A stretch of 64,000 bases of DNA. It comes from Blastopirellula sediminis (GTDB lineage: Bacteria; Planctomycetota; Planctomycetia; Pirellulales; Pirellulaceae). The stretch covers positions 2,692,720-2,756,719 of the forward strand of contig NZ_JAJKFT010000010.1 in the NCBI RefSeq assembly GCF_020966755.1, written 5' to 3'. The position numbers were made by a program, and so were the translations under genes. The notes under the pieces were generated by a model, which worked only from the letters and a program-made list of their open reading frames with translations, made no database searches and was not told the origin of the DNA. Below are positions 1 to 64,000 of this stretch, piece after piece (within the stretch, counting starts at the first letter, position 1; each line of letters begins with the position of its first letter).

Positions 1-1134
1 GCGGCTGGCGACGTGAAACTCGTGATTAACGAACAGAAAGAAGTTCACGTTCCCGCTGGCGGCAAGCTGCTCAACGCACTCGCCGATCAGGGAATCTTCG
101 TGTCGTCCGCTTGCGGCGGCGGCGGTACCTGCGCTCAGTGCAAGGTGAAGGTTCTCTCCGGCGGCGGCGACATCCTGCCGACCGAAAAGTCGCACATTAA
201 CAACCAGCAGGCCCGCGAAGGGTACCGCTTGTCGTGCCAGGTCGCCGTCAAGCAGGACATGAACATCGAAGTCCCGCACGAAGCCTTCGAAACGAAGAAG
301 TGGGAATGCGAAGTCATCTCCAACGACAACGTCGCGACCTTCATCAAAGAATTCAAGCTGAAGCTTCCCGAAGGGGAAGAGGTCGATTTCAAGGCGGGCG
401 GTTACATCCAAATTGAAATCCCCAAGCACGAAGTCGCCTACAAAGACTTCGCCGTTCAGCCCGAATACCACGAAGACTGGGACAAGTTCAACATTTGGCG
501 CTACGTCTCCAAGGTGGACGAACCGGTCATTCGCGCTTACTCGATGGCGAACTACCCGGGCGAAAAGGGCATCATCATGCTCAACGTCCGTATCGCTTCG
601 CCGCCGCCGCGAGCTCCCGAAGGAACTCCGCCGGGTAAGGCCTCCAGCTACATCTTCAGCAAGAAGCCGGGCGACAAGGTGACGATCTCGGGTCCTTACG
701 GCGAGTTCTTCATCAAAGACACCGACGCCGAAATGGTCTACATCGGCGGTGGCGCCGGTATGGCTCCGCTCCGCAGTCACATCTTTGAACTGTTCCGAGA
801 ACGCAAGACCAACCGCAAGGTGTCGTACTGGTACGGCGGTCGTAGCGTTCGCGAATTGTTCTACGTCGACGAATTCCGCGAAATCGAAAAAGAGTTCCCG
901 AACTTCAAGTTCAACATCGCTCTCTCGGACGCGATGCCGGAAGACAACTGGACCGGGCTCAAAGGTTTCATTCACCAGGTGCTCCTCGAAGAGTACTTGA
1001 AGAACCATCCGGCTCCGGAAGATATCGAGTACTACTTGTGCGGTCCGCCGATGATGAACCAGGCGGTCTTCAAGATGCTCGACGACCTCGGCGTTCCGCC
1101 AGAAAATATCGCCTACGATGACTTCGGCGGCTAA
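1..1134 (+). CDS. nqrF: Na+-translocating NADH:quinone reductase subunit F (5' end cut by window edge)
   Basis: NqrF is the NADH-oxidising subunit of the membrane Na+ pump Na+-NQR; it passes electrons from NADH through FAD to a [2Fe-2S] centre. The frame is open to base 1, and a GTG at 13 is only an internal valine. The family's N-terminal membrane helix (about 30 residues) is therefore missing and lies outside the window. Numbering from base 13, the ferredoxin domain has cysteines 34, 40, 43 and 75 ([12 protein letters not shown] and RLSC). A flavin-binding RAYSMANYP segment, an NADH-binding [11 protein letters not shown] segment and the C-terminal CGPPMM and DDFGG ending follow. It overlaps apbE by 17 bases and is followed by nqrM, so this is the promoter-distal end of an nqr operon. 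Family identity is very secure. Confidence 0.97.
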
Positions 1135-2146
1135 ACGAAAACTCGAAATGACCCTGGGAGCGGCGGTGCTGCTCCTGGCGGTCGGATGTCTGCAACCGCC
1201 CGCCCCGATCGAAGTGACGGGGCGGACGATGGGGACGACCTACTCGGTCAAATTCATCCCGCCGGACCGCGACTTCGACGCGAAGCCGCTGCAGCAGGAG
1301 ATCGACAAACGGCTGGTCGAAATCAACCAGCAAATGTCGACCTATATCCCTGATTCGGAGCTCTCTCGCTTCAATCAAAGCAAAGCCGGCGATTGGTTTC
1401 CGGTCTCTCCGCAGTTGGCCGAAGTGGTTCAACTCGCCAAGCAGATCAACCACGAGAGCGGCGGCGCGTTTGACGTTACGGTTGGACCGCTGGTCAACCT
1501 CTGGAACTTCGGCCCCGATCATCATCCCGAACAAGTTCCCAGCGATGAGGCGATCGCCGCGGCGCTGGCCAATATCGGCGACGACAAGCTTGAAGTTCGC
1601 TTGGATCCGCCGGCCCTGAAAAAGTCGGTCGATGGTCTTTACGTCGATCTCTCGGCGATCGCCAAAGGGTACGGCGTCGATAAGATCGCCGAACTGATCG
1701 CCGAGTCGGGACGCAAATCGTACATGGTCGAGATCGGCGGCGAAGTTCGCGCCGCTGGCCAAAAGCCGGATGGCTCCCCCTGGCGGATCGCGATCGAAAA
1801 GCCGATCCCTGGCGCCCGCGCGATCCAGGAGGTGGTTGAACTGTCGAACCAATCGCTCGCCACGTCAGGCGATTACCGCAATTTCTTCGAGGTCGACGGC
1901 CAGACTTTTTCGCACACGATCGACCCGAAGACGGGGCGTCCGCTGGCTCATACGCTCGCTTCGGTCAGCGTGCTGCATCAAGACTGCGGTTCGGCCGACG
2001 CCCTGGCGACCACGCTCATGGTCTTGGGACCGGACCGTGGATACAATTGGGCCGAAGAGCAAAAGTTGGCCGTATTGTTTCTGATCCGGGACAAGGATGG
2101 GCCGGTCGTACGCCGCACGTCGTTGTGGCCTAATGCTGGAGAGTGA
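1118..2146 (+). CDS. apbE: FAD:protein FMN transferase, lipoprotein
   Basis: ApbE covalently attaches FMN from FAD to threonines of NqrB and NqrC, so it belongs functionally to the preceding nqr operon. The 342-residue length is normal. The N-terminus has basic residues (KRK), a hydrophobic stretch and a lipobox ending LAVGC, which predicts a lipid-anchored periplasmic enzyme. Recognisable family segments are [27 protein letters not shown], the flavin-site region [28 protein letters not shown], and TSGDYRNFF followed by [11 protein letters not shown]. The ATG at 1118 overlaps the end of nqrF by 17 bases. An ATG at 1148 would remove the basic n-region of the signal, so 1118 is preferred. Confidence 0.95.
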
Positions 2147-2149
2147 CCT

Positions 2150-2413
2150 GTGCTAATCACCATCTTGATCGCCGTCGGCGTCTTCGCCATCGCACTCACC
2201 GGGATGGCCATCGGCGTCATTCTCAGCAACCGCAGCATCAAGGGAAGTTGCGGCGGCTTGAATAACTTCAAAGACTCAGTCGGCAACCCCATCTGCGACG
2301 CCTGCACCAATCCAAAGCCCGACTGCACCGGCAAAGGCCCCCGCCACGAAGCCGAACACTGCGATTCGCACCCGGCCGACGCCGAAAGCGACGAAGAACC
2401 GGTTCATTCGTAA
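2150..2413 (+). CDS. nqrM: Na+-NQR maturation protein NqrM (DUF539)
   Basis: NqrM is a small membrane protein needed to build the iron centre between NqrD and NqrE. This copy starts with GTG three bases after the apbE stop. It has one N-terminal membrane helix (residues about 2-24) followed by the family signature IKGSCGGLNNF and a cysteine cluster (C-G-G, then CDAC, then DC). The cysteine region is longer than in Vibrio NqrM, and the C-terminal tail is hydrophilic and Asp/Glu-rich. The order nqrF-apbE-nqrM is the classical arrangement and supports the assignment. Confidence 0.93.
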   Translation: MLITILIAVGVFAIALTGMAIGVILSNRSIKGSCGGLNNFKDSVGNPICDACTNPKPDCTGKGPRHEAEHCDSHPADAESDEEPVHS

Positions 2414-2555
2414 GCCCGCAGCGCAAGCGCGCCCCATAGTAGCCCGCAGCGCAAGCGAGGGAAAAGCGGTCGGGAAGAAAAGCGGAAAGCGGAGAGCGGA
2501 AAGCGGCAAGAAGCAAAACACTAGCCCGAGGCGCAAGCCGAGGGAATGCGTCCGC
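2412..2555. repeat. Dispersed short repeat family A, three copies
   Basis: Three copies of a roughly 24-base element are visible: AGCCCGCAGCGCAAGCG at 2413-2429, the full form TAGCCCGCAGCGCAAGCGAG+GGAA at 2440-2463, and a variant with CCCGAGGCGCAAGCCGAGGG at 2523-2542. Each is centred on GC-GCAA-GC, a possible tetraloop hairpin, with outer CCC and GGG that can close it. More copies lie at 4733-5179 and 23925-24069. It behaves like a REP-type intergenic repeat. Confidence 0.85.
2461..2515. repeat. Purine-rich degenerate tandem repeat
   Basis: Between two family A copies the sequence is built from degenerate AAAGCGG units (GAAAAGCGG, AAGCGGAAAGCGG, AGAGCGGAAAGCGG), nearly all purine on the plus strand. 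No coding function is apparent. Confidence 0.6.
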
Positions 2556-2599
2556 AAGCCAAGTGCCAAGATCGAATTGCCAAAGATCGCCCGCTCGCG

Positions 2600-4363
2600 C
2601 TAGCTCGCGATTGACCCACATCGAGAATCAACCGACTGGACCGCAGCCCCCAATTTTTTTTCATCGCGTAGCGCATCTCCCGTAGGGTCCGCTGTGCGGA
2701 CCGCCGACGCGTCAATCGACCTGGCCAATCTGTTATCGCTTCCCATGGTCCGCACAGCGGACCCTACGAGAGGAGTGGACTCGACCGCGTCTTTTTTTTC
2801 TTGGGCCGATTGGATCAATCGATACTTTGGATCGTAAAACCGTTTCTCGTCAACGATCTTCTCAATCTCCCCCGCCGCAACCATCCGGTCCCAACCGCGG
2901 GCGAACTTCGTGCCGTTCATGCCGCAGTTTTCGCGAACCCGCAGCTTCGTCGCATGCGCTTCGCCGAGGTCGGTCATCGCCAGGCGAATTCGGGACCGCA
3001 TTCGTTGATCGAGCGCGGCGTCCTTTAATCGTTCCGCTTCATCTTGCAGCGTATCCGCCTCATGCACGATCGTCTTCCAGCTTCGCCCGTTCTTGGTCGT
3101 AGGGCAGGCCGTGCCTGCCGCTCTTGTTGCGAGCATCTCCATTTCGGCCGCTCTGCTTGCGAGCGTCTCCATTTCGGCAGGCACGGCCTGCCCTACGTTG
3201 GTCAATCTTCCTTCGTCGACATCGACGCCCCATTCGCCCCCTTGCCCGGCGTAGCCGCCGAGCGCTAGCCAGAGGCGATGCTCTCCGCTCCCCGGCGCAT
3301 AACTTTGGCGGCGATTCACCAACAGCCACTGCTGGGCGAAGTCGAGATTGCCGGCGAGGATTGAAGCTTCCAACTTGCCAGGCTTCATTTCCTTGCGAGT
3401 TTGCACGCAGAGTATCGGCGTGGCGCCGTTATCGAGACAACACTGCGCAAGCGTCTGCAGCGCTTCGGCTTGCTTTCGTTTCCCCGTCGACGAGAGACGA
3501 ATCGCATCGATCACCACCACTTCTAACTCGTGCTTCGTGATCCAATCGCGAAGTTTCCCCACGGTCTCGGGATCGGCTGGATCGTCGGTGGTCAGTAGCC
3601 ACATCAGATTATCCGTGGCCGGCGCCGACTTACGAGCTTCGCCCCAACGCTGCGTGAGATCGGTCAGCGTTTGCTGTTGATTACTGCTACACGCGAAGCC
3701 GACGCGCAGTGGCTTTTCGGCCGCGAAATGATTCAAAAACTTTCCTCCGCTGGCGAGCGCCGCGCATAGATCGACGGCGAGCGAGCTCTTCAGCGTTTTG
3801 CTCGGGCCGACGATGACTGCTGGTTCGTTACGTGTGAGGAGATTCGCTAAGAGCCACTCGCGCGGCTGTTGCTCGGCGAACAGTTCTTCCGTGGTGAGCG
3901 TTCGAAACGAACTGCCGCCGCCCAGTTCGAGACGGACGATTTCTCCATCCGGCGGCAATTCGACCGGCTCCGGCGTCAGCCGTTTTCGTAAGGTCGCCGC
4001 GTAGTCGGTAATGTTGTTCAGGTCGCCGCCGGAGTGCATCACTGCTTGAATCAATGCTGACGCGGTCAGCTTGTCGTAGCCGTAGGTGAGGAGGTCGGCG
4101 AGCAACTGATGGTCGTCTCGATCTTCGTCGCCAGTGAGGTGCAGCCCGAGGAGGGCCGAGTAGATGTCGCGATGACACGGGACGCGGAAAACTTGCAACG
4201 GGAGCGCATCTTCGCTCAGGCGCTCCGGGTACATCATCATGCAGGCGAGCCACTGCGCTTCGACCAGCTCTTCGCTGGCCGAGACGCTGTTCGCGTCTTT
4301 GTTCTTTTTCTTTTGCTTCGCGCGCAGCAGGGCGCCGAGGCGCCGAATTCGGGCCTTTCGCAT
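2600..4363 (-). CDS. RepA/DnaB-like AAA ATPase with in-frame palindromic insertions
   Basis: A 587-residue ATPase. Residues about 30-130 resemble the helical N-terminal domain of DnaB-type helicases. The ATPase core has a Walker A loop VGPSKTLKSS (185-194) and a Walker B strand EVVVIDAIRL (281-290), typical of RepA/AAA_25 proteins that bind or unwind DNA. Residues about 450-518 look like a small winged-helix domain. Residues 390-422 are encoded by a 98-base inverted-repeat element, and residues 532-561 by an 88-base one. Both lie in linkers: one between ATPase and winged helix, one after the winged helix. No replication or mobility gene adjoins it and its target is unknown; the gene sits in a repeat-rich island. 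A role in replication or in a mobile element is inference only. Confidence 0.75.
   Translation of the reverse strand: MRKARIRRLGALLRAKQKKKNKDANSVSASEELVEAQWLACMMMYPERLSEDALPLQVFRVPCHRDIYSALLGLHLTGDEDRDDHQLLADLLTYGYDKLTASALIQAVMHSGGDLNNITDYAATLRKRLTPEPVELPPDGEIVRLELGGGSSFRTLTTEELFAEQQPREWLLANLLTRNEPAVIVGPSKTLKSSLAVDLCAALASGGKFLNHFAAEKPLRVGFACSSNQQQTLTDLTQRWGEARKSAPATDNLMWLLTTDDPADPETVGKLRDWITKHELEVVVIDAIRLSSTGKRKQAEALQTLAQCCLDNGATPILCVQTRKEMKPGKLEASILAGNLDFAQQWLLVNRRQSYAPGSGEHRLWLALGGYAGQGGEWGVDVDEGRLTNVGQAVPAEMETLASRAAEMEMLATRAAGTACPTTKNGRSWKTIVHEADTLQDEAERLKDAALDQRMRSRIRLAMTDLGEAHATKLRVRENCGMNGTKFARGWDRMVAAGEIEKIVDEKRFYDPKYRLIQSAQEKKDAVESTPLVGSAVRTMGSDNRLARSIDASAVRTADPTGDALRDEKKLGAAVQSVDSRCGSIAS
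2681..2768. repeat. Palindromic element inside the ATPase gene, C-terminal copy
   Basis: The arms at 2681-2702 and 2747-2768 are perfect 22-base reverse complements (left arm begins CGTAGGGTCCGCTGTGCGG), separated by 44 bases. The element is translated in frame as residues 532-561 of the overlapping minus-strand ATPase. Confidence 0.92.
3099..3196. repeat. Palindromic element inside the ATPase gene, internal copy
   Basis: The arms at 3099-3120 and 3175-3196 are perfect 22-base reverse complements (left arm begins GTAGGGCAGGCCGTGCCTG). The bases between them include two direct copies of a 30-base unit (3121-3150 and 3151-3180) with four differences. The whole is translated in frame as residues 390-422 of the ATPase, giving the peptide ends VGQAVPAE and AGTACPT. 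Confidence 0.92.
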
Positions 4364-4512
4364 TTGGCGTTTTCCTCAAACAAGCGCGCACGGCCATCCC
4401 GGCGAGAGTTTCGCGCTTTGGAAAAAAGAGGCCTCGGTCCGATCTCGAGGCGGAGAGAAAAAGGGACGCTGGGCGGTTGATCAGACGCCCGCATCTTGAG
4501 GGGTGTAGTATA

Positions 4513-4532
4513 CAAAACGCCAGTGCGTTTTG
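4513..4532. other. Short perfect hairpin upstream of the ATPase gene
   Basis: CAAAACGC, a four-base loop CAGT, then GCGTTTTG. It lies about 150 bases upstream of the ATPase start. Its AT-rich outer stem stands out in GC-rich DNA. It could be a terminator arm or an operator; nothing decides between them. Confidence 0.35.
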
Positions 4533-4551
4533 CAAGCGAGATTTCTTGGCC

Positions 4552-4717
4552 TGGGTGGCCCGACCAGTCGGTGACGACTGGTTGGGTCGCTTTAGCGACA
4601 AGATGCCGCGCCATGCGGTTGGAGGTGGTTGAGCGTGCGAGTTTTTGAGACCGGATGGCGCTGCATCTTGTTGCTGCGCAACCCAGCCAGTTCTGTGGGG
4701 AACTGGCTGGGCCACCC
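4552..4717. repeat. Large inverted repeat of a two-hairpin module with compensatory changes
   Basis: A module of about 65 bases at 4552-4618 recurs inverted at 4653-4717, roughly 75 percent identical. Each copy folds into two hairpins on its own. In the left copy a 12-bp stem CCCGACCAGTCG/CGACTGGTTGGG is followed by GTCGC-TTTA-GCGAC. In the right copy, read on the minus strand, the stems are CCCAGCCAGTTC/GAACTGGCTGGG and GTTGC-GCA-GCAAC. Differences between the copies keep the pairing. Both copies end in CAAGATGC(C/A)GCGCCAT. The intervening 34 bases show nothing. Confidence 0.85.
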
Positions 4718-4762
4718 TTTTTTAAGAACTTGCGGCCGCATTTCCCTCGCTTGCGCTTCGGG

Positions 4763-4817
4763 CTACTATTCTTGCCGTGTTCTTACCGTGACTTGTCCGT
4801 GGCTTCCGTGTTCTATT
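4763..4817. repeat. 55-base direct repeat, copy 1
   Basis: The segment starting CTACTATTCTTGCCGTGTTC and ending CCGTGTTCTATT is repeated at 4991-5045 with a single T/C difference. Each copy abuts the 3' edge of a family A element, so the pair appears to have been duplicated together with it. Confidence 0.85.
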
Positions 4818-4990
4818 CTTCTTTCGGCCGCATTCCCTCGGCTTGCGCCTCGGGTTAGTGTGGGGAGTTGCCCGTCTTCGTCATTGGAGAATTCGTGCTT
4901 GATTCGTCATTCGAGCTTCGACATTCGTCATTCACTTGCGGCCGCATTTCCCTCGCTTGCGCTTCGGGCTACTATTGGGCGCGCTGCGGG

Positions 4991-5045
4991 CTACTATTCT
5001 TGCCGTGTTCTTACCGTGACTCGTCCGTGGCTTCCGTGTTCTATT
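4991..5045. repeat. 55-base direct repeat, copy 2
   Basis: Second copy of the segment at 4763-4817, 228 bases downstream and 54 of 55 bases identical. It follows a partial family A copy. Confidence 0.85.
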
Positions 5046-5106
5046 TGTTCTTGCGGACGCATTCCCTCGCTGGCGCTGCGGGCTAGTGTTTGCGAGGTGC
5101 GCATGA

Positions 5107-5142
5107 AAAAGGGCGGGCTCTTTGGGTTGAGACCGCCCTTTT
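5107..5142 (-). terminator. Rho-independent terminator of the sulfatase gene
   Basis: AAAAGGGCGG at 5107-5116 pairs with CCGCCCTTTT at 5133-5142, a 10-bp stem with a 16-base loop. Read on the minus strand the stem ends in CCCGCCCTTTTT, giving a U-tract 50-85 bases after the sulfatase stop codon. Confidence 0.7.
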
Positions 5143-5191
5143 GTTTGGGACGCATTCCCTCGGCTTGCGCCTCGGGTTCGTGATTAGCGAA

Positions 5192-6670
5192 TTACTCGCG
5201 GGTGCGGCCGGCGTCGCGGATCGTTTGGAGGCGGATTTCCATCTCTTTCAGCTTCTCCGGCGACGAGTTGGCGAGGTTCTTTTCTTCGCCGATGTCTTTG
5301 GAGAGGTTGTAGAGCTGGGCCTTGTTCTTCCCTTTCGCTTCGACGTACTTCCAGTCGCCGCTGCGGAGCGAAAGTTTGGAGAAGGCATGTTCGACCAGTT
5401 CGTCGCGGCCGATCTTCGTCTTGCCGAGCAGAGCGTCCGCAACGTCAAGGCTATCGGGCGCCGCTTCGGCCGGCAGCGATTGGCCGGTCAACTTGGCCAG
5501 TGAAGCGAGGAAGTCGATCTGGCAAACCAGGGCTTCCGACTGGCCCGGTTTCACTTCGCTCGGCCAGCGGACGATGGTTGGGACGCGGGTGCCTCCTTCG
5601 TACTCGCTGTACTTGCCGCCGCGATAGGGACCGGCCGGCTTGTGATCGCCAAGCAGTTCGACCGCTTGATCGACGTAGCCGTCATCCAGGACCGGGCCGT
5701 TGTCGCTCGACAGAATGACCAAGGTATCTTCGGTCAGCTTGTTGCGATCAAGCGCTTCCAGGATCTGACCGACGCACCAGTCGAACTGCAGGATCGCATC
5801 GCCGCGCGGGCCGTGACCGCTTTTGCCGACGAACCGCGGATGCGGAACGCGGGGGACGTGGATGTCGTGCGTCGAGAAGTAGAGGAAGAACGGCTTGTTG
5901 GCGTTGTCGTCGATGAACGCGACCGCTTTTTCGGTGATGTCGTCGGCCATGTCTTCGTCGACCCAGCGCGCCGATTGGCCGCCGGTCATGTAGCCGATGC
6001 GGCTGATGCCGTTGACGATCGTTTTATCGTGACCGACCGAGAGCTTCATCTTCAGCAGTTCCGGATGTTCCTTGCCGGTCGGTTCGTCGCCAACCGGTTT
6101 GCTGTAGCTGACTTCGATCGGATCGTTGGGGTCGAGCCCAACGACATGATGGTTTTCGACATAGACGCACGGGACGCGGTCGCCGGTCGCTGGAATCAGG
6201 AACGAATAATCGAACCCGCATTCGAGCGGACCAGGGGCGATCTTTTCGTTCCAGTTGACGTTCCCCTTGCCGAGGCCGAGATGCCATTTGCCGACGACGC
6301 CGGTCTTGTAGCCTGCGTCACGCAGCATCGAGGGGAGGGTGACTTCGTCGGTCGGAATGATCAGCGACGCGTCCCCCGGCAGAATGCCGGTTCCCTTCTT
6401 GCGCCACGCGTAACGCCCGGTGAGGAGCGAATAGCGGGAGGGGGTGCAAGTGGCCGAGCCGCAATGTCCATCGGTGAACTGCAAGCCTTCTTTGGCGAGC
6501 CGATCGACGTTGGGGGTGGAGAACGATTTGGCGCCGTAGCAGCTGAAATCGCCATAGCCGATGTCGTCAGCGTAGATCAGGACGATGTTTTTCGGCTGGA
6601 CGGCCAGGGCCGGAGCCGACAGCAAGCTGACCAAAAGTGCGGCCAGGGCCAGATTTCTCAGGTGACGCAT
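5192..6670 (-). CDS. Secreted type I sulfatase
   Basis: A 492-residue arylsulfatase-like enzyme that hydrolyses sulfate esters, probably of algal or other polysaccharides, in the periplasm or outside the cell. The signal peptide ends near SAPALAV. The metal site begins at IYADDIGYGDF (Asp35, Asp36). The formylglycine signature is CTPSRYSLLTGRY with Cys75 as the residue modified by a sulfatase-maturating enzyme. GKWHLGLG follows at about 127. The ATG at 6670 has AAGG five bases upstream. It is transcribed alone, away from the deaminase, and ends at a good hairpin terminator. Planctomycetes carry many such sulfatases; the substrate cannot be read from sequence alone. Confidence 0.95.
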   Translation of the reverse strand: MRHLRNLALAALLVSLLSAPALAVQPKNIVLIYADDIGYGDFSCYGAKSFSTPNVDRLAKEGLQFTDGHCGSATCTPSRYSLLTGRYAWRKKGTGILPGDASLIIPTDEVTLPSMLRDAGYKTGVVGKWHLGLGKGNVNWNEKIAPGPLECGFDYSFLIPATGDRVPCVYVENHHVVGLDPNDPIEVSYSKPVGDEPTGKEHPELLKMKLSVGHDKTIVNGISRIGYMTGGQSARWVDEDMADDITEKAVAFIDDNANKPFFLYFSTHDIHVPRVPHPRFVGKSGHGPRGDAILQFDWCVGQILEALDRNKLTEDTLVILSSDNGPVLDDGYVDQAVELLGDHKPAGPYRGGKYSEYEGGTRVPTIVRWPSEVKPGQSEALVCQIDFLASLAKLTGQSLPAEAAPDSLDVADALLGKTKIGRDELVEHAFSKLSLRSGDWKYVEAKGKNKAQLYNLSKDIGEEKNLANSSPEKLKEMEIRLQTIRDAGRTRE

Positions 6671-6797
6671 GAGTACCTTAACTAGCGAAAGGGGGAAAAC
6701 GCGGAGAAAATGTCGCTATCGCCCCGCAGGGACGATATCACCTATTGTAGGCAGAAGCGTTTCTCCATTTCTTCCAATCTTGTTACGAAAATCGCCC

Positions 6798-7271
6798 ATG
6801 ATTTCGCCTTCGGAACTGATGCAGCTGGCTATCGACAAAGCCAAAGAGGGGATCGCCGCCGGCCAGTCGCCGTTTGGATGCGCGATCGCGCTCGACGGCC
6901 AGGTGATCGCCGTGTCGCACAATATCGTGTTGCAAACGACCGACGTGACCGCGCATGCCGAGGTCACGGCGCTGCGGATCGCCTGCAAAAAAGTAGGCGA
7001 AATCTTGCTGCCGGGGGCGCAAGTCGCGACGACCTGCGAGCCCTGCCCGATGTGTGCGACGGCGCTGCACTGGGCTCGGGTCGACGAAGTTTATTACGGC
7101 GCGACGATCGAAGACGCAGCCGAGACAGGCTTCAACGAGTTGCGGATGCCCGCAGGCCAGCTCTACCAGATCGGCGGCAGCGCGACCAAGCTCGTCAGCG
7201 ACGTCGAACGGGCGGCTTGCCGCGAATTGTTCGACCTGTGGAAAGCCGGCGGATCGGCGATTTATTATTGA
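6798..7271 (+). CDS. Cytidine/guanine-deaminase family hydrolase
   Basis: A 157-residue zinc deaminase. The catalytic HAE is at residues 53-55 and the zinc ligands are in CEPCPMC (Cys83, Cys86). The downstream WARVDEVYYGATIEDAAETG resembles bacterial guanine deaminase more than tRNA adenosine deaminase, so guanine to xanthine conversion is the best guess. The frame stays open upstream to 6669, but that extension is arginine/proline-rich and would overlap the sulfatase start. The ATG at 6798 begins the recognisable fold. The 127-base gap to the divergent sulfatase contains a weak hairpin, TATCG/CGATA, at 6717-6737. The gene converges on queF. Confidence 0.85.
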   Translation: MISPSELMQLAIDKAKEGIAAGQSPFGCAIALDGQVIAVSHNIVLQTTDVTAHAEVTALRIACKKVGEILLPGAQVATTCEPCPMCATALHWARVDEVYYGATIEDAAETGFNELRMPAGQLYQIGGSATKLVSDVERAACRELFDLWKAGGSAIYY

Positions 7272-7296
7272 TGCCGCCGGTGGTCAGACCGCCTGA

Positions 7297-7668
7297 CTAT
7301 TCCTCTTCCGACGTCTCGGCGTAGTGCTCGACGGTGACGTTGGTGCTGATGCCGCCGCGGGGCGTGAAGCGAGCTTCCAGGTGCATCCAGCGGGGCGACA
7401 GGACGGCGACCAGGTCGTCGAGAATTCGGTTGGTGACGTTTTCGTAGAAGATTCCCTCGTTGCGGAAAGCCTGGAGGTACATCTTCAGGCTTTTCAGCTC
7501 GACGCACTTCGCTTCGGGAATATAGTTGAAGATCAGCGTGCCGAAGTCAGGCTGGCCCGTTTTGGGGCAAACCGACGTAAACTCGGGGCAGACGATTTCG
7601 ATGTTGTAATCGCGCCCAGGGTTCTGATTTTCGAAAGTTTCTAGAATATCGCGAAACTGAGTCGCCAT
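7297..7668 (-). CDS. queF: NADPH-dependent 7-cyano-7-deazaguanine reductase
   Basis: QueF reduces the nitrile preQ0 to the amine preQ1 in queuosine tRNA biosynthesis. At 123 residues this is the short, single-domain form. The nucleophile lies in [11 protein letters not shown] (Cys34, with Asp41). The family's NADPH motif appears as VELKSLKMY, and FTPRGGIS is near the C-terminus. The ATG at 7668 has AGGAG about 10 bases upstream. It is divergent from queE across a 94-base gap, so two enzymes of the same pathway share a regulatory region. Confidence 0.95.
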
Positions 7669-7713
7669 TTGCGCGTCACTCCTACTCGGTAAACTGGTAT
7701 TTTGGCTTAACCG

Positions 7714-7733
7714 CCCCGCGACGAAAAGCGGGG
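7714..7733. promoter_or_regulatory. GC-rich hairpin between queF and queE
   Basis: CCCCGC (7714-7719), an eight-base loop GACGAAAA, then GCGGGG (7728-7733), followed by CTTTGACCTTTTAGC. It sits in the divergent intergenic region of two queuosine genes. It could be a leader hairpin for queE. It does not match a preQ1 aptamer that I can recognise. Confidence 0.35.
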
Positions 7734-7762
7734 CTTTGACCTTTTAGCGACAGTTCCTACGC

Positions 7763-8449
7763 GTGCGTATCGCCGAAATCTATCGTTCCGTCCAAGGCGA
7801 AGGGGCCCTTACCGGGGTCACCAGCACCTTCGTACGCGCCTCGGGCTGCAATCTCCGCTGCTGGTTTTGCGACACGCCTCACGCGTCGTGGCGGCCGGAA
7901 GGGGAGGATCTGTCGGTGGCTGAGATCTTGGGGCGGATCGCCCTGCTCGATTGCAGCCATGTCGTACTGACCGGGGGCGAGCCGATGTTGTTCGCCGAAA
8001 TGATCCCGCTGTGCGAAGGAATCCACGCCGCTGGACGTCATATCACGATTGAGACGGCCGGAACGCTTTACCTGCCGCTGGCCTGCGATCTGATGTCGAT
8101 CAGCCCGAAGATGTCGAACTCGGCCCCGGCGCCGGATGATTTTCCGCGGTGGCATCGTCGGCATGAGCAGACCCGCGTCGCGCCCGACGTGATCCGCCGG
8201 TTGATCGACGAGCACGCCTATCAGTTCAAGTTTGTGATCGATCGCCCGGCCGATGCGGAAGAGGCGCTGCGGTACTTGGATCGGTTCCCGCAGATTGATC
8301 GCGGCAGCGTCTACATGATGCCGCAAGGGACCGAAGTGAGCGAACTGGACGCCATTCGCGAGTGGCTGCAGCCGTGGTGCGATCAGCATCAATTGCAGTT
8401 TGGCCCGCGACGGCAGATTGAATGGTTCGGGGCGCTGCGCGGGACGTAA
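7763..8449 (+). CDS. queE: 7-carboxy-7-deazaguanine synthase
   Basis: QueE is a radical SAM enzyme that contracts 6-carboxytetrahydropterin to the 7-deazaguanine core. It has 228 residues. The opening RIAEIYRSVQGEG is diagnostic. The iron-sulfur ligands are Cys29, Cys33 and Cys36 in CNLRCWFC, the SAM-binding segment is VVLTGGEP, and ISPKMSN follows near residue 112. The start is GTG at 7763 with no clear Shine-Dalgarno sequence. Other preQ0 genes (queC, queD) are not in the window. Confidence 0.94.
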   Translation: MRIAEIYRSVQGEGALTGVTSTFVRASGCNLRCWFCDTPHASWRPEGEDLSVAEILGRIALLDCSHVVLTGGEPMLFAEMIPLCEGIHAAGRHITIETAGTLYLPLACDLMSISPKMSNSAPAPDDFPRWHRRHEQTRVAPDVIRRLIDEHAYQFKFVIDRPADAEEALRYLDRFPQIDRGSVYMMPQGTEVSELDAIREWLQPWCDQHQLQFGPRRQIEWFGALRGT

Positions 8450-8456
8450 TACCCTT

Positions 8457-8813
8457 CTATGCCAACAACCGTTCCAGTTCCGCGATCACCGTCTTGCAGC
8501 TGGCCGCGGCCATTTTGAAGTTGGTGTGGTCCGAGATCTCGGGCTGGATCTCTTGGAACAACTCGCCGGCGCGGCGGAGTTTGGAAAGCTTTTTCTTCGC
8601 CAGCTTGAGATAGGCGGCCGTATCGCCGCCTTCCAACGGGCCGCCGAGCGCGAGCATGTAGTCGTACAACGCACGCGCCACTTCCTGCAGTTCGTCGTCC
8701 TCTTCGGTTTCTTCCGCATGCTTCAGAAACGTGCGGACCATCCAGAGATGCGCGAGTTGGGCGTCGATCGCCTCCACGAGGCGTTGATCGCGGCTGTCGT
8801 CGTTCATCGTCAT
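8457..8813 (-). CDS. Small helical protein of unknown function
   Basis: A 118-residue protein I do not recognise. It is predicted all-helical and soluble, with an acidic stretch EETEEDDELQ and a lysine-rich helix LAKKKLSKLRRAGELF. The ATG at 8813 (another at 8807) follows the stop of the upstream membrane protein by six bases, so the two are probably co-transcribed. It converges with queE, whose stop is seven bases away. No motif points to an activity. Confidence 0.7.
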   Translation of the reverse strand: MTMNDDSRDQRLVEAIDAQLAHLWMVRTFLKHAEETEEDDELQEVARALYDYMLALGGPLEGGDTAAYLKLAKKKLSKLRRAGELFQEIQPEISDHTNFKMAAASCKTVIAELERLLA

Positions 8814-8819
8814 CGCTGG

Positions 8820-9398
8820 CTATTCGGCGGCCGGTTTGGTTTCGGCGTCGGCATGTGCGGCCGGCTTCTCGGGAGCCGAAGCGGCCCCATGGTCAGCCGT
8901 CGCAGCGTGAGCCGGTTTGCCGCGGGGAGCGAAGAAGAGGAGGGTAACCGCTCCGGCGATGATCATGATCAACCCGGCGTAGTAGATCGGATGCGCGTCT
9001 CCCCACAGACCCTTCGTCGTCATCGAGATGAAGGTGATGATGACCGGCGCCGTGCCGAAGACCAGCGGCATCACGATCCACGGCTTCGACAAGCTGCTGC
9101 CGGCGCTGAACGCCAGAATGATGCCGAGGGCGCCCAAGGTTCCGCAGACGCCGGCGGCGCTGCTCCAGCCGATGCCGCCGAAGCTCCAACCTTCCCACAG
9201 CTTGCCTTGCGAAGCGAGAATCGCGCCGGGGATGAGGATCGCGACGACGAAGTAGGCGAAGCCGACGCAGATCAGCGGTTTGAACGAGCCGCCGAGTCTC
9301 GCCTGGCCTTCATGCAGCACAGCGCCATACGAACCCCAGCAAATTGCCGTAAGCGCAACGCCGCACAACATGAACGCCAACTTTTCGAGACTTTCCAT
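8820..9398 (-). CDS. Half-size EamA/GRP-like membrane transporter
   Basis: About 192 residues with roughly five membrane helices. The opening helix contains AICWGSYGAVLHEGQ, and SKPWIVMPLVFGTAP is in the fourth. This resembles half of a ten-helix drug/metabolite or glucose/rhamnose uptake protein, so it would have to dimerise. The C-terminus is an Ala/Pro/His-rich cytosolic tail (about 35 residues). The ATG at 9398 is preceded by GGGGAGCCGG; a TTG at 9419 is possible but lacks a better site. It lies downstream of a PIG-L deacetylase and a NagB-like gene on the same strand, which hints at an amino-sugar substrate, but this is inference. Confidence 0.6.
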   Translation of the reverse strand: MESLEKLAFMLCGVALTAICWGSYGAVLHEGQARLGGSFKPLICVGFAYFVVAILIPGAILASQGKLWEGWSFGGIGWSSAAGVCGTLGALGIILAFSAGSSLSKPWIVMPLVFGTAPVIITFISMTTKGLWGDAHPIYYAGLIMIIAGAVTLLFFAPRGKPAHAATADHGAASAPEKPAAHADAETKPAAE

Positions 9399-9495
9399 AT
9401 CCGGCTCCCCGAACCCCAATTAATTGTTAGAACGACTATTCACGCTATTGTAACAGCCGCGTTTAGGGAAGGGCAGGGCGAACGGAATTGCGCGA

Positions 9496-10272
9496 TTAGT
9501 AAGCTGGATTACGAAGTGCACGCTCGGCCAGCGCTGCGGACAGCGGATCGTCCCCTGGATCGCAGAATCCGGCGTACAGATGCCGGCGATATCCTTCGGC
9601 GAAGGCGAATTTTTCCGACAGCCCGCCGATCTGGCGATCCATGTTGCGGAGCGCCTCGAGATAGGAGCCCAGCCCCTGGCTTTTGTCGAGCCATTCCTTT
9701 TGGCTCTTGTGACAGGCCAGCATTTCGACCTTCCGCTCGACCAGGTCGGTCGTATCGACGAACAGCTCCGGCATCACCAGTTTGCCGAGCGGATCGCGGT
9801 TCTGGTAAGGCTGAGCGTGGTAGACCGTTACCTTTTGCCCGATGATCGGTCGCGGCGGATCGACCGGAAAGTTGGGAATGCCGCGGCTGAACGCGCCGGT
9901 TACCGCCAACCGAGCGACTTGCATGTGGTCTTCCATGTAGTCGCTGGGCGCGTGAGTCAGGATGATTTGCGGCTCGATCTCGCGGATGACCGAGGTGACT
10001 TTCGAGAGCAGCTCGAGGTTGTAAAAGACTTCCAGATCCGCGCAGAGCGGCGGATGGAAGGTGGCGCCGATCGATGCGGCGGCCGTTTTCGCTTCTTCCA
10101 GACGAATGCGGGCAGTCGTCTCGCGATCGGTTTCCAAGCTGCCGCAGCAGCCGTCGGCGATGTTCCAATAGTGGAGCTCGTACCCAACGTCGGCGAGCGC
10201 CATCAAGGCGCCCGCCATCATGAATTCGATGTCGTCTGGATGGGCCGCAACGGCCAGTACGGAACGAGTCAT
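9496..10272 (-). CDS. PIG-L/LmbE family zinc deacetylase
   Basis: PIG-L enzymes remove acetyl groups from N-acetylglucosamine-type substrates. The metal motif AHPDD is at residues 10-14, and the third ligand is probably the histidine in YMEDHMQVARL. The 258-residue length is normal. Thirteen bases separate it from the upstream NagB-like gene. In Bacteroidetes the two domains are sometimes fused, which supports a shared amino-sugar pathway. The exact substrate is not determined by the sequence. Confidence 0.88.
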   Translation of the reverse strand: MTRSVLAVAAHPDDIEFMMAGALMALADVGYELHYWNIADGCCGSLETDRETTARIRLEEAKTAAASIGATFHPPLCADLEVFYNLELLSKVTSVIREIEPQIILTHAPSDYMEDHMQVARLAVTGAFSRGIPNFPVDPPRPIIGQKVTVYHAQPYQNRDPLGKLVMPELFVDTTDLVERKVEMLACHKSQKEWLDKSQGLGSYLEALRNMDRQIGGLSEKFAFAEGYRRHLYAGFCDPGDDPLSAALAERALRNPAY

Positions 10273-10285
10273 TGGCGCATCTGTT

Positions 10286-11212
10286 CTAGTGCATTTGAAC
10301 CGTGCAGGTACCCAAGCCGCCGCGGAAGTAGTTGAAGCGGACGTTCGGGTGGTCGGCCAACAGCGACATCGGCACCGCCGAGTCCGGAATCTTCTTGGCG
10401 ATCATCAGCGCCGTCAAGCGTTGGCCGAAAGGATTGTCGTGGGCGCCGGCTTGCCAGATCGAAACGCATTCCGACTTCCAGGTTTCTTTCGGTCCGACCG
10501 TCACGGCCGAAGTCGGCACTTCGGTCACCACGCCGCCGCCGCTGGTCCGTGCGTTTTGCATCACCGTGACCGGGTGCAGATCCACGACGCGAGTGCCGAG
10601 CTGGCGATATTCTTCTGGCGAAGGGGGAGCGTCGACGTAGGCGCCGGTTCGCGGGAAGGGATCGTTGAACGCCCAGTGCTTGGCGTCCCCTTGGCCCCCC
10701 TGCATCACCAAACAGCGGGCCAGGTCCCACGACGCGACGTACTCGCTGACGTCCGCCTTGGGGAAGTGAATGTTTTCTTTCGGCATGCGAAGTTCCGGCT
10801 TGATCCGATCGAACAGCATGTCGGTGTCAGCCTTGGCGAAGCCGAGCGGAAAATCAAACGGCACTTCCTTGCCGTCGATCACCCACTCGTCCATCCCCCA
10901 GAAGTGCGCGTGCTTCAGGTCGAGCTCCAGTTCGTTCACCAGGCGAGCGACCAGCGGCAGTTGTTCGGTCGGGCCGATCGGACCGCAGATGCCACACGGG
11001 TTGTCGGCGGTCGCCTGCTTCCAGGCGGTGATGTATTCAAGCGCTTCGGCCAGGTAGAAATCTTCGAGCGTGTCGTACATCCGCACCTCAAAGCCTTCGC
11101 GGGAGAACCCTTCGATGTCTTCCAGCGTCAGACGGGCGGCGTCGTCCAACAGTTCACGGTCGAGGGTAGTGAAGTCCCACCATTCGGGAGCGAGGATGCT
11201 GCGCGGTCGCAT
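10286..11212 (-). CDS. Glucosamine-6-phosphate deaminase-like protein
   Basis: A 308-residue member of the NagB/6-phosphogluconolactonase fold. Visible family features are [19 protein letters not shown] (phosphosugar loop), [10 protein letters not shown] matching the conserved FxxDE strand of NagB, and LDFDxP-like DFPLGFAK. The glycine-rich [17 protein letters not shown] corresponds to the NagB GIGxDGHIAFNEP segment, but its active-site histidine is displaced, so chemistry may differ. The ATG at 11212 has AAGAGAG at a good distance. The open frame extends to 11293, but those residues overlap the next gene's 3' end. It is probably in one operon with the PIG-L gene. Confidence 0.8.
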
Positions 11213-11289
11213 GTCAAAATCTCTCTTGGCGATAACAAGGAAGGGGAGTGGGGCGAGTCGCCCGATTGTGTCGCCGCCGGTGCGGCGTG

Positions 11290-11985
11290 TCAATCTTTGG
11301 AATGCGAAGTTCCTGGTGATTGTATAAAACCTGCCGCGTGTGTGCGCAAGATGGCTTCGACTTGCTCGCGCAGGTGGGGCGCTACTTTGATTCGGTAGGC
11401 GAAATAGGTTCCTACTTGCAGCACGTCAGGATAGAGTCGATCCCAGCGGGCGATGCTTAGTTTTTCCCAAGGAATGAACACTGGCCCCCAAACAAAGCCG
11501 TTTTCATGCAACCGCGGATGAGGCGGCGGCCAGATCGCATGAAAGACGCACATTGCCGCTACAAAAGCGAATACGCCAGGAAGGAAAGGGGACTTCGCAA
11601 GGAACGCCCGACCGGCTTGCGGAGGAGATGGCAGCAAGATGTAAAAGAGAACGATCCCGACGTTAAAAATAGTCATGAGACTCATGAATCCGCTAAACCC
11701 CAAGCTCTTTGTTAGCGAGGCGCGGTCACGAAGTTCGAGCAACAGCGTGCCGGCCCGCTTTTGAGCGTAATATCGCGGAATCAGTCCGAAGAGGCCAACG
11801 GCGAGAGCGCCGGCAGAGAAGCCGACGCCAGTCGCGGCGATCATCATCCAGCGTTGACGATCGAAGTCGCGCAGCAGCGGGGCGCTGATCGCAATCACGC
11901 CGGCCGCAATCGCCGTCACGATCAGCAAATGACGCAGGCGAAACTGCGGGCGGTGTTCGTTGTTGTTGGCGTCGTCAGGCGACAT
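11290..11985 (-). CDS. Membrane protein of array family A, member A7
   Basis: Last of seven minus-strand paralogs. About 231 residues: a short polar N-terminus, the family motif [18 protein letters not shown] entering the first helix, about four helices in all, then a cytosolic C-terminal module. That module contains [21 protein letters not shown], and a basic stretch ending EQVEAIL. The ATG at 11985 gives an N-terminus like those of the siblings. An ATG at 12027 overlaps the stop of A6 by one base (TAATG) and could allow coupled translation. Function unknown. Confidence 0.75.
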
Positions 11986-12026
11986 AAATTCAAGTTGGGA
12001 TTGCGTGGTAATCGAATCGCAGATCA

Positions 12027-12719
12027 TTACTCGGAAAAATCAGCGCTTCGGTTGTTGTCAAAAAGTGAACGGCGCTCGCGCAGAATCGCTTCGACTTGCT
12101 CGCGCTGATCGGCGCGAACCCGAATCTTTTTGTCGGGCGTGTAGCTCATCCGCAGGTAGAGCGGATCGAGCATTCCTCCCCGAATGATCTTCAAGCTTTG
12201 CCAGGGGACTAGATAGGCGCCCCACAACAATCCGTTTTCGCACAACTGCGGTTCGGCCGCCGGGACAAACAGATGCCCGACGAGAACTGCCAGGATGCCG
12301 AAGACGATTTCCATCTCGAACAAGCGATGCGACTGGAATGCAGAATTGGACAACGTGGCCCCCTCGTTCCAGAACGAAGCGAATCTCACGAAAACCCAAA
12401 AGGCGACCACGAAGACGCCCCCGCGTAAGCTGGCCCAATCGGTCAGCGTATAGCCGCCGCCGAACAGTGTAATCAGCGGCGTGCCCGCGTTTTTTCGCGT
12501 CAAGCGACGGGGAATGAGAATCCCAAAGTGGAATATTCCCGTCCCCAACGCGAGTCCTGCGCACGCCGCCCCCATCAACATCCACTGGTTGGCGTTCGCG
12601 ACGCGCACAAACGGGGCGACGATCGCCATAATCACGCCGAGGATCACCATCGCAATCAACAGATGGCGAATGCGAAACTGCGGGCGGTTCTTGGGCGGCG
12701 GAGTTTCGGAGGTGGACAT
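12027..12719 (-). CDS. Membrane protein of array family A, member A6
   Basis: 230 residues with N-terminal motif RPQFRIRHLLIAMVILG, about four membrane helices and the C-terminal module ENGLLWGAYLVPWQSLKII followed by [12 protein letters not shown]. Here the usual PWEKL is PWQSL. It lies 26 bases after A5 and runs into A7. Function unknown. Confidence 0.78.
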   Translation of the reverse strand: MSTSETPPPKNRPQFRIRHLLIAMVILGVIMAIVAPFVRVANANQWMLMGAACAGLALGTGIFHFGILIPRRLTRKNAGTPLITLFGGGYTLTDWASLRGGVFVVAFWVFVRFASFWNEGATLSNSAFQSHRLFEMEIVFGILAVLVGHLFVPAAEPQLCENGLLWGAYLVPWQSLKIIRGGMLDPLYLRMSYTPDKKIRVRADQREQVEAILRERRSLFDNNRSADFSE

Positions 12720-12745
12720 CGACGCAGACGTGCCCCGATCGGCGA

Positions 12746-13417
12746 CTAGTGATGGGTTTCGTCAATAAAATCCAAACAGTACTTCTTTATGATCGCGGCG
12801 ACTTTCGCCCGTTGGTTCCATTCGACCGGAAACTGCCAGAGAGTCGCTGCGCTGATTTCCAGAATCTGCGGGTTTCGACGACTCCAGCGAACGGTCAACT
12901 TCTCCCAAGGAGTAAAGAAGGCGCCCCAGAGGACCCCATTCTCGCGTAGCTGCGGATGGGGAAAGGGGAATATTCCGTAGCCGAAGACGAGCGTCGTCGC
13001 GATGAAGAGCGACGCGACCTGCAGCAGTTCGTAGTCGGTAGGAGGATAGGAGGTGAGAAAGCTGCGATTCCAAAGTCCGGAGAAAACCGTCAGCGTCGAC
13101 ATGGTCCAGCCAAAGAAGCTCAGACGAAGCAAGGCGATGAAGTTGCTCCAGCCGACGCTATTGTCCAGGTTCTGCAACAGTAGGCCGCTCCGCCGCTGCG
13201 CGATGTAGCGGGGAAAGAGCACGACAACGCAGAAGAGCACGCCGCCGAGAAGGATGCTGAGTAGCGCCGTGCCGATCAGCGTCCACTCGCCAGGGGTAAA
13301 ATTGCGGGCCAGCGGCGCCATGATCCCCGCGATGACCGCCACCACCAACATCACGACCAGCAGGTGCACAATGTGAAACTGCGGTCCGGTCTCGGGGATT
13401 TCTTCGTGCGTTGACAT
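12746..13417 (-). CDS. Membrane protein of array family A, member A5
   Basis: 223 residues. N-terminus GPQFHIVHLLVVMLVVAV, then MAPLARNF and a WTLIG helix. LFPRYIAQRRSGLLLQNL follows the second helix, and the C-terminal module is ENGVLWGAFFTPWEKLTVR with WSRRNPQIL. It closely matches A4 and A7 in layout. Function unknown. Confidence 0.78.
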   Translation of the reverse strand: MSTHEEIPETGPQFHIVHLLVVMLVVAVIAGIMAPLARNFTPGEWTLIGTALLSILLGGVLFCVVVLFPRYIAQRRSGLLLQNLDNSVGWSNFIALLRLSFFGWTMSTLTVFSGLWNRSFLTSYPPTDYELLQVASLFIATTLVFGYGIFPFPHPQLRENGVLWGAFFTPWEKLTVRWSRRNPQILEISAATLWQFPVEWNQRAKVAAIIKKYCLDFIDETHH

Positions 13418-13454
13418 GGGCCTGGTTGCGGCGGAGCGAAGTTGGGGGTGGTTG

Positions 13455-14162
13455 CTAGTCTACCGCAGCCGCTTCGTCGGCGGAAAATAAATTGGGGCAA
13501 TACTCGCGCAGGATCGCCTCCACGCGTTCGCGATCTTCGGGCGGAACCGCTAGTTCCTCCACGCCATAAGAGCCGATTCTCAGCACGTCCGGTTTGAGCG
13601 AACTCCAGCGGGCGGTGGTCAGCTTTTCCCAGGGAGTAAGTTTCAGCTCGACCAGCAGACCCTTTTGGCGTAGCTGCGGTCGCAGTTTCGGGGCCGTGAC
13701 GATGATTCCGATCGCAGCCATAGCGGCGGCGACTCCGGCGATCGGGAGCAAGTGAGAAAATTGCAGCGGAAACTTTTCGTAGGTCGGCGTTTGAAACAAA
13801 AATGCGATCAGAGAGATGGGAACGCCAAACAGCAGTGTGATCACTCCTTCGCAGCCGACGCCAACTGCCGTTTCCCAGACGACGCCGCCTGCCGCATTGT
13901 TTGGTGGGAGCTCAAGCAGGAGGTCGCCAGATCTGTTGCGAGCGACATAGCGAGGGTAATACGCAATCAAAACGCCGGCAGCGATTCCCAGGCAGAAGCC
14001 CCCGCTCACCGCCCCGATGATTAACCAATGGTTGCGATTGAAATCGACCACAAATGGGGCGATCAGCGTGAAGATGCCGGCAAAGATTGCAATCACCGCC
14101 AACAGACAGCCAAGATCAAACTGCGGCGGCTTGTCGCTTGGCGATTCAGTGGGATTCGGCAT
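13455..14162 (-). CDS. Membrane protein of array family A, member A4
   Basis: 235 residues. PPQFDLGCLLAVIAIFAG opens the first helix. YYPRYVARNRSGDLLLEL is the conserved loop after helix two. LRQKGLLVELKLTPWEKLT begins the C-terminal module, which ends RERVEAILREYCPN. The start overlaps the end of A3 by 17 bases, so expression is probably linked. Function unknown. Confidence 0.78.
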   Translation of the reverse strand: MPNPTESPSDKPPQFDLGCLLAVIAIFAGIFTLIAPFVVDFNRNHWLIIGAVSGGFCLGIAAGVLIAYYPRYVARNRSGDLLLELPPNNAAGGVVWETAVGVGCEGVITLLFGVPISLIAFLFQTPTYEKFPLQFSHLLPIAGVAAAMAAIGIIVTAPKLRPQLRQKGLLVELKLTPWEKLTTARWSSLKPDVLRIGSYGVEELAVPPEDRERVEAILREYCPNLFSADEAAAVD

Positions 14163-14871
14163 CGATCGGTTTCACGTCTGGCGGTAGCTTCCCGTTTTCC
14201 GCGGTCGATGATGGGGACCCGCCGCAACGATCTCCAAGAATCGATTCGATCTCTTCTCGTTGCTGAGGCAAAACGTCAATCGCCGCAACTTGCATTTGAT
14301 GCGCGTAGATCAGCAGCTTGTCGGGGGCGACGCTGCTCCAATTCCAGTGGTCGATTTGTTCCCAGGCAAACCACTGAGCGCCGCCGAAATAGAGACCATT
14401 CTCATACAATCGCGTTGAGCTGTCGCGGCGGAGAAAGAAGCACGCTTGATAGGAAAGTTGCATCGGAATCAGGCACTGCATCAGAAACCAGGTGAAGAGG
14501 TCGGATTGCGGCAGGTGCTCGTGCGATTCGATTTGCAGCAGTCCAAAAAAGAAGAGACTCGCAGCGAGGAGGGCGCCCAGAAAGTAGTAAGCGATTTTTC
14601 CATACTTCGAACCGGACGTACGCACGCTGGCCAGTAAACGACCCGCGTTGCGCCGGATATGTTGATAACGGAGTTCGTACATAAGCAGATAGATGATGGC
14701 GCCGACCGCCACGCAGCCGACAAATCGCAAGAGGATCAGCCAGTCGGTCGCGGTCCATTGCCGCAGCCAGGGCGCCGCAATCGCCAAGGCGATCGCCGCT
14801 ACGAAAACGACGACGCCGACGTGACGCAGTTGAAACTGCGGTCGCTTTTCGACGTTAGGCAGGTCGATCAT
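14146..14871 (-). CDS. Membrane protein of array family A, member A3
   Basis: 241 residues. RPQFQLRHVGVVVFVAAI starts helix one, then APWLRQW. The C-terminal module is altered: YENGLYFGGAQWFAWEQID replaces the usual PWEKL segment with AWEQI, and REEIESIL follows. It overlaps A2 by four bases. Function unknown. Confidence 0.78.
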   Translation of the reverse strand: MIDLPNVEKRPQFQLRHVGVVVFVAAIALAIAAPWLRQWTATDWLILLRFVGCVAVGAIIYLLMYELRYQHIRRNAGRLLASVRTSGSKYGKIAYYFLGALLAASLFFFGLLQIESHEHLPQSDLFTWFLMQCLIPMQLSYQACFFLRRDSSTRLYENGLYFGGAQWFAWEQIDHWNWSSVAPDKLLIYAHQMQVAAIDVLPQQREEIESILGDRCGGSPSSTAENGKLPPDVKPIDAESH

Positions 14872-15593
14872 GGTTGGACGTTTCCTTCACGAAAACGCTC
14901 CCCGGCGTTCAAGTTCGGCGAAGCGACCGGCTCCGCCACAATATAGGAGTTTATCTTACGCTGGAGTATGTTCTCTACCTGCGTGCAGTGGTTTGCCGAG
15001 ACTGTCACGTCGGCGACGAGGGGACCGCCGATTCGGAGTTGATCGGGACTGGTCCGGCTCCAATAACAAGTGTCGACTTTCTCCCAGGGGGTGAAGACGG
15101 TTCCGATCAAGACGCCATACTCTCGCAGTTGGGGCCGTCTGGCGGCGAACAAAGCGTTGCAGAAACTGAGGGCGATGACCATGGTGAGAAACAGGGGTGA
15201 GACGAACTCGATGAGCGAATGACGGGCGTCGGCCGCTCGGTCGAGCGAAAAAAAATAGAGGACGTAAAGGAGCAGCGTCGACCACGCGAGCGCCGCTGAG
15301 ACTTTCATGTCGCGGACGGTTTCACGCGACGCGTGAGCAGGAAACTCGAAGAGAAGCGGACCGCCGTTAATGCTCGCTTGATAGCGGGGAACGAGTACGA
15401 TCGCCGCAAAGGAGAGAACGCCGAACGCAACGCCTGCGGCGCTGCAGCCAAGCGTCAACCATTGAACGAGGTTAAATTCGCGAAGCAGCGGCGCCGTCGC
15501 GGTCGCGATTACCGCCGCGATCGCCGTCGCGAGAATCAAATGCCAGATGCCGAACTGGAAACGCTCTTGTCGCTCCGACACTTCCGGTTTCAT
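14868..15593 (-). CDS. Membrane protein of array family A, member A2
   Basis: About 241 residues from ATG 15593, which has AAGG nine bases upstream. The frame is open further to 15818, but that part overlaps A1 and is not protein-like. RFQFGIWHLILATAIAAV is the family opening, then APLLREF. LVPRYQASINGGPLLFEF is the middle loop, and REYGVLIGTVFTPWEKVD begins the C-terminal module. Function unknown. Confidence 0.77.
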   Translation of the reverse strand: MKPEVSERQERFQFGIWHLILATAIAAVIATATAPLLREFNLVQWLTLGCSAAGVAFGVLSFAAIVLVPRYQASINGGPLLFEFPAHASRETVRDMKVSAALAWSTLLLYVLYFFSLDRAADARHSLIEFVSPLFLTMVIALSFCNALFAARRPQLREYGVLIGTVFTPWEKVDTCYWSRTSPDQLRIGGPLVADVTVSANHCTQVENILQRKINSYIVAEPVASPNLNAGERFREGNVQP

Positions 15594-15597
15594 GCGA

Positions 15598-16290
15598 CTA
15601 TGCCTTGGGGGCAGACTGGCGCTCGGCCAGTACGGTACTGAGAACCTGGTCGACTTTCGGCCGATCGCGCGAACTGACCGGAACTTTGTAGATCGTTCCC
15701 CAGCCGATGAGCAGGACGTTTTGTTCGTGCGTGCTCCAGCGGCAGGTCTTGAGCTTGTTCCAGGGAGTATAGGTGAGGCCCAGGATGGCGCCGTTTCGCC
15801 GCATCTGCAGCAGGTCAAAGTCCCAGAGGCCGATGCAGATTAGGATCGTGGCGGCGGCCAGTAGCGGGAGGGTCATTTGCCAATTCAGGATGGTTGCATT
15901 GCCGTTTCCGGACAATGCGTCAAGATCTTCGAGGAAAGAGCGAATACTCATTTGCAGCAGGAAAAATCCGATAACAATGATCGCGTCATGATCCCACGCG
16001 GTGAACAACCGATTCCAGTCTCGGTTGAGTTCCTCCAAGAGCGGGCCCGCCTCCTTTTCGAGACGCCGCCGCCGCGATCCGTAGACGAAGACGAACGCCG
16101 CGAAGGCGATCGCCAGCGTGCCGAGATGGGCGGCGATCAGCGTCAGCTGCGCATTATTCAAGTCGTACAAATGAGAAGCGGAACTTCCCAGCAGAACTAC
16201 CAGCAGCGAGATCAAGATCAAGAATCCGCGCGGGGTGACCAACGGCGCCGGCGTCTCGGTCAGTTCTTCCGCGATCGGTTCGTTTTCCAC
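15598..16290 (-). CDS. Membrane protein of array family A, member A1 (most divergent)
   Basis: 230 residues and the promoter-proximal member of the array. It lacks the PQF-x-L-R-H-L opening and instead has TPRGFLILISLLVVLLG. It keeps the C-terminal module: RRNGAILGLTYTPWNKLK, then CRWSTHEQNVLLIG. About four helices. It ends four bases before A2 starts. Its 62-base upstream gap to the divergent family B genes must hold promoters for both arms. Confidence 0.76.
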   Translation of the reverse strand: MENEPIAEELTETPAPLVTPRGFLILISLLVVLLGSSASHLYDLNNAQLTLIAAHLGTLAIAFAAFVFVYGSRRRRLEKEAGPLLEELNRDWNRLFTAWDHDAIIVIGFFLLQMSIRSFLEDLDALSGNGNATILNWQMTLPLLAAATILICIGLWDFDLLQMRRNGAILGLTYTPWNKLKTCRWSTHEQNVLLIGWGTIYKVPVSSRDRPKVDQVLSTVLAERQSAPKA

Positions 16291-16358
16291 GTGGCGATTT
16301 CAAAGGTGTTACAATCGGGCGGTTCGCGAATCGTTAACTTAAACGGGGCGGCGTGATC

Positions 16359-17288
16359 ATGCAAGAAAGCGGGGAGCGACCACCGATATCGCTGCGCAGT
16401 CGGCGCTGGGCGCTGCTGGTCGTTCTGACGGTCTTGTTCCTGGGCTTTGATTATTTGATGACCGGGCTCTGGCGATTGTCGGAAGGGCGTGAGATGGCGT
16501 TTCCGCAGGGCGCCTACGTCGGGCTGTTCGTCTTGCAGATCGATCTGATTGCGTTTTGGACGGCATTCGGTTTGGGGCGAATCGTCGTCCGGCTGCCCTG
16601 GGCGCTGTTGGCGATCACGCTCACTTATATCGCGCATCAAAAAGGCGCCTCGCGGTTTATCCCGTATGAGGTGCCCCCGTCCGAACAATTGGTGTTGGCT
16701 GGGATCTTGCTGTTTGGATGGTTGGCGGCGACGCTGAGCTTGCTCGGATATCGCCTGGTCACACGCAGGCGACTGACGCTTTCCGATCAGGCGACCGATT
16801 CCTCACGCAAGTTTCATTTGCAGCATCTGATTCTGGGGACGGCGCTATTCGGCGTGACTTTTGCGATGCTGAATTGGTTCGGGTATCCGGTGCCCGACGT
16901 ATTTCACTTCGAGGGTCAACTTCTGTTCGCCCTGTCGGTCGCCGCGGTGGTGAACCTGGTCACGGTCATTCCGGCGATCGCCTGCGCCTTTCGGCTGTGG
17001 GAGAGTTGGCCTGCGCGGCATTTGATTCTAGCCGTGATTTGCCTGACGCTGACCGTCGTCGAAATAATCGTGCTGTGCGCTGTGCTAGGAATGCCCCCTG
17101 ACTTCGCCCGGGCGTTTGCGTTTCTGGCGCTCATCAACTTCGTGCAGGGGTTTGGATTGTTCTGGACGCTATCGTGGTTTCGGCTGGCCGGTTACGACCT
17201 GCGCGTGGTTGACGGCGTTTTGAAGTCGGAAACGGAAGTCGAATCGCCGCCGCCAATCGATGCGGATCCATGGACGCAAGACGACTAG
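16359..17288 (+). CDS. Membrane protein of array family B, member B1
   Basis: 309 residues with seven to eight helices. The family signature LQIDLIAFWTAFGLGRIVV is in helices two to three. A second motif, RKFHLQHLILGTALFGVT, in mid-protein echoes the F-x-L-R-H-L-L opening of family A. The C-terminus is short and ends ADPWTQDD. The ATG at 16359 has GGGG about ten bases upstream; a GTG at 16353 is too close to it. Function unknown; first gene of the plus-strand arm. Confidence 0.77.
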   Translation: MQESGERPPISLRSRRWALLVVLTVLFLGFDYLMTGLWRLSEGREMAFPQGAYVGLFVLQIDLIAFWTAFGLGRIVVRLPWALLAITLTYIAHQKGASRFIPYEVPPSEQLVLAGILLFGWLAATLSLLGYRLVTRRRLTLSDQATDSSRKFHLQHLILGTALFGVTFAMLNWFGYPVPDVFHFEGQLLFALSVAAVVNLVTVIPAIACAFRLWESWPARHLILAVICLTLTVVEIIVLCAVLGMPPDFARAFAFLALINFVQGFGLFWTLSWFRLAGYDLRVVDGVLKSETEVESPPPIDADPWTQDD

Positions 17289-17309
17289 CGCAAGGACGAA
17301 GGACGCCCA

Positions 17310-18230
17310 ATGGAACCGATTGCCAACCAGAATTCGGCGACCAACTTTGCGAAGCGGGGAACGCTGATCGCGCTGGCGATCGCGTTTTTGACGTTCGACT
17401 TACTGGCCGCGTCGATCTCGTGGTTGTCGAACAACGAGGGGCCCCCTTGGGCGCCGCTATTCGTGATCGGATTGGTCACCGTACAAATCAATTTGATCGC
17501 CTTCTGGACGGCAGTTGGACCGGGACGGATGGTGGTGCGGATTCCTTGGATGGTGCTGGCGATTACGTTGGCTTACGTCTGTTTGCACACCGGGGCGGAG
17601 CTCTTTTCAGGCGAAAGGATGCGGCAAGAGGAAAAGAGCTTGATCGCTGGGGTGATGTTGTTCGCCTGGTTGGCGGTCACGCTGACGCTGGTCGTCTATC
17701 GGGCGATTACGCGACGGCGGCTGATCCGCACGGATCAATCGAGTGCGTCGAGCGTCAAGTTCCATCTCCGGCACTTGATCGTTGGGACAGCGCTCTGCGG
17801 CGCCACGCTGGCCGTCTTGAAATGGGCCGGCTACCCAGTCTTTGGCGTCTTCGATCTCGATCGCAATTTTTATATTGGGGTTGGAATCGCGGCGGTCGTC
17901 AATCTGCTGATTACGATCCCCGTGATCCTCGCGGCGTTTCGCTGGTCCGCTCTCTGGTGGCGGAGAATCGTAACTTTGGTTTCGATTACCGTCGTCGTGA
18001 CGACGTGCGAAGTCTTCATCTTCACCATGCTGGAGGGAATGGACGACCTGTGGCTAGTCTTGGCGATTTACCAGATGATGAACCTGACGCAATGTTTTGG
18101 TCTGTTGTTATCGCTGCTAGTGATTCGTTACGCGGGATATGAACTGCAGGTTGCGGATGGCGCCCGCGATGCGGCGACGGATGAATCGCCGGTTGCGGTC
18201 GTTGCCGATCCTTGGACGGAAGAGGGCTAA
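17310..18230 (+). CDS. Membrane protein of array family B, member B2
   Basis: 306 residues, same architecture as B1: VQINLIAFWTAVGPGRMVV early, VKFHLRHLIVGTALCGAT in the middle, and a tail ending ADPWTEEG. It begins 21 bases after B1 and is followed directly by B3. Function unknown. Confidence 0.78.
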   Translation: MEPIANQNSATNFAKRGTLIALAIAFLTFDLLAASISWLSNNEGPPWAPLFVIGLVTVQINLIAFWTAVGPGRMVVRIPWMVLAITLAYVCLHTGAELFSGERMRQEEKSLIAGVMLFAWLAVTLTLVVYRAITRRRLIRTDQSSASSVKFHLRHLIVGTALCGATLAVLKWAGYPVFGVFDLDRNFYIGVGIAAVVNLLITIPVILAAFRWSALWWRRIVTLVSITVVVTTCEVFIFTMLEGMDDLWLVLAIYQMMNLTQCFGLLLSLLVIRYAGYELQVADGARDAATDESPVAVVADPWTEEG

Positions 18231-19199
18231 GTGAACGAACCGGAAAACTGGCTGGCGGCCGCAGGGGAAACGCCGGAGACGGCGCCGACGGGGCAACTCG
18301 CGTCTTTGCGGACGAGGATTGGGTTGTTCGCCTTGCTGGCGATCGGATTTGGGGTCGTCGATCTAATCTATTACCCGCTCATGTTTTTCGTCGGCTCGGG
18401 GCCCCTCTTCGTCTTCAACGCCGCCATTAGCGCGGCGATCGGCGTGCAGATCGATTTGATCGCATTGTGGACGGCGCTGGGGCCCGGACGGATGATCGTG
18501 CGGTTGCCGACCGCCTGCTTGGCGTTGATGGGTTCGTACGTCTTGTTGAATACGGGCCGCATGTTGCGGTGGGGCTTGGAGACGCTGCAAGAACTGGAGG
18601 CGATGACGGCGGCGAATCTCGTTTTAGGTTGGCTGGCGGCCACGATGGCGATCTTCACGTTTCGCAGCGTCACGCGGCTGCGACTCGCCTATGGCGACAA
18701 TCCGGTCTCTTCTTCTTCCACGTTTCATCTCCATCATTTGGTTATCGGGACGGCGATTGCCGGCGTGACGCTGGCGCTATTCAACGTGTATGGTTCGCCA
18801 GGCGGGGCCGAGAACTTGCTGAATGTGATTTATATTTCTCGTTGGTGCATCGTACTGTTCCTTAACCAGGCGATTCTGCTGTTCGCGATCGCCGCCGCGT
18901 TTCTGTGGAGCGGATCGTGGGGGCGTCGCTTGCTCAAACTGCTCGGAATCGGCGTGGCGATCAGTATCGCTAATGTGATGGTGTTTCTAGCGTTTGATGG
19001 TCTGCGCGGTCCGTCGATATTCATTTTGCATCCCCTCTTGGCGGGCGTCTCGCACTGCATGGGGTTGATGGTCGTCTTGTCGCTGATTCGCGGGTTGGGA
19101 TACGAACTGCGCGTGGTCGACAGCGTCGCGTCCGCCGTCCCGAAGGCGCCGATCGTCGCAGCCGATCCCTGGTCGGAAGAGGAGGCCGAAGCCCGCTAG
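18231..19199 (+). CDS. Membrane protein of array family B, member B3
   Basis: 322 residues, starting with GTG immediately after the B2 stop. VQIDLIALWTALGPGRMIV and STFHLHHLVIGTAIAGVT are the two family motifs, and the tail ends ADPWSEEEAEAR. Tight spacing implies co-translation with B2. Function unknown. Confidence 0.77.
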   Translation: MNEPENWLAAAGETPETAPTGQLASLRTRIGLFALLAIGFGVVDLIYYPLMFFVGSGPLFVFNAAISAAIGVQIDLIALWTALGPGRMIVRLPTACLALMGSYVLLNTGRMLRWGLETLQELEAMTAANLVLGWLAATMAIFTFRSVTRLRLAYGDNPVSSSSTFHLHHLVIGTAIAGVTLALFNVYGSPGGAENLLNVIYISRWCIVLFLNQAILLFAIAAAFLWSGSWGRRLLKLLGIGVAISIANVMVFLAFDGLRGPSIFILHPLLAGVSHCMGLMVVLSLIRGLGYELRVVDSVASAVPKAPIVAADPWSEEEAEAR

Positions 19200-19299
19200 C
19201 ACCGCTGTCGCTGCGCGTGAATTACAACCGTTTCACGCTCTATTTCAGGCGCCGCGGGCAAACCTTCGCCAACCGGCGTAGCTTTCCTCAAGCTGATCG

Positions 19300-19379
19300 C
19301 GGGGGGACGTCGAAGTTATTTTTGATCCCCCGAGGTGCGCGCGCATTTCGACTGTAGCTAGCACGCATTCGTCCCCCCG
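19300..19379. other. Ten-base inverted repeat upstream of the MCE operon
   Basis: CGGGGGGACG at 19300-19309 is the reverse complement of CGTCCCCCCG at 19370-19379. The right copy ends ten bases before the permease start. The rest of the 189-base gap shows no other feature. A regulatory role is possible but untested. Confidence 0.3.
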
Positions 19380-19388
19380 AATATTGCG

Positions 19389-20276
19389 ATGGCGACCGGA
19401 ACAGCAGACAACAACTCGAACCCTTCGCCGAAGCCGCGGCATTTGACGTGGCTCGAAGAGGCGTTTTTCAATTGGATCGCCGATTGGGGAACGCTCGGCA
19501 TTGAGTTCACGATTGCGGTGGGGGACATGTCCCTCTTCAGCTTGCGGACGATGAAGTGGCTCTTCAATCGGCTGCCGAAGCGAGAGACGCTGGTCCCCAA
19601 CTTTTACCAGGTAGGCGTGATGAGTCTGCCGGTGGTGGCGCTGACCGGGACGTTCATCGGGATGGTGCTCGCCGTGCAAAGCTACTTCCAGTTTCGCCAA
19701 CTGGGACTGGAAACGCGATTGGGCGCCGTGATCAACATGACGCTGGTTCGCGAACTGGGCCCGGTGTTGGCCGCGACGATGCTGGCCGGTCGCGTCGGCA
19801 GCGCCATGGCGGCCGAACTGGGGACGATGCGAGTTACCGAACAAATTGACGCGCTCGACAGTATGGGAACCAACCCGATTCATTATCTGGTGGTCCCCCG
19901 ATTTCTGGCGTGCGTGATATTGATACCGGCGTTGACCGTGATGGCCGACTTCATGGGGTTTGTCGGCGGCTACTTTTACTCGGTCAATATCCTGGGGATC
20001 GATCAGCACTACTACATGTACAACTCCGAGCAGTTCGTGCAGTCGTGGGATATTTTCTATGGTCTAATTAAAAGCGTCTTCTTCGGCGGGACGATCGCCC
20101 TGGTGAGCTGCCACCGCGGCTTCCATTGCGAGCCGGGCGCCGAAGGGGTCGGCCGAGCGGCGACCGCCGCGTTCGTTTATTCGTTTGTGTTTATTTTGGC
20201 GATCGACTTGGCGTTGGGGATTTCGCTCGATTCGCTGCACGACTGGTTTTGGCCGGATCATAAAATTACGTTTTGA
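19389..20276 (+). CDS. mlaE: MlaE-type phospholipid ABC permease
   Basis: The inner-membrane permease of an MCE lipid transporter, which moves phospholipids between the inner and outer membranes. 295 residues with about five to six helices. Family segments are VALTGTFIGMVLAVQSYFQF, ELGPVLAATMLAGRVGSAMA and AELGTMRVTEQIDALDSMG. The N-terminal 25 residues are polar and variable. The stop overlaps a possible TTG of the next gene. The ATPase and MCE genes follow directly, so this is a complete core module. Confidence 0.93.
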   Translation: MATGTADNNSNPSPKPRHLTWLEEAFFNWIADWGTLGIEFTIAVGDMSLFSLRTMKWLFNRLPKRETLVPNFYQVGVMSLPVVALTGTFIGMVLAVQSYFQFRQLGLETRLGAVINMTLVRELGPVLAATMLAGRVGSAMAAELGTMRVTEQIDALDSMGTNPIHYLVVPRFLACVILIPALTVMADFMGFVGGYFYSVNILGIDQHYYMYNSEQFVQSWDIFYGLIKSVFFGGTIALVSCHRGFHCEPGAEGVGRAATAAFVYSFVFILAIDLALGISLDSLHDWFWPDHKITF

Positions 20277-20284
20277 GGTTACGC

Positions 20285-21112
20285 TTGCACGCCCGCTTGG
20301 AAGACGAACGCGCTGATCCGATTCTGGATGTCGACTCGCTGCATGTGCAGTTCGGCAGTCAGACGGTGCTGCGCGACATCTCCATCAAGGTTCCGCGGGG
20401 GCAGACGTTGGCGATCATCGGCGAAAGCGGTTGCGGCAAGACGGTGCTGCTGAAGACGTTGATCGCCCTGATTCGCCCAACCGAAGGGACGGTCACCTTC
20501 GACGGCCAAGACCTGCACATGATTTCGGAACGGGAACTGACCAAGCAGCGAATCCGCTACGGGTTCGTCTTCCAGGGCGCCGCCTTGTTCGACAGCATGA
20601 CGATCGGCCAGAACGTCGCCTTTCCGCTGAAACAACATACGAACAAGCCGATCGAAGAGATCCGCCAGATTGTGTTCGGTTTGCTCGCCGACGTCGGTTT
20701 GCCGGACTCGATCGTCTGGAAGAAGCCGGCCGAACTGTCCGGAGGGATGCAGAAGCGAGTCGGTCTGGCTCGTTCGCTCGCCTTGACGCCGGAAGTGATG
20801 CTCTATGACGAACCGACGACCGGGCTCGACCCGATTATGAGCGACGTCATCAACGAGTTGATCCTGCGAACCCGTTCGCGCTATCCGGTCACCAGCATTG
20901 TGGTGACGCACGACATGCGGACCGCCCGGAAGACGGCCGACCGCGTGATCATGCTTTATCCTGCGGCGCGACTGAAGGGAGACGAGCCGCAGATTTTGTA
21001 CGACGGTCCGCCGGAAGGGCTGGACGAATGTAAAGATCGCCGCGTGACGCAGTTTATCCACGGCGAGGCCGGGGAGCGTCTGATGGAAATGCGCGAAGCG
21101 GCGAGGGCGTAA
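20285..21112 (+). CDS. mlaF: MlaF-type ABC transporter ATPase
   Basis: ATPase partner of the permease. Walker A is IIGESGCGKT, the signature is ELSGGMQKRVGLA and Walker B is VMLYDEPTTGLDP. I chose TTG at 20285 because GAGG stands six bases upstream; TTG at 20273, overlapping the mlaE stop, adds four residues and lacks such a site. About 275 residues, normal for the family. Confidence 0.93.
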   Translation: MHARLEDERADPILDVDSLHVQFGSQTVLRDISIKVPRGQTLAIIGESGCGKTVLLKTLIALIRPTEGTVTFDGQDLHMISERELTKQRIRYGFVFQGAALFDSMTIGQNVAFPLKQHTNKPIEEIRQIVFGLLADVGLPDSIVWKKPAELSGGMQKRVGLARSLALTPEVMLYDEPTTGLDPIMSDVINELILRTRSRYPVTSIVVTHDMRTARKTADRVIMLYPAARLKGDEPQILYDGPPEGLDECKDRRVTQFIHGEAGERLMEMREAARA

Positions 21113-21118
21113 GGCGAC

Positions 21119-22195
21119 ATGGACGATCGCATCCTACAATTTCGCGTTGGAGTCGTCATGCTGGCGGCGATCATGATCGCCGGCATCCTCCTCTTTTTGC
21201 TCGGCGAGTTCCCGACCCTCGTCACCGATCGCAATACGCTCTACGTCGTCTTTGATCAGGCGCCCGGCGTGACGGTCGATACGCCGGTCCGCACTTCGGG
21301 CATCTTGATCGGCCGCGTCAGCGACGTCGCGCTGCAAGAAGATCGCGACGTGCTGGTGACGCTGAAGATTGATCGCAAGTACATGCCGCGGTCGAACGAA
21401 GTCTGCCGCATCTCGTCCGGCTCGATTCTAGGCGACGCGCTGCTCGAGTTCGTCCCTGGCGAACGACCGACGCAAGAGGTGACCGTCCTGTCGGACAAGG
21501 CGGTGATCGAAGGGCTGGTCGGCAACAATCCGCTCGACGTGCTGGTCAACCTGGAAGACAAGTTGATCGGGACTCTCTCGACGATGGACAACGCCGGCAA
21601 GGAAGTCGGCACGCTCGCCCACAACGCGAATCAGACGCTGGTCAACAACCAGGATCGTTTCCAGCGGATCATGGAAAAGTCGGAATTGGCGCTCGATCGG
21701 TTTGATAATGCGATGATCGCGGTCAACGAACTGGTCGCCGACAAAGAGTTGAACGCGCGGCTGCATGAAGCGCTGCAAGGCTTGCCGGAAACGCTCAACG
21801 AATCGCGCGACTTGATCGAGCGGATGAAGGGGGTTGTCGAAAAAGCGGATACCAACCTCGAAAACCTGGAAGGGTTTACCGAGCCGCTCGGCGCTCGCGG
21901 CGAACAGCTGATCGCCAATCTCGAAACGAGCACCGAGAACCTGAGCGACATGATCGAGCAGTTGGCGCGTCTGGCTCGCGCCGCCAACAATCCGGACGGC
22001 ACGCTTGGTCAGTTGATGACCAATCCGGAACTTTATCAGCGGTTGAACATGGCGGCGGATAACGTGCAAGAGATCTCGACCAAGCTGAAGCCGATCATCA
22101 ACGACGTCCGCGTCTTCACCGACAAGATCGCCCGCGACCCGCGGATCTTGGGCGTGAAGGGGGCGCTGAATCGGAATCAGTCGGGGATTAAGTAG
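21119..22195 (+). CDS. mlaD: MCE-domain lipid-binding protein (MlaD-like)
   Basis: A 358-residue periplasmic protein anchored by one N-terminal helix (about 10-30). The MCE domain spans about 38-120 (YVVFDQAPGVTVDTPVRTSG, then GILIGRVSDV). A long helical C-terminal region (about 140-345) follows, rich in heptad-like leucines and asparagines. This is longer than E. coli MlaD (about 180 residues) and resembles MCE proteins with a helical tail that may form a barrel or tunnel. AAGGCG precedes the ATG. It completes the permease-ATPase-MCE trio. Confidence 0.92.
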   Translation: MDDRILQFRVGVVMLAAIMIAGILLFLLGEFPTLVTDRNTLYVVFDQAPGVTVDTPVRTSGILIGRVSDVALQEDRDVLVTLKIDRKYMPRSNEVCRISSGSILGDALLEFVPGERPTQEVTVLSDKAVIEGLVGNNPLDVLVNLEDKLIGTLSTMDNAGKEVGTLAHNANQTLVNNQDRFQRIMEKSELALDRFDNAMIAVNELVADKELNARLHEALQGLPETLNESRDLIERMKGVVEKADTNLENLEGFTEPLGARGEQLIANLETSTENLSDMIEQLARLARAANNPDGTLGQLMTNPELYQRLNMAADNVQEISTKLKPIINDVRVFTDKIARDPRILGVKGALNRNQSGIK

Positions 22196-22321
22196 TTTTC
22201 CTGGCGCCCCGGATCCCCGTGGGAATCAATTAGGTTTCCCTTCGCCGTTCGGCTACGATGTCGTAAGGAAACGCCGCTTTGGGCGGCGGACAGCGCACGG
22301 CCTTTCGCGAGAGGGTATGTC

Positions 22322-22855
22322 ATGCGTCGCGTTTCGCAAATCGCCCTGGCTTCGTTTGTTTCGTTTGCCGCGGTTTTGTTCGGTGCGTGCTCCTCTCAAT
22401 CCTCCGTTACGTCAGGGCCTGCGGGGGAAGGGGCGGATCTGCCGGGCGCGGCAGAGGAGGCGGCTATCGATCCTCCGGTAGCTGCGGAGGTCCCAGTGGC
22501 GGTTCCCGACGATTCTCAGCAATTGCAGGAGTTGCTCAAACGTCGGGTGCAACACCTTTCCAGGGGCTCCAAGATGCTCGAAAATCAATACGAGGGAGGA
22601 ATCGTCCCGATGGAGCGGTTGCTCGAAGCGCGCGAGAAACTCACGGAGGCGGAGATCGAAGCGGCGGAGACTCCTGAGGCGCGCGTGGCGGCGCTGGAGA
22701 AGCTTTTGGTGTTAGCAAAACAAGATGCGGACGTCGCGAAGACGAAATTTGAAAGTGGGACCGCTTCGTCGGTGGACATGGAGTTGGCGCTGGCGGCGGC
22801 GACGACGGTCGAAATCAAATTGCTTCTGGCGAAACGAGAATTGAAGGCTCCCTAA
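22322..22855 (+). CDS. Helical lipoprotein of unknown function downstream of the MCE operon
   Basis: 177 residues. The signal peptide ends in the lipobox FGACSS, a Pro/Ala/Glu-rich linker follows (about 28-62), then two long amphipathic helices (about 63-175). The helical part (LLEAREKLTEAEIEAAETPE, then FESGTASSVDMELALA) resembles the coiled-coil repeats of TolC-type outer-membrane efflux proteins. GAGAGGG stands upstream of the ATG. It lies 126 bases after the MCE gene on the same strand and may be a partner, but this rests on position only. Confidence 0.65.
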   Translation: MRRVSQIALASFVSFAAVLFGACSSQSSVTSGPAGEGADLPGAAEEAAIDPPVAAEVPVAVPDDSQQLQELLKRRVQHLSRGSKMLENQYEGGIVPMERLLEAREKLTEAEIEAAETPEARVAALEKLLVLAKQDADVAKTKFESGTASSVDMELALAAATTVEIKLLLAKRELKAP

Positions 22856-22869
22856 CGGCGAAGGGATTT

Positions 22870-23757
22870 CTAATTCCGATAGTCGACGTGACAAGCGTTG
22901 CACGACTTTTTGAGCTTCGCCAGGTCGTCGCTCAGCCCGGTCGTCGCGCCGCTCTTCAGTTTCGCTTCGATCGACGTCGCAACGACTTCCGACGCTTTCA
23001 GCAGTTGGCGGAACTTCAGGTCGTACTTGTCGGCCGGCAGCAGCCTTCCCATCTCGTAAAAACCTTCCCGCATCAGCAGCGCTTCGCCGGTAGGCGTTAG
23101 ATCGGGATGGTCGGCCGGCGTCTGCCAATTCGCTTTGTCGATCAGGACCAGGTTGTCGTAGACCCGGTCAATGTTCGCCATCGCGGCGGCGAGCGATTCA
23201 ACTTCGGCCGTTTCGACCAGCATCGGCCGAGGGATGTTGGCGGAGATCGGTTGGAACTCGTGGACGTTTTTCCAAAGCCCGGTGTAGTCGCCGCTGGTGC
23301 CCGCCTGATGCATGAACGCTTCGGCCTGGGCGGTGGTGAGCGAGCCTTCGGCGAGACAGGCGATCGCGACTCCGGCCGGGCCGCGATGTTTGCCGTGATG
23401 GCAGTGGAAGTAGATCTGGCCGGGATACTGCTTCATCACTTCGGCGAGCTGCAGTTGGGCCTCTCTCGGCACCCCGTCGTAGCCGAACGGAATGTGGACG
23501 TACTTGATGCCATGCTTTTTCGCTTCGGCGACGTCGGGCTTGGCGCCGTCGACCGAGACGACCACTTTGATCCCGATTTTCTCCAGCGACTCAAACCCTT
23601 CGGCGCCATGCGGCTGACTGCCGCTGAAGACGCGCGGCGTCACTTGAAACAGATTGTGGACCCCAGGCGGATCGACCTGTTTGGCGGCGGGACCTGCCGG
23701 CGGCGTCGGATCTGCAGCAAGCAGAATCGGCAACAGCAGCAGCGGAGCAAGTTGCAT
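22870..23757 (-). CDS. Phosphatase-fold protein with C-terminal haem c motif
   Basis: 295 residues exported by a signal peptide (1-15). Residues about 35-165 form a dual-specificity/tyrosine-phosphatase-like domain with the C-x5-R loop HCHHGKHRG (Cys119, Arg125). The loop's two extra histidines are unusual. Residues about 180-295 are helical and end with CNACH (286-290), the CxxCH haem-attachment site, placed like that of cytochrome c'. A periplasmic phosphatase fused to a cytochrome is unexpected and suggests a redox-linked or non-phosphatase role. It converges on the lipoprotein gene, with 14 bases between the stops. Confidence 0.8.
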   Translation of the reverse strand: MQLAPLLLLPILLAADPTPPAGPAAKQVDPPGVHNLFQVTPRVFSGSQPHGAEGFESLEKIGIKVVVSVDGAKPDVAEAKKHGIKYVHIPFGYDGVPREAQLQLAEVMKQYPGQIYFHCHHGKHRGPAGVAIACLAEGSLTTAQAEAFMHQAGTSGDYTGLWKNVHEFQPISANIPRPMLVETAEVESLAAAMANIDRVYDNLVLIDKANWQTPADHPDLTPTGEALLMREGFYEMGRLLPADKYDLKFRQLLKASEVVATSIEAKLKSGATTGLSDDLAKLKKSCNACHVDYRN

Positions 23758-23924
23758 GACGAGAGTCTCGGCCGGAAAAGTATTAAGCTTGCGAACATTC
23801 TAGCCGGGACGCGCAGACCGTGCCAGTAAAAGGTGGCCCGAGAATCGTAGGGTGGGTGGAGCAAGTGCAGAAAGGGAAGTTTGCGCGTTTGACGTCGGCG
23901 GCTTGGACAGAGAGCGTCCTACAT

Positions 23925-24069
23925 TAGCCCGCAGCGCAAGCGAGGGAATGGGGGCGCAAGCAAATGACGAACATCGAGGTTCAAATGACGATCGTTGGCC
24001 AATTCGTCATTCGGGTTTCGACCCTCGTCATTTAGCCCGGCGCATTCCCTCGCTTGCGCTGCGGGCTAG
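23925..24069. repeat. Family A repeats flanking family E repeats
   Basis: This occupies most of the 323-base gap 23758-24080. Family A copies lie at 23925-23950 (forward) and 24040-24069 (reverse). Between them are two copies of a 30-base family E unit: 23962-23991 on the minus strand and 24002-24033 on the plus strand (ATTCGTCATTCGGGTTTCGA). A third family E copy is at 4902-4932. The remaining 23758-23924 shows no gene. Confidence 0.8.
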
Positions 24070-24080
24070 TGTTGGGCGGA

Positions 24081-25385
24081 TTAGTCGCTTGACTTTGACG
24101 GCGTCGTTTCGAGTTGCACCAGCGGCGGATGGGGTTGATTAACGGCCTGGCCGTCTTTGATGGTCGGGCGCCAGTTCTTCAGATCGAAGTGGCGGCCGTA
24201 GGCGCCGTAGTCATGGAAGGCGAACTTCTTCAGCAGCCAATAGGCCCAGCTCTTTTCCGGAACTTCGCGGCCCGGATTGTATTGCGAAGGGCTCGTTTGC
24301 AGATGATCGAGTTCGTCGTAGGCGGCGTGGCGAACGGTGGTGTCCTTCGCCTGGTGCTGACGCGCGTAGTCGTTCAGCAGGTCGGGACGTTCCAGAATGA
24401 TGCAGCCGCGGGTGTTGGTCGCCGCCAGCTCGCGGAAGCCGCGGAGGAATTCCGATTCCTGGAAAACCTCTTTCAGCGGCCGTTCGTCATAGATCGATTC
24501 TTTGGCGAACTGGATCACCGGGCAAGGTTCGATGTCGCCGTACGGCGAGATGTGATGGGTGAAGCCGGTCGCCGCTGGGCAGAGAGCGTTGCCGTCAGCG
24601 TCGTAGTAGGCGTCGATGATCGCGATCGGCTTCTTGCAGCGCATCTCGACGACGAACTTGCGGGCCTGATATTGTTGCTCAGGAGTGAGAGCCAACTGCG
24701 GGTTCGGTTCCGGACCGACGATCCGGTAGATGTGGTACCACGCGTAGAAGACCCCCATCTCGATCAAACGATCGAGCCACTTCTCTTGCAGCAGGTCGTC
24801 AAAGTTGGTTTGGCAAAGGCTGGTGCAGACGCCGGTCAGCAGTTTGTTGCGGGTGCAGTTTTCGATTCCTTCCATCGACTTGCTGTAGACGCCGCCGCGA
24901 CCGCGACGTTCGTCGCTGATGATCTCGGTCCCTTCAATGCTGATCAGCGGCGTGACGTTGCCGAGCTTCCGCAGCTTCTTGGCGACTTCGTCGGTGATGA
25001 AGTGTCCGTTGGTGAAAACCTGGAAGTAGGCGTCCTGGTGCCGCTCGAAGATTTCGAGCAAATCGGCATGCATGAAGGGTTCGCCCCCTAAGATGCCGAA
25101 GAACGAGTTCCCCATCGCTTTCGCCTGGTTCAGCAAACTGTCCATCGCGGCGACGTCGATTTTCTCTTGCTTGGCCGAGACGTCGACCCAGCAGCCTTGG
25201 CAGCGCAGGTTGCAGCTGTTGATCACCGAGATGTAGAGGAACGGCGGAAAGAACTCGCCCCGCTTCAGCCGCGACTTGTGCTTGACCACGCTGCGCAGCC
25301 CTTTGTACCCCATCAGCCAGGCGAATTTGGCGACCAGGCGTTTGTCCGTTTCGAGGAGGGCTCGTTTGGCGAGTCGCAGGTACAT
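24081..25385 (-). CDS. Radical SAM/SPASM-like enzyme
   Basis: 434 residues. The [4Fe-4S]-SAM cluster is bound by Cys58, Cys62 and Cys65 (SCNLRCQGC). FFGILGGEPFMHADLL and QVFTNGHFI are typical of the fold. Further cysteines near CPAATGFTHHISPYGDIEPCP suggest a SPASM-type auxiliary cluster. The N-terminus is basic, without a signal peptide. It is not HpnH, whose sequence around the cluster differs. It is divergent from the terpene cyclase gene with a 183-base gap, so a role in modifying an isoprenoid is possible, but the substrate is unknown. Confidence 0.82.
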   Translation of the reverse strand: MYLRLAKRALLETDKRLVAKFAWLMGYKGLRSVVKHKSRLKRGEFFPPFLYISVINSCNLRCQGCWVDVSAKQEKIDVAAMDSLLNQAKAMGNSFFGILGGEPFMHADLLEIFERHQDAYFQVFTNGHFITDEVAKKLRKLGNVTPLISIEGTEIISDERRGRGGVYSKSMEGIENCTRNKLLTGVCTSLCQTNFDDLLQEKWLDRLIEMGVFYAWYHIYRIVGPEPNPQLALTPEQQYQARKFVVEMRCKKPIAIIDAYYDADGNALCPAATGFTHHISPYGDIEPCPVIQFAKESIYDERPLKEVFQESEFLRGFRELAATNTRGCIILERPDLLNDYARQHQAKDTTVRHAAYDELDHLQTSPSQYNPGREVPEKSWAYWLLKKFAFHDYGAYGRHFDLKNWRPTIKDGQAVNQPHPPLVQLETTPSKSSD

Positions 25386-25488
25386 AAGCTCAAGACTGTC
25401 GGGGGACGAAGCGCAGGGAAATAGGAAGGCCGGAGGCGGTCGTTCATTCTACCACCAAGCCCTCCCGGAATACAGGAACGCCGCTCCG

Positions 25489-25517
25489 TCGACAGGGGCG
25501 CCGCCGCATCGTAAACT
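25489..25517 (+). promoter_or_regulatory. Possible promoter of the cyclase-prenyl synthase operon
   Basis: TCGACA and TAAACT are separated by 17 bases and placed about 50 bases upstream of the cyclase start. Similarity to a sigma-70 promoter is partial. Confidence 0.3.
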
Positions 25518-25568
25518 GAATTACCCCGACTTATCCCACCTTCCGCTCGCTTGGATACCGCCTTGTTG

Positions 25569-27401
25569 ATGGACCTGGATCGACTTCAGCGCTGCTATGC
25601 GATTGCCCGCGATGATCTTCTCGCCCAGCGAAATTCGCAGGGACATTGGATCGGCGAGCTGTCGACTTCGGCTCTTTCGACGGCGACGGCGGTCAGCGCC
25701 CTGCAGCTGGTCGTCCGCAATGATCCGTCGCAAACCGAGCTTTTGCAGCCGCTGATCGAGGGGGGAGTACGCTATCTCCGCGAAAATCAAAATCCAGACG
25801 GCGGTTGGGGAGACACCGACCGCAGCTATTCCAATATCGCCACCACGATGCTGGCGGTCGCCGCCCTGACGATCGCCGATCGGGGCGAAGAACTCGCCGA
25901 TCAGATCGCCTTCGCCGAGAACTACATCGAAGCGCATGGCGGGCTTGCGGGACTCCGCCGTCGGTACGGCAAAGACAAGACGTTCGCCGTCCCGATTTTG
26001 ACGAACTACGCACTCGCGGGACTGGTCGATTGGCGCGAAGTTTCGCCGCTGCCGTTTGAGCTCGCTTGTCTGCCGCAGAAGTTTTACAAGCTGGTGAAGC
26101 TGCCGGTCGTCAGCTATGCGATTCCGGCTTTGGTGGCGATCGGGCAAGCGCGGTACTTCCATCGTCCTCCGCTCAATCCGCTGATGCGCGGGCTGCGTGC
26201 GGCGGCGGTGAAGAAGAGCTTGTCAGTACTTACGCGGATGCAGCCGGCCAGCGGCGGTTATCTGGAAGCGGCGCCGCTGACCAGTTTCGTGGTGATGAGT
26301 CTGGCGAGTATCGGGCAAGCGAAACATCCGGTCGCAAAAAATGGCGTTCGGTTTTTGATCGATTCCGTTCGCCCCGACGGAAGCTGGCCGATTGATACGA
26401 ATCTGGCCAACTGGGTGACGACTCTTTCGATCAATGCGCTGGCCAGCGGCGGCGATGATGTGGCGCAGCTCGATTGCTTGCCGTGGGTACTGTCGAACCA
26501 ATACCAAGAGGTTCATCCCTTTACCGGCGCCGATCCGGGCGGTTGGGGTTGGACCGATTTAAGCGGTTCGGTTCCCGATGCGGATGATACGCCGGGGGCT
26601 ATGTTAGCGATCGCACATTTTTTTCATTCCCCGACCAGCGACAATAAGACGCGTCAGCAAATCGCCGCGGCGGCGCGCAGCGGAGCGCGTTGGCTGCTCG
26701 ACTTGCAGAACGGCGACGGCGGTTGGCCCACCTTCTGCGAAGGTTGGGGAACGCAACCGTTTGACCGCAGCGGCAGCGATTTGACGGCGCATGCGATTCG
26801 TGCGCTGCATGTCTGGCGCGACGAGCTAATGGACTTGCCGATCGAGCGGGCGATCGAGCGCGGGTTCCGTTACTTGCAAAAACAACAGCGAGAAGATGGT
26901 TCGTGGTTGCCGCTGTGGTTTGGCAATCAGGACCAGCATGATGACGAGAACCCGATTTACGGGACGGTGAAAGTTTTGTTGGCGTACCGAGATCTGGGAA
27001 AAATGAGGAGCGACCCGGCCCGCAAAGGGGTCGCGTGGCTCGCATCGCAGCAGAATTCGGACGGCGGATTTGGGGGTGGAGCGAGCGTTCCCACTCTTTG
27101 CGGGGGGGCGACCCCGAGCAGCGTGGAAGAGACCGCGCTGGCGGTCGAAGCCCTGCTGGGAGCGGACAAACGCGATATTTCGCCCGAAATTCTCCCCCAA
27201 GCGATCGGTTGGCTCTGCGACGGGGTTGAAGAGGGAAGCTACGTAAACTGTTCGCCAATCGGTTTTTACTTCTCGAAGCTGTGGTATTATGAAAAGCTCT
27301 ACCCGAGAGTCATGACGGTTGCGTCCCTGGGCGCCGCGCTGCAAGCCTTCGCCAGCGTCCCGCCTGCGCCAGCGACAGCAACCACGATTTCCGATCAGTA
27401 A
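25569..27401 (+). CDS. Class II terpene cyclase, squalene-hopene cyclase-like
   Basis: About 610 residues of the squalene-hopene cyclase fold, which protonates and cyclises linear isoprenoids. The protonating motif PDADDTPG is at about 336-343, as in DxDDTA of SHC. At least five QW repeats are visible (QNPDGGWG, RPDGSW, QNGDGGWP, QREDGSW, QNSDGGFGGG). It is slightly shorter than typical SHC (about 630-720). The ATG at 25569 starts the conserved MDLDRLQRCYAIARDDLL; a TTG at 25551 adds six residues. Ribosome site not obvious. The prenyl synthase follows 13 bases later, so both are likely one operon. Whether the substrate is squalene or another polyprenyl chain is open. Confidence 0.85.
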   Translation: MDLDRLQRCYAIARDDLLAQRNSQGHWIGELSTSALSTATAVSALQLVVRNDPSQTELLQPLIEGGVRYLRENQNPDGGWGDTDRSYSNIATTMLAVAALTIADRGEELADQIAFAENYIEAHGGLAGLRRRYGKDKTFAVPILTNYALAGLVDWREVSPLPFELACLPQKFYKLVKLPVVSYAIPALVAIGQARYFHRPPLNPLMRGLRAAAVKKSLSVLTRMQPASGGYLEAAPLTSFVVMSLASIGQAKHPVAKNGVRFLIDSVRPDGSWPIDTNLANWVTTLSINALASGGDDVAQLDCLPWVLSNQYQEVHPFTGADPGGWGWTDLSGSVPDADDTPGAMLAIAHFFHSPTSDNKTRQQIAAAARSGARWLLDLQNGDGGWPTFCEGWGTQPFDRSGSDLTAHAIRALHVWRDELMDLPIERAIERGFRYLQKQQREDGSWLPLWFGNQDQHDDENPIYGTVKVLLAYRDLGKMRSDPARKGVAWLASQQNSDGGFGGGASVPTLCGGATPSSVEETALAVEALLGADKRDISPEILPQAIGWLCDGVEEGSYVNCSPIGFYFSKLWYYEKLYPRVMTVASLGAALQAFASVPPAPATATTISDQ

Positions 27402-27414
27402 GGAACGTTCTCCC

Positions 27415-29265
27415 TTGGCCATTGCACCGATCGACTCCAACAGCGCAGACTCCGAGCCGGGCCGCAAGCGCAAGTCGCGTCGTCGACAGACGGCGCACTT
27501 GAAGCAGGTTCCTCAATCGAAGCAGTTGCGCGAGACGATTCGCGCCGCCTGCGTTGCGGTCGCCGCTGCGCTCGACAAGTCTCGTCCGCTGTCGAAGGAC
27601 GAGATGGAGAAAATCGTTCGCGATCTTTTGGCGAAGCTGGAGCAGCCTGATTCGTTCGTCGGCTGGACGATGGTGATGCTCGCTTCCGAATTCTGGCGCG
27701 ATCAAATCGCGGCGGTTCCGCACGAGCGCCGGTTGTTTCTGCTGCCGCACTGCCTGAAGCATGCCGAAGGGTGCCCGGCCGACTACGACCAGTTTGGTCT
27801 CGACTGCAAAACGTGCGGCGCGTGCAGCATCGCCGACTATCGCACCATCGCCGAAGAGATGGGTTACAAGGTGCTGGTCGCCGAAGGCTCGCCGATCGTG
27901 ATGAAGATCATCGTCAGCGGGCATGTCGACGCGATCGTCGGCGTCGCTTGTTTGAACGTCCTCGAAAAGGCGATCGACAAGATTCTGATGGCCGGCATCC
28001 CGTGCATGGCGGTGCCGCTCCTCTCGAGCGATTGCCGCAACACGTCGGTCGACGAAGACTGGGTCCATGACATGATCCAGGTGCCGCATCAGCAGCCGCA
28101 ACAGACGACCCGCAGCTACGTCCACTTGATGCGAGCCGCGTCGGCGCTGTTTGAAGAAAAGGAGCTGACCCGCTTGGTTCAGCCGCAGCGGAAAGGTCCG
28201 ACGCTGGCCGAAGTGAACGGCCATGGCGCCGCGGCGCTCGATCCGATCTCGGCGACCGAAAAGCTGGCGCTCGACTTTCTCGCGCGCGGCGGGAAGTACT
28301 CGCGCCCTTTCACCACGCTAGCCGTCTATGACGCGCTGACCGGCGGAGAGGGAACGACCGGCAAGGGCGCCGATCGCGTTGCGGAGTATTCCGATTCGGT
28401 CCGGCGAACCGCCCTGGCGATCGAAACGTTCCACAAAGCGTCGCTCGTTCACGACGACATCGAAGACGACGACGCCTACCGTTACGGCGACATCACGGTG
28501 CATCGCAAGTATGGCGTGCCGACGGCGATTAACCTGGGCGACTACATGATCGGCCTCGGGTATCGCCTGGTAAGTCGCGATCGCAAAGAGTTGGGGTGCG
28601 ACAAGGCGGCCCGGATTCTTGATTGCCTGGCCGACTGTCATATGCGTTTGTCGGAAGGGCAGGGCGCCGAACTGTTGTGGCGCGACGCTTCGGACAAGTC
28701 GCTGAAGCCGGTCGACGCGTTGAAGATCTACGCTTTGAAGACTTCGCCGGCGTTTGAGGCGGCGCTGCAGTGCGGCGCGATTCTCAGCGACGCCGAGCAA
28801 GACTATACCGAGCCGATGCGGCTCTTCGCCCGCCATGTCGGCATCGCCTTCCAGATCTTGAACGACCTGAAGGATTGGCGCGGCGATAGCGACAACAAAA
28901 TGTCGGCCGGCGGCGACGTGTTGGGTGGTCGCCCGACCGTCCTGTGGGCGCTGGCATTAGAAAATCTTAATGAGGCGCATCGTACAGAACTGATGGGGCT
29001 GATCGGCGATGATTCGCAGAGTGCGACGTCGCGAGTCGCCCGCGTTCGCGAGTTGTACGCGAAGGCCGGGGTGTTTGACGCCGCCCAGCGTTTGGTCGAA
29101 AAGTACCGAGCGCGCGCCGAGGAAATTGCCGATCAGTTAGAGCCGGAAGAACTGCGCCGACTGATGTATTACTTAGCAGACACCATCCTGGACGACCCGG
29201 CCGCCTCGCAACCGCCGGTCGTCGTCCATACGTTGACGACCGACCTGGCCGTCACCCCCGCCTAA
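27415..29265 (+). CDS. DUF116 domain fused to trans-isoprenyl diphosphate synthase
   Basis: About 616 residues from TTG 27415, chosen for AAGGA ten bases upstream; the open frame reaches back into the cyclase gene. A basic N-terminus (RKRKSRRR) leads to a DUF116 domain (about 35-225) with a cysteine cluster: Cys113, Cys120, Cys131, Cys134 and Cys137 (CKTCGAC), suggesting a metal or Fe-S site. Residues about 280-590 are a polyprenyl synthase with the first aspartate motif HDDIEDDD (346-353) and a weakened second motif, LNDLKDWRGD, in place of DDxxD. The fusion suggests that the DUF116 part acts on, or controls, the isoprenoid product. It is co-directional with the cyclase. Confidence 0.85.
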   Translation: MAIAPIDSNSADSEPGRKRKSRRRQTAHLKQVPQSKQLRETIRAACVAVAAALDKSRPLSKDEMEKIVRDLLAKLEQPDSFVGWTMVMLASEFWRDQIAAVPHERRLFLLPHCLKHAEGCPADYDQFGLDCKTCGACSIADYRTIAEEMGYKVLVAEGSPIVMKIIVSGHVDAIVGVACLNVLEKAIDKILMAGIPCMAVPLLSSDCRNTSVDEDWVHDMIQVPHQQPQQTTRSYVHLMRAASALFEEKELTRLVQPQRKGPTLAEVNGHGAAALDPISATEKLALDFLARGGKYSRPFTTLAVYDALTGGEGTTGKGADRVAEYSDSVRRTALAIETFHKASLVHDDIEDDDAYRYGDITVHRKYGVPTAINLGDYMIGLGYRLVSRDRKELGCDKAARILDCLADCHMRLSEGQGAELLWRDASDKSLKPVDALKIYALKTSPAFEAALQCGAILSDAEQDYTEPMRLFARHVGIAFQILNDLKDWRGDSDNKMSAGGDVLGGRPTVLWALALENLNEAHRTELMGLIGDDSQSATSRVARVRELYAKAGVFDAAQRLVEKYRARAEEIADQLEPEELRRLMYYLADTILDDPAASQPPVVVHTLTTDLAVTPA

Positions 29266-29309
29266 AAACTGCCCCACCGACTGACCTGTGGATTGCGAAA
29301 GGAGCGGAG

Positions 29310-29852
29310 TTGAACGACCGTCAACGCACGACGCCTGACCTGGACGAGTTGGTGCGGCTGTTTTACGACAATCCGAGCGAGTTGGCCGATTTCACCGAAG
29401 TTTCGGCCGCCGAGACGCCGGAGCCGTTCAAAGAACTGCTCGCGCACGATCACCACATGACCGTCACGGTCGAGCGATTTCATCAGTCGCCGGTCGACGT
29501 GCAAGTGCTGCAGACCGATACGGTCGGAGCGGCCTACTCGCGAAAGATTCTCCTCTCGAAGCAGACCGACGGCAAAGTGGTGCAGTTCGGAATCGTCCGA
29601 CTTCACTGCAATCATCTGAGCGCCATCGTCGAACAGGAGATCAAGAGCGAACGGATCCCGGTCGGCCGCGTCTTGATCAACCACAACGTCTTGCGTCAGG
29701 TGCAACTGACCAGCTTGTGGCGCGTCGTGCCCGGCGAAGAGCTGCGCGATTTGTTGGCGCTCGAGCCGGGCGAAGTAATCTACGGCCGCACGGCGCTGAT
29801 CTTCTGCGACGGCGAACCGGCCGTGGAGCTGCTGGAGATTGTGACTCCGTAG
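29310..29852 (+). CDS. Chorismate lyase-like protein (DUF98)
   Basis: 180 residues from TTG 29310, with GGAGCGGAG just upstream. The arrangement of MTVTVERFHQSPVDVQVLQT, then RKILLSK, IPVGRVLINHNVLRQVQL and YGRTALIFCDGEPAVELLE matches the chorismate pyruvate-lyase/DUF98 fold, which in characterised members makes 4-hydroxybenzoate from chorismate. Catalytic residues were not checked by alignment. It is 44 bases after the prenyl synthase and probably in the same operon, so a prenylated aromatic product is conceivable. Confidence in the fold is moderate. Confidence 0.6.
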   Translation: MNDRQRTTPDLDELVRLFYDNPSELADFTEVSAAETPEPFKELLAHDHHMTVTVERFHQSPVDVQVLQTDTVGAAYSRKILLSKQTDGKVVQFGIVRLHCNHLSAIVEQEIKSERIPVGRVLINHNVLRQVQLTSLWRVVPGEELRDLLALEPGEVIYGRTALIFCDGEPAVELLEIVTP

Positions 29853-29860
29853 TTTGAATG

Positions 29861-29970
29861 CTGGCGCCATGCTCTTACGGCGACTTCGACGGAAGAGCAT
29901 GTCTTCAGTGCGTTCTGCCAGGGCAAAGACATGCTCATCCCGCGAAGACGCGGCAAGAGCATGGCGCCAG
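29861..29970. repeat. Family B palindromic repeat, complete copy
   Basis: Perfect 16-base terminal inverted repeats CTGGCGCCATGCTCTT (29861-29876) and AAGAGCATGGCGCCAG (29955-29970) enclose inner inverted segments around GAGCATGTCTT and AAGACATGCTC. The unit lies nine bases after the upstream stop codon. Related copies are at 38041-38090 (half) and 59179-59277. Confidence 0.9.
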
Positions 29971-30117
29971 TCTGTTGGTGTTCGGCCTCTCTACGCCATC
30001 TTTTTCCTTGAATTTGTCTTTCGCCGGGCGCCGGGTTCTTTTAAGATAGGCGTTTAAACAACTGTTGTTTGCACTGGTAGCAAGCGACGCTTCGCCTCAC
30101 CCGCGCACGTCTGCATC

Positions 30118-30348
30118 ATGAAATATCTCATTTGGTCGCTCGTGGCGGCCCTGATCATCCTGCATCAGGACTTCTGGAATTGGGACAACGCCAATCTGAT
30201 ATTTGGCTTTCTCCCGGTCACCCTCTTCTATCAGATCTGCATTTCGCTTGGCGCCGGGCTGACCTGGTTCCTGGCGGTCCAGTTCGCCTGGCCGGCGGAG
30301 CTGGAATACATCGAGCAGCAGCTGGAAGAGAAAGAGGGAGAAGATTAA
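30118..30348 (+). CDS. Small membrane partner of a sodium:solute symporter (DUF3311-like)
   Basis: 76 residues with two membrane helices (about 3-20 and 30-58) and an acidic C-terminal tail (EQQLEEKEGED). Proteins of this size commonly precede sodium:solute symporters; here the symporter starts two bases after this stop. The pair presumably forms one transporter unit in the inner membrane. Confidence 0.8.
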   Translation: MKYLIWSLVAALIILHQDFWNWDNANLIFGFLPVTLFYQICISLGAGLTWFLAVQFAWPAELEYIEQQLEEKEGED

Positions 30349-30350
30349 TC

Positions 30351-31901
30351 ATGACGTTTGAACCAGGCGTAACGCAGCTTGTCATCATTTGCATCTACCT
30401 GGCGCTATTGCTGGCGCTCGGATTGTTTTCGAATCGCCTGTTCAGCGGTTCGAGCAAAGACTACATGCTGGCCAGTCACTCGATCGGTCCGTTCCTGCTG
30501 CTGATGTCGATCTTCGGTACGACGATGACCGCGTTCGCGCTGGTCGGTTCGACCGGCGAGTCGTACGTGGAAGGGGTCGGCGTTTACGGGCTACTCGCTT
30601 CGTCGAGCGGTATCGTTCACTCCCTCTGTTTTTTCGTCCTGGGGGTCAAACTGTGGTCCTTCGGCCGCAAGTATGGCTACACGACGCAGATCGAGTTTTT
30701 CCGCGATCGGCTGGAAAGCGACAAGCTGGGGATCCTTCTCTTTCCGATCTTGGTTGGGTTGGTGATTCCGTACTTGTTGATCGGCGTGATGGCCTCAGGC
30801 ACGGTGATCATGGCGGTGACCAAGGGAGCGTTTCCGACGTTTTTTACCGCGACCGGCGGAGGAATTCCTGGTTGGCTCGGCAGTCTGGTCGTCTGCGGCG
30901 TCGTGCTGATTTACGTTTTCTTTGGCGGGATGCGCGGCACCGCGTGGGCGAATACCTTTCAGACGATCGTCTTTATGATTCTCGGCGTGGTGACCTTCTT
31001 CGTGATCGCGTCGCAGATCGGTGGGGCCAAGGGGATCTGGGAAAACTTGAAGATTGCGTCGGAGTCGATTCCGCACGACAAGCTGGTTCGCGCCGGCAAT
31101 CACAATATGACCTACCTGAAGTTTGCGACGTACATGTTCGTGCCCCTTTCGGTCGGGATGTTTCCCCACTTGTTCCAGCATTGGCTGACCGCCAAAAAGG
31201 CGAGCAACTTCAAGCTGGCGGTGGTCGCTCATCCGCTGTTCATCATGATCGTCTGGGCGCCGTGCGTGTTGGTCGGAGCTTGGGCGGCCGGCAACCTGGT
31301 CACGATTCCTCCGGCAGTCCACGACAACCCGAATGCGATTTTGCCCTTCCTGGTGAAGAAATTCTCCAACGACGTGCTCGGCGGCTTTTTGACGGCCGGG
31401 GTGTTGGCGGCCATCATGTCGTCGCTCGATAGTCAGTTCCTCTGCGTTGGGACGATCTTTACCAACGACATCGTCGTCCACTACGGCGGCAAGGGACGGT
31501 TCAGCGATAAGCAGATCGTGGTAATCGCGCGAGTCTTCATTATTTTGATCGTCGCGATCACCTACGCTTTGAGCCTATTGGACAATCCGCGCGTCTTTAC
31601 GCTGGGGATCTGGTGCTTTAGTGGGTTCTCGGCCCTCTTCCCGCTTGTGTTCGCTTGCCTCTATTGGAAGGGGTTAACCAAGGCCGGCGCTTACGCCTCG
31701 GTCCTGACGGCGATTGGGATGTGGTGCTATTACTTTTACCAATCCGACTTTGCCCTGAACCCCGACTACTCGGTGCTGGGAATGATGCCGGTCGCCCCGA
31801 TGTTGCTCGGTTCGACGCTGGCTTTGATCGTCGTTTCGCTGATCACTCCGAAGCCGAGCGAAGAAACCCTGCAAAAGTTTTTCCCGGCCAAAGATTCGTA
31901 A
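30351..31901 (+). CDS. Sodium:solute symporter family transporter
   Basis: About 516 residues with 13 or so membrane helices. SSKDYMLASHSIGPFLLLMS in the first loop is typical of the SSS family, and GGMRGTAWANTFQTIVFMI is the sodium-site region seen in the pantothenate/proline branch. The ATG at 30351 follows the small partner at two bases and overlaps none of it. The frame open from 30132 is a shadow of that partner. The substrate (a carboxylate, amino acid or sugar) cannot be told from sequence. Confidence 0.92.
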   Translation: MTFEPGVTQLVIICIYLALLLALGLFSNRLFSGSSKDYMLASHSIGPFLLLMSIFGTTMTAFALVGSTGESYVEGVGVYGLLASSSGIVHSLCFFVLGVKLWSFGRKYGYTTQIEFFRDRLESDKLGILLFPILVGLVIPYLLIGVMASGTVIMAVTKGAFPTFFTATGGGIPGWLGSLVVCGVVLIYVFFGGMRGTAWANTFQTIVFMILGVVTFFVIASQIGGAKGIWENLKIASESIPHDKLVRAGNHNMTYLKFATYMFVPLSVGMFPHLFQHWLTAKKASNFKLAVVAHPLFIMIVWAPCVLVGAWAAGNLVTIPPAVHDNPNAILPFLVKKFSNDVLGGFLTAGVLAAIMSSLDSQFLCVGTIFTNDIVVHYGGKGRFSDKQIVVIARVFIILIVAITYALSLLDNPRVFTLGIWCFSGFSALFPLVFACLYWKGLTKAGAYASVLTAIGMWCYYFYQSDFALNPDYSVLGMMPVAPMLLGSTLALIVVSLITPKPSEETLQKFFPAKDS

Positions 31902-31933
31902 GTTATGTTTCCACTTGGATTTGCGAAAATCGT

Positions 31934-31952
31934 GCGGGTTCTCCTCTCCCGC
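31934..31952 (+). terminator. Weak hairpin after the symporter gene
   Basis: GCGGG, nine-base loop, CCCGC, 33 bases after the symporter stop. It has no U-tract, so termination is uncertain. Confidence 0.25.
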
Positions 31953-31962
31953 AGTTCGGCCC

Positions 31963-31990
31963 TTGCTGTCGGCCGCGATTCCGTTAAAAT
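31963..31990 (+). promoter_or_regulatory. Likely rpsR promoter
   Basis: TTGCTG and TAAAAT are separated by 16 bases, about 60 bases upstream of the rpsR start. This is a good sigma-70-like match in GC-rich DNA and gives rpsR its own transcript. Confidence 0.5.
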
Positions 31991-32050
31991 CTGAGGTTTC
32001 GACTCGATACAAAACAATCGCTAGTAGCATTTTCGAATTCGTAGGGTGCA

Positions 32051-32320
32051 ATGAAGCCTGCCAACCGATTCAAGGCTCGTAAACGGGCGAAGACCAAAGC
32101 CCGCGTCACACGTAAAGATCCGATCTTCGTCGACGGCAAGCGTCCGCGGCCGATGTTCGTGGATTACAAGGACGTCGAGCTGCTGAAGAAACTGACCAAC
32201 CGCCACGGCCGGATCGTCGGTCGTCGCAAGAGCGGCTGCACCGCGGTCAGCCAACACGCTGTGACCCAAGCGATCAAACGCGCCCGGTTCATGGCTTTGC
32301 TGCCGTACGTGAAGGACTAA
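32051..32320 (+). CDS. rpsR: Small ribosomal subunit protein bS18
   Basis: 89 residues, normal length. Characteristic segments are VDYKDVELLKKLTNRHGRI, RRKSGCTAVSQHAVTQAIKR and ARFMALLPYVKD. In most bacteria rpsR lies between rpsF/ssb and rplI; here it stands alone between a transporter and a thioesterase with its own promoter and terminators. The N-terminus is basic and lacks extra zinc ligands. Confidence 0.97.
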   Translation: MKPANRFKARKRAKTKARVTRKDPIFVDGKRPRPMFVDYKDVELLKKLTNRHGRIVGRRKSGCTAVSQHAVTQAIKRARFMALLPYVKD

Positions 32321-32331
32321 CGTCCTTTTTT
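32312..32331 (+). terminator. rpsR terminator overlapping the stop codon
   Basis: AAGGAC (32312-32317) pairs with GTCCTT (32322-32327), and a U-run continues to 32331. The loop contains the stop codon. The right arm can instead pair with AAGGACGT at 32332-32339, giving a competing hairpin. Confidence 0.6.
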
Positions 32332-32367
32332 AAGGACGTCGCGCCGACGCACGCTGCGAACGAAGGA

Positions 32368-32392
32368 AGCCTGCCCACCGTGCAGGCTTTTT
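32368..32392 (+). terminator. Second rho-independent terminator after rpsR
   Basis: AGCCTGC, seven-base loop, GCAGGCT followed by TTTTT. Flanking GCACGC and GCGTGC extend the pairing. It lies 48 bases after the rpsR stop and before the thioesterase. Confidence 0.75.
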
Positions 32393-32439
32393 GCGTGCGC
32401 TGATTCGAACCGAAACGCCAAGCCCAGCGGACTCGCGCC

Positions 32440-32862
32440 ATGCCTGAGGTTTATCACACGAAGCGACGCGTCGAATTTCGCGATACCGACGCCGCCGGCA
32501 TCATGCACTTCTCGGCGTTCGCCGTTTACATGGAGCAGGTCGAGCACGAATTCCTGCGCCATGTCGGGCTGTCGGTTCATACGCCGGACGGCGACGCGAC
32601 GATCAGCTGGCCGCGGGTTTCGATCCGCTGCGACTTTCAGAGCCCGGTCCGCTTTGAGGATGAGTTCGACATCTCGATCGTGGTGAAAAAGATCGGCGCG
32701 CGGAGCGTGACGTACGGCTTCGCCTTCTCGCATGACGGTCGCCCGGTCGCAACCGGCGAAACGACCGCCGTCTGCTGCCGCATTTTCCACAAGCAGCCGC
32801 CGAAGTCGATCGACATCCCTGACTGGTTTCGGGACAAGATCGTCCCCTATCTCGTCGCCTAA
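32440..32862 (+). CDS. 4-hydroxybenzoyl-CoA thioesterase-like hotdog protein
   Basis: 140 residues of the single-domain hotdog fold that hydrolyses acyl-CoA or aryl-CoA esters. The active-site helix is RDTDAAGIMHFSAFAVYMEQ, with the catalytic aspartate in DTDAAG. It resembles the YbgC and DHNA-CoA thioesterase group; in menaquinone-making bacteria the latter role is plausible. It starts a probable operon with the toroid protein (18 bases downstream) and the ABC genes. Confidence 0.85.
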   Translation: MPEVYHTKRRVEFRDTDAAGIMHFSAFAVYMEQVEHEFLRHVGLSVHTPDGDATISWPRVSIRCDFQSPVRFEDEFDISIVVKKIGARSVTYGFAFSHDGRPVATGETTAVCCRIFHKQPPKSIDIPDWFRDKIVPYLVA

Positions 32863-32880
32863 TACGATCGGCCTGCCGCG

Positions 32881-33804
32881 ATGAACAACTATCTGCCCGA
32901 ACTGACGGTCCGCATTGCGACCGGCCTGGGAGTGGTCGACGCCGAGATCCGTGATCGCCACACGCGGTTTATCGTCGCGCGTCAGCAGGCCGACGGCGGC
33001 TTCGGCGGACGTGAAGGCGCGAGCGATCTCTATTACACCTCGTTCGCATTGCGGTCGCTGGCGATTCTCGGCGAACTGCATGGGGACCTGGCCGAGCGCT
33101 CTTGTACGTTTCTCCGCTCGCGATTGGGTGGACAAGAGACGATCGTCGACTTTCTGTCGCTGATCTACAGCGCAGGACTCTTGGAAACGGCGGCGGGGCT
33201 CGACGTCTTCGCCGCTGCGGCCGACGATTGGCGATTGCAAGTCGCCGTGGCGCTGGAGAAACTGCGGCGCGACGACGGGGGTTACGCCAAGGGAGAGTTG
33301 GGTTCGGCCAGCAGCACCTATCACACGTTTCTGGTGCTGCTCTGTCTGCAACTGATCGAGCAGCCGATTCCGCAGCCGGAGCGAATCCGCGACTTTCTCC
33401 TTTCGCAAGAAGCGGAGGATGGCGGCTTTCGCGAAATCAAAGCGAGCAAGCGCGCCGGGACCAATCCGACCGCCGCGGCGATCGGGGCGCTGCGAATCAT
33501 CGACGCGCTGGAGCAGGACGTCGCCGATGGGGCGATCGATTTTTTGCTCGAAATGCAAAATGACGAGGGGGGGCTGCGGGCGAACACCCGTATTCCGATC
33601 GCCGATCTGCTGAGCACGTTCACCGGTTGCCTGACGCTGACCGATTTGGGGGCGTTGCACGAGATCGACACCGCCGCGGCGATGCGTTACGTTGAAGGCT
33701 TACAACAACCGGGCGGCGGCTTCTTTGGCGCCGCTTGGGACGAAGTCGCCGACGTCGAATACACGTTCTACGGTTTAGGCGGCCTCGCGATCTTGCATCC
33801 CTAA
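32881..33804 (+). CDS. Prenyltransferase-beta-like alpha/alpha-toroid protein
   Basis: 307 residues built from repeated alpha-hairpins with QW-like motifs (ARQQADGGFGGR, LRRDDGGYAKGE, SQEAEDGGFREI, EMQNDEGGLRAN, GLQQPGGGFFGA). The fold is that of protein geranylgeranyltransferase beta subunits and terpene cyclases. No DxDD motif and no clear zinc-site triad are seen, so activity is doubtful. Planctomycetes carry many such proteins of unknown role. It lies between a thioesterase and an ABC exporter. Confidence 0.8.
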   Translation: MNNYLPELTVRIATGLGVVDAEIRDRHTRFIVARQQADGGFGGREGASDLYYTSFALRSLAILGELHGDLAERSCTFLRSRLGGQETIVDFLSLIYSAGLLETAAGLDVFAAAADDWRLQVAVALEKLRRDDGGYAKGELGSASSTYHTFLVLLCLQLIEQPIPQPERIRDFLLSQEAEDGGFREIKASKRAGTNPTAAAIGALRIIDALEQDVADGAIDFLLEMQNDEGGLRANTRIPIADLLSTFTGCLTLTDLGALHEIDTAAAMRYVEGLQQPGGGFFGAAWDEVADVEYTFYGLGGLAILHP

Positions 33805-33819
33805 ACGCCCCGCGACGCC

Positions 33820-34488
33820 ATGGCCGATCTCGAAGTCGTTTCGCTGCGTAAACAATACCCGACCCGCGGCGAACCGTTGGTCGTCCTCAAAGAAGCCAAC
33901 CTCGCGCTCAACGCCGGCGAGAACCTGGCGATCCTGGGACCGAGCGGTTCCGGCAAGAGCACGCTCCTCTACTGCCTCGGCGCGCTCGAATCGCCGACCA
34001 GTGGCACGGTGACGCTCGAAGGACTAAATCCGTTTGAGCTGCCGGAGCCGAAGCTGGCCGATTTCCGCAATCGCAAAATCGGTTTCATCTTTCAGGACCA
34101 TCATCTGCTGCCGCAGCTCTCGGTCCTGGAAAACGTATTGGTGCCGACCTTGGCGGCCGGCGCTGCGACCAATGCCGAAATCGAGCGTGCCAAGTATTTG
34201 ATCGACCGAGTGGGACTGACGAAGCGAATCAGTCATCGCCCGGCGGAACTATCTGGCGGCGAACGACAACGAGTCGCGGTGGCGCGTAGTTTGATTCATC
34301 AGCCGCGATTGCTGCTCGCCGATGAGCCGACCGGTAATCTGGATCGAACCAATGCCGAGACGATTGGGCGATTGCTCCTTGATCTGCAAGCGGCCGAGAA
34401 CGCGATGCTGGTCGCGGTGACGCATAGCCAGGAGTTGGCCGAGATGTTCGCCGAGCGGCGGAACTTGGACGATGGACGCCTTCAATAA
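33820..34488 (+). CDS. LolD/MacB-type ABC exporter ATPase
   Basis: 222 residues. Walker A is ILGPSGSGKSTLL, the Q-loop region is IGFIFQDHHLLPQL, the signature is ELSGGERQRVAVA and Walker B is LLLADEPTGNLD. This is the subfamily that powers FtsX-type permeases for lipoprotein release or peptide export. The permease follows after 24 bases. Confidence 0.92.
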   Translation: MADLEVVSLRKQYPTRGEPLVVLKEANLALNAGENLAILGPSGSGKSTLLYCLGALESPTSGTVTLEGLNPFELPEPKLADFRNRKIGFIFQDHHLLPQLSVLENVLVPTLAAGAATNAEIERAKYLIDRVGLTKRISHRPAELSGGERQRVAVARSLIHQPRLLLADEPTGNLDRTNAETIGRLLLDLQAAENAMLVAVTHSQELAEMFAERRNLDDGRLQ

Positions 34489-34512
34489 ACAAGCGCGCAG
34501 GAGAAAGTCGGT

Positions 34513-37500
34513 ATGAACCGAATGCGACTCGCGCTTCGCAGCGCACGCTATTATCTGGCGATTAACCTGGCGGTTGGCTTGGGAGTCGCCGCAGCGACCG
34601 CGGTGCTGACCGGCGCACTGCTGGTCGGCGATTCGATGCAAGGCAGCTTGCGTGATCTGTCGCTTGATCGGCTGGGTGAAGTGACGCACGTCGTGCTGGC
34701 CGATCGCTTCTTCGCCGTCGAGCATGCCGACAATTTGGCGACCGGCGATCAAAAAGCAGCGCCGATGATTTTGCTCCGCGGCAGCGTCGATCATCCTGGC
34801 GCCGAACGATTACGTCTGGCTGGGGGCGTTTCGATCTTTGGCGTCAGCGACGCTTTCTGGCAAATGAACCCGAAAGCTACTCCGCCGAAGTTTGATGGCG
34901 ATAACTCCATCATCCTGAACGAACCGCTGGCGGCCGAACTGAAAGTGGCGGTCGGGGATGAAGTGGCGATTCGCTTGCCGTCGTCGAACGATGTGCCGGC
35001 CGATAGTCCGCTCGGCAAGAAGACCGGGCGGGTCAAAGGGATTCCGCGCCTGAAGGTGGCGGCGATCATTCCGGCGAGCGGTTTGGGGCGATTTGGACTC
35101 TTTCCGAACCAACAGGCGCCGCTGAACGCGTTTGTGCCGCTGCCGCTGCTCCAAGATTCGCTCGACCAGCCGAACAAAGCGAATGCAATTCTCCTCGCAG
35201 CGTCCGATCCGAATCGGTCGGCGGAAGATTTGGCGGCGGAGTTGACGTTGTCGCTCGACGATTTCGGCTATCGACTGGATGAAGTGCGGCAAGAGTTCGC
35301 CGCGGATGGCAAAGATCCGCAGACGATCTTCGATTATCTCCAGTTCAGTTCGTCGCGGATGATTTTCAGTGCGGCGGCGGAAGAGGAGATTCTGAATGGG
35401 ACGGCGCCGGAATCGTTTCCGGTTTTCACTTACTTGGCGACGACGATCAAAAAAGAGGGCGCCCCTGAGAGCAAAGAGATTCCTTACTCGACGGTGACGG
35501 CGCTCGATCCCGAACAACTCGCCTATCCGCTGCTCAATGAGGATGGAGACCGGATTGGGGCGATCGGCGCGGACGAAATCGTGTTGAATTCGTGGGCGGC
35601 CGAGCAAATGGAGGCGACCGTCGACGATCAAATCGAGATTACGTACTTTGAGCCGGAGAGTTCGCACGGAGTCGCGAAAGAGACGACCCGCAAGTTCATC
35701 GTGGTCGCGGTGACTCCGCTGACCGAGCCTGATCGACCAGCGTCGCGTCGCCGACCTGCTCAGTTCGAAATGTCGCCGACGACCGCCAACGATCCGCAGT
35801 TGACGCCGGAAGTGGAAGGGATCACCGATCAAGATTCGATCGACGACTGGGATCCGCCATTTCCGTTCGACAACCGCCGCATCCGGGGCGTCGACGACGA
35901 ATATTGGGAAAACTATCGGACCACGCCAAAAGCGTTCGTCTCGCTCGAAGCGGGGAAAGAGTTGTGGGGGAGCCGCTTTGGCGCCGCGACGTCGATCCGC
36001 GTTCCTGCGAATAAGGTGGACCGCGAGAAAATGGTCGCCGATGTGACGACGGCGCTCAACAAACGGAAAGAAGATCTCGGTTTCCGCTTCCTGCTCGCAA
36101 GGCAAAACGCCCTGCGAGCGGCGAGCGGTACGACGCCGTTCAACGGGCTCTTTATCGGCTTCAGCATGTTCATCATCGCCGCGGCGCTGATGCTCGTATC
36201 GCTGTTGTTCCAACTGGGCGTCGATCAGCGGGCGAAGCAGATTGGCCTGGAGTCGGCGCTTGGTCTGCGGATGAAGGCAATTCGCTCGATGCTGCTCATC
36301 GAAGCGACCATCGTGGCGACGCTCGGCGGTTTGGTCGGCGTGGCGCTCGGCATCGGCTATGCCTGGGTGATGTTGTATGGCCTGCGAACCTGGTGGGTGG
36401 CGGCCGTAGTGACGCCGTTCTTGCAGTTGCACTTGGATAATCCGGCGACGCTGGTGATTGGTCTGGTCAGCGGCGTGATGACGTCGTTGGCGGCGATCTT
36501 GTGGGGCCTGTGGAAGTTGCGAAAGAGTTCGCCGCGAGCGCTATTGGCCGGACAAACGGCGTCGGCGCGCGATCTGCAACCCGGGGCGGGACGCTGGATG
36601 ATCTATGTTGGGATCGGGTTGATCGTTGCGGCGGCGGGACTTGCCGGTTTGGCGACCACCTTGGCGGGCGAAGCGCAAGCGGGCGCCTTCTTTGGCGCGG
36701 GAGCGGCGATGCTTGCGGCGCTGATGCTGCTAGAGCGACGCTATTTGCTGTGGCGGGCGACCGAGCGTTCGGCGGGCCATGGTTTTCAATTGTCGGAGCT
36801 GGCGCTGAGCAACGCGGCCCGTAATCCGGGGCGAAGCACATTGACGATCGGTCTGGTCGGCGCCGCCTCGTTTTTGATTGTGGCGATCAGCAGCTTTCGT
36901 TTGGCGCCGACTGACAGCGGCGCCGGCGGGATGGATTTGATCGCAGAAAGTTCGCAGCCGATCTTCCACGATCTGAACTCGCCCAGCGGACGCTACGATC
37001 AAGGATTCCATGAAGAAGACGAATCGCTGCTGGCGAAGTCGACGATTCTGGCCTTACGCGTGCAGCCAGGGGATGACGCGAGTTGTTTGAATCTTTATCA
37101 GTCAAATAGCCCGCGCGTGCTGGGGGCGACGCCGCAGTTTGTTGAACACTACTCGCAAGAGGGCGTCACCTCGTTTGAGTGGGCTGGTTCCGCTGCGACA
37201 ACGCCAGAGGATACTGCCAATCCGTGGCTAGCGCTGGAGAAGCCGGCCGATGGAGAGGATACCCCGATTCCTTGTGCGCTCGACAAGAACACCGCGATGT
37301 ACGCGCTTCATTTGTACGGCGGCGTCGGTGAGATTTTCGAGACGACCGATCCGGATGGACGCATCACGAAGTACCAGGTCGCCGGCTTGCTCTCGAACAG
37401 CATCTTGCAGGGAAGCTTGATCGTCAGCGAAGCGAATCTGCTCGATCGCTTTCCCGATACGAGCGGCTACCGGATGTTCCTGGTCGAAACGCCGCCGGGG

Positions 37501-37986
37501 GAGACCGACGAAGTGGCGTCGATCTTGGAGGATCGGTTGAGCGAAGAAGGGTTCGATGCGACCGACGCGAAGGTTCGGCTGGTCGATCTGTTGGCGGTGC
37601 AGAATACGTATCTCTCGACGTTTCAGAGCCTCGGCGCCTTGGGGCTCTTGCTGGGGACGTTCGGCTTGGCGACGGTTCAGGCTCGCAACGTGATCGAACG
37701 TCGGGGAGAACTGGCGCTATTACAAGCGGCCGGGTTCCGCCGCCATCGATTGGTGCGGCTGGTGCTGCTAGAGAACGCGGTGCTGCTGATCGCCGGGCTA
37801 GGAACCGGCATCGTGGCCGCCTTGGTTGCCGTGTTGCCGCACATGCTGTTTGGCGCCGCAGGCGTACCATGGCTGACGCTGGCGACGATGTTGGGGATTA
37901 TCTTCGTCGTCGGTTTGATCGCGGGGCTGTGGACCGCGCGAGCGTCGCTGCGCACGCCGCTGATACCGGCGCTACGCGGCGAGTAG
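34513..37986 (+). CDS. Large FtsX/MacB-like ABC permease
   Basis: 1157 residues, about twice the size of LolC/E. It has an N-terminal helix (about 18-40), a large periplasmic part (about 45-540) and three FtsX-type helices around 545-680 (including VSLLFQLGVDQRAKQIGLES and ALGLRMKAIRSMLLIEAT). A second periplasmic part (about 790-1020) and three final helices follow (including QARNVIERRGELALLQAAGF and RRHRLVRLVLLENAVLL). The two FtsX domains in one chain mean that a single subunit may do the work of a dimer. AGGAG precedes the ATG. The partner is the upstream ATPase; cargo is unknown. Confidence 0.88.
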   Translation: MNRMRLALRSARYYLAINLAVGLGVAAATAVLTGALLVGDSMQGSLRDLSLDRLGEVTHVVLADRFFAVEHADNLATGDQKAAPMILLRGSVDHPGAERLRLAGGVSIFGVSDAFWQMNPKATPPKFDGDNSIILNEPLAAELKVAVGDEVAIRLPSSNDVPADSPLGKKTGRVKGIPRLKVAAIIPASGLGRFGLFPNQQAPLNAFVPLPLLQDSLDQPNKANAILLAASDPNRSAEDLAAELTLSLDDFGYRLDEVRQEFAADGKDPQTIFDYLQFSSSRMIFSAAAEEEILNGTAPESFPVFTYLATTIKKEGAPESKEIPYSTVTALDPEQLAYPLLNEDGDRIGAIGADEIVLNSWAAEQMEATVDDQIEITYFEPESSHGVAKETTRKFIVVAVTPLTEPDRPASRRRPAQFEMSPTTANDPQLTPEVEGITDQDSIDDWDPPFPFDNRRIRGVDDEYWENYRTTPKAFVSLEAGKELWGSRFGAATSIRVPANKVDREKMVADVTTALNKRKEDLGFRFLLARQNALRAASGTTPFNGLFIGFSMFIIAAALMLVSLLFQLGVDQRAKQIGLESALGLRMKAIRSMLLIEATIVATLGGLVGVALGIGYAWVMLYGLRTWWVAAVVTPFLQLHLDNPATLVIGLVSGVMTSLAAILWGLWKLRKSSPRALLAGQTASARDLQPGAGRWMIYVGIGLIVAAAGLAGLATTLAGEAQAGAFFGAGAAMLAALMLLERRYLLWRATERSAGHGFQLSELALSNAARNPGRSTLTIGLVGAASFLIVAISSFRLAPTDSGAGGMDLIAESSQPIFHDLNSPSGRYDQGFHEEDESLLAKSTILALRVQPGDDASCLNLYQSNSPRVLGATPQFVEHYSQEGVTSFEWAGSAATTPEDTANPWLALEKPADGEDTPIPCALDKNTAMYALHLYGGVGEIFETTDPDGRITKYQVAGLLSNSILQGSLIVSEANLLDRFPDTSGYRMFLVETPPGETDEVASILEDRLSEEGFDATDAKVRLVDLLAVQNTYLSTFQSLGALGLLLGTFGLATVQARNVIERRGELALLQAAGFRRHRLVRLVLLENAVLLIAGLGTGIVAALVAVLPHMLFGAAGVPWLTLATMLGIIFVVGLIAGLWTARASLRTPLIPALRGE

Positions 37987-37999
37987 ATTCGTCATATAG

Positions 38000-38026
38000 G
38001 TTGGGTGCAGCGAAGCGCGACCCAAC
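38000..38026. repeat. Hairpin between convergent genes
   Basis: GTTGGGT and ACCCAAC flank 13 bases (GCAGCGAAGCGCG). It is a REP-like palindrome and may also serve as a terminator for the ABC permease, though no U-tract follows. Confidence 0.5.
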
Positions 38027-38040
38027 GATGCGGCGTGCAA

Positions 38041-38090
38041 GGCGAAGACATGCTCATCCGGCGAAGACGCCGCAAGAGCATGGCACCAAG
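38041..38090. repeat. Family B repeat, right half only
   Basis: GGCGAAGACATGCTCATCCG and then CAAGAGCATGGCACCA match the right half of the complete copy at 29861-29970. The left half is absent. It ends six bases from the stop of the minus-strand DUF11 gene. Confidence 0.8.
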
Positions 38091-38096
38091 AGGTTA

Positions 38097-39491
38097 TTAG
38101 CGGACCTTGCACTTGAAGCGGCAGACGCCACCTTCGCCGACGTCGAGCGGCTGTTTGATCTCCCAGCGGAGGACCAGCGAGTCTTTCTCGTTCGGCTGCG
38201 TCAGGAAGTCGGCGTCGACGCTGCACTGGGCCGAGCCTTCGACCAGTTCCAGACGCGGCGAGAGGTTGTCGAGGATTGTGACGTTGCCGACCCGCTGATC
38301 GCCCAGGTTGTCGAAACGCAAGGTGAACTCGACGATGTCGCCGGGTTGTGCGTCGGCGACCGAAGCGACTTTGACGATGCGGATGCAGGGCTTGCCGTCG
38401 AGGTCGAACATCACCGCTTCTTGAGCGGCCTTGTCCGATTCGAGTTCGTGCGCCTTGCGACCTTCGATCATGACCTGCACGGCCTGATTTTCGGTCCACG
38501 CAATCGCATTCTGGATGCTGGTCGCGAGCACCAGTTTCTCGGTCGCGTCGAAGATGCCGACCTTCATGATGTTGAAGTCTTCGAAGGCCTGAAACTCGCG
38601 AACGAATTCGATCAGGATCTGCTGATTGGCGAGTTCGACCCCCAGGGTCCGATCGCGAAAGGTCTGGGCCATCTTTGGACCCAGGTTCGCGACCGGCTGC
38701 ACCGGTTGGTTGACGTTGGTCGGGATGCCGTTGTTGATCTGACCTTGCAGCTTGAGGTTGGCGTCATTGGCGATCAGCCCTTCGTTGGTCAGCTCGGCGT
38801 TGAGGCCGTAGATCTTGCGGACCGCAGCGAACCGCGGAGCGTAAATGCAGACCTTGTTGCTGGGGCAGACTTCGCGGCAACCGGCGAGCGTGTCGTAGTG
38901 GACGACGGTATCTTCAATGTCGAGGCCGCGAATGCTGAAGTCGTCGCCGATCTTGGTGTGCAAGTGGCTGTCGCCGCCGTCGCAAACCCACTCGTCGTAC
39001 GAATTGCATGGCATCGGTTCGCCGCTGACCATCCCGTCGTTGCAGCCATAGGGACCGCAGCCGCCAGGGCCGCAACCGCCGGGACCGCAGTTATATCCGC
39101 CGCCAAAGCCAGGACGGCAAAAGCCGCTGCGGCAAGGAAGCGACGCGACCTGCTGCGGAACCGGGGCCATGTGTTGGTAGTATTGTTCCGGCGGCGGCAT
39201 GTCGATCGGCTGTTCGCCGGAGGTGAGCTGCACCGGATATTGAGCTTCGGCCGGCCGATACTGAGCTTCCATCGCCGGCGGCGTTTGCACCGGGGGAGCC
39301 GCGGCGTATTGCGGCTCGGGCGGCGTCATTTCCGGCTGCTGCGCCGGTTGACCTTCGTTGAAGCTCACGCCGGTCATCGGCTTCGTCGGACCATAGGTCG
39401 TTTTGACGTCGGTGATTTTGCAAGCCGGCAGGGTCAACAGACCCATCGCCGCGGCCAGCAAAGCGAGTTGTCGCAAGTTCCGAAGTTTCAT
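38097..39491 (-). CDS. Cysteine-rich DUF11 lipoprotein, OmcB-like
   Basis: 464 residues. The lipobox LTLPACK predicts lipidation. A Pro/Gln-rich spacer (about 50-130) leads to a dense cysteine/glycine block (about 118-150, including CRSGFC and CGPGGCGPGGCGPYGC) and more cysteines to about 210. A DUF11-type beta domain ends the protein (about 360-464, PGDIVEFTLRFDNLG and ILDNLSPRLELVEGS). Chlamydial OmcB combines cysteine-rich stretches and DUF11-like repeats to crosslink the envelope, and planctomycetes are in the same superphylum. A structural envelope role with disulfides is the best inference. It is third in a run of three minus-strand envelope genes. Confidence 0.8.
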   Translation of the reverse strand: MKLRNLRQLALLAAAMGLLTLPACKITDVKTTYGPTKPMTGVSFNEGQPAQQPEMTPPEPQYAAAPPVQTPPAMEAQYRPAEAQYPVQLTSGEQPIDMPPPEQYYQHMAPVPQQVASLPCRSGFCRPGFGGGYNCGPGGCGPGGCGPYGCNDGMVSGEPMPCNSYDEWVCDGGDSHLHTKIGDDFSIRGLDIEDTVVHYDTLAGCREVCPSNKVCIYAPRFAAVRKIYGLNAELTNEGLIANDANLKLQGQINNGIPTNVNQPVQPVANLGPKMAQTFRDRTLGVELANQQILIEFVREFQAFEDFNIMKVGIFDATEKLVLATSIQNAIAWTENQAVQVMIEGRKAHELESDKAAQEAVMFDLDGKPCIRIVKVASVADAQPGDIVEFTLRFDNLGDQRVGNVTILDNLSPRLELVEGSAQCSVDADFLTQPNEKDSLVLRWEIKQPLDVGEGGVCRFKCKVR

Positions 39492-39512
39492 GACGGCTGT
39501 TCGGCGAAGGTG

Positions 39513-40406
39513 TTAGCGAGTTTGGACGTTACCAGGGGGAGCGTACAGCGGACGTTCGGCGACGTTCGGCGGCAGATAAGCGGTCGGCGGAACGTACGGC
39601 GGCATCGGTTGGCGAAGCGCTTCGCGCTGGACCGGCGGCTCAACGTAAACCGGCGGTTCGCCTTGAATCGGCGGTTCACCTTGAATTGGCGCCATGTCGG
39701 GGCCGAGCGCGGCGCGATCGAAAACCATGATCGGCGGCGAGCGATAATCGAACTCGCCCATCCGTTCGTCGTCGGTCGGCGTACGCGAACCCATGCGGAG
39801 GATCGCGACGGGGCGGCCCAGTTCGTCGGCGATTTGAATCGGATCGCCGCCGGGAGGAACCTCGAAGAAGGGTTGGAAGTCTTTGTCTTGCGCTTCCGGA
39901 ATCGCATCGCACGGCGGTTCGACGTAGATCACGCGGACGACGAGCTTCCCTTCCATCGCGTAGCGAATTTCTTCCTGCGTGATGTGGACCGGAATCGGGA
40001 ACTTCAGCTCTTTACCCGGAGGCGGGCAAAGGCGATCGACCAATTCGATCGTCGGGTAAAGCTCGACGCCGGGGTTGAGCGGGATTTCGCTGAGACGCAT
40101 CCGGTAGACCTGGCCGATCAAGCAACCGGCCAGCGCCGGCGAAGGAACGTCAGGGCCGAACGCCCCGTTGTTGACGAACGAGACTTTCGTGCCGGCCGGA
40201 GGAACGATTTCGACCGGTTGGAAGTAGCCGACGACCGGACGCTTTTTGAGCAGGGCCATCTGGCCCATGGCGCCCGGCGGCAGACCTTCGTGATACAGAT
40301 GGTGGGGATCGGCCGGCAGAGGCTCTTGAGCGACGACGATTTGTCCGCCGACCCCAAGCGCGGTCAGCGTCGCCAAAGTCAGGAAGCGGCGTAATGTGCT
40401 ATTCAT
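39513..40406 (-). CDS. Secreted envelope protein, paralog of the next gene upstream
   Basis: About 297 residues from ATG 40406; the frame is open to 40532, but those residues are not signal-like. Signal peptide 1-25 (ending VVAQEP). The core YRMRLSEIPLNPGVELYPTI and IPVHITQEEIRYAMEGKLVV recurs in the neighbouring 40561-41709 protein. The C-terminal 70 residues are Pro-rich with short repeats (GEPPIQGEPPVYVEPPVQRE). Function unknown. Confidence 0.72.
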   Translation of the reverse strand: MNSTLRRFLTLATLTALGVGGQIVVAQEPLPADPHHLYHEGLPPGAMGQMALLKKRPVVGYFQPVEIVPPAGTKVSFVNNGAFGPDVPSPALAGCLIGQVYRMRLSEIPLNPGVELYPTIELVDRLCPPPGKELKFPIPVHITQEEIRYAMEGKLVVRVIYVEPPCDAIPEAQDKDFQPFFEVPPGGDPIQIADELGRPVAILRMGSRTPTDDERMGEFDYRSPPIMVFDRAALGPDMAPIQGEPPIQGEPPVYVEPPVQREALRQPMPPYVPPTAYLPPNVAERPLYAPPGNVQTR

Positions 40407-40560
40407 GCAAGATCCATCTCGCTGCAGGCTGCGCCAATTTTCTGACGAACATCCTTGTTCGCCGGGGGGATCCCTGTCATGGGAAAAGGCACGGTCGCGC
40501 TTTGCAGCCGTCGACCGTGCCGTAGGTTTCACGTTGGCTCATAGAGCCGGAGCCGACAGC

Positions 40561-41709
40561 TTACTGCGGAGGGCAGTAGGCGCCGCCATCCGGGCTCGGC
40601 ATGTACTCGCGGCGATCCGCGTGCGGTTGGCCGAAGAGCGGAGCGTGCTGGACGTTCTCTTCAACAATCCAAGCCTTGTTCGGCGGAGTCGGATAACTCA
40701 GACCCGGCTTCTGCTTGACGTGGATGTTGACCTTGTCGGTCGGACCCGGGATGTGCTGATACGTGTGGTTGGTCATCACGTGTTTCTGCAGACCGGCCGG
40801 ACCGCCGAGCGGAATGTGAGCCGGACCAGGCAGCCCGATCGGCGTGCCGACGTACGGCATGCCATATTCAGGCGTGGTGACGCCGGCGACATAAGGAGTC
40901 GAGTAAGGAGGACCGCCCGGCAGACCGGGGTAGCCCATCGGACCAGGCATTCCGCCCATTCCAGGCATGCCGGCCATGACGTTCGGATCGAAACCGCCCT
41001 GCATGCCGTCTTCCGGCATTTCCAGGTCTTTGTTACCCAAGCGAATGATCGCCATGATCGTACCGCGGCAATCGGCTTCGCGAATCGGGTCGACGCCCGG
41101 ATCCAGGCGAGTCGAGACGAGCGTTTCGACGTCGGCCAGGGCGAGTTCTTGATAGTTCGGATCGGGCAGGTAGATCACCTTGGTCACGAAGTTTCCGCTG
41201 CGAACCTGAGCGAAGTCTTCTTCGGTGAACTGCACCGGAATCGCGTTGTGAGCGAGGAAGGCGTCGGTGCGCGGCGTAGCCGGTCCGACTTCGATCGTCG
41301 GATAGAGCTCGGCGCCCGGGTTGCCCGGAATGTTGGTCAGCTTCAGGCGATAGATGCCGCCCTGCGGGAAGTTGACCGGGAACGGCACGACGCGCGGGGT
41401 CGAGTCGTAGTAGCCGATGCCGCCGACGTCCCACTGGACCTGCATGCCGTCCGGTTTGACGAACAGGATTTGGCTGGTCGACATGGCGCCGGGAGCTCCG
41501 ATCCCCATGTTCGGGTCCATCGGCATCATGGCCGACACCGTTTGGATCGGCGGCGGAGTCAGCACGCCAGGACCAGGGCCGTCAACGCCCGGACCGGGGT
41601 GACGAAGTTGTTGGGCCGGCGGCAGATTGTGCGGCGTATGCATGGCTTGACAGCCGATCGTCGCGGCAGTCAGCGACAGCACGGTCCACTTCCAGAAAGT
41701 CTGTCTCAT
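40561..41709 (-). CDS. Lipoprotein with Gly/Pro/Met-rich region, envelope paralog
   Basis: About 382 residues from ATG 41709, preceded by GAGGGGGAAAA. The frame is open to 41985 but the extension is arginine-rich noise. The lipobox is ATIGCQA. The core GIYRLKLTNIPGNPGAELYP and IPVQFTEEDFAQVRSGNFV is shared with the next gene. Then comes a Gly/Pro/Met-rich stretch (MAGMPGMGGMPGPMGYPG) typical of flexible surface segments. It probably starts an operon of three envelope proteins. Function unknown. Confidence 0.72.
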   Translation of the reverse strand: MRQTFWKWTVLSLTAATIGCQAMHTPHNLPPAQQLRHPGPGVDGPGPGVLTPPPIQTVSAMMPMDPNMGIGAPGAMSTSQILFVKPDGMQVQWDVGGIGYYDSTPRVVPFPVNFPQGGIYRLKLTNIPGNPGAELYPTIEVGPATPRTDAFLAHNAIPVQFTEEDFAQVRSGNFVTKVIYLPDPNYQELALADVETLVSTRLDPGVDPIREADCRGTIMAIIRLGNKDLEMPEDGMQGGFDPNVMAGMPGMGGMPGPMGYPGLPGGPPYSTPYVAGVTTPEYGMPYVGTPIGLPGPAHIPLGGPAGLQKHVMTNHTYQHIPGPTDKVNIHVKQKPGLSYPTPPNKAWIVEENVQHAPLFGQPHADRREYMPSPDGGAYCPPQ

Positions 41710-41994
41710 GGTTTTCCCCCTCACTTTGCTCCTGCCGCCGATTCGTAACCGACATGGGTCAGTACAAGAGCTGAAGCGATTCGCTATCGTTCGGTTTGGT
41801 TCACTCAGTTGATTTGCCAAACGTCGCCGGCGTAACCGCCGATTGACGTGGACCTTTTTGTGCCACAGAGCGTAAAATCGCCGCTCGACTTCGCAAGCGG
41901 CTCCCGCACGAATAACCGCGCAAGGAAGACTCCGTGGCATTATTGTTCGGCCCGGAACGATGCGAATCTTTGGGAAAACCGACAAAACCTTGGC

Positions 41995-42876
41995 ATGAGC
42001 GATAATCGGCGCAATTTGACACTGGTGGCAGCTGGCGTTTTGCTAGCGGTTTTGACCGCCTTGTGCGCCTTTGATCTTTCGTCGCTTCCGTATTTTGCCA
42101 GTTCGGCTCAAGCGCAGAACGTCGATGTCGCTAGCAATGACGACAGCGCTGCGGTCGCCGCCGAGGAAGTCGTGAGCGGCGAGGCCGTTCCGCTGGTCGC
42201 CGATGCGCTGCGGCGGATTCTTAGCTACTCGTCGATCGAAGCTCGCATGGAGTACGCGACCAAGACTCCCGTCACCAATGGCGCGGGACGCTACTGGGAG
42301 CAAGGGCCGCTTCTGCGACGCATGGAGCTGAAGCTGCGCGGCGTCGAGGATTCGCTGCTGCTGCAGGTCAACGATGGGAAGACGCTCTGGACGCGCTGCG
42401 AGACGCCGCGCGAGACGGTGACGGACTCGATCCGATATCAGTTGCCGCTGCGGAGTCCGCAGCTCTATCTCGGCAAGCTGGGACTGGCCGGGCTATTAAC
42501 CCGATTGCAGGAGGACTATGACCTGGCGGTGGTCGGTTCCGGAAATCTGGCCGGGGAGCAGGTCATCGTCGTGAAGGGGGCGTTGAACAAGGACGCCCTG
42601 ACGCGGATGTTGCCAAAACGTGAAGAGGAGATCCGCTCTGGCGAATTCTCGACTTGGAGCGAACTGCGAACTGGGGTGCCGGTGTCGATGCTGATCGCCT
42701 TTGGCGCAACAGACGCGGTGCCGCGGCGCATTCAATATCGCGCCGTCCGCGATGGAGCGACGCTGCGCGATTGGCGCCAGTGGGAGACGCAGGAAACATT
42801 GACGATCGACCTGCGCGAGGTCCTCTTGAACCGCCCGATCGCTCCCACCGTCTTTACGCATTCCGAGGGCTGGTGA
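41995..42876 (+). CDS. Exported LolA/DUF2092-like protein
   Basis: About 293 residues from ATG 41995. A signal anchor (residues 8-35, ending SSAQAQN) is followed by a region resembling the LolA fold: YSSIEARMEYATK, RRMELKLRG, then TLWTRCETP. Such half-barrels carry lipids or lipoproteins in the periplasm. The C-terminus is not conserved enough to name. A TAAAAT box at 41873-41878 may be its -10 element. It is divergent from the envelope cluster. Confidence 0.6.
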   Translation: MSDNRRNLTLVAAGVLLAVLTALCAFDLSSLPYFASSAQAQNVDVASNDDSAAVAAEEVVSGEAVPLVADALRRILSYSSIEARMEYATKTPVTNGAGRYWEQGPLLRRMELKLRGVEDSLLLQVNDGKTLWTRCETPRETVTDSIRYQLPLRSPQLYLGKLGLAGLLTRLQEDYDLAVVGSGNLAGEQVIVVKGALNKDALTRMLPKREEEIRSGEFSTWSELRTGVPVSMLIAFGATDAVPRRIQYRAVRDGATLRDWRQWETQETLTIDLREVLLNRPIAPTVFTHSEGW

Positions 42877-42994
42877 TTTCGGCCGCCTAAACCGGGGGGC
42901 GAATTCGTTGGGAATAGCAGCGCACCGTCGGTCGAGGTTAGAATAAAAAGGGAAGAGATCGCACTCGACGCTTTTTTCGCCTGGGGAACTATCG

Positions 42995-43486
42995 ATGATC
43001 GCCGCTGCCGAGCTGGGAGGCTTTTTCGCTGCGCATGCCATTTGGTGCGTGTCGGACGGCGACTTGCTGATTCCGATTCTCGCCTATGCGACGCCGGATG
43101 GAGAGCGGCAGATGGAGCGTCTGTCGCATGACGACATCGAGATCGCGGTCGAAGCCGGCGTCAAACGGCTCGAAGCGAACGAGATGGAAGCGGATGACGG
43201 CGTGCTGGTCTTTGACGGCTGCGTGACGCTCGACGAAACGTCGCACGACGCGATCATTCTAGAACATCGCGCCTATCTCTGGCCCGAATCGAAACTGGTC
43301 GTCGCGGTCCCGTACACGCCGCTGGAAAGCGGTCAGTTCAAAGTGCGACGGCCGATCTTGCTCGCCTATGAAAACTGCGACGACTGCGACGCCGACATGG
43401 CGATGCGATCGTTCTTCCACGGCGTCGCCGAACATGAAAAAGGCGCCGAAGTCTGGAAGAACGCGTTCGACGAAGGGGCGTCGTAG
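42995..43486 (+). CDS. Soluble protein of unknown function
   Basis: 163 residues, acidic, no signal peptide or helix anchor. The second half has ENCDDCDADMAMRSFFHGVA, where the spaced cysteines may bind metal. I do not recognise the family. It begins 118 bases after the LolA-like gene on the same strand. Confidence 0.65.
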   Translation: MIAAAELGGFFAAHAIWCVSDGDLLIPILAYATPDGERQMERLSHDDIEIAVEAGVKRLEANEMEADDGVLVFDGCVTLDETSHDAIILEHRAYLWPESKLVVAVPYTPLESGQFKVRRPILLAYENCDDCDADMAMRSFFHGVAEHEKGAEVWKNAFDEGAS

Positions 43487-43616
43487 GGAACGCATTCTTT
43501 TTTTCGTCAAAACGGATGAGAACCGCGCGTCGTCAAGATAGAATCGACATCGCCGCGGGAGATCTTAGCTCGGCTCTCTTGTTTGCGGTTGGCGAAAATG
43601 GAGGCGAGGTTCCCTG

Positions 43617-44240
43617 ATGACGATTGCGCTTTGTTTTAATTGCGGCGAGACCAAGTGGGGCGCGCTTTGTCCGTGCGAGAAATGCGGCTGCAAAGGGACT
43701 GGCAATATCGAACTGGATATCGTCTTTAGCGATCACCATATCTCGGCTCGTTCGCTGGAGGATTTGGGAAAACTGATCAAGCGCCTGCATGCTGCGGATA
43801 CGTCCGGTCAGGAGGGGGTCTGCTTTTGGGCGTTCATCGCCTACATTTCGCAGCATCCGAGTGAGTTGTTAAAGGCGAACCCGCCGGCCGAGATTGCCGC
43901 GGACGTCGACCGCTTGCTGACGCAGGCCAGTTTGCCGCAAATTGAAATCGAGATGGCCGAGAGGAGGTTTTCTGGTCCTCCGGCAAACGCGATTCCATTG
44001 CCGTCGCGACTTTTTCGCATCTATATCGAGTCGTTTCCCTTTGAGGTCATCGCCCGCGTTGAGGTGCGCGTTCGCGATGGCGGCGTCATTCGCGCCGATT
44101 TAGTGAACAACGGGGGCGAAGGGATGCTGCTGGTCGACGAATCGCGCAAGTTTGACGCCAAGGATATCTTGGCGCTGCGGCGGCGCAAGTCAGGTCTCTT
44201 GGGTTGGTTATTTCCGGAACGTTGGGTTTTGGCCGGATAA
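43617..44240 (+). CDS. Zinc-ribbon protein of unknown function
   Basis: 207 residues. The N-terminus CFNCGETKWGALCPCEKC is a zinc ribbon (Cys6, Cys9, Cys18/20, Cys23/25). A helical middle (about 45-110) and a beta-rich part (about 130-190) follow. The C-terminus WLFPERWVLAG is unlike known families. It precedes another zinc-ribbon protein, which suggests related roles. Confidence 0.65.
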   Translation: MTIALCFNCGETKWGALCPCEKCGCKGTGNIELDIVFSDHHISARSLEDLGKLIKRLHAADTSGQEGVCFWAFIAYISQHPSELLKANPPAEIAADVDRLLTQASLPQIEIEMAERRFSGPPANAIPLPSRLFRIYIESFPFEVIARVEVRVRDGGVIRADLVNNGGEGMLLVDESRKFDAKDILALRRRKSGLLGWLFPERWVLAG

Positions 44241-44377
44241 CGTTCGGAACAAAACGCCAAAACGTGATGTCTCGCTGCGGTTTGTGGGGTAAAATGCTCG
44301 GCGCTTCCAAGATTCTCATCCCGCCGACGAATACCTAGCGCCTTTTCGCATTTTCTCCTCCAACCCCTGACTTTATC

Positions 44378-46525
44378 GTGCGATTTGCCCGAGCTCTCGT
44401 CCTGTTGCTGTCAGGCTTGATCCTGATTCCGGCGGCTGACGTTTGGGGACGTGCAGGAAACGGCGGATCGTTCTCTGGGGGCAGTTCGCATTCCGGAGGA
44501 GGTTTCTCCGGCGGCGGATTCTCTGGGGGTGGTCATTCGTCCCACTACGGCGGACATGGCGGCAGTGGAGGCGGACAAGCGCTGGGGCGTCTGATTGAGT
44601 ATCTCTTTCGACATCCAGTAATCGGCATTCCGACGCTGGTGATCGTCGTTCTCTTCTTCGTCTGGTACGTCAATCAAGCGAACGAACGTCAGCAGCGACG
44701 ATTCATTTCGCGTTCGTTCGACAAACTGGATCATGACTTTATCGACTCTTGCTTGGAGTCGCTGCAGGAGAGCGATCCCTCGTTCGACCTCCAGCAATTC
44801 AAGCAGCGGGCCGAGCATGCGTTCCGCAAGATCCAGGACGCGTGGTGTCAGCAAGATCTGAAACCGATCCATGCGTTCGTCTCGGACGGCGTTTACGAAC
44901 GATTCTCGCTGCAAATCGCCGAGCAGAACGAGCATGGCTACCGCAACGTGATCGAAGACGTGCGCATCCTGGGGATGACGCCGATCGAGATCATCGCCAG
45001 CCGTAATGATCTGACCGCGTTTGACGTCATTTCGCTCCGCGTCTCGGCCCGGGCGAAAGACTACCGCGTCGATCGCGCGACCGGCAAGATGATTCCCGGC
45101 TCGAAGTCCAACGAGTCGTTCACCGAAGTCTGGACCTTCCTCCGTCGTCGCGGCGCCAAGACGAAGCCGGAGAAGGCGGGCCTGATCGAAGGAAGCTGCC
45201 CCAACTGCGGTCAGTCGATTCAAATCAATCAGTGGGACAAATGCGGCTCGTGCGGAAGTTTGCTCCGCAGCGGCGAACATGACTGGGTGCTGAGCGAAAT
45301 CACGCAAAGCGACGCGTGGAAGCCGAACGCAGGGCTCACTTTGAACAGTGCGACCCGCTACTGGATCTCGCACGATCCCGGTTTCAACACGCATCACCTG
45401 GAAGATCGCGCGAGCGTGATCTTTACCCGCAAGGTGACCGCCGATCGACATGGCGAAATGCGTCCGCTGATCAAAGTGGCGCACGACATGTATTGCGACG
45501 TCCATCGCGGCGAACTGGAAGGCAAGAACCGCACCTTCTATACCGATTGCGGCGTCGGCGCCGTTGACGTGATCGGCGTAGCGACCGACAAAAACTTTGA
45601 CCGGGCGCTGATCGACGTCCGTTGGTCAGGTCGCCGCAATCAGAAGAAGGGGGATGGCGTCGATACGGCCCGTTCGCCCAGCACGCTGCGGACCTTGATG
45701 GTCCTGGGGCGCAAGCATGGGGTGCAGACGAAAGTCGAAAAGAGCGTCTCTTCGCTCCAATGTCCTGGCTGCGGCGCTCCGGAGTCGGACGCCGCTTCCA
45801 ACTGCTGCGAATTCTGCCACATGGTGTTGAACGATGGCGCCAGCGATTGGGTGTTGGTCGATTGGCTCCCGTTCAGTTCTAACGAAGCCCGCGACCTGCG
45901 CAAGCGAGCGAATGAAGGAATCGAAATGGCGATCGCCACGATTCCGACCGAAATGCAATACGACGAGTACGAACGTCCGGTCTTGGATCGACCTGCGACG
46001 TTCGTCTACGGCCAGATCGTCGGGCAAGTCTCCGGCAGCGATTTGGATCGGGCTCAGATCAACGGCCGCAGTTTGCGCGAGTTCGCCAAGATTGACGACG
46101 TCGATTTAATCGCATGGGTCGTACAAGTCGCGGCGGCGGACGGCAAGCTCGACGCGAAAGAGCAGAAGCTGCTCAAAGAAGTCGCCAAGGCGCATAAGGT
46201 GCCGCTCAGTCGCATTCAGGGAATGCTAAATGACGCCGCCAATGGTCAGTTGGAAGTTGCGGAGCCGGATAGTCGAGCGTCCGGCGTGCAGTGGCTGACG
46301 CGGATGATCGACATGGCGCTGATCGACGGCCACCTCGATCGTCGCGAACAGAAAGTGATCGCGGCAACCGGCAAGCGGCTGGGCATGACCGACTATGACG
46401 TCGCCCGACTGTTGGCCAAACGCAAGTCGGAGCTTTACCGCGAAGCGAAAGAGCAACTGAAAGAGCAGAAGAAGGAAGCGGCTCGCCGGAAGATTCGGGA
46501 CGGCTATCGGCCGAACGACGAATAA
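44378..46525 (+). CDS. Tim44-like, double zinc-ribbon, TerB-like membrane protein
   Basis: 715 residues. A signal-like helix (1-22) and a Gly/Ser/His-rich segment (27-66) lead to a membrane helix (about 80-103). A Tim44-like domain follows (about 108-265). Zinc ribbon 1 is near 270-295 (CPNCGQ and CGSCG), and a second beta domain (about 300-455) precedes zinc ribbon 2 (CPGCGAPESDAASNCCEFC). The C-terminal part (about 570-695) resembles TerB, with repeated acidic helices AAADGKLDAKEQKLLKEV and ALIDGHLDRREQKVIAATG. Start GTG 44378. Tim44-like domains bind membranes or translocons and TerB-like domains bind metal; the combined role is unknown. Confidence 0.75.
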   Translation: MRFARALVLLLSGLILIPAADVWGRAGNGGSFSGGSSHSGGGFSGGGFSGGGHSSHYGGHGGSGGGQALGRLIEYLFRHPVIGIPTLVIVVLFFVWYVNQANERQQRRFISRSFDKLDHDFIDSCLESLQESDPSFDLQQFKQRAEHAFRKIQDAWCQQDLKPIHAFVSDGVYERFSLQIAEQNEHGYRNVIEDVRILGMTPIEIIASRNDLTAFDVISLRVSARAKDYRVDRATGKMIPGSKSNESFTEVWTFLRRRGAKTKPEKAGLIEGSCPNCGQSIQINQWDKCGSCGSLLRSGEHDWVLSEITQSDAWKPNAGLTLNSATRYWISHDPGFNTHHLEDRASVIFTRKVTADRHGEMRPLIKVAHDMYCDVHRGELEGKNRTFYTDCGVGAVDVIGVATDKNFDRALIDVRWSGRRNQKKGDGVDTARSPSTLRTLMVLGRKHGVQTKVEKSVSSLQCPGCGAPESDAASNCCEFCHMVLNDGASDWVLVDWLPFSSNEARDLRKRANEGIEMAIATIPTEMQYDEYERPVLDRPATFVYGQIVGQVSGSDLDRAQINGRSLREFAKIDDVDLIAWVVQVAAADGKLDAKEQKLLKEVAKAHKVPLSRIQGMLNDAANGQLEVAEPDSRASGVQWLTRMIDMALIDGHLDRREQKVIAATGKRLGMTDYDVARLLAKRKSELYREAKEQLKEQKKEAARRKIRDGYRPNDE

Positions 46526-46528
46526 CGG

Positions 46529-47461
46529 CTACGTCTTCTTTCCCATCCCCTTGGTCAGCGCCATAAAGGCCGACTCGAGGTTGATTTCTTCTTCGCGGAA
46601 GAGGGTCAGCTTGTGACCGGCTTGGATCAGCCAGGTCGGCAGATCGCTGTAGTCGGTCATTCCTTCTTTCAAGGTGACGACCAGGAAGTTCGGACGAGGC
46701 TCGATGCTTTCGATCACTTCCGATCCTTCCAGCACCTTGGCCGCCGCTTCTTGATCGCCGGCGACGCCGATGTGCAGGACCGTCTTTTGGCGAACCTGCT
46801 TCATGACCTCGTCGACCGACGCGTTGACCGACATCACGCCGCGGTCGATGATTCCGATCTTGTTACAAACGTCGGCCAGTTCGGGCAGAATGTGGCTGGA
46901 GACGATGATCGTTTTGCCCATGTCGCGGAGCCGCTTCAGCAGGTTTCGCATCTCGATACGGGCCCGAGGATCGAGACCGCTCGCCGGTTCGTCGAGCAGC
47001 AGCACTTGCGGATCATGCAGCAGCACGCGGGCCAGACCGAGACGCTGCGTTTGACCGCGCGACAAGGTGTTGGCGAAGGCGTCCCGCTTGAAGTCGAGAT
47101 CGACCAGGTTGAGCATCTCGTCGCAGACCTGGCGACGCTGGGCGCCCCGAATGCGATAGGCGGCGGCGAAGAACTCCAGGTACTCGATCACCTTCATGTC
47201 GTCGTACACGCCGAAGAAGTCAGGCATGTATCCGACCAGGCGGCGGATTTCTTTCGGGTTGGTGTAGATCGAATGGCCGCAGACGTACGCTTCGCCCCAG
47301 GTCGGATTGAGCAGGGTCGCGATGATCCGCATGGTGGTCGTCTTGCCGGCGCCGTTGGGGCCGATGAAACCGAAGACGTCCCCTTGCTTCAGGTCGAGCT
47401 CGATCCCTTTGATGGCGAAGAAGTCGCCGTATTTTTTCGTCAGGTCGTGGGTTTCGATCAT
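46529..47461 (-). CDS. ABC transporter ATPase (GldA/CcmA-like)
   Basis: 310 residues. Walker A is FIGPNGAGKTTTMR, the signature is LSRGQTQRLGLARV and Walker B is VLLLDEPASGLDP. A C-terminal regulatory part (about 220-310) is typical of ABC-2 type export. No permease gene adjoins; the upstream gene on the same strand encodes a large protein with central membrane helices, 18 bases away. Confidence 0.9.
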   Translation of the reverse strand: MIETHDLTKKYGDFFAIKGIELDLKQGDVFGFIGPNGAGKTTTMRIIATLLNPTWGEAYVCGHSIYTNPKEIRRLVGYMPDFFGVYDDMKVIEYLEFFAAAYRIRGAQRRQVCDEMLNLVDLDFKRDAFANTLSRGQTQRLGLARVLLHDPQVLLLDEPASGLDPRARIEMRNLLKRLRDMGKTIIVSSHILPELADVCNKIGIIDRGVMSVNASVDEVMKQVRQKTVLHIGVAGDQEAAAKVLEGSEVIESIEPRPNFLVVTLKEGMTDYSDLPTWLIQAGHKLTLFREEEINLESAFMALTKGMGKKT

Positions 47462-47479
47462 TGGGCGCCTACAAGTGCG

Positions 47480-49672
47480 TTATTCCGGCTCAACCGGATA
47501 GATCAAGCGAACGTAAGTCCAACGCTGCGTCTCCGGCTCTAGCGAAACGTCAGTTCCGGCCGCTTTGACGTTCAGCTCGGTCACCGGCTGCTTCGACTTG
47601 CCGACCAGCACCGCACGTTGCGTTTGCGAATGCTTGGAGAGGTCGATGAAGCCTTGGTAGCGCTGGATCAGGTTGGTGTAACCGCGACCGCCGGCCGATT
47701 CGTGGAACAGCGTCACTTCCATGATGCGATCGATGTCGGTGTTTTCGCGGTCCCACAGTTCCGACACGTCGCGAGCGTCGGCGACGCGCGTCTTGCGGAG
47801 CACCTTGTCGGAGTTTTTGCCCGACTTGCCCGACAGGGACAACACGCCGCCGGCCGGCAGTTTCGGAAAATTCCAAGCCCAGCGGCCGTAGAAGACGTAA
47901 ACGTCTTCCAGGTCCAAGTTGGTTGGATTGCGAATCACGCCGTCGAGCAATTGGTTGTTGATTTCGGTAAGGGGCTCCGGCGCTTTCCCTTCGAGCTCGG
48001 CCCAGCCGCGGCCGAACATGCTGCGGGACGACCAGATTTGAATCGGCAGGTTTTCGAGCTGAACGGAATCGTCCGCTTCGGCCAGGAAGTACGGATTTTG
48101 CACGGTCGCCAATGATTGTCGCGAGTCCATCCCGCCCAGCGATTTGCCCGGCAACCCTTGCCACGCGAGGATCTGCTTCCAGTCGCTCGTTTGCGACGGC
48201 GCGGTGTTGCGGAGCTGAATATCCAGCCGCTGCGTCTGCGGGCTGTAGAGATGGGCCCACGTGGTCGAGCGAACGACGCGGCTCGAGAGGTCGCAGTCGA
48301 GGACGTCGACCTGGTTCATCCGCAGCGTGGTTCCTTTCGCCCAAAAGGCGACGCCCCACGAAACGGCACAGGCCAAAACCACAAATAGCGGAAACGTGAC
48401 CCAGGTCCATTCCATGCGAGGAAGGTAATTTTTCAGCAGGAAGTAGTCCCCTGGTCCGATCAGCAGCAAGTAACCGACGATGATCACGCCGATCAGCAAA
48501 AACGAAATCAGGTGGACCCCTTGGAACTGATCGAGCGCGACGCGCAATTGTCCCGAGAGATCTTCGTAGCCGACATGCGCGGCGCTTTGTCCGGCCAGCG
48601 ACACGGCGCCAACTTCCTGTTGCTGCGAATCGCCGAATAGCAAGCGATCGAGCAGCCCGCGTCGTCCGTCCCAGCCGAGGACCGGCTCTTGGTTGAGATC
48701 GAACGCGACAAATTCGATCAGGCCGAAGCCATGCGCCGAAATCGAAATCAGCGGCGCCGGATTGGCCGAGGCTCGCTGCACCAGCACGACGGCGCTAACG
48801 TCACTGAGCGCGGCGACTTCCAGCGTCGGCGCATCAGGACGATCGAGTCGGGTCGACTTGCCGGCGAACTTTTCGAGGTCGCCGGTTTCTCGTTCTTCTT
48901 CCCAGCCGATGAACTTGCCCGGCAGAAAAGAAGCCAACGGAGCGTCCGCCGCCAAGAGTTGCGGCGAATCGACGCCAGCGGCCAGAAAGATCCGTCCGCC
49001 CAGCTTGGTCCACCAGTCGAGAGCGCTTAGCTGCTCGGCCGACAACTTCTTCCAAGCGTCCGCTTCGCCGCTGACGACGAGCAAGCGATCGGCGCCTTCG
49101 AGCATGCGCCAGTCGTCCGGAATTTGATCAGGGGTAATCGTCGCCAACTGCGACGCTTCGCTTGGTTGCACGCGCTGCAGACGCATCATGTCGTCGATGC
49201 CGGTCAGCTCGCCGGCCAAGAGCCAGAGCTGTTGACTGGCCAGAACCGGTTGGCCCAGTTCGGCGACGTTGGCGTTCCAGACCGAGCGCTGTTGGACGCC
49301 GTCGGTTTCGCTTTCCAGGATGACGTCGATGCGGCTGTTGGTGCGGCCAACTTTGACCGGCAGGACGAACGACTTCGTTTGGCCTGGGGCGATCTCGGCG
49401 GGCTCGTCTTCGCTCCAGCGATGTTCGACCGGGATGCCGTCGGAGTCGAACGACGCGATGTGAATCTTGGCGCTCAGCGACTCTTCGCCGGCGGTGAGCG
49501 AGACGCGAATCGGCGACCAGACGCCGACCTTGAATCGACCGCCAAAGCCAAGGCTCGCTTCGATCTTGGCGACGTCATGCCGCTGTTGCGTCCAATCGCC
49601 GGCCCAGGCTGGGACCGCCGAGAGGGCGACGAGAACGATCGTGATTAGAAAAGTGCGACTGAGCGGCAACAT
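47480..49672 (-). CDS. Large exported membrane protein linked to an ABC ATPase
   Basis: About 730 residues from ATG 49672 (frame open to 49708). Signal peptide (about 1-24, ending VPAWAGDW). A long periplasmic beta-rich and alpha/beta region follows (about 30-375). Two membrane helices lie near 392-412 (ISFLLIGVIIVGYLLLIGPG) and 425-450 (FVVLACAVSWGVAFWAKG). A C-terminal periplasmic part completes it. The layout recalls proteins found next to Gld-type ABC transporters, but I cannot name the family. It is co-transcribed with the ATPase downstream. Confidence 0.7.
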   Translation of the reverse strand: MLPLSRTFLITIVLVALSAVPAWAGDWTQQRHDVAKIEASLGFGGRFKVGVWSPIRVSLTAGEESLSAKIHIASFDSDGIPVEHRWSEDEPAEIAPGQTKSFVLPVKVGRTNSRIDVILESETDGVQQRSVWNANVAELGQPVLASQQLWLLAGELTGIDDMMRLQRVQPSEASQLATITPDQIPDDWRMLEGADRLLVVSGEADAWKKLSAEQLSALDWWTKLGGRIFLAAGVDSPQLLAADAPLASFLPGKFIGWEEERETGDLEKFAGKSTRLDRPDAPTLEVAALSDVSAVVLVQRASANPAPLISISAHGFGLIEFVAFDLNQEPVLGWDGRRGLLDRLLFGDSQQQEVGAVSLAGQSAAHVGYEDLSGQLRVALDQFQGVHLISFLLIGVIIVGYLLLIGPGDYFLLKNYLPRMEWTWVTFPLFVVLACAVSWGVAFWAKGTTLRMNQVDVLDCDLSSRVVRSTTWAHLYSPQTQRLDIQLRNTAPSQTSDWKQILAWQGLPGKSLGGMDSRQSLATVQNPYFLAEADDSVQLENLPIQIWSSRSMFGRGWAELEGKAPEPLTEINNQLLDGVIRNPTNLDLEDVYVFYGRWAWNFPKLPAGGVLSLSGKSGKNSDKVLRKTRVADARDVSELWDRENTDIDRIMEVTLFHESAGGRGYTNLIQRYQGFIDLSKHSQTQRAVLVGKSKQPVTELNVKAAGTDVSLEPETQRWTYVRLIYPVEPE

Positions 49673-49828
49673 CAACGTCGAGCGGGTTTCGCAAAAGGGG
49701 GGCGCCACAGGGGGAATCGCCGGTTGATTGGAAGCTATTTAGCATAGTCGGCGGGCCGCTTCGCCGCGAGTTGACGCCGGGAGCCCGGTGGGCAACTTCG
49801 CGGGAAGTTAACGCCGAATAGAGCGATT

Positions 49829-50158
49829 TTACGGCTTTTCAGCGTCATCGCAGACGCAGAGGAATTGTCCGCAGCCGGGGCAACCGCTCCCATATTTCTG
49901 GTTTACCGCGTCGGCCAGATCGACTCCCGCGACGTTGGCGATGGTCGTGAGCCAGGCCAGCACGTCGGCGAACTCGCCCACGCGCTCTTCATGCGTCCCG
50001 CCTCGCAGTGCGGAAGCGAGTTCCCCCACTTCCTCCATCAGCCACATGAAAGTCCCTTCGACCCCGCGGGTCTGGTCCTTTTCAAAGTACATGTCGCGGA
50101 TCAATTTCTGGAACTGACCGAGGCTGACGTCGACCGGCGGCGAAGATTCTTGGTTCAC
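49829..50158 (-). CDS. MazG-like nucleotide pyrophosphohydrolase
   Basis: 109 residues. The metal-binding helices FMWLMEEVGELASALR and GEFADVLAWLTTIA are those of MazG/dUTPase-like phosphohydrolases, which cleave NTPs to NMPs. The C-terminus has an extra cysteine cluster, GCPGCGQFLCVC, probably a zinc site. Its ATG overlaps the stop of the upstream TPR peptidase by four bases, so translation is coupled. Confidence 0.82.
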   Translation of the reverse strand: MNQESSPPVDVSLGQFQKLIRDMYFEKDQTRGVEGTFMWLMEEVGELASALRGGTHEERVGEFADVLAWLTTIANVAGVDLADAVNQKYGSGCPGCGQFLCVCDDAEKP

Positions 50159-52986
50159 GGTTTGATTTTCTCTAACAACTGTTTGGCCGCCGCGTTGGAC
50201 GGCGAATGTTTGAGGACAGCTTCCAGGATTTCCTGGGCCGCCGCTTCGTCACTGACCGCGATCAGCGCCTCCGCCGCCGCGATTCCCCAATCTACTCGAT
50301 CGGGTGATAAGCGAAAAGCGACCGCCAACTCACGGGACGCCGCAAGCTTGTCGCCGAGTTCTTGTTGAGCGCGGCCGTTGATCTCGTGGGCTTGCGCGTC
50401 GGCGACGTCAATCTGAAACGCCTCTTCGGACCAGCGAGCGGCGCCTTTCCAGTCCTCTTTCGCGGCGAGGAGCGTCGCAAGTTTCTTACGGATCGCGACG
50501 TCATGATGTTTTTGCGCCGCTAGAATTGGGAGCAATTTTATCAGTTCGTCGTCATTTCCTTGCAGCAGATGGACGCGGACCAGCGCTTCGGTCCATTCTT
50601 CGCTCTCCGGTTCGGCCTTGGCGCCGCGGTCGTACAGCTTGATCGCCGACTTGTAATCTTTCTGCTTCAAGCGAAGTCCCGCCAACAGCGCCACCGGGCG
50701 ACGATCGTAGCGATCGCCGGTCGCACGCTCGAGCAACTCGATCGTCTTCTGAGCGTCGCCGATCGAGAGATAGAGCCGAGCCATCACGTACAAGCCGAGT
50801 GGATGTTCCGGATCGATTTCCAGGGCCTGCTCGGCGTACTTGCGAGCGCTGGTGTTCGACTGCCGCTGCAAGTAGGCGTAGGCGGCGTCGGCCTGGATGT
50901 CGGCGTTCTTCGGCTCATCGCGAGCTTCTTTGATCAGCTGCGAAAAGCTTTTGTCAGCCGTCGTATCGACCTCGACGTCGCGGACGACCGTCACCAGGTA
51001 GTCGCGATACCCACGCTCAAAGTCGGCCTGCTTCGTGTGAAAGGTTTGCTCGAGGATCTGATCGGTCGTCAGCGACTTGGCGTAACCGTCCAGCATCTTC
51101 AGCAGCGCGTCTTCGCCGAAGCGTTGTTTCAGGTAAACGGCGTAGTGATAGGCCTGGCAGTAGGCCATCGTCCAGTCGTCTCCATCTCGCGGGCGGATGA
51201 AGCCGTAGTTGATCGAGTTCAGATCGAACAGGTCGTTGGCGGCGATCCGCTTGGCGAGCAGACGTTTCCAGTCGGGGGGCTGCACTTCGGTTTCGTAGGT
51301 GACCGCCATCGCCTCGGTAAACCAGTGTGGAATGTTGAAGTCGGTCTGCTGCAAGTTGACGACGTGGACGAATTCGTGGCGGAGCACGTTCCCCCAGTTG
51401 TACTTCTGCGGCATCGACGAAGGTGACGCCAGCGCGAGCATCTTGCCGGCACATGCGCCGACCGTGCCGATGTAGGGCAAGCCGACCATGCGAGCGCTGA
51501 ACCAACCATGGCCGCTGGTGTTCTTCGCCTTGCTGAAGAATTCGATCAGCGTCTTGTCGGCCGGTTCGTAGCCGAGCGCCTTGCAGATCGGCGCGTAGAC
51601 GTTGTCTTCCAGGTGGCGAGCGGCGTACTCGGCCAGCAGCTTGTCTTTCGGATCATAGCGAATGACGAAGTGATCGGTTTCGAGCGTTTCGTAAGTCGCC
51701 AAAACGTCGAGCACTTCGAGCGTGTTCTTCACCCGCACATGAAACGGGTCGGCCGCGAACGCTTCTTCCAGCACGACGCGGGCTTCCGGCTCTTCTCCCA
51801 TTCGCATCAGCACCATCCCAAGCTCGGCATGGGGACGAACCAGTTGCGGCATCCGCTCCGTCGCCGCCCGATAGAAGCTGGCGGCATACGGATACTTCCG
51901 CAACAGTTCGCATCCTTCGCCGAGCCCTGCGAAAAACTCGCCGCAGTGCGGATTGGAAAGAGAGGCCGTTTCGATCAGTTCGCCATAGCGGGTCGACTCT
52001 CCTTCGTCGGTTTCCAGCTTTGCGCCGTCGGCAGCAAGATAGGCGGCGGCGAGCAAGCCGGCGGTCGCCTGGCGTTTGTCGTTGATCTCGCGAGCTTTCT
52101 TCAGCGCTTCGATCGCCTCCAGCGGACGGAAGTCAGCGAGGTAGGCTTTCGCTTTCGCTTCCAGCGCCGGGACGTAGTCGCCGCGGATCGCGAGCGCTTG
52201 ATCGGCGGAGGCGACGGCCAGATCGACGTTGTAGCCGGTCAGGTCCATCTGCGACTTCAGCGTAAAGAGTTCGGCCGAGCTCGGATTGATCTCGAGCGCC
52301 TTGGTCCATTCGCTGCGCGCCGAGCCCATGTTGAACTTCTCGGCGAAGAGGTCGGCGACGGCGATCCGGGCTGGCCAGTAGTTGGGCGAACGTTCGAGAA
52401 TGGTCGGAAAGAGGGTGTTGACCAGGTAGCTGAATTGTTCGCTGTTCTTCGTCCAGCGGGCGAACTCGGCGGCGCCAAGTCCGGCGTAGTAGAGCTGATC
52501 GGGATCGTCCCCAACGTCGTTCGCGTTGAAGTCGTCGACGAACCATTCGTAAGCGGCGCCGGCTTCTTCAAGTTCGCCCCGTTCGCGATGGAGCTGCGCG
52601 GTGATCCAGCGGGCGACCGGTTGTCGCTCGTCGAGCACGAGCGCCTTCTTGCAGTTGGCGGTCGCTTCGTCCCATTGGCCGTGGTCAAATTGAAGGCGAG
52701 CCAGTTCGGCGTAGAGTTTGGCGGTCGGCTTCTTTTCGATCGCCGAATTTAACGTTTTCGTCGCTTCGGTCGACTTGCCGATGGCGATTTGGGATTTCGC
52801 TTTCAGCAGCGATGCGTCGGCGTCGGGCTGTTCGATTTTGTCGAGGGCGGCGATCGCTTCGGCGTATTTGCCAGAGTAGTAGAGCGACTCCGGCGAAGTG
52901 GGCTCGGCGCCTTGGACCAGCGAGCAGAAAGTGAGCCAGGCGGCGCATGCGACGAGCGTGAAGACTGGATTACTTGCAAGCGGCAT
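50155..52986 (-). CDS. TPR-repeat protein with peptidase MA-like zinc protease domain
   Basis: About 943 residues from ATG 52986 (a TTG at 53031 is less likely). Signal peptide ends near SLVQGAEP. TPR repeats fill about 30-430. A metalloprotease domain (about 450-660) contains LRHEFVHVVNLQQTDFNIPH at about 535-555, the HExxH zinc site, then WFTEAMAVTYE, whose downstream glutamate may be the third ligand. More TPR units follow to the C-terminus. It is probably periplasmic, assembling or processing partners. It is translationally coupled to the MazG-like gene. Confidence 0.85.
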   Translation of the reverse strand: MPLASNPVFTLVACAAWLTFCSLVQGAEPTSPESLYYSGKYAEAIAALDKIEQPDADASLLKAKSQIAIGKSTEATKTLNSAIEKKPTAKLYAELARLQFDHGQWDEATANCKKALVLDERQPVARWITAQLHRERGELEEAGAAYEWFVDDFNANDVGDDPDQLYYAGLGAAEFARWTKNSEQFSYLVNTLFPTILERSPNYWPARIAVADLFAEKFNMGSARSEWTKALEINPSSAELFTLKSQMDLTGYNVDLAVASADQALAIRGDYVPALEAKAKAYLADFRPLEAIEALKKAREINDKRQATAGLLAAAYLAADGAKLETDEGESTRYGELIETASLSNPHCGEFFAGLGEGCELLRKYPYAASFYRAATERMPQLVRPHAELGMVLMRMGEEPEARVVLEEAFAADPFHVRVKNTLEVLDVLATYETLETDHFVIRYDPKDKLLAEYAARHLEDNVYAPICKALGYEPADKTLIEFFSKAKNTSGHGWFSARMVGLPYIGTVGACAGKMLALASPSSMPQKYNWGNVLRHEFVHVVNLQQTDFNIPHWFTEAMAVTYETEVQPPDWKRLLAKRIAANDLFDLNSINYGFIRPRDGDDWTMAYCQAYHYAVYLKQRFGEDALLKMLDGYAKSLTTDQILEQTFHTKQADFERGYRDYLVTVVRDVEVDTTADKSFSQLIKEARDEPKNADIQADAAYAYLQRQSNTSARKYAEQALEIDPEHPLGLYVMARLYLSIGDAQKTIELLERATGDRYDRRPVALLAGLRLKQKDYKSAIKLYDRGAKAEPESEEWTEALVRVHLLQGNDDELIKLLPILAAQKHHDVAIRKKLATLLAAKEDWKGAARWSEEAFQIDVADAQAHEINGRAQQELGDKLAASRELAVAFRLSPDRVDWGIAAAEALIAVSDEAAAQEILEAVLKHSPSNAAAKQLLEKIKP

Positions 52987-53121
52987 CGTGCGACCAGCGG
53001 AAGGGTGGGAAAGGACTGTCAGGAAGCGCAACCTCGGCGTAAAATGGTCGCGATTGACAGCTTACGTACATTCTAGCCCCCGCAGGCGCCGCGGCGAACC
53101 CTTTTTCATTTGGGCATATTG

Positions 53122-53442
53122 ATGGCAGATTTTGTGACCGTCGCGAAAGTTGGCGACATTCCCCCCGGCCAAGGTCAGGCCTTCAACGTCAGCGGCCGAA
53201 TGGCGGCTGTTTTTCACCTGGCCGACGGCAGTTATCAGGCGATCGACGATTTTTGCCCGCACATGGGAGCGTCGCTGGCCGGCGGCTACGTCGAAGATGG
53301 CGTGGTGATGTGCCCCTGGCATGCGTGGGGTTTTCAGCTGTGCGATGGCGCCTGGCTCGATAATCCGAAGGTGAAGGTCGATTGTTTTGACGTTCGCGTC
53401 GAAGGGGACGAGATTCAGGTACGCGTCAAACCCAAAGAATAA
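53122..53442 (+). CDS. Rieske [2Fe-2S] ferredoxin, NirD-like
   Basis: About 106 residues, soluble. The cluster ligands are in CPHMGAS (Cys45, His47) and CPWHAWG (Cys64, His67). This small stand-alone form resembles NirD and dioxygenase ferredoxins. The ATG at 53122 is preferred over TTG 53110. A TAAAAT at 53040-53045 may be its -10. No partner oxygenase adjoins, so the electron acceptor is unknown. Confidence 0.9.
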   Translation: MADFVTVAKVGDIPPGQGQAFNVSGRMAAVFHLADGSYQAIDDFCPHMGASLAGGYVEDGVVMCPWHAWGFQLCDGAWLDNPKVKVDCFDVRVEGDEIQVRVKPKE

Positions 53443-53494
53443 TTGCCCAGAAGCGCCGTTTTTTTGACCTCGACACTTACAAGGAGCGACCGCC

Positions 53495-54433
53495 ATGTTC
53501 TTTCCCTTGCTATTAGCTCAGGCTCAAAACGGCGCTGAAAAACCGGTCGCCGACAACGCTGGCGCGATCGACGTCAGCCAGAAAGCGTCGGAGACGTTGT
53601 CCGACGTGCAAAACTGGGGAAACTCGGCGGTTGTCTTTTTGCAGGATCAAGGTCCCGAGTGGATCTTGCGCATCGTCACTGCGATTTTGATTTTCGTCGT
53701 CGGTCGCTGGATCTCGATCTGGGCGAGCGGTTTCCTGCGGCGTTTGATGGAGCGGGGGAAAGTCGATCAAACGCTCGCCCTGTTTCTATCGAATATCGCT
53801 TATGGTTTCTTTCTGACGCTGGTGATTGTGGCGACCCTCAATCGCTTGGGGATTGATACGACCAGCGTGGCGGCGGTGTTAGCGGCCGCTGGTTTGGCCG
53901 TTGGTCTGGCGCTGCAAAACTCCCTCTCGAATTTCGCCGCCGGGGTGATGATCATTTTCTTCCGACCTTTTTCGGCCGGCGACTTTATCGAAGCGGGCGG
54001 AACCTCCGGCATCGTCGAAGCGGTGCAGATTTTCCACACGCAGCTGAAGACGCCGGACAACAAGATGATCATCGTCCCCAACAGCAATATCACCAGCGCC
54101 AACATCATCAACTATTCGACCAACGCGACGCGCCGCTTCGACTTGACGATCGGCTGCGGCTACGACGACGATCTGCGAGCGGTGAAGCAGTTCTTGATCG
54201 ATCTGCTCAACAGCGATGAACGCGTCTTGAAAGACCCCGCCTCCGAAGTCCGCGTCACCGCACTCGCCGACAGCAGCGTCAACTTCGTCGTCCGCGGCTG
54301 GGTGAAGAAGGAAGACTTCTGGGCGGTCACGTGCGACCTGACCGAGCAGATCAAGCTTGGGTTTGACGAACGAGGGTTCTCGATTCCGTATCCGCAGAGC
54401 GACGTGCATGTGCATCAGGCGGCGGCTACGTAG
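53495..54433 (+). CDS. Small-conductance mechanosensitive channel, MscS family
   Basis: 312 residues. Three membrane helices (about 58-78, 95-115 and 122-145). The pore helix AAAGLAVGLALQNSLSNFAAG is rich in Ala/Gly as in MscS TM3. The beta domain starts with FRPFSAGDFIEAGGTSGIVE. The N-terminus has a polar, periplasmic 45-residue lead. GGAG precedes the ATG. It opens under membrane tension to release solutes. Confidence 0.92.
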   Translation: MFFPLLLAQAQNGAEKPVADNAGAIDVSQKASETLSDVQNWGNSAVVFLQDQGPEWILRIVTAILIFVVGRWISIWASGFLRRLMERGKVDQTLALFLSNIAYGFFLTLVIVATLNRLGIDTTSVAAVLAAAGLAVGLALQNSLSNFAAGVMIIFFRPFSAGDFIEAGGTSGIVEAVQIFHTQLKTPDNKMIIVPNSNITSANIINYSTNATRRFDLTIGCGYDDDLRAVKQFLIDLLNSDERVLKDPASEVRVTALADSSVNFVVRGWVKKEDFWAVTCDLTEQIKLGFDERGFSIPYPQSDVHVHQAAAT

Positions 54434-54508
54434 TTGGCAAGTAATCGAATCATGCCGAGTTTCGCTTGCCGCGTGACTCGGCGATTCAGTTTCGTTAAGC
54501 GAGGCCGC

Positions 54509-55606
54509 ATGGAAGAATCGGTTGCCCCATCGACTTTGCCCCAATCGGCGACGACAGTACGCACTTGGATATCGCGCACCGCCAAAGCGACGTTCTTTCT
54601 GCTGATCGCTTTGCCACTTACCTGGATTTGTTTCGCTGGGGAAATGGTGCATCAGAGTGGGCTCATCGCGGTCACAAGCGTCTCGGTGGACTACGATCAA
54701 GACTGGGAACATGGTTGGCCGTACGTGTTCCTGGAGCGCGAATACCTTGGACCAGGGTCGTCTCCTTTGGCGTTTGATGAAGGTTCGCCAACTTTTAGCT
54801 GGACGTGGCTTCTCGCTGATTTATTGATCTACGTGGGTCTTCTGAGTTTGCTGCTGTGGCTATGTTGCGCGAAGCGTGTCGGCGATCGAGGGCGATTCTC
54901 ATTTTCACTTAGAACGGCCCTAGTCGGGACAACGTTGTTAAGTCTGTTGATGGCGAACGTGAGTAACTGCTACCTGCAATCGCAACGTGAAGCGGAAATT
55001 GGACGGCAGTTGAAATCGGAAGGGCAACTCGTCCTTTCGAAGTACATTGGCCCTCGATGGTTTTCGCGACTCGGGCTAGATGAAATTACTCCGCTAAAAA
55101 TGGAGGGGATCGAGCTTGTCAGGATTCGGTCGGATGAGCTAAGTGAGGAGCAACTCACCGCGATCTATTCTAAGCTCGCCGAGTTGTCGCGGCTTTCCTA
55201 CCTTCACTTTGGCGGCAGCGCTCTTACCGACGAGGAAGTCGGCAGGTTGTTGGCGGCGCGACAACGCTGGCCAATTCGTAAGTTATGGATTTTTGGACCG
55301 AGTTTCCGCGGGCATTCACTGGAAAATGTTCGGTCGCTTCCGTCGCTGGTGGAGTTGCGGATATTCTCCTCGGGCTTTGACGATAAGGGGTTCAGCGCCA
55401 TTTCCCAGTGGTCATCGCTGGAGGGAGTTTGCGTACCAAAAACGTCGGTGACAGCTGAGGCTGTTCAATTGGCCGCCAAGATGCCAAATCTGCGATACGT
55501 CGATTTTTACGACACCGAAATTACTGAAGAAGATTGCGAGGTACTCGAGGAGCGCGGTATTGAGTATGGGGTCGGAAAAACGGTTAACCCGTCCGCGTCC
55601 GATTGA
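54509..55606 (+). CDS. Membrane protein with LRR-like repeats, paralog 1
   Basis: About 365 residues from ATG 54509 (GAGG upstream; open to 54434). Helix one (about 22-42), an extracytoplasmic loop with EHGWPYVFLERE, helix two, then FSFSLRTALVGTTLLSLLMA, the common planctomycete F-x-L-R-x-x-L motif. C-terminal leucine-rich-like repeats (about 225-345) include LSYLHFGGSALTDEEVGRLL and LVELRIFSSGFDDKGFSAIS. Function unknown; 55 bases precede its paralog. Confidence 0.75.
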   Translation: MEESVAPSTLPQSATTVRTWISRTAKATFFLLIALPLTWICFAGEMVHQSGLIAVTSVSVDYDQDWEHGWPYVFLEREYLGPGSSPLAFDEGSPTFSWTWLLADLLIYVGLLSLLLWLCCAKRVGDRGRFSFSLRTALVGTTLLSLLMANVSNCYLQSQREAEIGRQLKSEGQLVLSKYIGPRWFSRLGLDEITPLKMEGIELVRIRSDELSEEQLTAIYSKLAELSRLSYLHFGGSALTDEEVGRLLAARQRWPIRKLWIFGPSFRGHSLENVRSLPSLVELRIFSSGFDDKGFSAISQWSSLEGVCVPKTSVTAEAVQLAAKMPNLRYVDFYDTEITEEDCEVLEERGIEYGVGKTVNPSASD

Positions 55607-55661
55607 CCAAGCCGAACAGGCTCGCCCTTAACACGCGGCGATTTTCGCTGCGCTAGATCGA

Positions 55662-56753
55662 ATGGAAGACGACGCCCCCAACGCAATTTCAGCGCAGACG
55701 ACCACCAAGCGAGGCTGGTTGGCGGTCGTTGCGCGGTGGGGACTCTATGTCGCCATCGTACTGTTGGCTGCCTGGATTGGTTTTGCAGGGGAAAGAGTCG
55801 ACGCCTGGATGACGATGGGCGGGTTGATGGGAACCTACGCTGGCGTTTCTGATAAGGACAACGCTGTCGTTGAAATCTGGCAGCATGGCTGGCCGTTCGT
55901 CTTCTTGAATCGTCGTACCGAGGTCTATTTCTCGCATCCATTCGCCTTTTGGCAGGGGTTCACCGAGTTTCGCGGCTGGGCGCTGGTCGGCGATTTGTTG
56001 GTATGGGGCGCGATCATCGGCGCCGTTTGGGTACTGCGGCGGACGCGCACGGACGTCTCTCCACGGAGGTCTAGATTCTCTCTTTCGCTAAAGATGCTCC
56101 TTTTGTTCGTGACGTTCTTCTGCGTCATGGGCGCTAGTCTGGGCACGAGCCATCTGCGATCGCTGCGCGAGATGGAAATCGGCGCCAATCTAGAACGCTT
56201 GGGGCACCATGTCGAGTATGAATACATTGGGCCGATTTGGTTCTCCCGTCTGGTTGGTCGCGATCTCCCTTGGTTGCCGATCCAAGGAGTCAGCAGTTGC
56301 CGCATTGACAGAGACGCCGCAATAGATTGGCCAGAAAGGACGCTAGACGCTGGAGTTGGCGAACTGGCGAATCTAAAAAAGTTGGACTTCGGCTCTTCTC
56401 AGACTGACGATGCGGGACTCAAGCGACTATTAGCGGGACGACGCTATTGGGCGATTCGAGAATTGCATTTCTACGAAACGCCCGTAACGGGAGCAGCGTT
56501 TGAAAGCTGTGATGCGCTTCCCCAGTTGCGGTATGCGAACGGATGGGGCTCAAAGCTTAATGACAAAGGGTTCGCCGCTCTAACGAAATTGCCGCGTGTC
56601 GAAAACATTAACGCCAAGGGAACCGGCGTCACCAACGACGCGGTCGACAGCGCGCTGCAGGCCCCGCACTTGCGTGACGTCGATTTCAATGAGACGAACG
56701 TCGATCGAGCGAGCCTGCAAAAGTTGATTGAGAAGGGAATTGACTGCTGGTAG
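55662..56753 (+). CDS. Membrane protein with LRR-like repeats, paralog 2
   Basis: 363 residues with the same plan as the preceding gene: helix one with AAWIGFAGERVDAW, QHGWPFVFLNRR in the loop, RFSLSLKMLLLFVTFFCVMG in helix three, SLREMEIGANLERLG, then leucine-rich-like repeats (LKKLDFGSSQTDDAGLKRLL, ENINAKGTGVTNDAVDSALQ). Tandem duplication is clear. Function unknown. Confidence 0.76.
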   Translation: MEDDAPNAISAQTTTKRGWLAVVARWGLYVAIVLLAAWIGFAGERVDAWMTMGGLMGTYAGVSDKDNAVVEIWQHGWPFVFLNRRTEVYFSHPFAFWQGFTEFRGWALVGDLLVWGAIIGAVWVLRRTRTDVSPRRSRFSLSLKMLLLFVTFFCVMGASLGTSHLRSLREMEIGANLERLGHHVEYEYIGPIWFSRLVGRDLPWLPIQGVSSCRIDRDAAIDWPERTLDAGVGELANLKKLDFGSSQTDDAGLKRLLAGRRYWAIRELHFYETPVTGAAFESCDALPQLRYANGWGSKLNDKGFAALTKLPRVENINAKGTGVTNDAVDSALQAPHLRDVDFNETNVDRASLQKLIEKGIDCW

Positions 56754-56816
56754 GTTGAGATCGTGGCGGATTGACGCTGGGAAGCTCTCTCCATTCGCCG
56801 ACAAGCTTGTCTCCAC

Positions 56817-59063
56817 CTACCGCGTCCGCTTCAGCTCAAACTGCTTCCCTTCCAGCGCCTCTTTTGCGAACTTCCCCCAGAACGGCGTCGGGGTATATTT
56901 CCAGTCGGAGATCATGATCGGCGACGACTTGGGGTGAAAACACCAGCCGGTCCAGTTTAGTTTGTGCTTCTGGATGAAGCCGAGCATGTCGGGGACCCAG
57001 GTGTAGGGATCTTCTTGGGCCGCTGCCGGGATGAAGCTGAACTTGGTGACGTCGGCGCCGACTTCACCGAGGAAGATCGGATACTTCTCGCTCGTCGCGA
57101 GCATCTTTCCTTCCCAGTCGTTGTGCCAGTGGTAGGTGTGCCACGAGTACATGATGCCGTTTCCACCTTTGTCGTCGAGGGCGTATCCTTCAGTGATCTT
57201 CGACAGGTCGTTGCACCACGACATGCCGCCGGCGATCACGATGTTTTTGGCGCCGGTACTGCGAACCGCGTCGACCAGGCCTTGCATGCCGACCGACTCG
57301 AAGCCTTGGTTCTTTTTCTTTTCCTCTTCGCTCAAGAACGCCGACTCGTCGGTTCCTTCTTTCGTGCCGACGAAGCCCCCGTTCTTCCAAACGTCCCACG
57401 AGATTCCGTGCGGTTCGTTGAAGACGTCGAATAAGACCGCCGGGTGATTCTTGTACTTCGCGGCGAAGTCTTTCCAGAAGTCGGCGTGCTCTTGCTTCGG
57501 CGCGCGGAAGCGATGCAGGTCGACGGCGACGTAGGCGCCGCGGTTGGCGGCTAGCGTGATGATCTGGTCGATGATGTCGCGATACCCTTCGCCTCCATCC
57601 TTTTGATACGGGCTCTTGCCGTACCAGAACGCTTCGTTCATCGGCAGGCGAATGCAGTTGGCGTGCCAATCTTCGATCGCGACGACGGTCGACTTGATCG
57701 GCTGGGTGTCTTGCGGCAAGGTTTCGAGCCCGCCGGCGTTAACTCCTTGCAGCCAGACTTCGGCGCCTGATTCGTCATGCAGACGATTGCCGACCACATG
57801 CAACATCGACGGCCACTTGTCGCGCTTGGGCTCTTCGCGGGGGACGAACTTGAACGCTTGCTCTTCGGCCCGCAACTTGGCGGCGGCCAATAGCGGCTCG
57901 GCGGAAGTCGGCTTCAAGACGAGATCGTCGATATCGAACGTGCCGGCCTTCACCTGGAAGAGGCACGGCATCATCACCAGGGTGAGCGCATCGGAGGGAA
58001 CCAGGAACGTGTGGCGCTTTTCGACCCAGCCATCAGTATCTTTTTGCGAATAGGACGGGGCAGGGGAGGGCTTCACTTTTTTGCCGTCAATCCCCAGCCA
58101 ATCGAGCATGATGCGGGCGTCGAAGTGGGGAGCTTCCCCTTTCTTCAGTCCGGTGACCCGCTGTCGCCAGGTCAGCTCCAATGCTTCGACTCCGGCTGGA
58201 ACGTCGATGGTGCGATACTCCATCACCATTTCGCCCGGCTTCGGCGAGGTCATTCGCAGGTAATGGTTTTCTGCGTCGACTTCGTAGCTGCCGCCGACTT
58301 TCAGCTTGCCCCAATCGTCGGGCCAGCCGGCCTGCTTTTTGTCGGTTTCAAAGTTGCCGTTGGAGATCAAGTTGCCGCTTTCGGCCAACCGGGCGGCCGC
58401 TTTGTCACGGCGCTTTTTGGCGTCCGCTTCCAGCTTCGCTTGTCGAGCGGCCAGGTCCATCGCCGCTTTCTCACGCAGCGGTTGCGGATCGACGCTTTGT
58501 AGAACGAGATCGTCGAGATCGAATTGCCCTGACTCGACCTGAAACAGGCACGGCATAAACTTCAGCGTCTTGGCGCCGGTCGGGATGAGGAAGCTGATCT
58601 TTTTCTCGACCCAGCCGTCGGTATCTTTACGCGATGTCGGAGCGCCGGGCGTCGGCGTCACCTTGTTGCGAGCGGCGTCGAGAAACTCCAGCAAGATCCG
58701 CGCGTCGAACCATGACTGCTTGCCGACCTTCAAGTCGCTGACCCGCTGCTTCCAGGTCATCTCGATCGCTTGCACGTCGGCAGGGATCGGGATCTCTTGG
58801 TAGAGCATCACCATCTCGCCGGGACCGGTACTGCTCAGCCGCAGGAAGTGATTGTCGTTTTCGGATCCCCAAGTGCCGCCGGCTTTCAGCGTGGCCCAAC
58901 CGTCGGGCCAGTTGTCGCCGTCGGCGTCGGTTTCAAAATCGCCGTTGGGCGTGAGCGTATCGCCGATCGCGGCCGATGCGTTGGCAGCGACCGAGGCCAG
59001 AAAGAGAACGACGAAAATCGCTTGCCAGGCGCGGACCGATGGCGACAAAAACGGGCGAAGCAT
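56817..59063 (-). CDS. Secreted GH5-type glycoside hydrolase with two carbohydrate-binding-like domains
   Basis: 748 residues. Signal peptide 1-32. Two tandem beta-sandwich domains (about 35-190 and 230-390) share [22 protein letters not shown] and FDLDDLVL and resemble CBM4-type modules. A TIM-barrel glycoside hydrolase follows (about 420-745): [11 protein letters not shown], general acid/base glutamate in DVFNEPHG (about 546-553) and nucleophile glutamate in IFLGEVG (about 665). Cellulase, mannanase or related beta-glycanase activity is likely. Unlinked to other carbohydrate genes except the ceramidase-like pair nearby. Confidence 0.88.
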
Positions 59064-59178
59064 AATGCGAGACCGGGGCTGATTGCTACAGGATCGGCGA
59101 TGACAACCGCCAAAAAGGGGCAGTTGTCATCATAGTTCGATCGCAGGAAGGGGACAATCAACCCGGATTTCTTCGTGC

Positions 59179-59277
59179 CTGGTGCCATGCTCTTGCGGCG
59201 TCTTCGCCGGATGAGCATGTCTTTGGCGGGTTCGAAGACATGCTCACTCGGCTATCGCCGTGAGAGCATGCCACCAG
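59179..59277. repeat. Family B palindromic repeat
   Basis: Ends CTGGTGCCATGCTCT (59179-59193) and AGAGCATGCCACCAG (59263-59277) are near-perfect inverted repeats; the right end lacks one base and has one change relative to the complete copy. It lies nine bases after the stop codon of the minus-strand ceramidase-like gene. Confidence 0.88.
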
Positions 59278-59286
59278 TTTTCCGGC

Positions 59287-60750
59287 TTATTTGGCCGGCA
59301 GTAGCGATTCTTCCAGCTTCAGCAGTTCGTCCACCAGCTTGATCGACGCTTCTTTCTCGACCGAGTTGGTCCCCATCCAGGTTTCGTAGCCCCCCAAGCG
59401 ATGTTGCTCCGGCGTCGGCAAATAGCCAAACGAGCCGTTCGCCAGTTCGATGGTGAACGATTTGGCGAAGGGAGTGCGGGCCTTCAGTTCGAGCCCCGTT
59501 TCGGTGAACGTTTCAAACGGGCTGGTGGTGATCGCCAGGTCGCCGATGCGGAGGGCTTGCAGCGGCACGTCGACGGTCTCGGGGCATTGCATCAGGAGGT
59601 CGGCCCGATCGGCGTAGATCAGTTCGCGGGAATGTTCCGGCTTCGCTCCATCTTTGGCGCGTGCCCGGACTTCGGCGAAGTGCTCCAGGATCTCGGGAGT
59701 CGGCTTGCGAACTTTCAGCGTCAGGTCGGTCGTCGCGGCGTCGAGCGTGACGTCGTCTTTGAATTCGATCTTCTCGTTCGCGTCGGCGACTTTCGAGGCA
59801 ATCTTGTCGGCCACTTCCTGCATCTTTTCGTAACGGCCGTAAGCCTTGCCCCCCTTTTCGGCGAAGTTGATGTTGTTGACGTCGCCGCTGGTTCCGTTGG
59901 AGAGGACGCCGACGAATGCCGGAGTCAGGTCGGACGCACTCAGCTTCTGCTCAATGAACTTGGCGAAGTAGCCAAAGTAGTCGGCCGAGACGTCGCCGCT
60001 CGGGACGCCGCCAACATAGTGGAGCGAGTAGTTCGCCAACAGGGCGATCGGGCGTCCTTCTTTGCTTTGGATCGAAATGAAGCTCACTTCCGGATCAACG
60101 GGGCCGGCCGGGCGATCGAGCGCGTCGCTCCCCTTCGGCGGATTCATCCGAACCTGATCCAGTCCGCCGAAAGGATTGGAGAGAAGGGTCGCGTTTTTCA
60201 CGTACCAGCGGCGATTGAAAACTTCGGACGGTTCTTCGACCGAGCCCCAGCCGATTTTCGCCGGTTCCAACTGATGAATCGCACAGCGAACGCCATCGGC
60301 GATCCGGCGGGCGAGGAACGTCTGATAGAAGGTCGGCTTCTCGTTCGGAATGATGTAATAGGGACCGCGGGCGGTCGTCGCGGAGTGGGTATGGGTCGCC
60401 GAGATCATCACGTGACTCGCCGGAATGCCGGTCTCCTTTTCGATCAATTCTTTCGCCGCGTCGAGCACTTCGCGAGGGATGCCGACGTTGTCGCAGACGA
60501 CAATCGCCAACTTCGTTTTCCCGTCGTCCAGCACGATGCAGCGAGCATGCAGCTCGTCATGAATGTGCGTCGCCGGAATGGGGACCCAGTTGCCGACGAT
60601 CGATTCTCCGAGTGGAGGCGTGATGTTGGCGGCATAGGCGCCGGCGCGAAAGACCGGTTTGGCGTCGTCGGCGGCTTGGGCGGTCGAGACGTTGAATGTC
60701 TGCACGAAGGCGAAAGCCACGAAGAGGAGCGGCGTGAGGATGCGAGTCAT
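59287..60750 (-). CDS. Neutral ceramidase-like secreted hydrolase, copy 2
   Basis: 487 residues. Signal peptide 1-26. The N-terminal domain of neutral/alkaline ceramidases is recognisable (AGAYAANITPPLGESIVGNW, ATHTHSATTARGPYY, NYSLHYVGGV). The C-terminal Ig-like domain of eukaryotic ceramidase is absent, so the substrate may be another lipid or amide. Paralog of the upstream gene (60806-62272), about 55 bases away; the two are probably co-transcribed. Confidence 0.85.
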   Translation of the reverse strand: MTRILTPLLFVAFAFVQTFNVSTAQAADDAKPVFRAGAYAANITPPLGESIVGNWVPIPATHIHDELHARCIVLDDGKTKLAIVVCDNVGIPREVLDAAKELIEKETGIPASHVMISATHTHSATTARGPYYIIPNEKPTFYQTFLARRIADGVRCAIHQLEPAKIGWGSVEEPSEVFNRRWYVKNATLLSNPFGGLDQVRMNPPKGSDALDRPAGPVDPEVSFISIQSKEGRPIALLANYSLHYVGGVPSGDVSADYFGYFAKFIEQKLSASDLTPAFVGVLSNGTSGDVNNINFAEKGGKAYGRYEKMQEVADKIASKVADANEKIEFKDDVTLDAATTDLTLKVRKPTPEILEHFAEVRARAKDGAKPEHSRELIYADRADLLMQCPETVDVPLQALRIGDLAITTSPFETFTETGLELKARTPFAKSFTIELANGSFGYLPTPEQHRLGGYETWMGTNSVEKEASIKLVDELLKLEESLLPAK

Positions 60751-60805
60751 TGCGGAAGGTCTCCGGCGAGCGGCTGATTGAAGGTGGGAGCGAGGAAAAG
60801 AGCGG

Positions 60806-62272
60806 CTATTGGCGATCTTTCAAGGTTTGCTGCAAGTCGAGCAGCGTCTTGGTCAACTTCGTCGAAGCTTCGTACTCGACGACATTCGTGCCGAGCCAGG
60901 TTTCGTACCCGCCCAAGCGATGTTGCTCGGGTGTCGGGAGATAGCCATACGAACCGTTCGCCAATTCGATGGTGAACGTGCTAGGGAAGGGAGTGCTTCC
61001 TTTCAGTTCGAGACCGATCTCGACGAACGTTTCAAACGGGCTCGCCGAAATCGCCAGGTCGCCGATCCGTAGCGCTTGCAGCGGCACGTTGACGGAATCA
61101 GGGGACGCCAGAATCTTGTCGATTCGGTTGGCGTAGGTCACTTCGTGGACGAAGACCGGCGGCTCGCCTGCCTTTTCGCGCTGACGAACCAAGGCGTAGT
61201 TCTCCATGATCTCCGGCGTCGGTTTACGAACTGCAAGCGTCAAGTCCGTGGCGATCGCGTCCAAGGTGATGTCGCTGCGGAACTTCAGGTCGGCGTGGGC
61301 GTCGGCGACGCGATCGGCGACGTTCTGGGCGACCTCCTGCATCTTTTCGTAGCGAGCGTACGACTTGCCCCCTTTTTCGGAGAAGTTGATGTTGTTGATG
61401 TCGCCGCTGGTGCCGTTGGAGAGGATGCCGACGAAGGCAGGCGTCGTTTCTTTGGCGTTCAGCTTTTCGGTGATGAACTTGGCGAAGTAGCCGAAGTAAT
61501 CGGCCGAGACCTCTTCGGGACCGACGCCGCCGACGTAGTGGAGCGAGTAGTTGGCCAACAGCGAGATCGGGCGTCCATCTTTGCTTTGCACCGAGATGAA
61601 GCTGATCTGCGGATCGGTCGGGCCGGCCGGGTGATCGAGCGCGTCGCTTCCCTTCGGCGGATTCATCCGAACCTGGTCAATTCCGCCGAAAGGATTCGAG
61701 AGGAGGGTCGTGTTTTTGACGTACCAGCGACGATTGAAGACTTCCGTCGGTTCGTCGACGGTTCCCCACGCGATTTGCGCCGGCTCTAGTTGATTGATCG
61801 CACAGCGAATGCCGTCGGCGATCCGACGAGCGAGAAACTTCTGGTAGTCGGTCGGCTCCGGATGGTCGAGCAGGTAGAAGGGACCAAGCGCGGTGGTGGC
61901 CGAATGGGTATGCGTCGACGCGATCAGTTGGTGACTGGCCGGGATGCCGGTTTCCTGTTCGACATACTTCTTCGCCTGATCGAGGACGACGCGGGGAATG
62001 TGGAGGTTGTCGCAGACGACGATCGCCAGCTTTGTTTTGCCGTCGTCCAGCACCAGGCAGCGAGCGTGGAGTTGATCATGAATGTAAGCGGCTGGCGTCG
62101 GCTTCCAACCGCCGACGATCAATTCGCCCAGCGGCGGAGTAATGTTGCTGGTCGCCGCGCCGGCGCGAAAGACCGGCTTCGCATCTTCGGCCGCGAGCGC
62201 TGAACCGAAATCTGATATTACGAGAAATCCGATGAGCAAGAGGAAGTGCGCGAGGACGAATCGGCGTGGCAT
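60806..62272 (-). CDS. Neutral ceramidase-like secreted hydrolase, copy 1
   Basis: 488 residues with signal peptide ending SALAAED. Same plan as the downstream copy: AGAATSNITPPLGELIVGGW, ASTHTHSATTALGPFY and NYSLHYVGGVG. The zinc-ligand histidines lie in the HTHS segment. The pair is a tandem duplication. A candidate promoter stands about 105-130 bases upstream. Role: degradation of lipids or amide-linked compounds outside the cell. Confidence 0.85.
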   Translation of the reverse strand: MPRRFVLAHFLLLIGFLVISDFGSALAAEDAKPVFRAGAATSNITPPLGELIVGGWKPTPAAYIHDQLHARCLVLDDGKTKLAIVVCDNLHIPRVVLDQAKKYVEQETGIPASHQLIASTHTHSATTALGPFYLLDHPEPTDYQKFLARRIADGIRCAINQLEPAQIAWGTVDEPTEVFNRRWYVKNTTLLSNPFGGIDQVRMNPPKGSDALDHPAGPTDPQISFISVQSKDGRPISLLANYSLHYVGGVGPEEVSADYFGYFAKFITEKLNAKETTPAFVGILSNGTSGDINNINFSEKGGKSYARYEKMQEVAQNVADRVADAHADLKFRSDITLDAIATDLTLAVRKPTPEIMENYALVRQREKAGEPPVFVHEVTYANRIDKILASPDSVNVPLQALRIGDLAISASPFETFVEIGLELKGSTPFPSTFTIELANGSYGYLPTPEQHRLGGYETWLGTNVVEYEASTKLTKTLLDLQQTLKDRQ

Positions 62273-62375
62273 CGAGAATCTCCGTCAGACGTCGAGAAAG
62301 AGTTGGGCCGCGGAAGGAAGGGACGCTTCACGCCAAGGGAGCGATGCGGCGTCGAAGGGGCAGGATCGAGATTTT

Positions 62376-62404
62376 ATAATATCGAATCGCCCAGCGACCA
62401 GCAA
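62376..62404 (-). promoter_or_regulatory. Possible promoter of the ceramidase-like pair
   Basis: On the minus strand TTGCTG (62404-62399) and TATTAT (62381-62376) are 17 bases apart, followed by AAAA. The -35 hexamer is the same as in the rpsR promoter candidate. Confidence 0.45.
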
Positions 62405-62409
62405 TCAAA

Positions 62410-62424
62410 TTCCGCATGGCGGAA
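62410..62424 (-). terminator. Probable mcsB terminator hairpin
   Basis: TTCCGC, three-base loop, GCGGAA, followed on the minus strand by TTTGATT. It lies 20-35 bases after the mcsB stop. The T-tract is short, so confidence is moderate. Confidence 0.45.
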
Positions 62425-62444
62425 CGAATTCTGCGTAGGGCGCC

Positions 62445-63527
62445 TTAGTTCTGATCGGCGCCGTCTTTTTCTTTTTGCGAGAGATAGCGGCGCAGGTAGA
62501 GAGCCCGTTCTGAGTTGCGGCCGGCCGTGTCGAGCGGACCGCCGCGCAGCTTTTGCAGGTGCGCCGGCTGCGTGTCGACGAACAGCTTGTTGATGTCGGC
62601 GATCACCAGGTCGTCGATTAGGCCGAGATTGACTCCCATGCGAACGCTGGAGAGCAAGTGCATCGTCTCTTCGCTGCTGATCGTCTGCGCGGTTCGCAAG
62701 ATGCCGTAGGCGCGGCTGATCTTGTCGTGCAGATCTTGTTGGTTCTGCTTCAGCAGGAAGTCGCGAGCGCGACGTTCGTAGTCGATGATCATCGGCACGA
62801 CGTCGTGCACCTGGTTGCGGAGTTCAATTTCGCTCCGGCCGAGGGTGATCTGATTGCTGATCTGGTAGAAGTCTCCCATCGCCTGCGAGCCTTCGCCGTA
62901 CAGTCCGCGGACCGCCAGGTTGATCTTTTGCAAGCTGCGGAAGACCTTTTCGATCTGCTGCGTGATCACCAGCGCCGGCAAGTGCAACATCACGCTGACC
63001 CGCATCCCGGTTCCTACATTGGTCGGGCAGGCGGTCAGATAGCCGAGCTTTTCGTGAAACGCGTATGTCAACTTGGTTTCGAGCAGGTCGTCGACTTCGT
63101 TGATTTGATCCCAAGCGGCGACCAGGTCAAAACCGCTTTTCATCACCTGGATGCGGAGGTGGTCTTCCTCGTTGATCATCAGGCTCAAGCGTTCGTTCTG
63201 ATCGATCGCGACGCTGCGGGCGCCTTCGGCTTCGACCAGTTCGCGACTGATCAACTGACGTTCGGCCAGAAAGTGACGATCGACGTCCGAAAGTTCGTCG
63301 ACGCGGAGGTAGGCCAGGTCGGTCAGCTGCGGAACTTCGGCCAGACGATCGCGAACCGCTTTGTCGATCGCGGCGCGATCGGCGGCGGTGCAGCGGCGGA
63401 TGAACGGAAACTCGGCGATGTTGCGGGCCAAACGAATTCGGCTGCTAATGACGATGTCGGACTGAGGGCCTGCACCCTTCATCCATTCGCCGGCTCGTCC
63501 TGTCAATTCGTTTAGATCCACGTTCAT
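62445..63527 (-). CDS. mcsB: Protein arginine kinase McsB
   Basis: About 360 residues of the ATP:guanido phosphotransferase fold. McsB phosphorylates arginines of damaged proteins to mark them for ClpC/ClpP. Visible nucleotide-binding segments are SSRIRLARN, NEEDHLRIQ, CPTNVGTGMR and RGLYGEGS. The C-terminal NSERALYLRR corresponds roughly to the RDxxRA phosphoarginine-sensing motif of Gram-positive McsB, but altered. ATG 63527 is chosen; a GTG at 63536 would add three residues. The mcsA gene lies 59 bases upstream. Confidence 0.95.
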   Translation of the reverse strand: MNVDLNELTGRAGEWMKGAGPQSDIVISSRIRLARNIAEFPFIRRCTAADRAAIDKAVRDRLAEVPQLTDLAYLRVDELSDVDRHFLAERQLISRELVEAEGARSVAIDQNERLSLMINEEDHLRIQVMKSGFDLVAAWDQINEVDDLLETKLTYAFHEKLGYLTACPTNVGTGMRVSVMLHLPALVITQQIEKVFRSLQKINLAVRGLYGEGSQAMGDFYQISNQITLGRSEIELRNQVHDVVPMIIDYERRARDFLLKQNQQDLHDKISRAYGILRTAQTISSEETMHLLSSVRMGVNLGLIDDLVIADINKLFVDTQPAHLQKLRGGPLDTAGRNSERALYLRRYLSQKEKDGADQN

Positions 63528-63586
63528 CCTTGGCACACGTTTGATGTGGCGATTGCTATGAAATCAATTCGGCGGGAAAGCGCGTC

Positions 63587-64000
63587 TTAGACGGAATGCT
63601 CGTCGCCGGGTTGGTCTTCGCTTTCTTCCAGATTGCGAATCGTATCGCGAAGCTCGGAGGCGCGTTCGTATTGTTCGAGACGAATCGCCTCGTTCATCTC
63701 TCGCCGCAATTGTATCAGTTTCGTCTGGCTCTCGGTGCTACGCTTGTGCGTGAGGGGATGTTTCCCCTTATGAACCAGGTCGCCATGGATATTGACGATC
63801 AACGGCTCCAGTTCGCTCGCAAAAAAGACGTAGTCGTGCGGACAACCAAGTCGCCCTTGGTTGCGAAACTCATAAAAGCTGATGCCGCAGATCGGGCAGC
63901 ACTTTTCATCCAGCTTCTCGAGCTCTTTGGCGGTGTCGGCCACCTTCAGCTGCTGAGCCAGCATCCCGGCCAGGCTCGCCTTGCCCGGCATGCCGGTTCC
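63587..64000 (-). CDS. mcsA: McsA-like activator with UvrB/UvrC motif (5' end cut by window edge)
   Basis: The frame is open to base 64000 and the in-frame ATG at 63991 is probably internal. McsA proteins begin with an additional cysteine-rich zinc finger that would lie outside the window. Visible are CCPICGISFYEFRNQGRLGC, a zinc-binding segment, and a UvrB/C-type coiled coil (LIQLRREMNEAIRLEQYERA and then SELRDTIRNLEE). McsA activates McsB; their adjacency and order support the assignment. Confidence 0.88.
   Translation of the reverse strand, partial: GTGMPGKASLAGMLAQQLKVADTAKELEKLDEKCCPICGISFYEFRNQGRLGCPHDYVFFASELEPLIVNIHGDLVHKGKHPLTHKRSTESQTKLIQLRREMNEAIRLEQYERASELRDTIRNLEESEDQPGDEHSV

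Follow-up and report, generated by a model that had tools for sequence, protein, structure and literature searches.

The 64,000 nucleotide stretch of the Blastopirellula sediminis genome analysed here (the window) carries between the ORFs at 2600-4363 and 5192-6670 a pair of inverted repeats that is very probably a REPIN/BIME-type doublet of REPs, distinguished by an unusual second hairpin: a non-autonomous element mobilised in trans by a REP-associated tyrosine transposase (RAYT). The two copies, at 4553-4618 on the forward and 4651-4717 on the reverse strand, have their heads facing outward and share the same order of parts, namely a GGGTGG head followed by hairpin 1, hairpin 2 and a tail CAAGATGC(C/A)GCGCCAT that contains CAAGATG in each case (Table 1). 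An earlier sequence-only reading of this DNA had described the stems, the second stems, the tail and the inverted orientation, all of which we could confirm from the sequence, and had put the copies at about 75 percent alike, in line with the 50 of 69 alignment columns at which they are identical; the conserved GGGTGG head, also a part of the feature, is absent from that description. Hairpin 1 ends in a G (4586) that can alternatively pair at the foot of hairpin 2, as the reading had drawn it. With as many as 3 mismatches allowed, a search of the window for the tail motif returned these two sites only, where shuffled sequences lead one to expect 0.13.

Table 1 Coordinates of the doublet, its parts and the neighbouring gene in the window
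Feature	Position	Strand	Basis or remark
Multi-copy AAA_25 ATPase gene beside the doublet	2600..4363	-	also matches DnaB N-terminal, weakly
Whole heads-outward doublet, REPIN/BIME-like unit	4553..4717	.	orientation, subtype pairing, ssDNA fold
Left-copy head GGGTGG, with GTGG at the foot of hairpin 1	4553..4558	+	genus and cross-genus conservation
Left-copy hairpin 1, subtype a, AGTC tip, loop 4571-4574	4559..4586	+	folding, covariation
Left-copy hairpin 2, TCGC-TTTA-GCGA	4587..4598	+	folding, covariation
Left-copy tail CAAGATGCCGCGCCATGCGG; AAGA is the best-kept part across genera	4599..4618	+	pattern search, alignments
Spacer separating both tails	4619..4650	.	sequence layout
Right-copy tail CAAGATGCAGCGCCATCCGG	4651..4670	-	sequence, pattern search
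Right-copy hairpin 2, TTGC-GCA-GCAA	4671..4681	-	covariation; not the energy optimum of the copy alone
Right-copy hairpin 1, subtype b, AGTTC tip, perfect 12-bp stem 4682-4693/4700-4711	4682..4711	-	sequence
Right-copy head GGGTGG	4712..4717	-	sequence

Folded as single-stranded DNA the 165 nt doublet reaches -60.2 kcal/mol (z = -9.9), a value that none of 200 shuffled sequences equalled, in a structure where head pairs with head, tail pairs with tail and both hairpins 1 stand out as side arms. The window copies folded singly give z scores of -4.7 and -5.1. Hairpin 1 fits the description of a REP as a palindrome of about 20-50 nt that can fold within a single strand, the whole unit being longer. 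For the right copy alone energy folding favours another pairing over hairpin 2, and the support for hairpin 2 therefore comes from covariation.

The repeat family is present in all four genomes of the host's genus (the host G000, G018, G107 and G080; G, C and L numbers are our handles for genomes, contigs and loci). A first search located 30 places in the host at E ≤ 1, with copies 77-100% identical to the query and so fairly diverged, and a covariance model trained on 43 copies from the genus gave 34 host matches at E ≤ 0.01. At E ≤ 0.001 the model matched at least 33 sites in G000, at least 25 in G018, at least 26 in G107 and at least 7 in G080. The 43 copies (alignment A1) came from 51 genus loci, two near-identical and six partial copies having been left out, and across them the GGGTGG head is invariant or at least 90% conserved. 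Among the 145 other genomes of the taxonomic family matches were seen in G020 and G062 only, in a search whose filters lose weak matches and which therefore does not make absence elsewhere firm. When 149 genomes were searched by pattern 12 had matches, lone matches being at the level of the reversed control, and more than single matches were confined to G000, G018, G080, G107, G014 and G020.

Among the 68 listed matches of at least 51.4 bits in the four genus genomes we found 14 close pairs, which account for 28 of the 68 and are all heads-outward, with chance neighbours expected at no more than 0.04 per genome. By the R1 model the two matches of the window doublet are 22 nt apart, and those of the 14 doublets 22-93 nt. 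Matches below 51.4 bits added one heads-outward pair (G018:C1:3967709/3967847), two same-orientation neighbours in G107 (C4:723898/724016 and C4:235148/235435) and two sites at which both strands of one palindrome match. Every one of the 14 doublets (seven in G000, six in G018 and one in G107) joins a subtype a copy, with AGTC or a near variant at the tip of hairpin 1, to a subtype b copy with AGTTC at that tip, a typing that covers all doublet members and part of the singletons; the rule stands at ten of ten once the five doublets linked to an AAA_25 gene are counted as one. Because it holds in G000, G018 and G107 the two window copies are two old subtypes kept together, and the window doublet is an old heterodimer, not the outcome of fresh divergence between equal copies. 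The differences singled out by the sequence-only reading are fixed subtype differences. Covariation is strong both within the genus and across genera.

Five of the host's seven doublets, that of the window included, lie just upstream of copies of the AAA_25 gene, and among the eight closest host copies of this gene five have a doublet in that position and three have none. The AAA_25-linked doublets probably spread with the gene as passengers and for this reason do not represent five independent insertions. Matching stretches of AAA_25 number 19 in G000, 26 in G080, 31 in G107 and 21 in G018, many genes giving two (G107:C4:777637 and G000:C10:2198072 are examples of copies), and three of the G107 copies are contained in ~2.7-2.9 kb repeats with a mutual similarity of 94-99%. 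We considered an AAA_25 element with the repeat as its ends and rejected it on account of the three close copies that have no repeat upstream. Within the window ORF a GTAGGGC-type palindrome may be read in frame at residues VGQAVPAE, which is a guess from the translation.

Both hairpins keep their pairing as the letters of their stems change. In the genus alignment 95.3% of cells are paired compared with 43.8% in the best slid version, and 62 cells are changed on both sides compared with 17 in shuffles, a cell count reached by none of 500 shuffles; pairs with both-sided changes number 6, which 60 of the 500 shuffles reached. Such changes affect 5 of the 12 pairs of hairpin 1, where G-T pairs are also common at two adjacent pairs, and one of the 4 pairs of hairpin 2 switches from C-G (23 copies) to T-A (18 copies). 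A pattern fixing only the head, CCC/GGG and CAAGAKG matched 53 times in G020 and 6 times in G014; the matches listed from these genomes have stems entirely different from those of the genus. A sequence-based cross-genus alignment (A4) of 29 hand-picked repeats, mostly one or two per RAYT-relative locus and mostly found with the structural model, which favours pairing, has 94.6% of its cells paired (24.5-45.7% in slid versions) with both-sided changes at 12 of 13 pairs, and RNAalifold predicts both hairpins from it. The head and the AAGA box are nearly unchanged across genera, the head reading GGGTGG or GGGTAG (GTGG/GTAG) in 27 of the 29 rows and TTAG in the other two. Judged from these alignments, the folded shape, more than the letters, is what several planctomycete genera have kept. 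The sequence-only reading had named many copies without significant covariation as the outcome that would speak against it; many copies with strong covariation were found. A closing stem between the GGGTGG head and the tail (columns 1-6 with 64-69) was also tried and has 90.3% of cells paired, but none of its 6 pairs changes on both sides and it is unsupported.

In other genomes, mostly of planctomycetes, the repeat architecture is linked to one group of RAYTs. The gene G014:C140 encodes a RAYT of 170 aa flanked by two inverted copies of that genome's version of the repeat, and its relatives in G080 (55%) and G107 (54%), both members of the host's own genus, are flanked on both sides by two-hairpin repeats whose heads read GGTTAG or GGTTGG. 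Two RAYTs, those of G014 and G080, were run against NCBIfam NF047646 ('REP-associated tyrosine transposase') and passed its cut-off of 80 with 115.1 and 111.9 bits respectively. Scanning named genomes with the G014, G080 and G107 RAYTs yielded 80 RAYT-relative loci, which we split at a tblastn E of ~1e-29 into 29 close relatives and 51 others, a division of our own made post hoc after the first results. Model matches over these loci fall almost entirely in the close relatives (68 of 69), and a match lies within 700 bp of the gene at 22 of the 29 close RAYTs compared with 1 of the 51 others (Fisher p ~1e-12). Matches on both sides were found at 15 of the 29, the nearest copies being heads-outward at 7 of these 15 and mixed at the rest. 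Seven close RAYTs have no match within 700 bp, among them L369 and L371, which begin at or a few bases from a contig end, and L379, with 438 bases before the gene; at L371 a model match overlaps the RAYT's own end. The repeat beside the RAYT at L362, from a Planctomycetaceae MAG, is nearly that of the window itself (a 79.5-bit match at 2393-2465, the RAYT match starting at 2501 and the gene being truncated by the end of its contig). Most of the 29 close RAYTs come from sequences titled as planctomycetes, with L364, L366 and L371 titled Desulfarculus or Desulfarculales, and five genomes of our choice with close RAYTs contain 22, 29, 65, 44 and 21 model matches at E ≤ 0.001. A strict two-hairpin scanner applied to 28 close and 52 other loci found the architecture within 600 bp at 15 close loci, all with TRG- or TR-type heads, and at 4 others, none with a head of this type. 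As it also matches reversed sequence (5 of 28 close and 3 of 52 other loci) the covariance model gives the better count.

A close member of the linked RAYT group is missing from the host, where the best candidate is 39% identical with no such repeat nearby, and likewise from G018 (best E 4.3e-13, 28%), although the sister GGTTGG family of G018 includes six identical 50-mers. None of the 11 Y1_Tnp matches of the host genome falls inside the window, which agrees with the earlier statement that no gene there encodes a REP-associated transposase. One RAYT-like Y1 gene of the host, G000:C10:1368125 (149 aa), has a heads-outward doublet ~21 nt past its stop codon. Its protein has no clear similarity to the linked RAYT group, and near its syntenic relatives in G107 (74%) and G018 (56%) the repeat is absent with other REP-like repeats in its stead. 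Across 94 scanned Y1 loci, some of which show the same gene twice, model matches occur only at this gene, at L324 and at the two known RAYT-C loci L317 and L318, and in G020, with its 53 pattern matches, none of the seven Y1 loci covered (six genes) has one. Given the lack of a close RAYT and a Y1 neighbourhood that is not kept, the host copies may be relics or may be served by another RAYT. The slot downstream of the RAYT-like gene (L055, L056, L057) holds the doublet in G000 and GTAGGGC-type palindromes in G107 and G018, contents that suggest REP turnover at one site.

Several other explanations were weighed against a mobile REP doublet. The compensatory changes could stem from a mutational process, hairpin-templated repair or gene conversion of palindromes, and not from selection on the fold. 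Such repair and conversion are known in general for palindromes; however the conserved head, the AAGA box and the RAYT link would be left unexplained, and we regard this origin as unlikely, though it is compatible with the element being a REP doublet. It is distinctly unlikely that the 149 aa RAYT-like gene of the host is the enzyme that spreads the family: the doublet just after its stop codon points in that direction, but the syntenic relatives have other REP-like repeats in place of this one and the same gene is one of only four matched places among the Y1 loci.

A transcribed element whose hairpins act in RNA, as an attenuator, an mRNA stabiliser or a small RNA with mobility secondary, would predict covariation equally well and could accommodate both the adjacent G-T pairs of hairpin 1 and the stable folding of the copies. 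Inverted doublets, a GTRG head and a distribution linked to RAYTs are, however, traits of REPs, and with no Rfam match at the gathering threshold in the window a structured RNA seems very improbable. The sequence-only reading had proposed selection on a folded form, whether a REP-like element, a small RNA or the substrate of a transposase-like enzyme; the many copies, the covariation and the RAYT-adjoining architecture favour the REP-like and transposase substrate options, whereas the small RNA option gained no evidence. We give least credence to the repeat being the terminal inverted repeat of a transposon such as the multi-copy AAA_25 element. Three AAA_25-carrying segments of 2.6-2.9 kb in G107 do have the repeat at both ends, but in addition to the close AAA_25 copies without it the host has repeat copies (e.g. 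C4:405241, C4:802686 and C4:1122071) that are more than 100 kb from any AAA_25 match, and the spacers of the doublets span just 22-93 nt.

The REP family probably owes its spread to an enzyme that cuts single-stranded DNA. The doublet consists of two inverted, slightly different REPs, in each of which a GTRG head at the foot of a hairpin is joined by another, shorter-stemmed hairpin and a CAAGA box. On DNA in single-stranded form, as occurs in replication, a HuH/tyrosine RAYT would bind the head and hairpin, cut next to the REP and paste the doublet elsewhere, by analogy with the RAYTs of E. coli and others that have been studied (PMC8266576, PMC6006769). The second hairpin and the CAAGA box may add to what the enzyme recognises or may determine where it cuts. 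Duplication of the AAA_25 gene would have carried the window copy to its place, and the RAYT group responsible for spreading the family would either have been lost from the host or have been replaced there by another. We tentatively propose, as a possibility rather than an expectation, that the mainly planctomycete RAYT group reads a bipartite single-stranded DNA substrate (GTRG head and hairpin 1 with hairpin 2 and CAAGA box), that the a+b heterodimer of the genus acts like the distinct left and right ends of a transposon, and that the doublet and not the single REP is the mobile unit.

With the REP/REPIN/BIME and RAYT systems (REPtrons) of E. coli and Pseudomonas, as portrayed in the text of PMC8266576, PMC8049555 and PMC6006769, the window family has in common GTRG at the foot of a hairpin, inverted doublets, dispersed copies and a HuH-tyrosine RAYT with adjoining repeats. 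It differs from that portrayal in its second hairpin and the CAAGA box after hairpin 1, in a unit of ~66 nt against 20-50, in tens of copies against hundreds (the 34 of the host being far fewer than the roughly 600 REPs given for E. coli K12 in PMC8266576) and in a host without a close member of the linked RAYT group. The text of PMC3733652 describes, for P. putida and P. fluorescens, GTAG REP dimers whose spacers are structured, along with degenerated GTAG-1 units adjoining unrelated stem-loops; these are likewise heads-outward heterodimers with a stem-loop beside the REP, and REP doublets, heterodimers and extra stem-loops next to REPs are in this respect already known. In the window family, by contrast, the second hairpin is fixed in place, followed by a fixed box and kept across genera. 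The same text reports several REP families and many tyrosine transposase genes in the planctomycete R. baltica, families that we compared by text description only. TnpA-Y1 class 2, as given in Table 1 of PMC6006769, shares with the system described here RAYTs that carry HVH and Y[IM]H.NPVRAGL motifs and lie next to REPs, and by eye the tyrosine motif resembles those of subclasses 2.1, 2.2 and 2.6 listed there. Unlike IS200/IS605 elements there is no transposase gene between the hairpin ends, as the 14 doublets enclose only their short spacers. In the open-access literature compared, which for PMC3733652 took in the text, we found neither the fixed two-hairpin form nor its link to a RAYT described.

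The REP/RAYT pairs studied in vitro come, according to PMC8266576, from a few proteobacteria. Here the stems are freely replaced between genera while head, second hairpin and CAAGA box persist, which amounts to a natural mutational scan of possible RAYT recognition. The consistent a+b composition of the doublets likewise bears on why REP heterodimers are preferred, a preference for which PMC3733652 sees no obvious explanation in its text.

Other repeats occur in the vicinity. At 2439 (+), 4744, 4950 and 5064 (-), 23924 (+) and 24047 (-) the window contains members of another REP-like family, GTAGCCCGAAGCGCAAGCGAGGG, with 3 mismatches at most. The same family lies on both sides of the Y1 transposase gene G000:C2:538147, and a variant of it on both sides of the Y1 genes G000:C10:1338602 and G080:C1:2014637. 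A cluster of several Y1 transposase genes is located at G107:C2:268322-275076, and the repeat model matches weakly at two sites ahead of the first gene of the cluster, at distances of ~1.1 and 0.6 kb. On contig G000:C4 (e.g. L010, L013, L016 and L017) single copies of the repeat stand among GGACTGGACCGC...TTTTTTT repeats.
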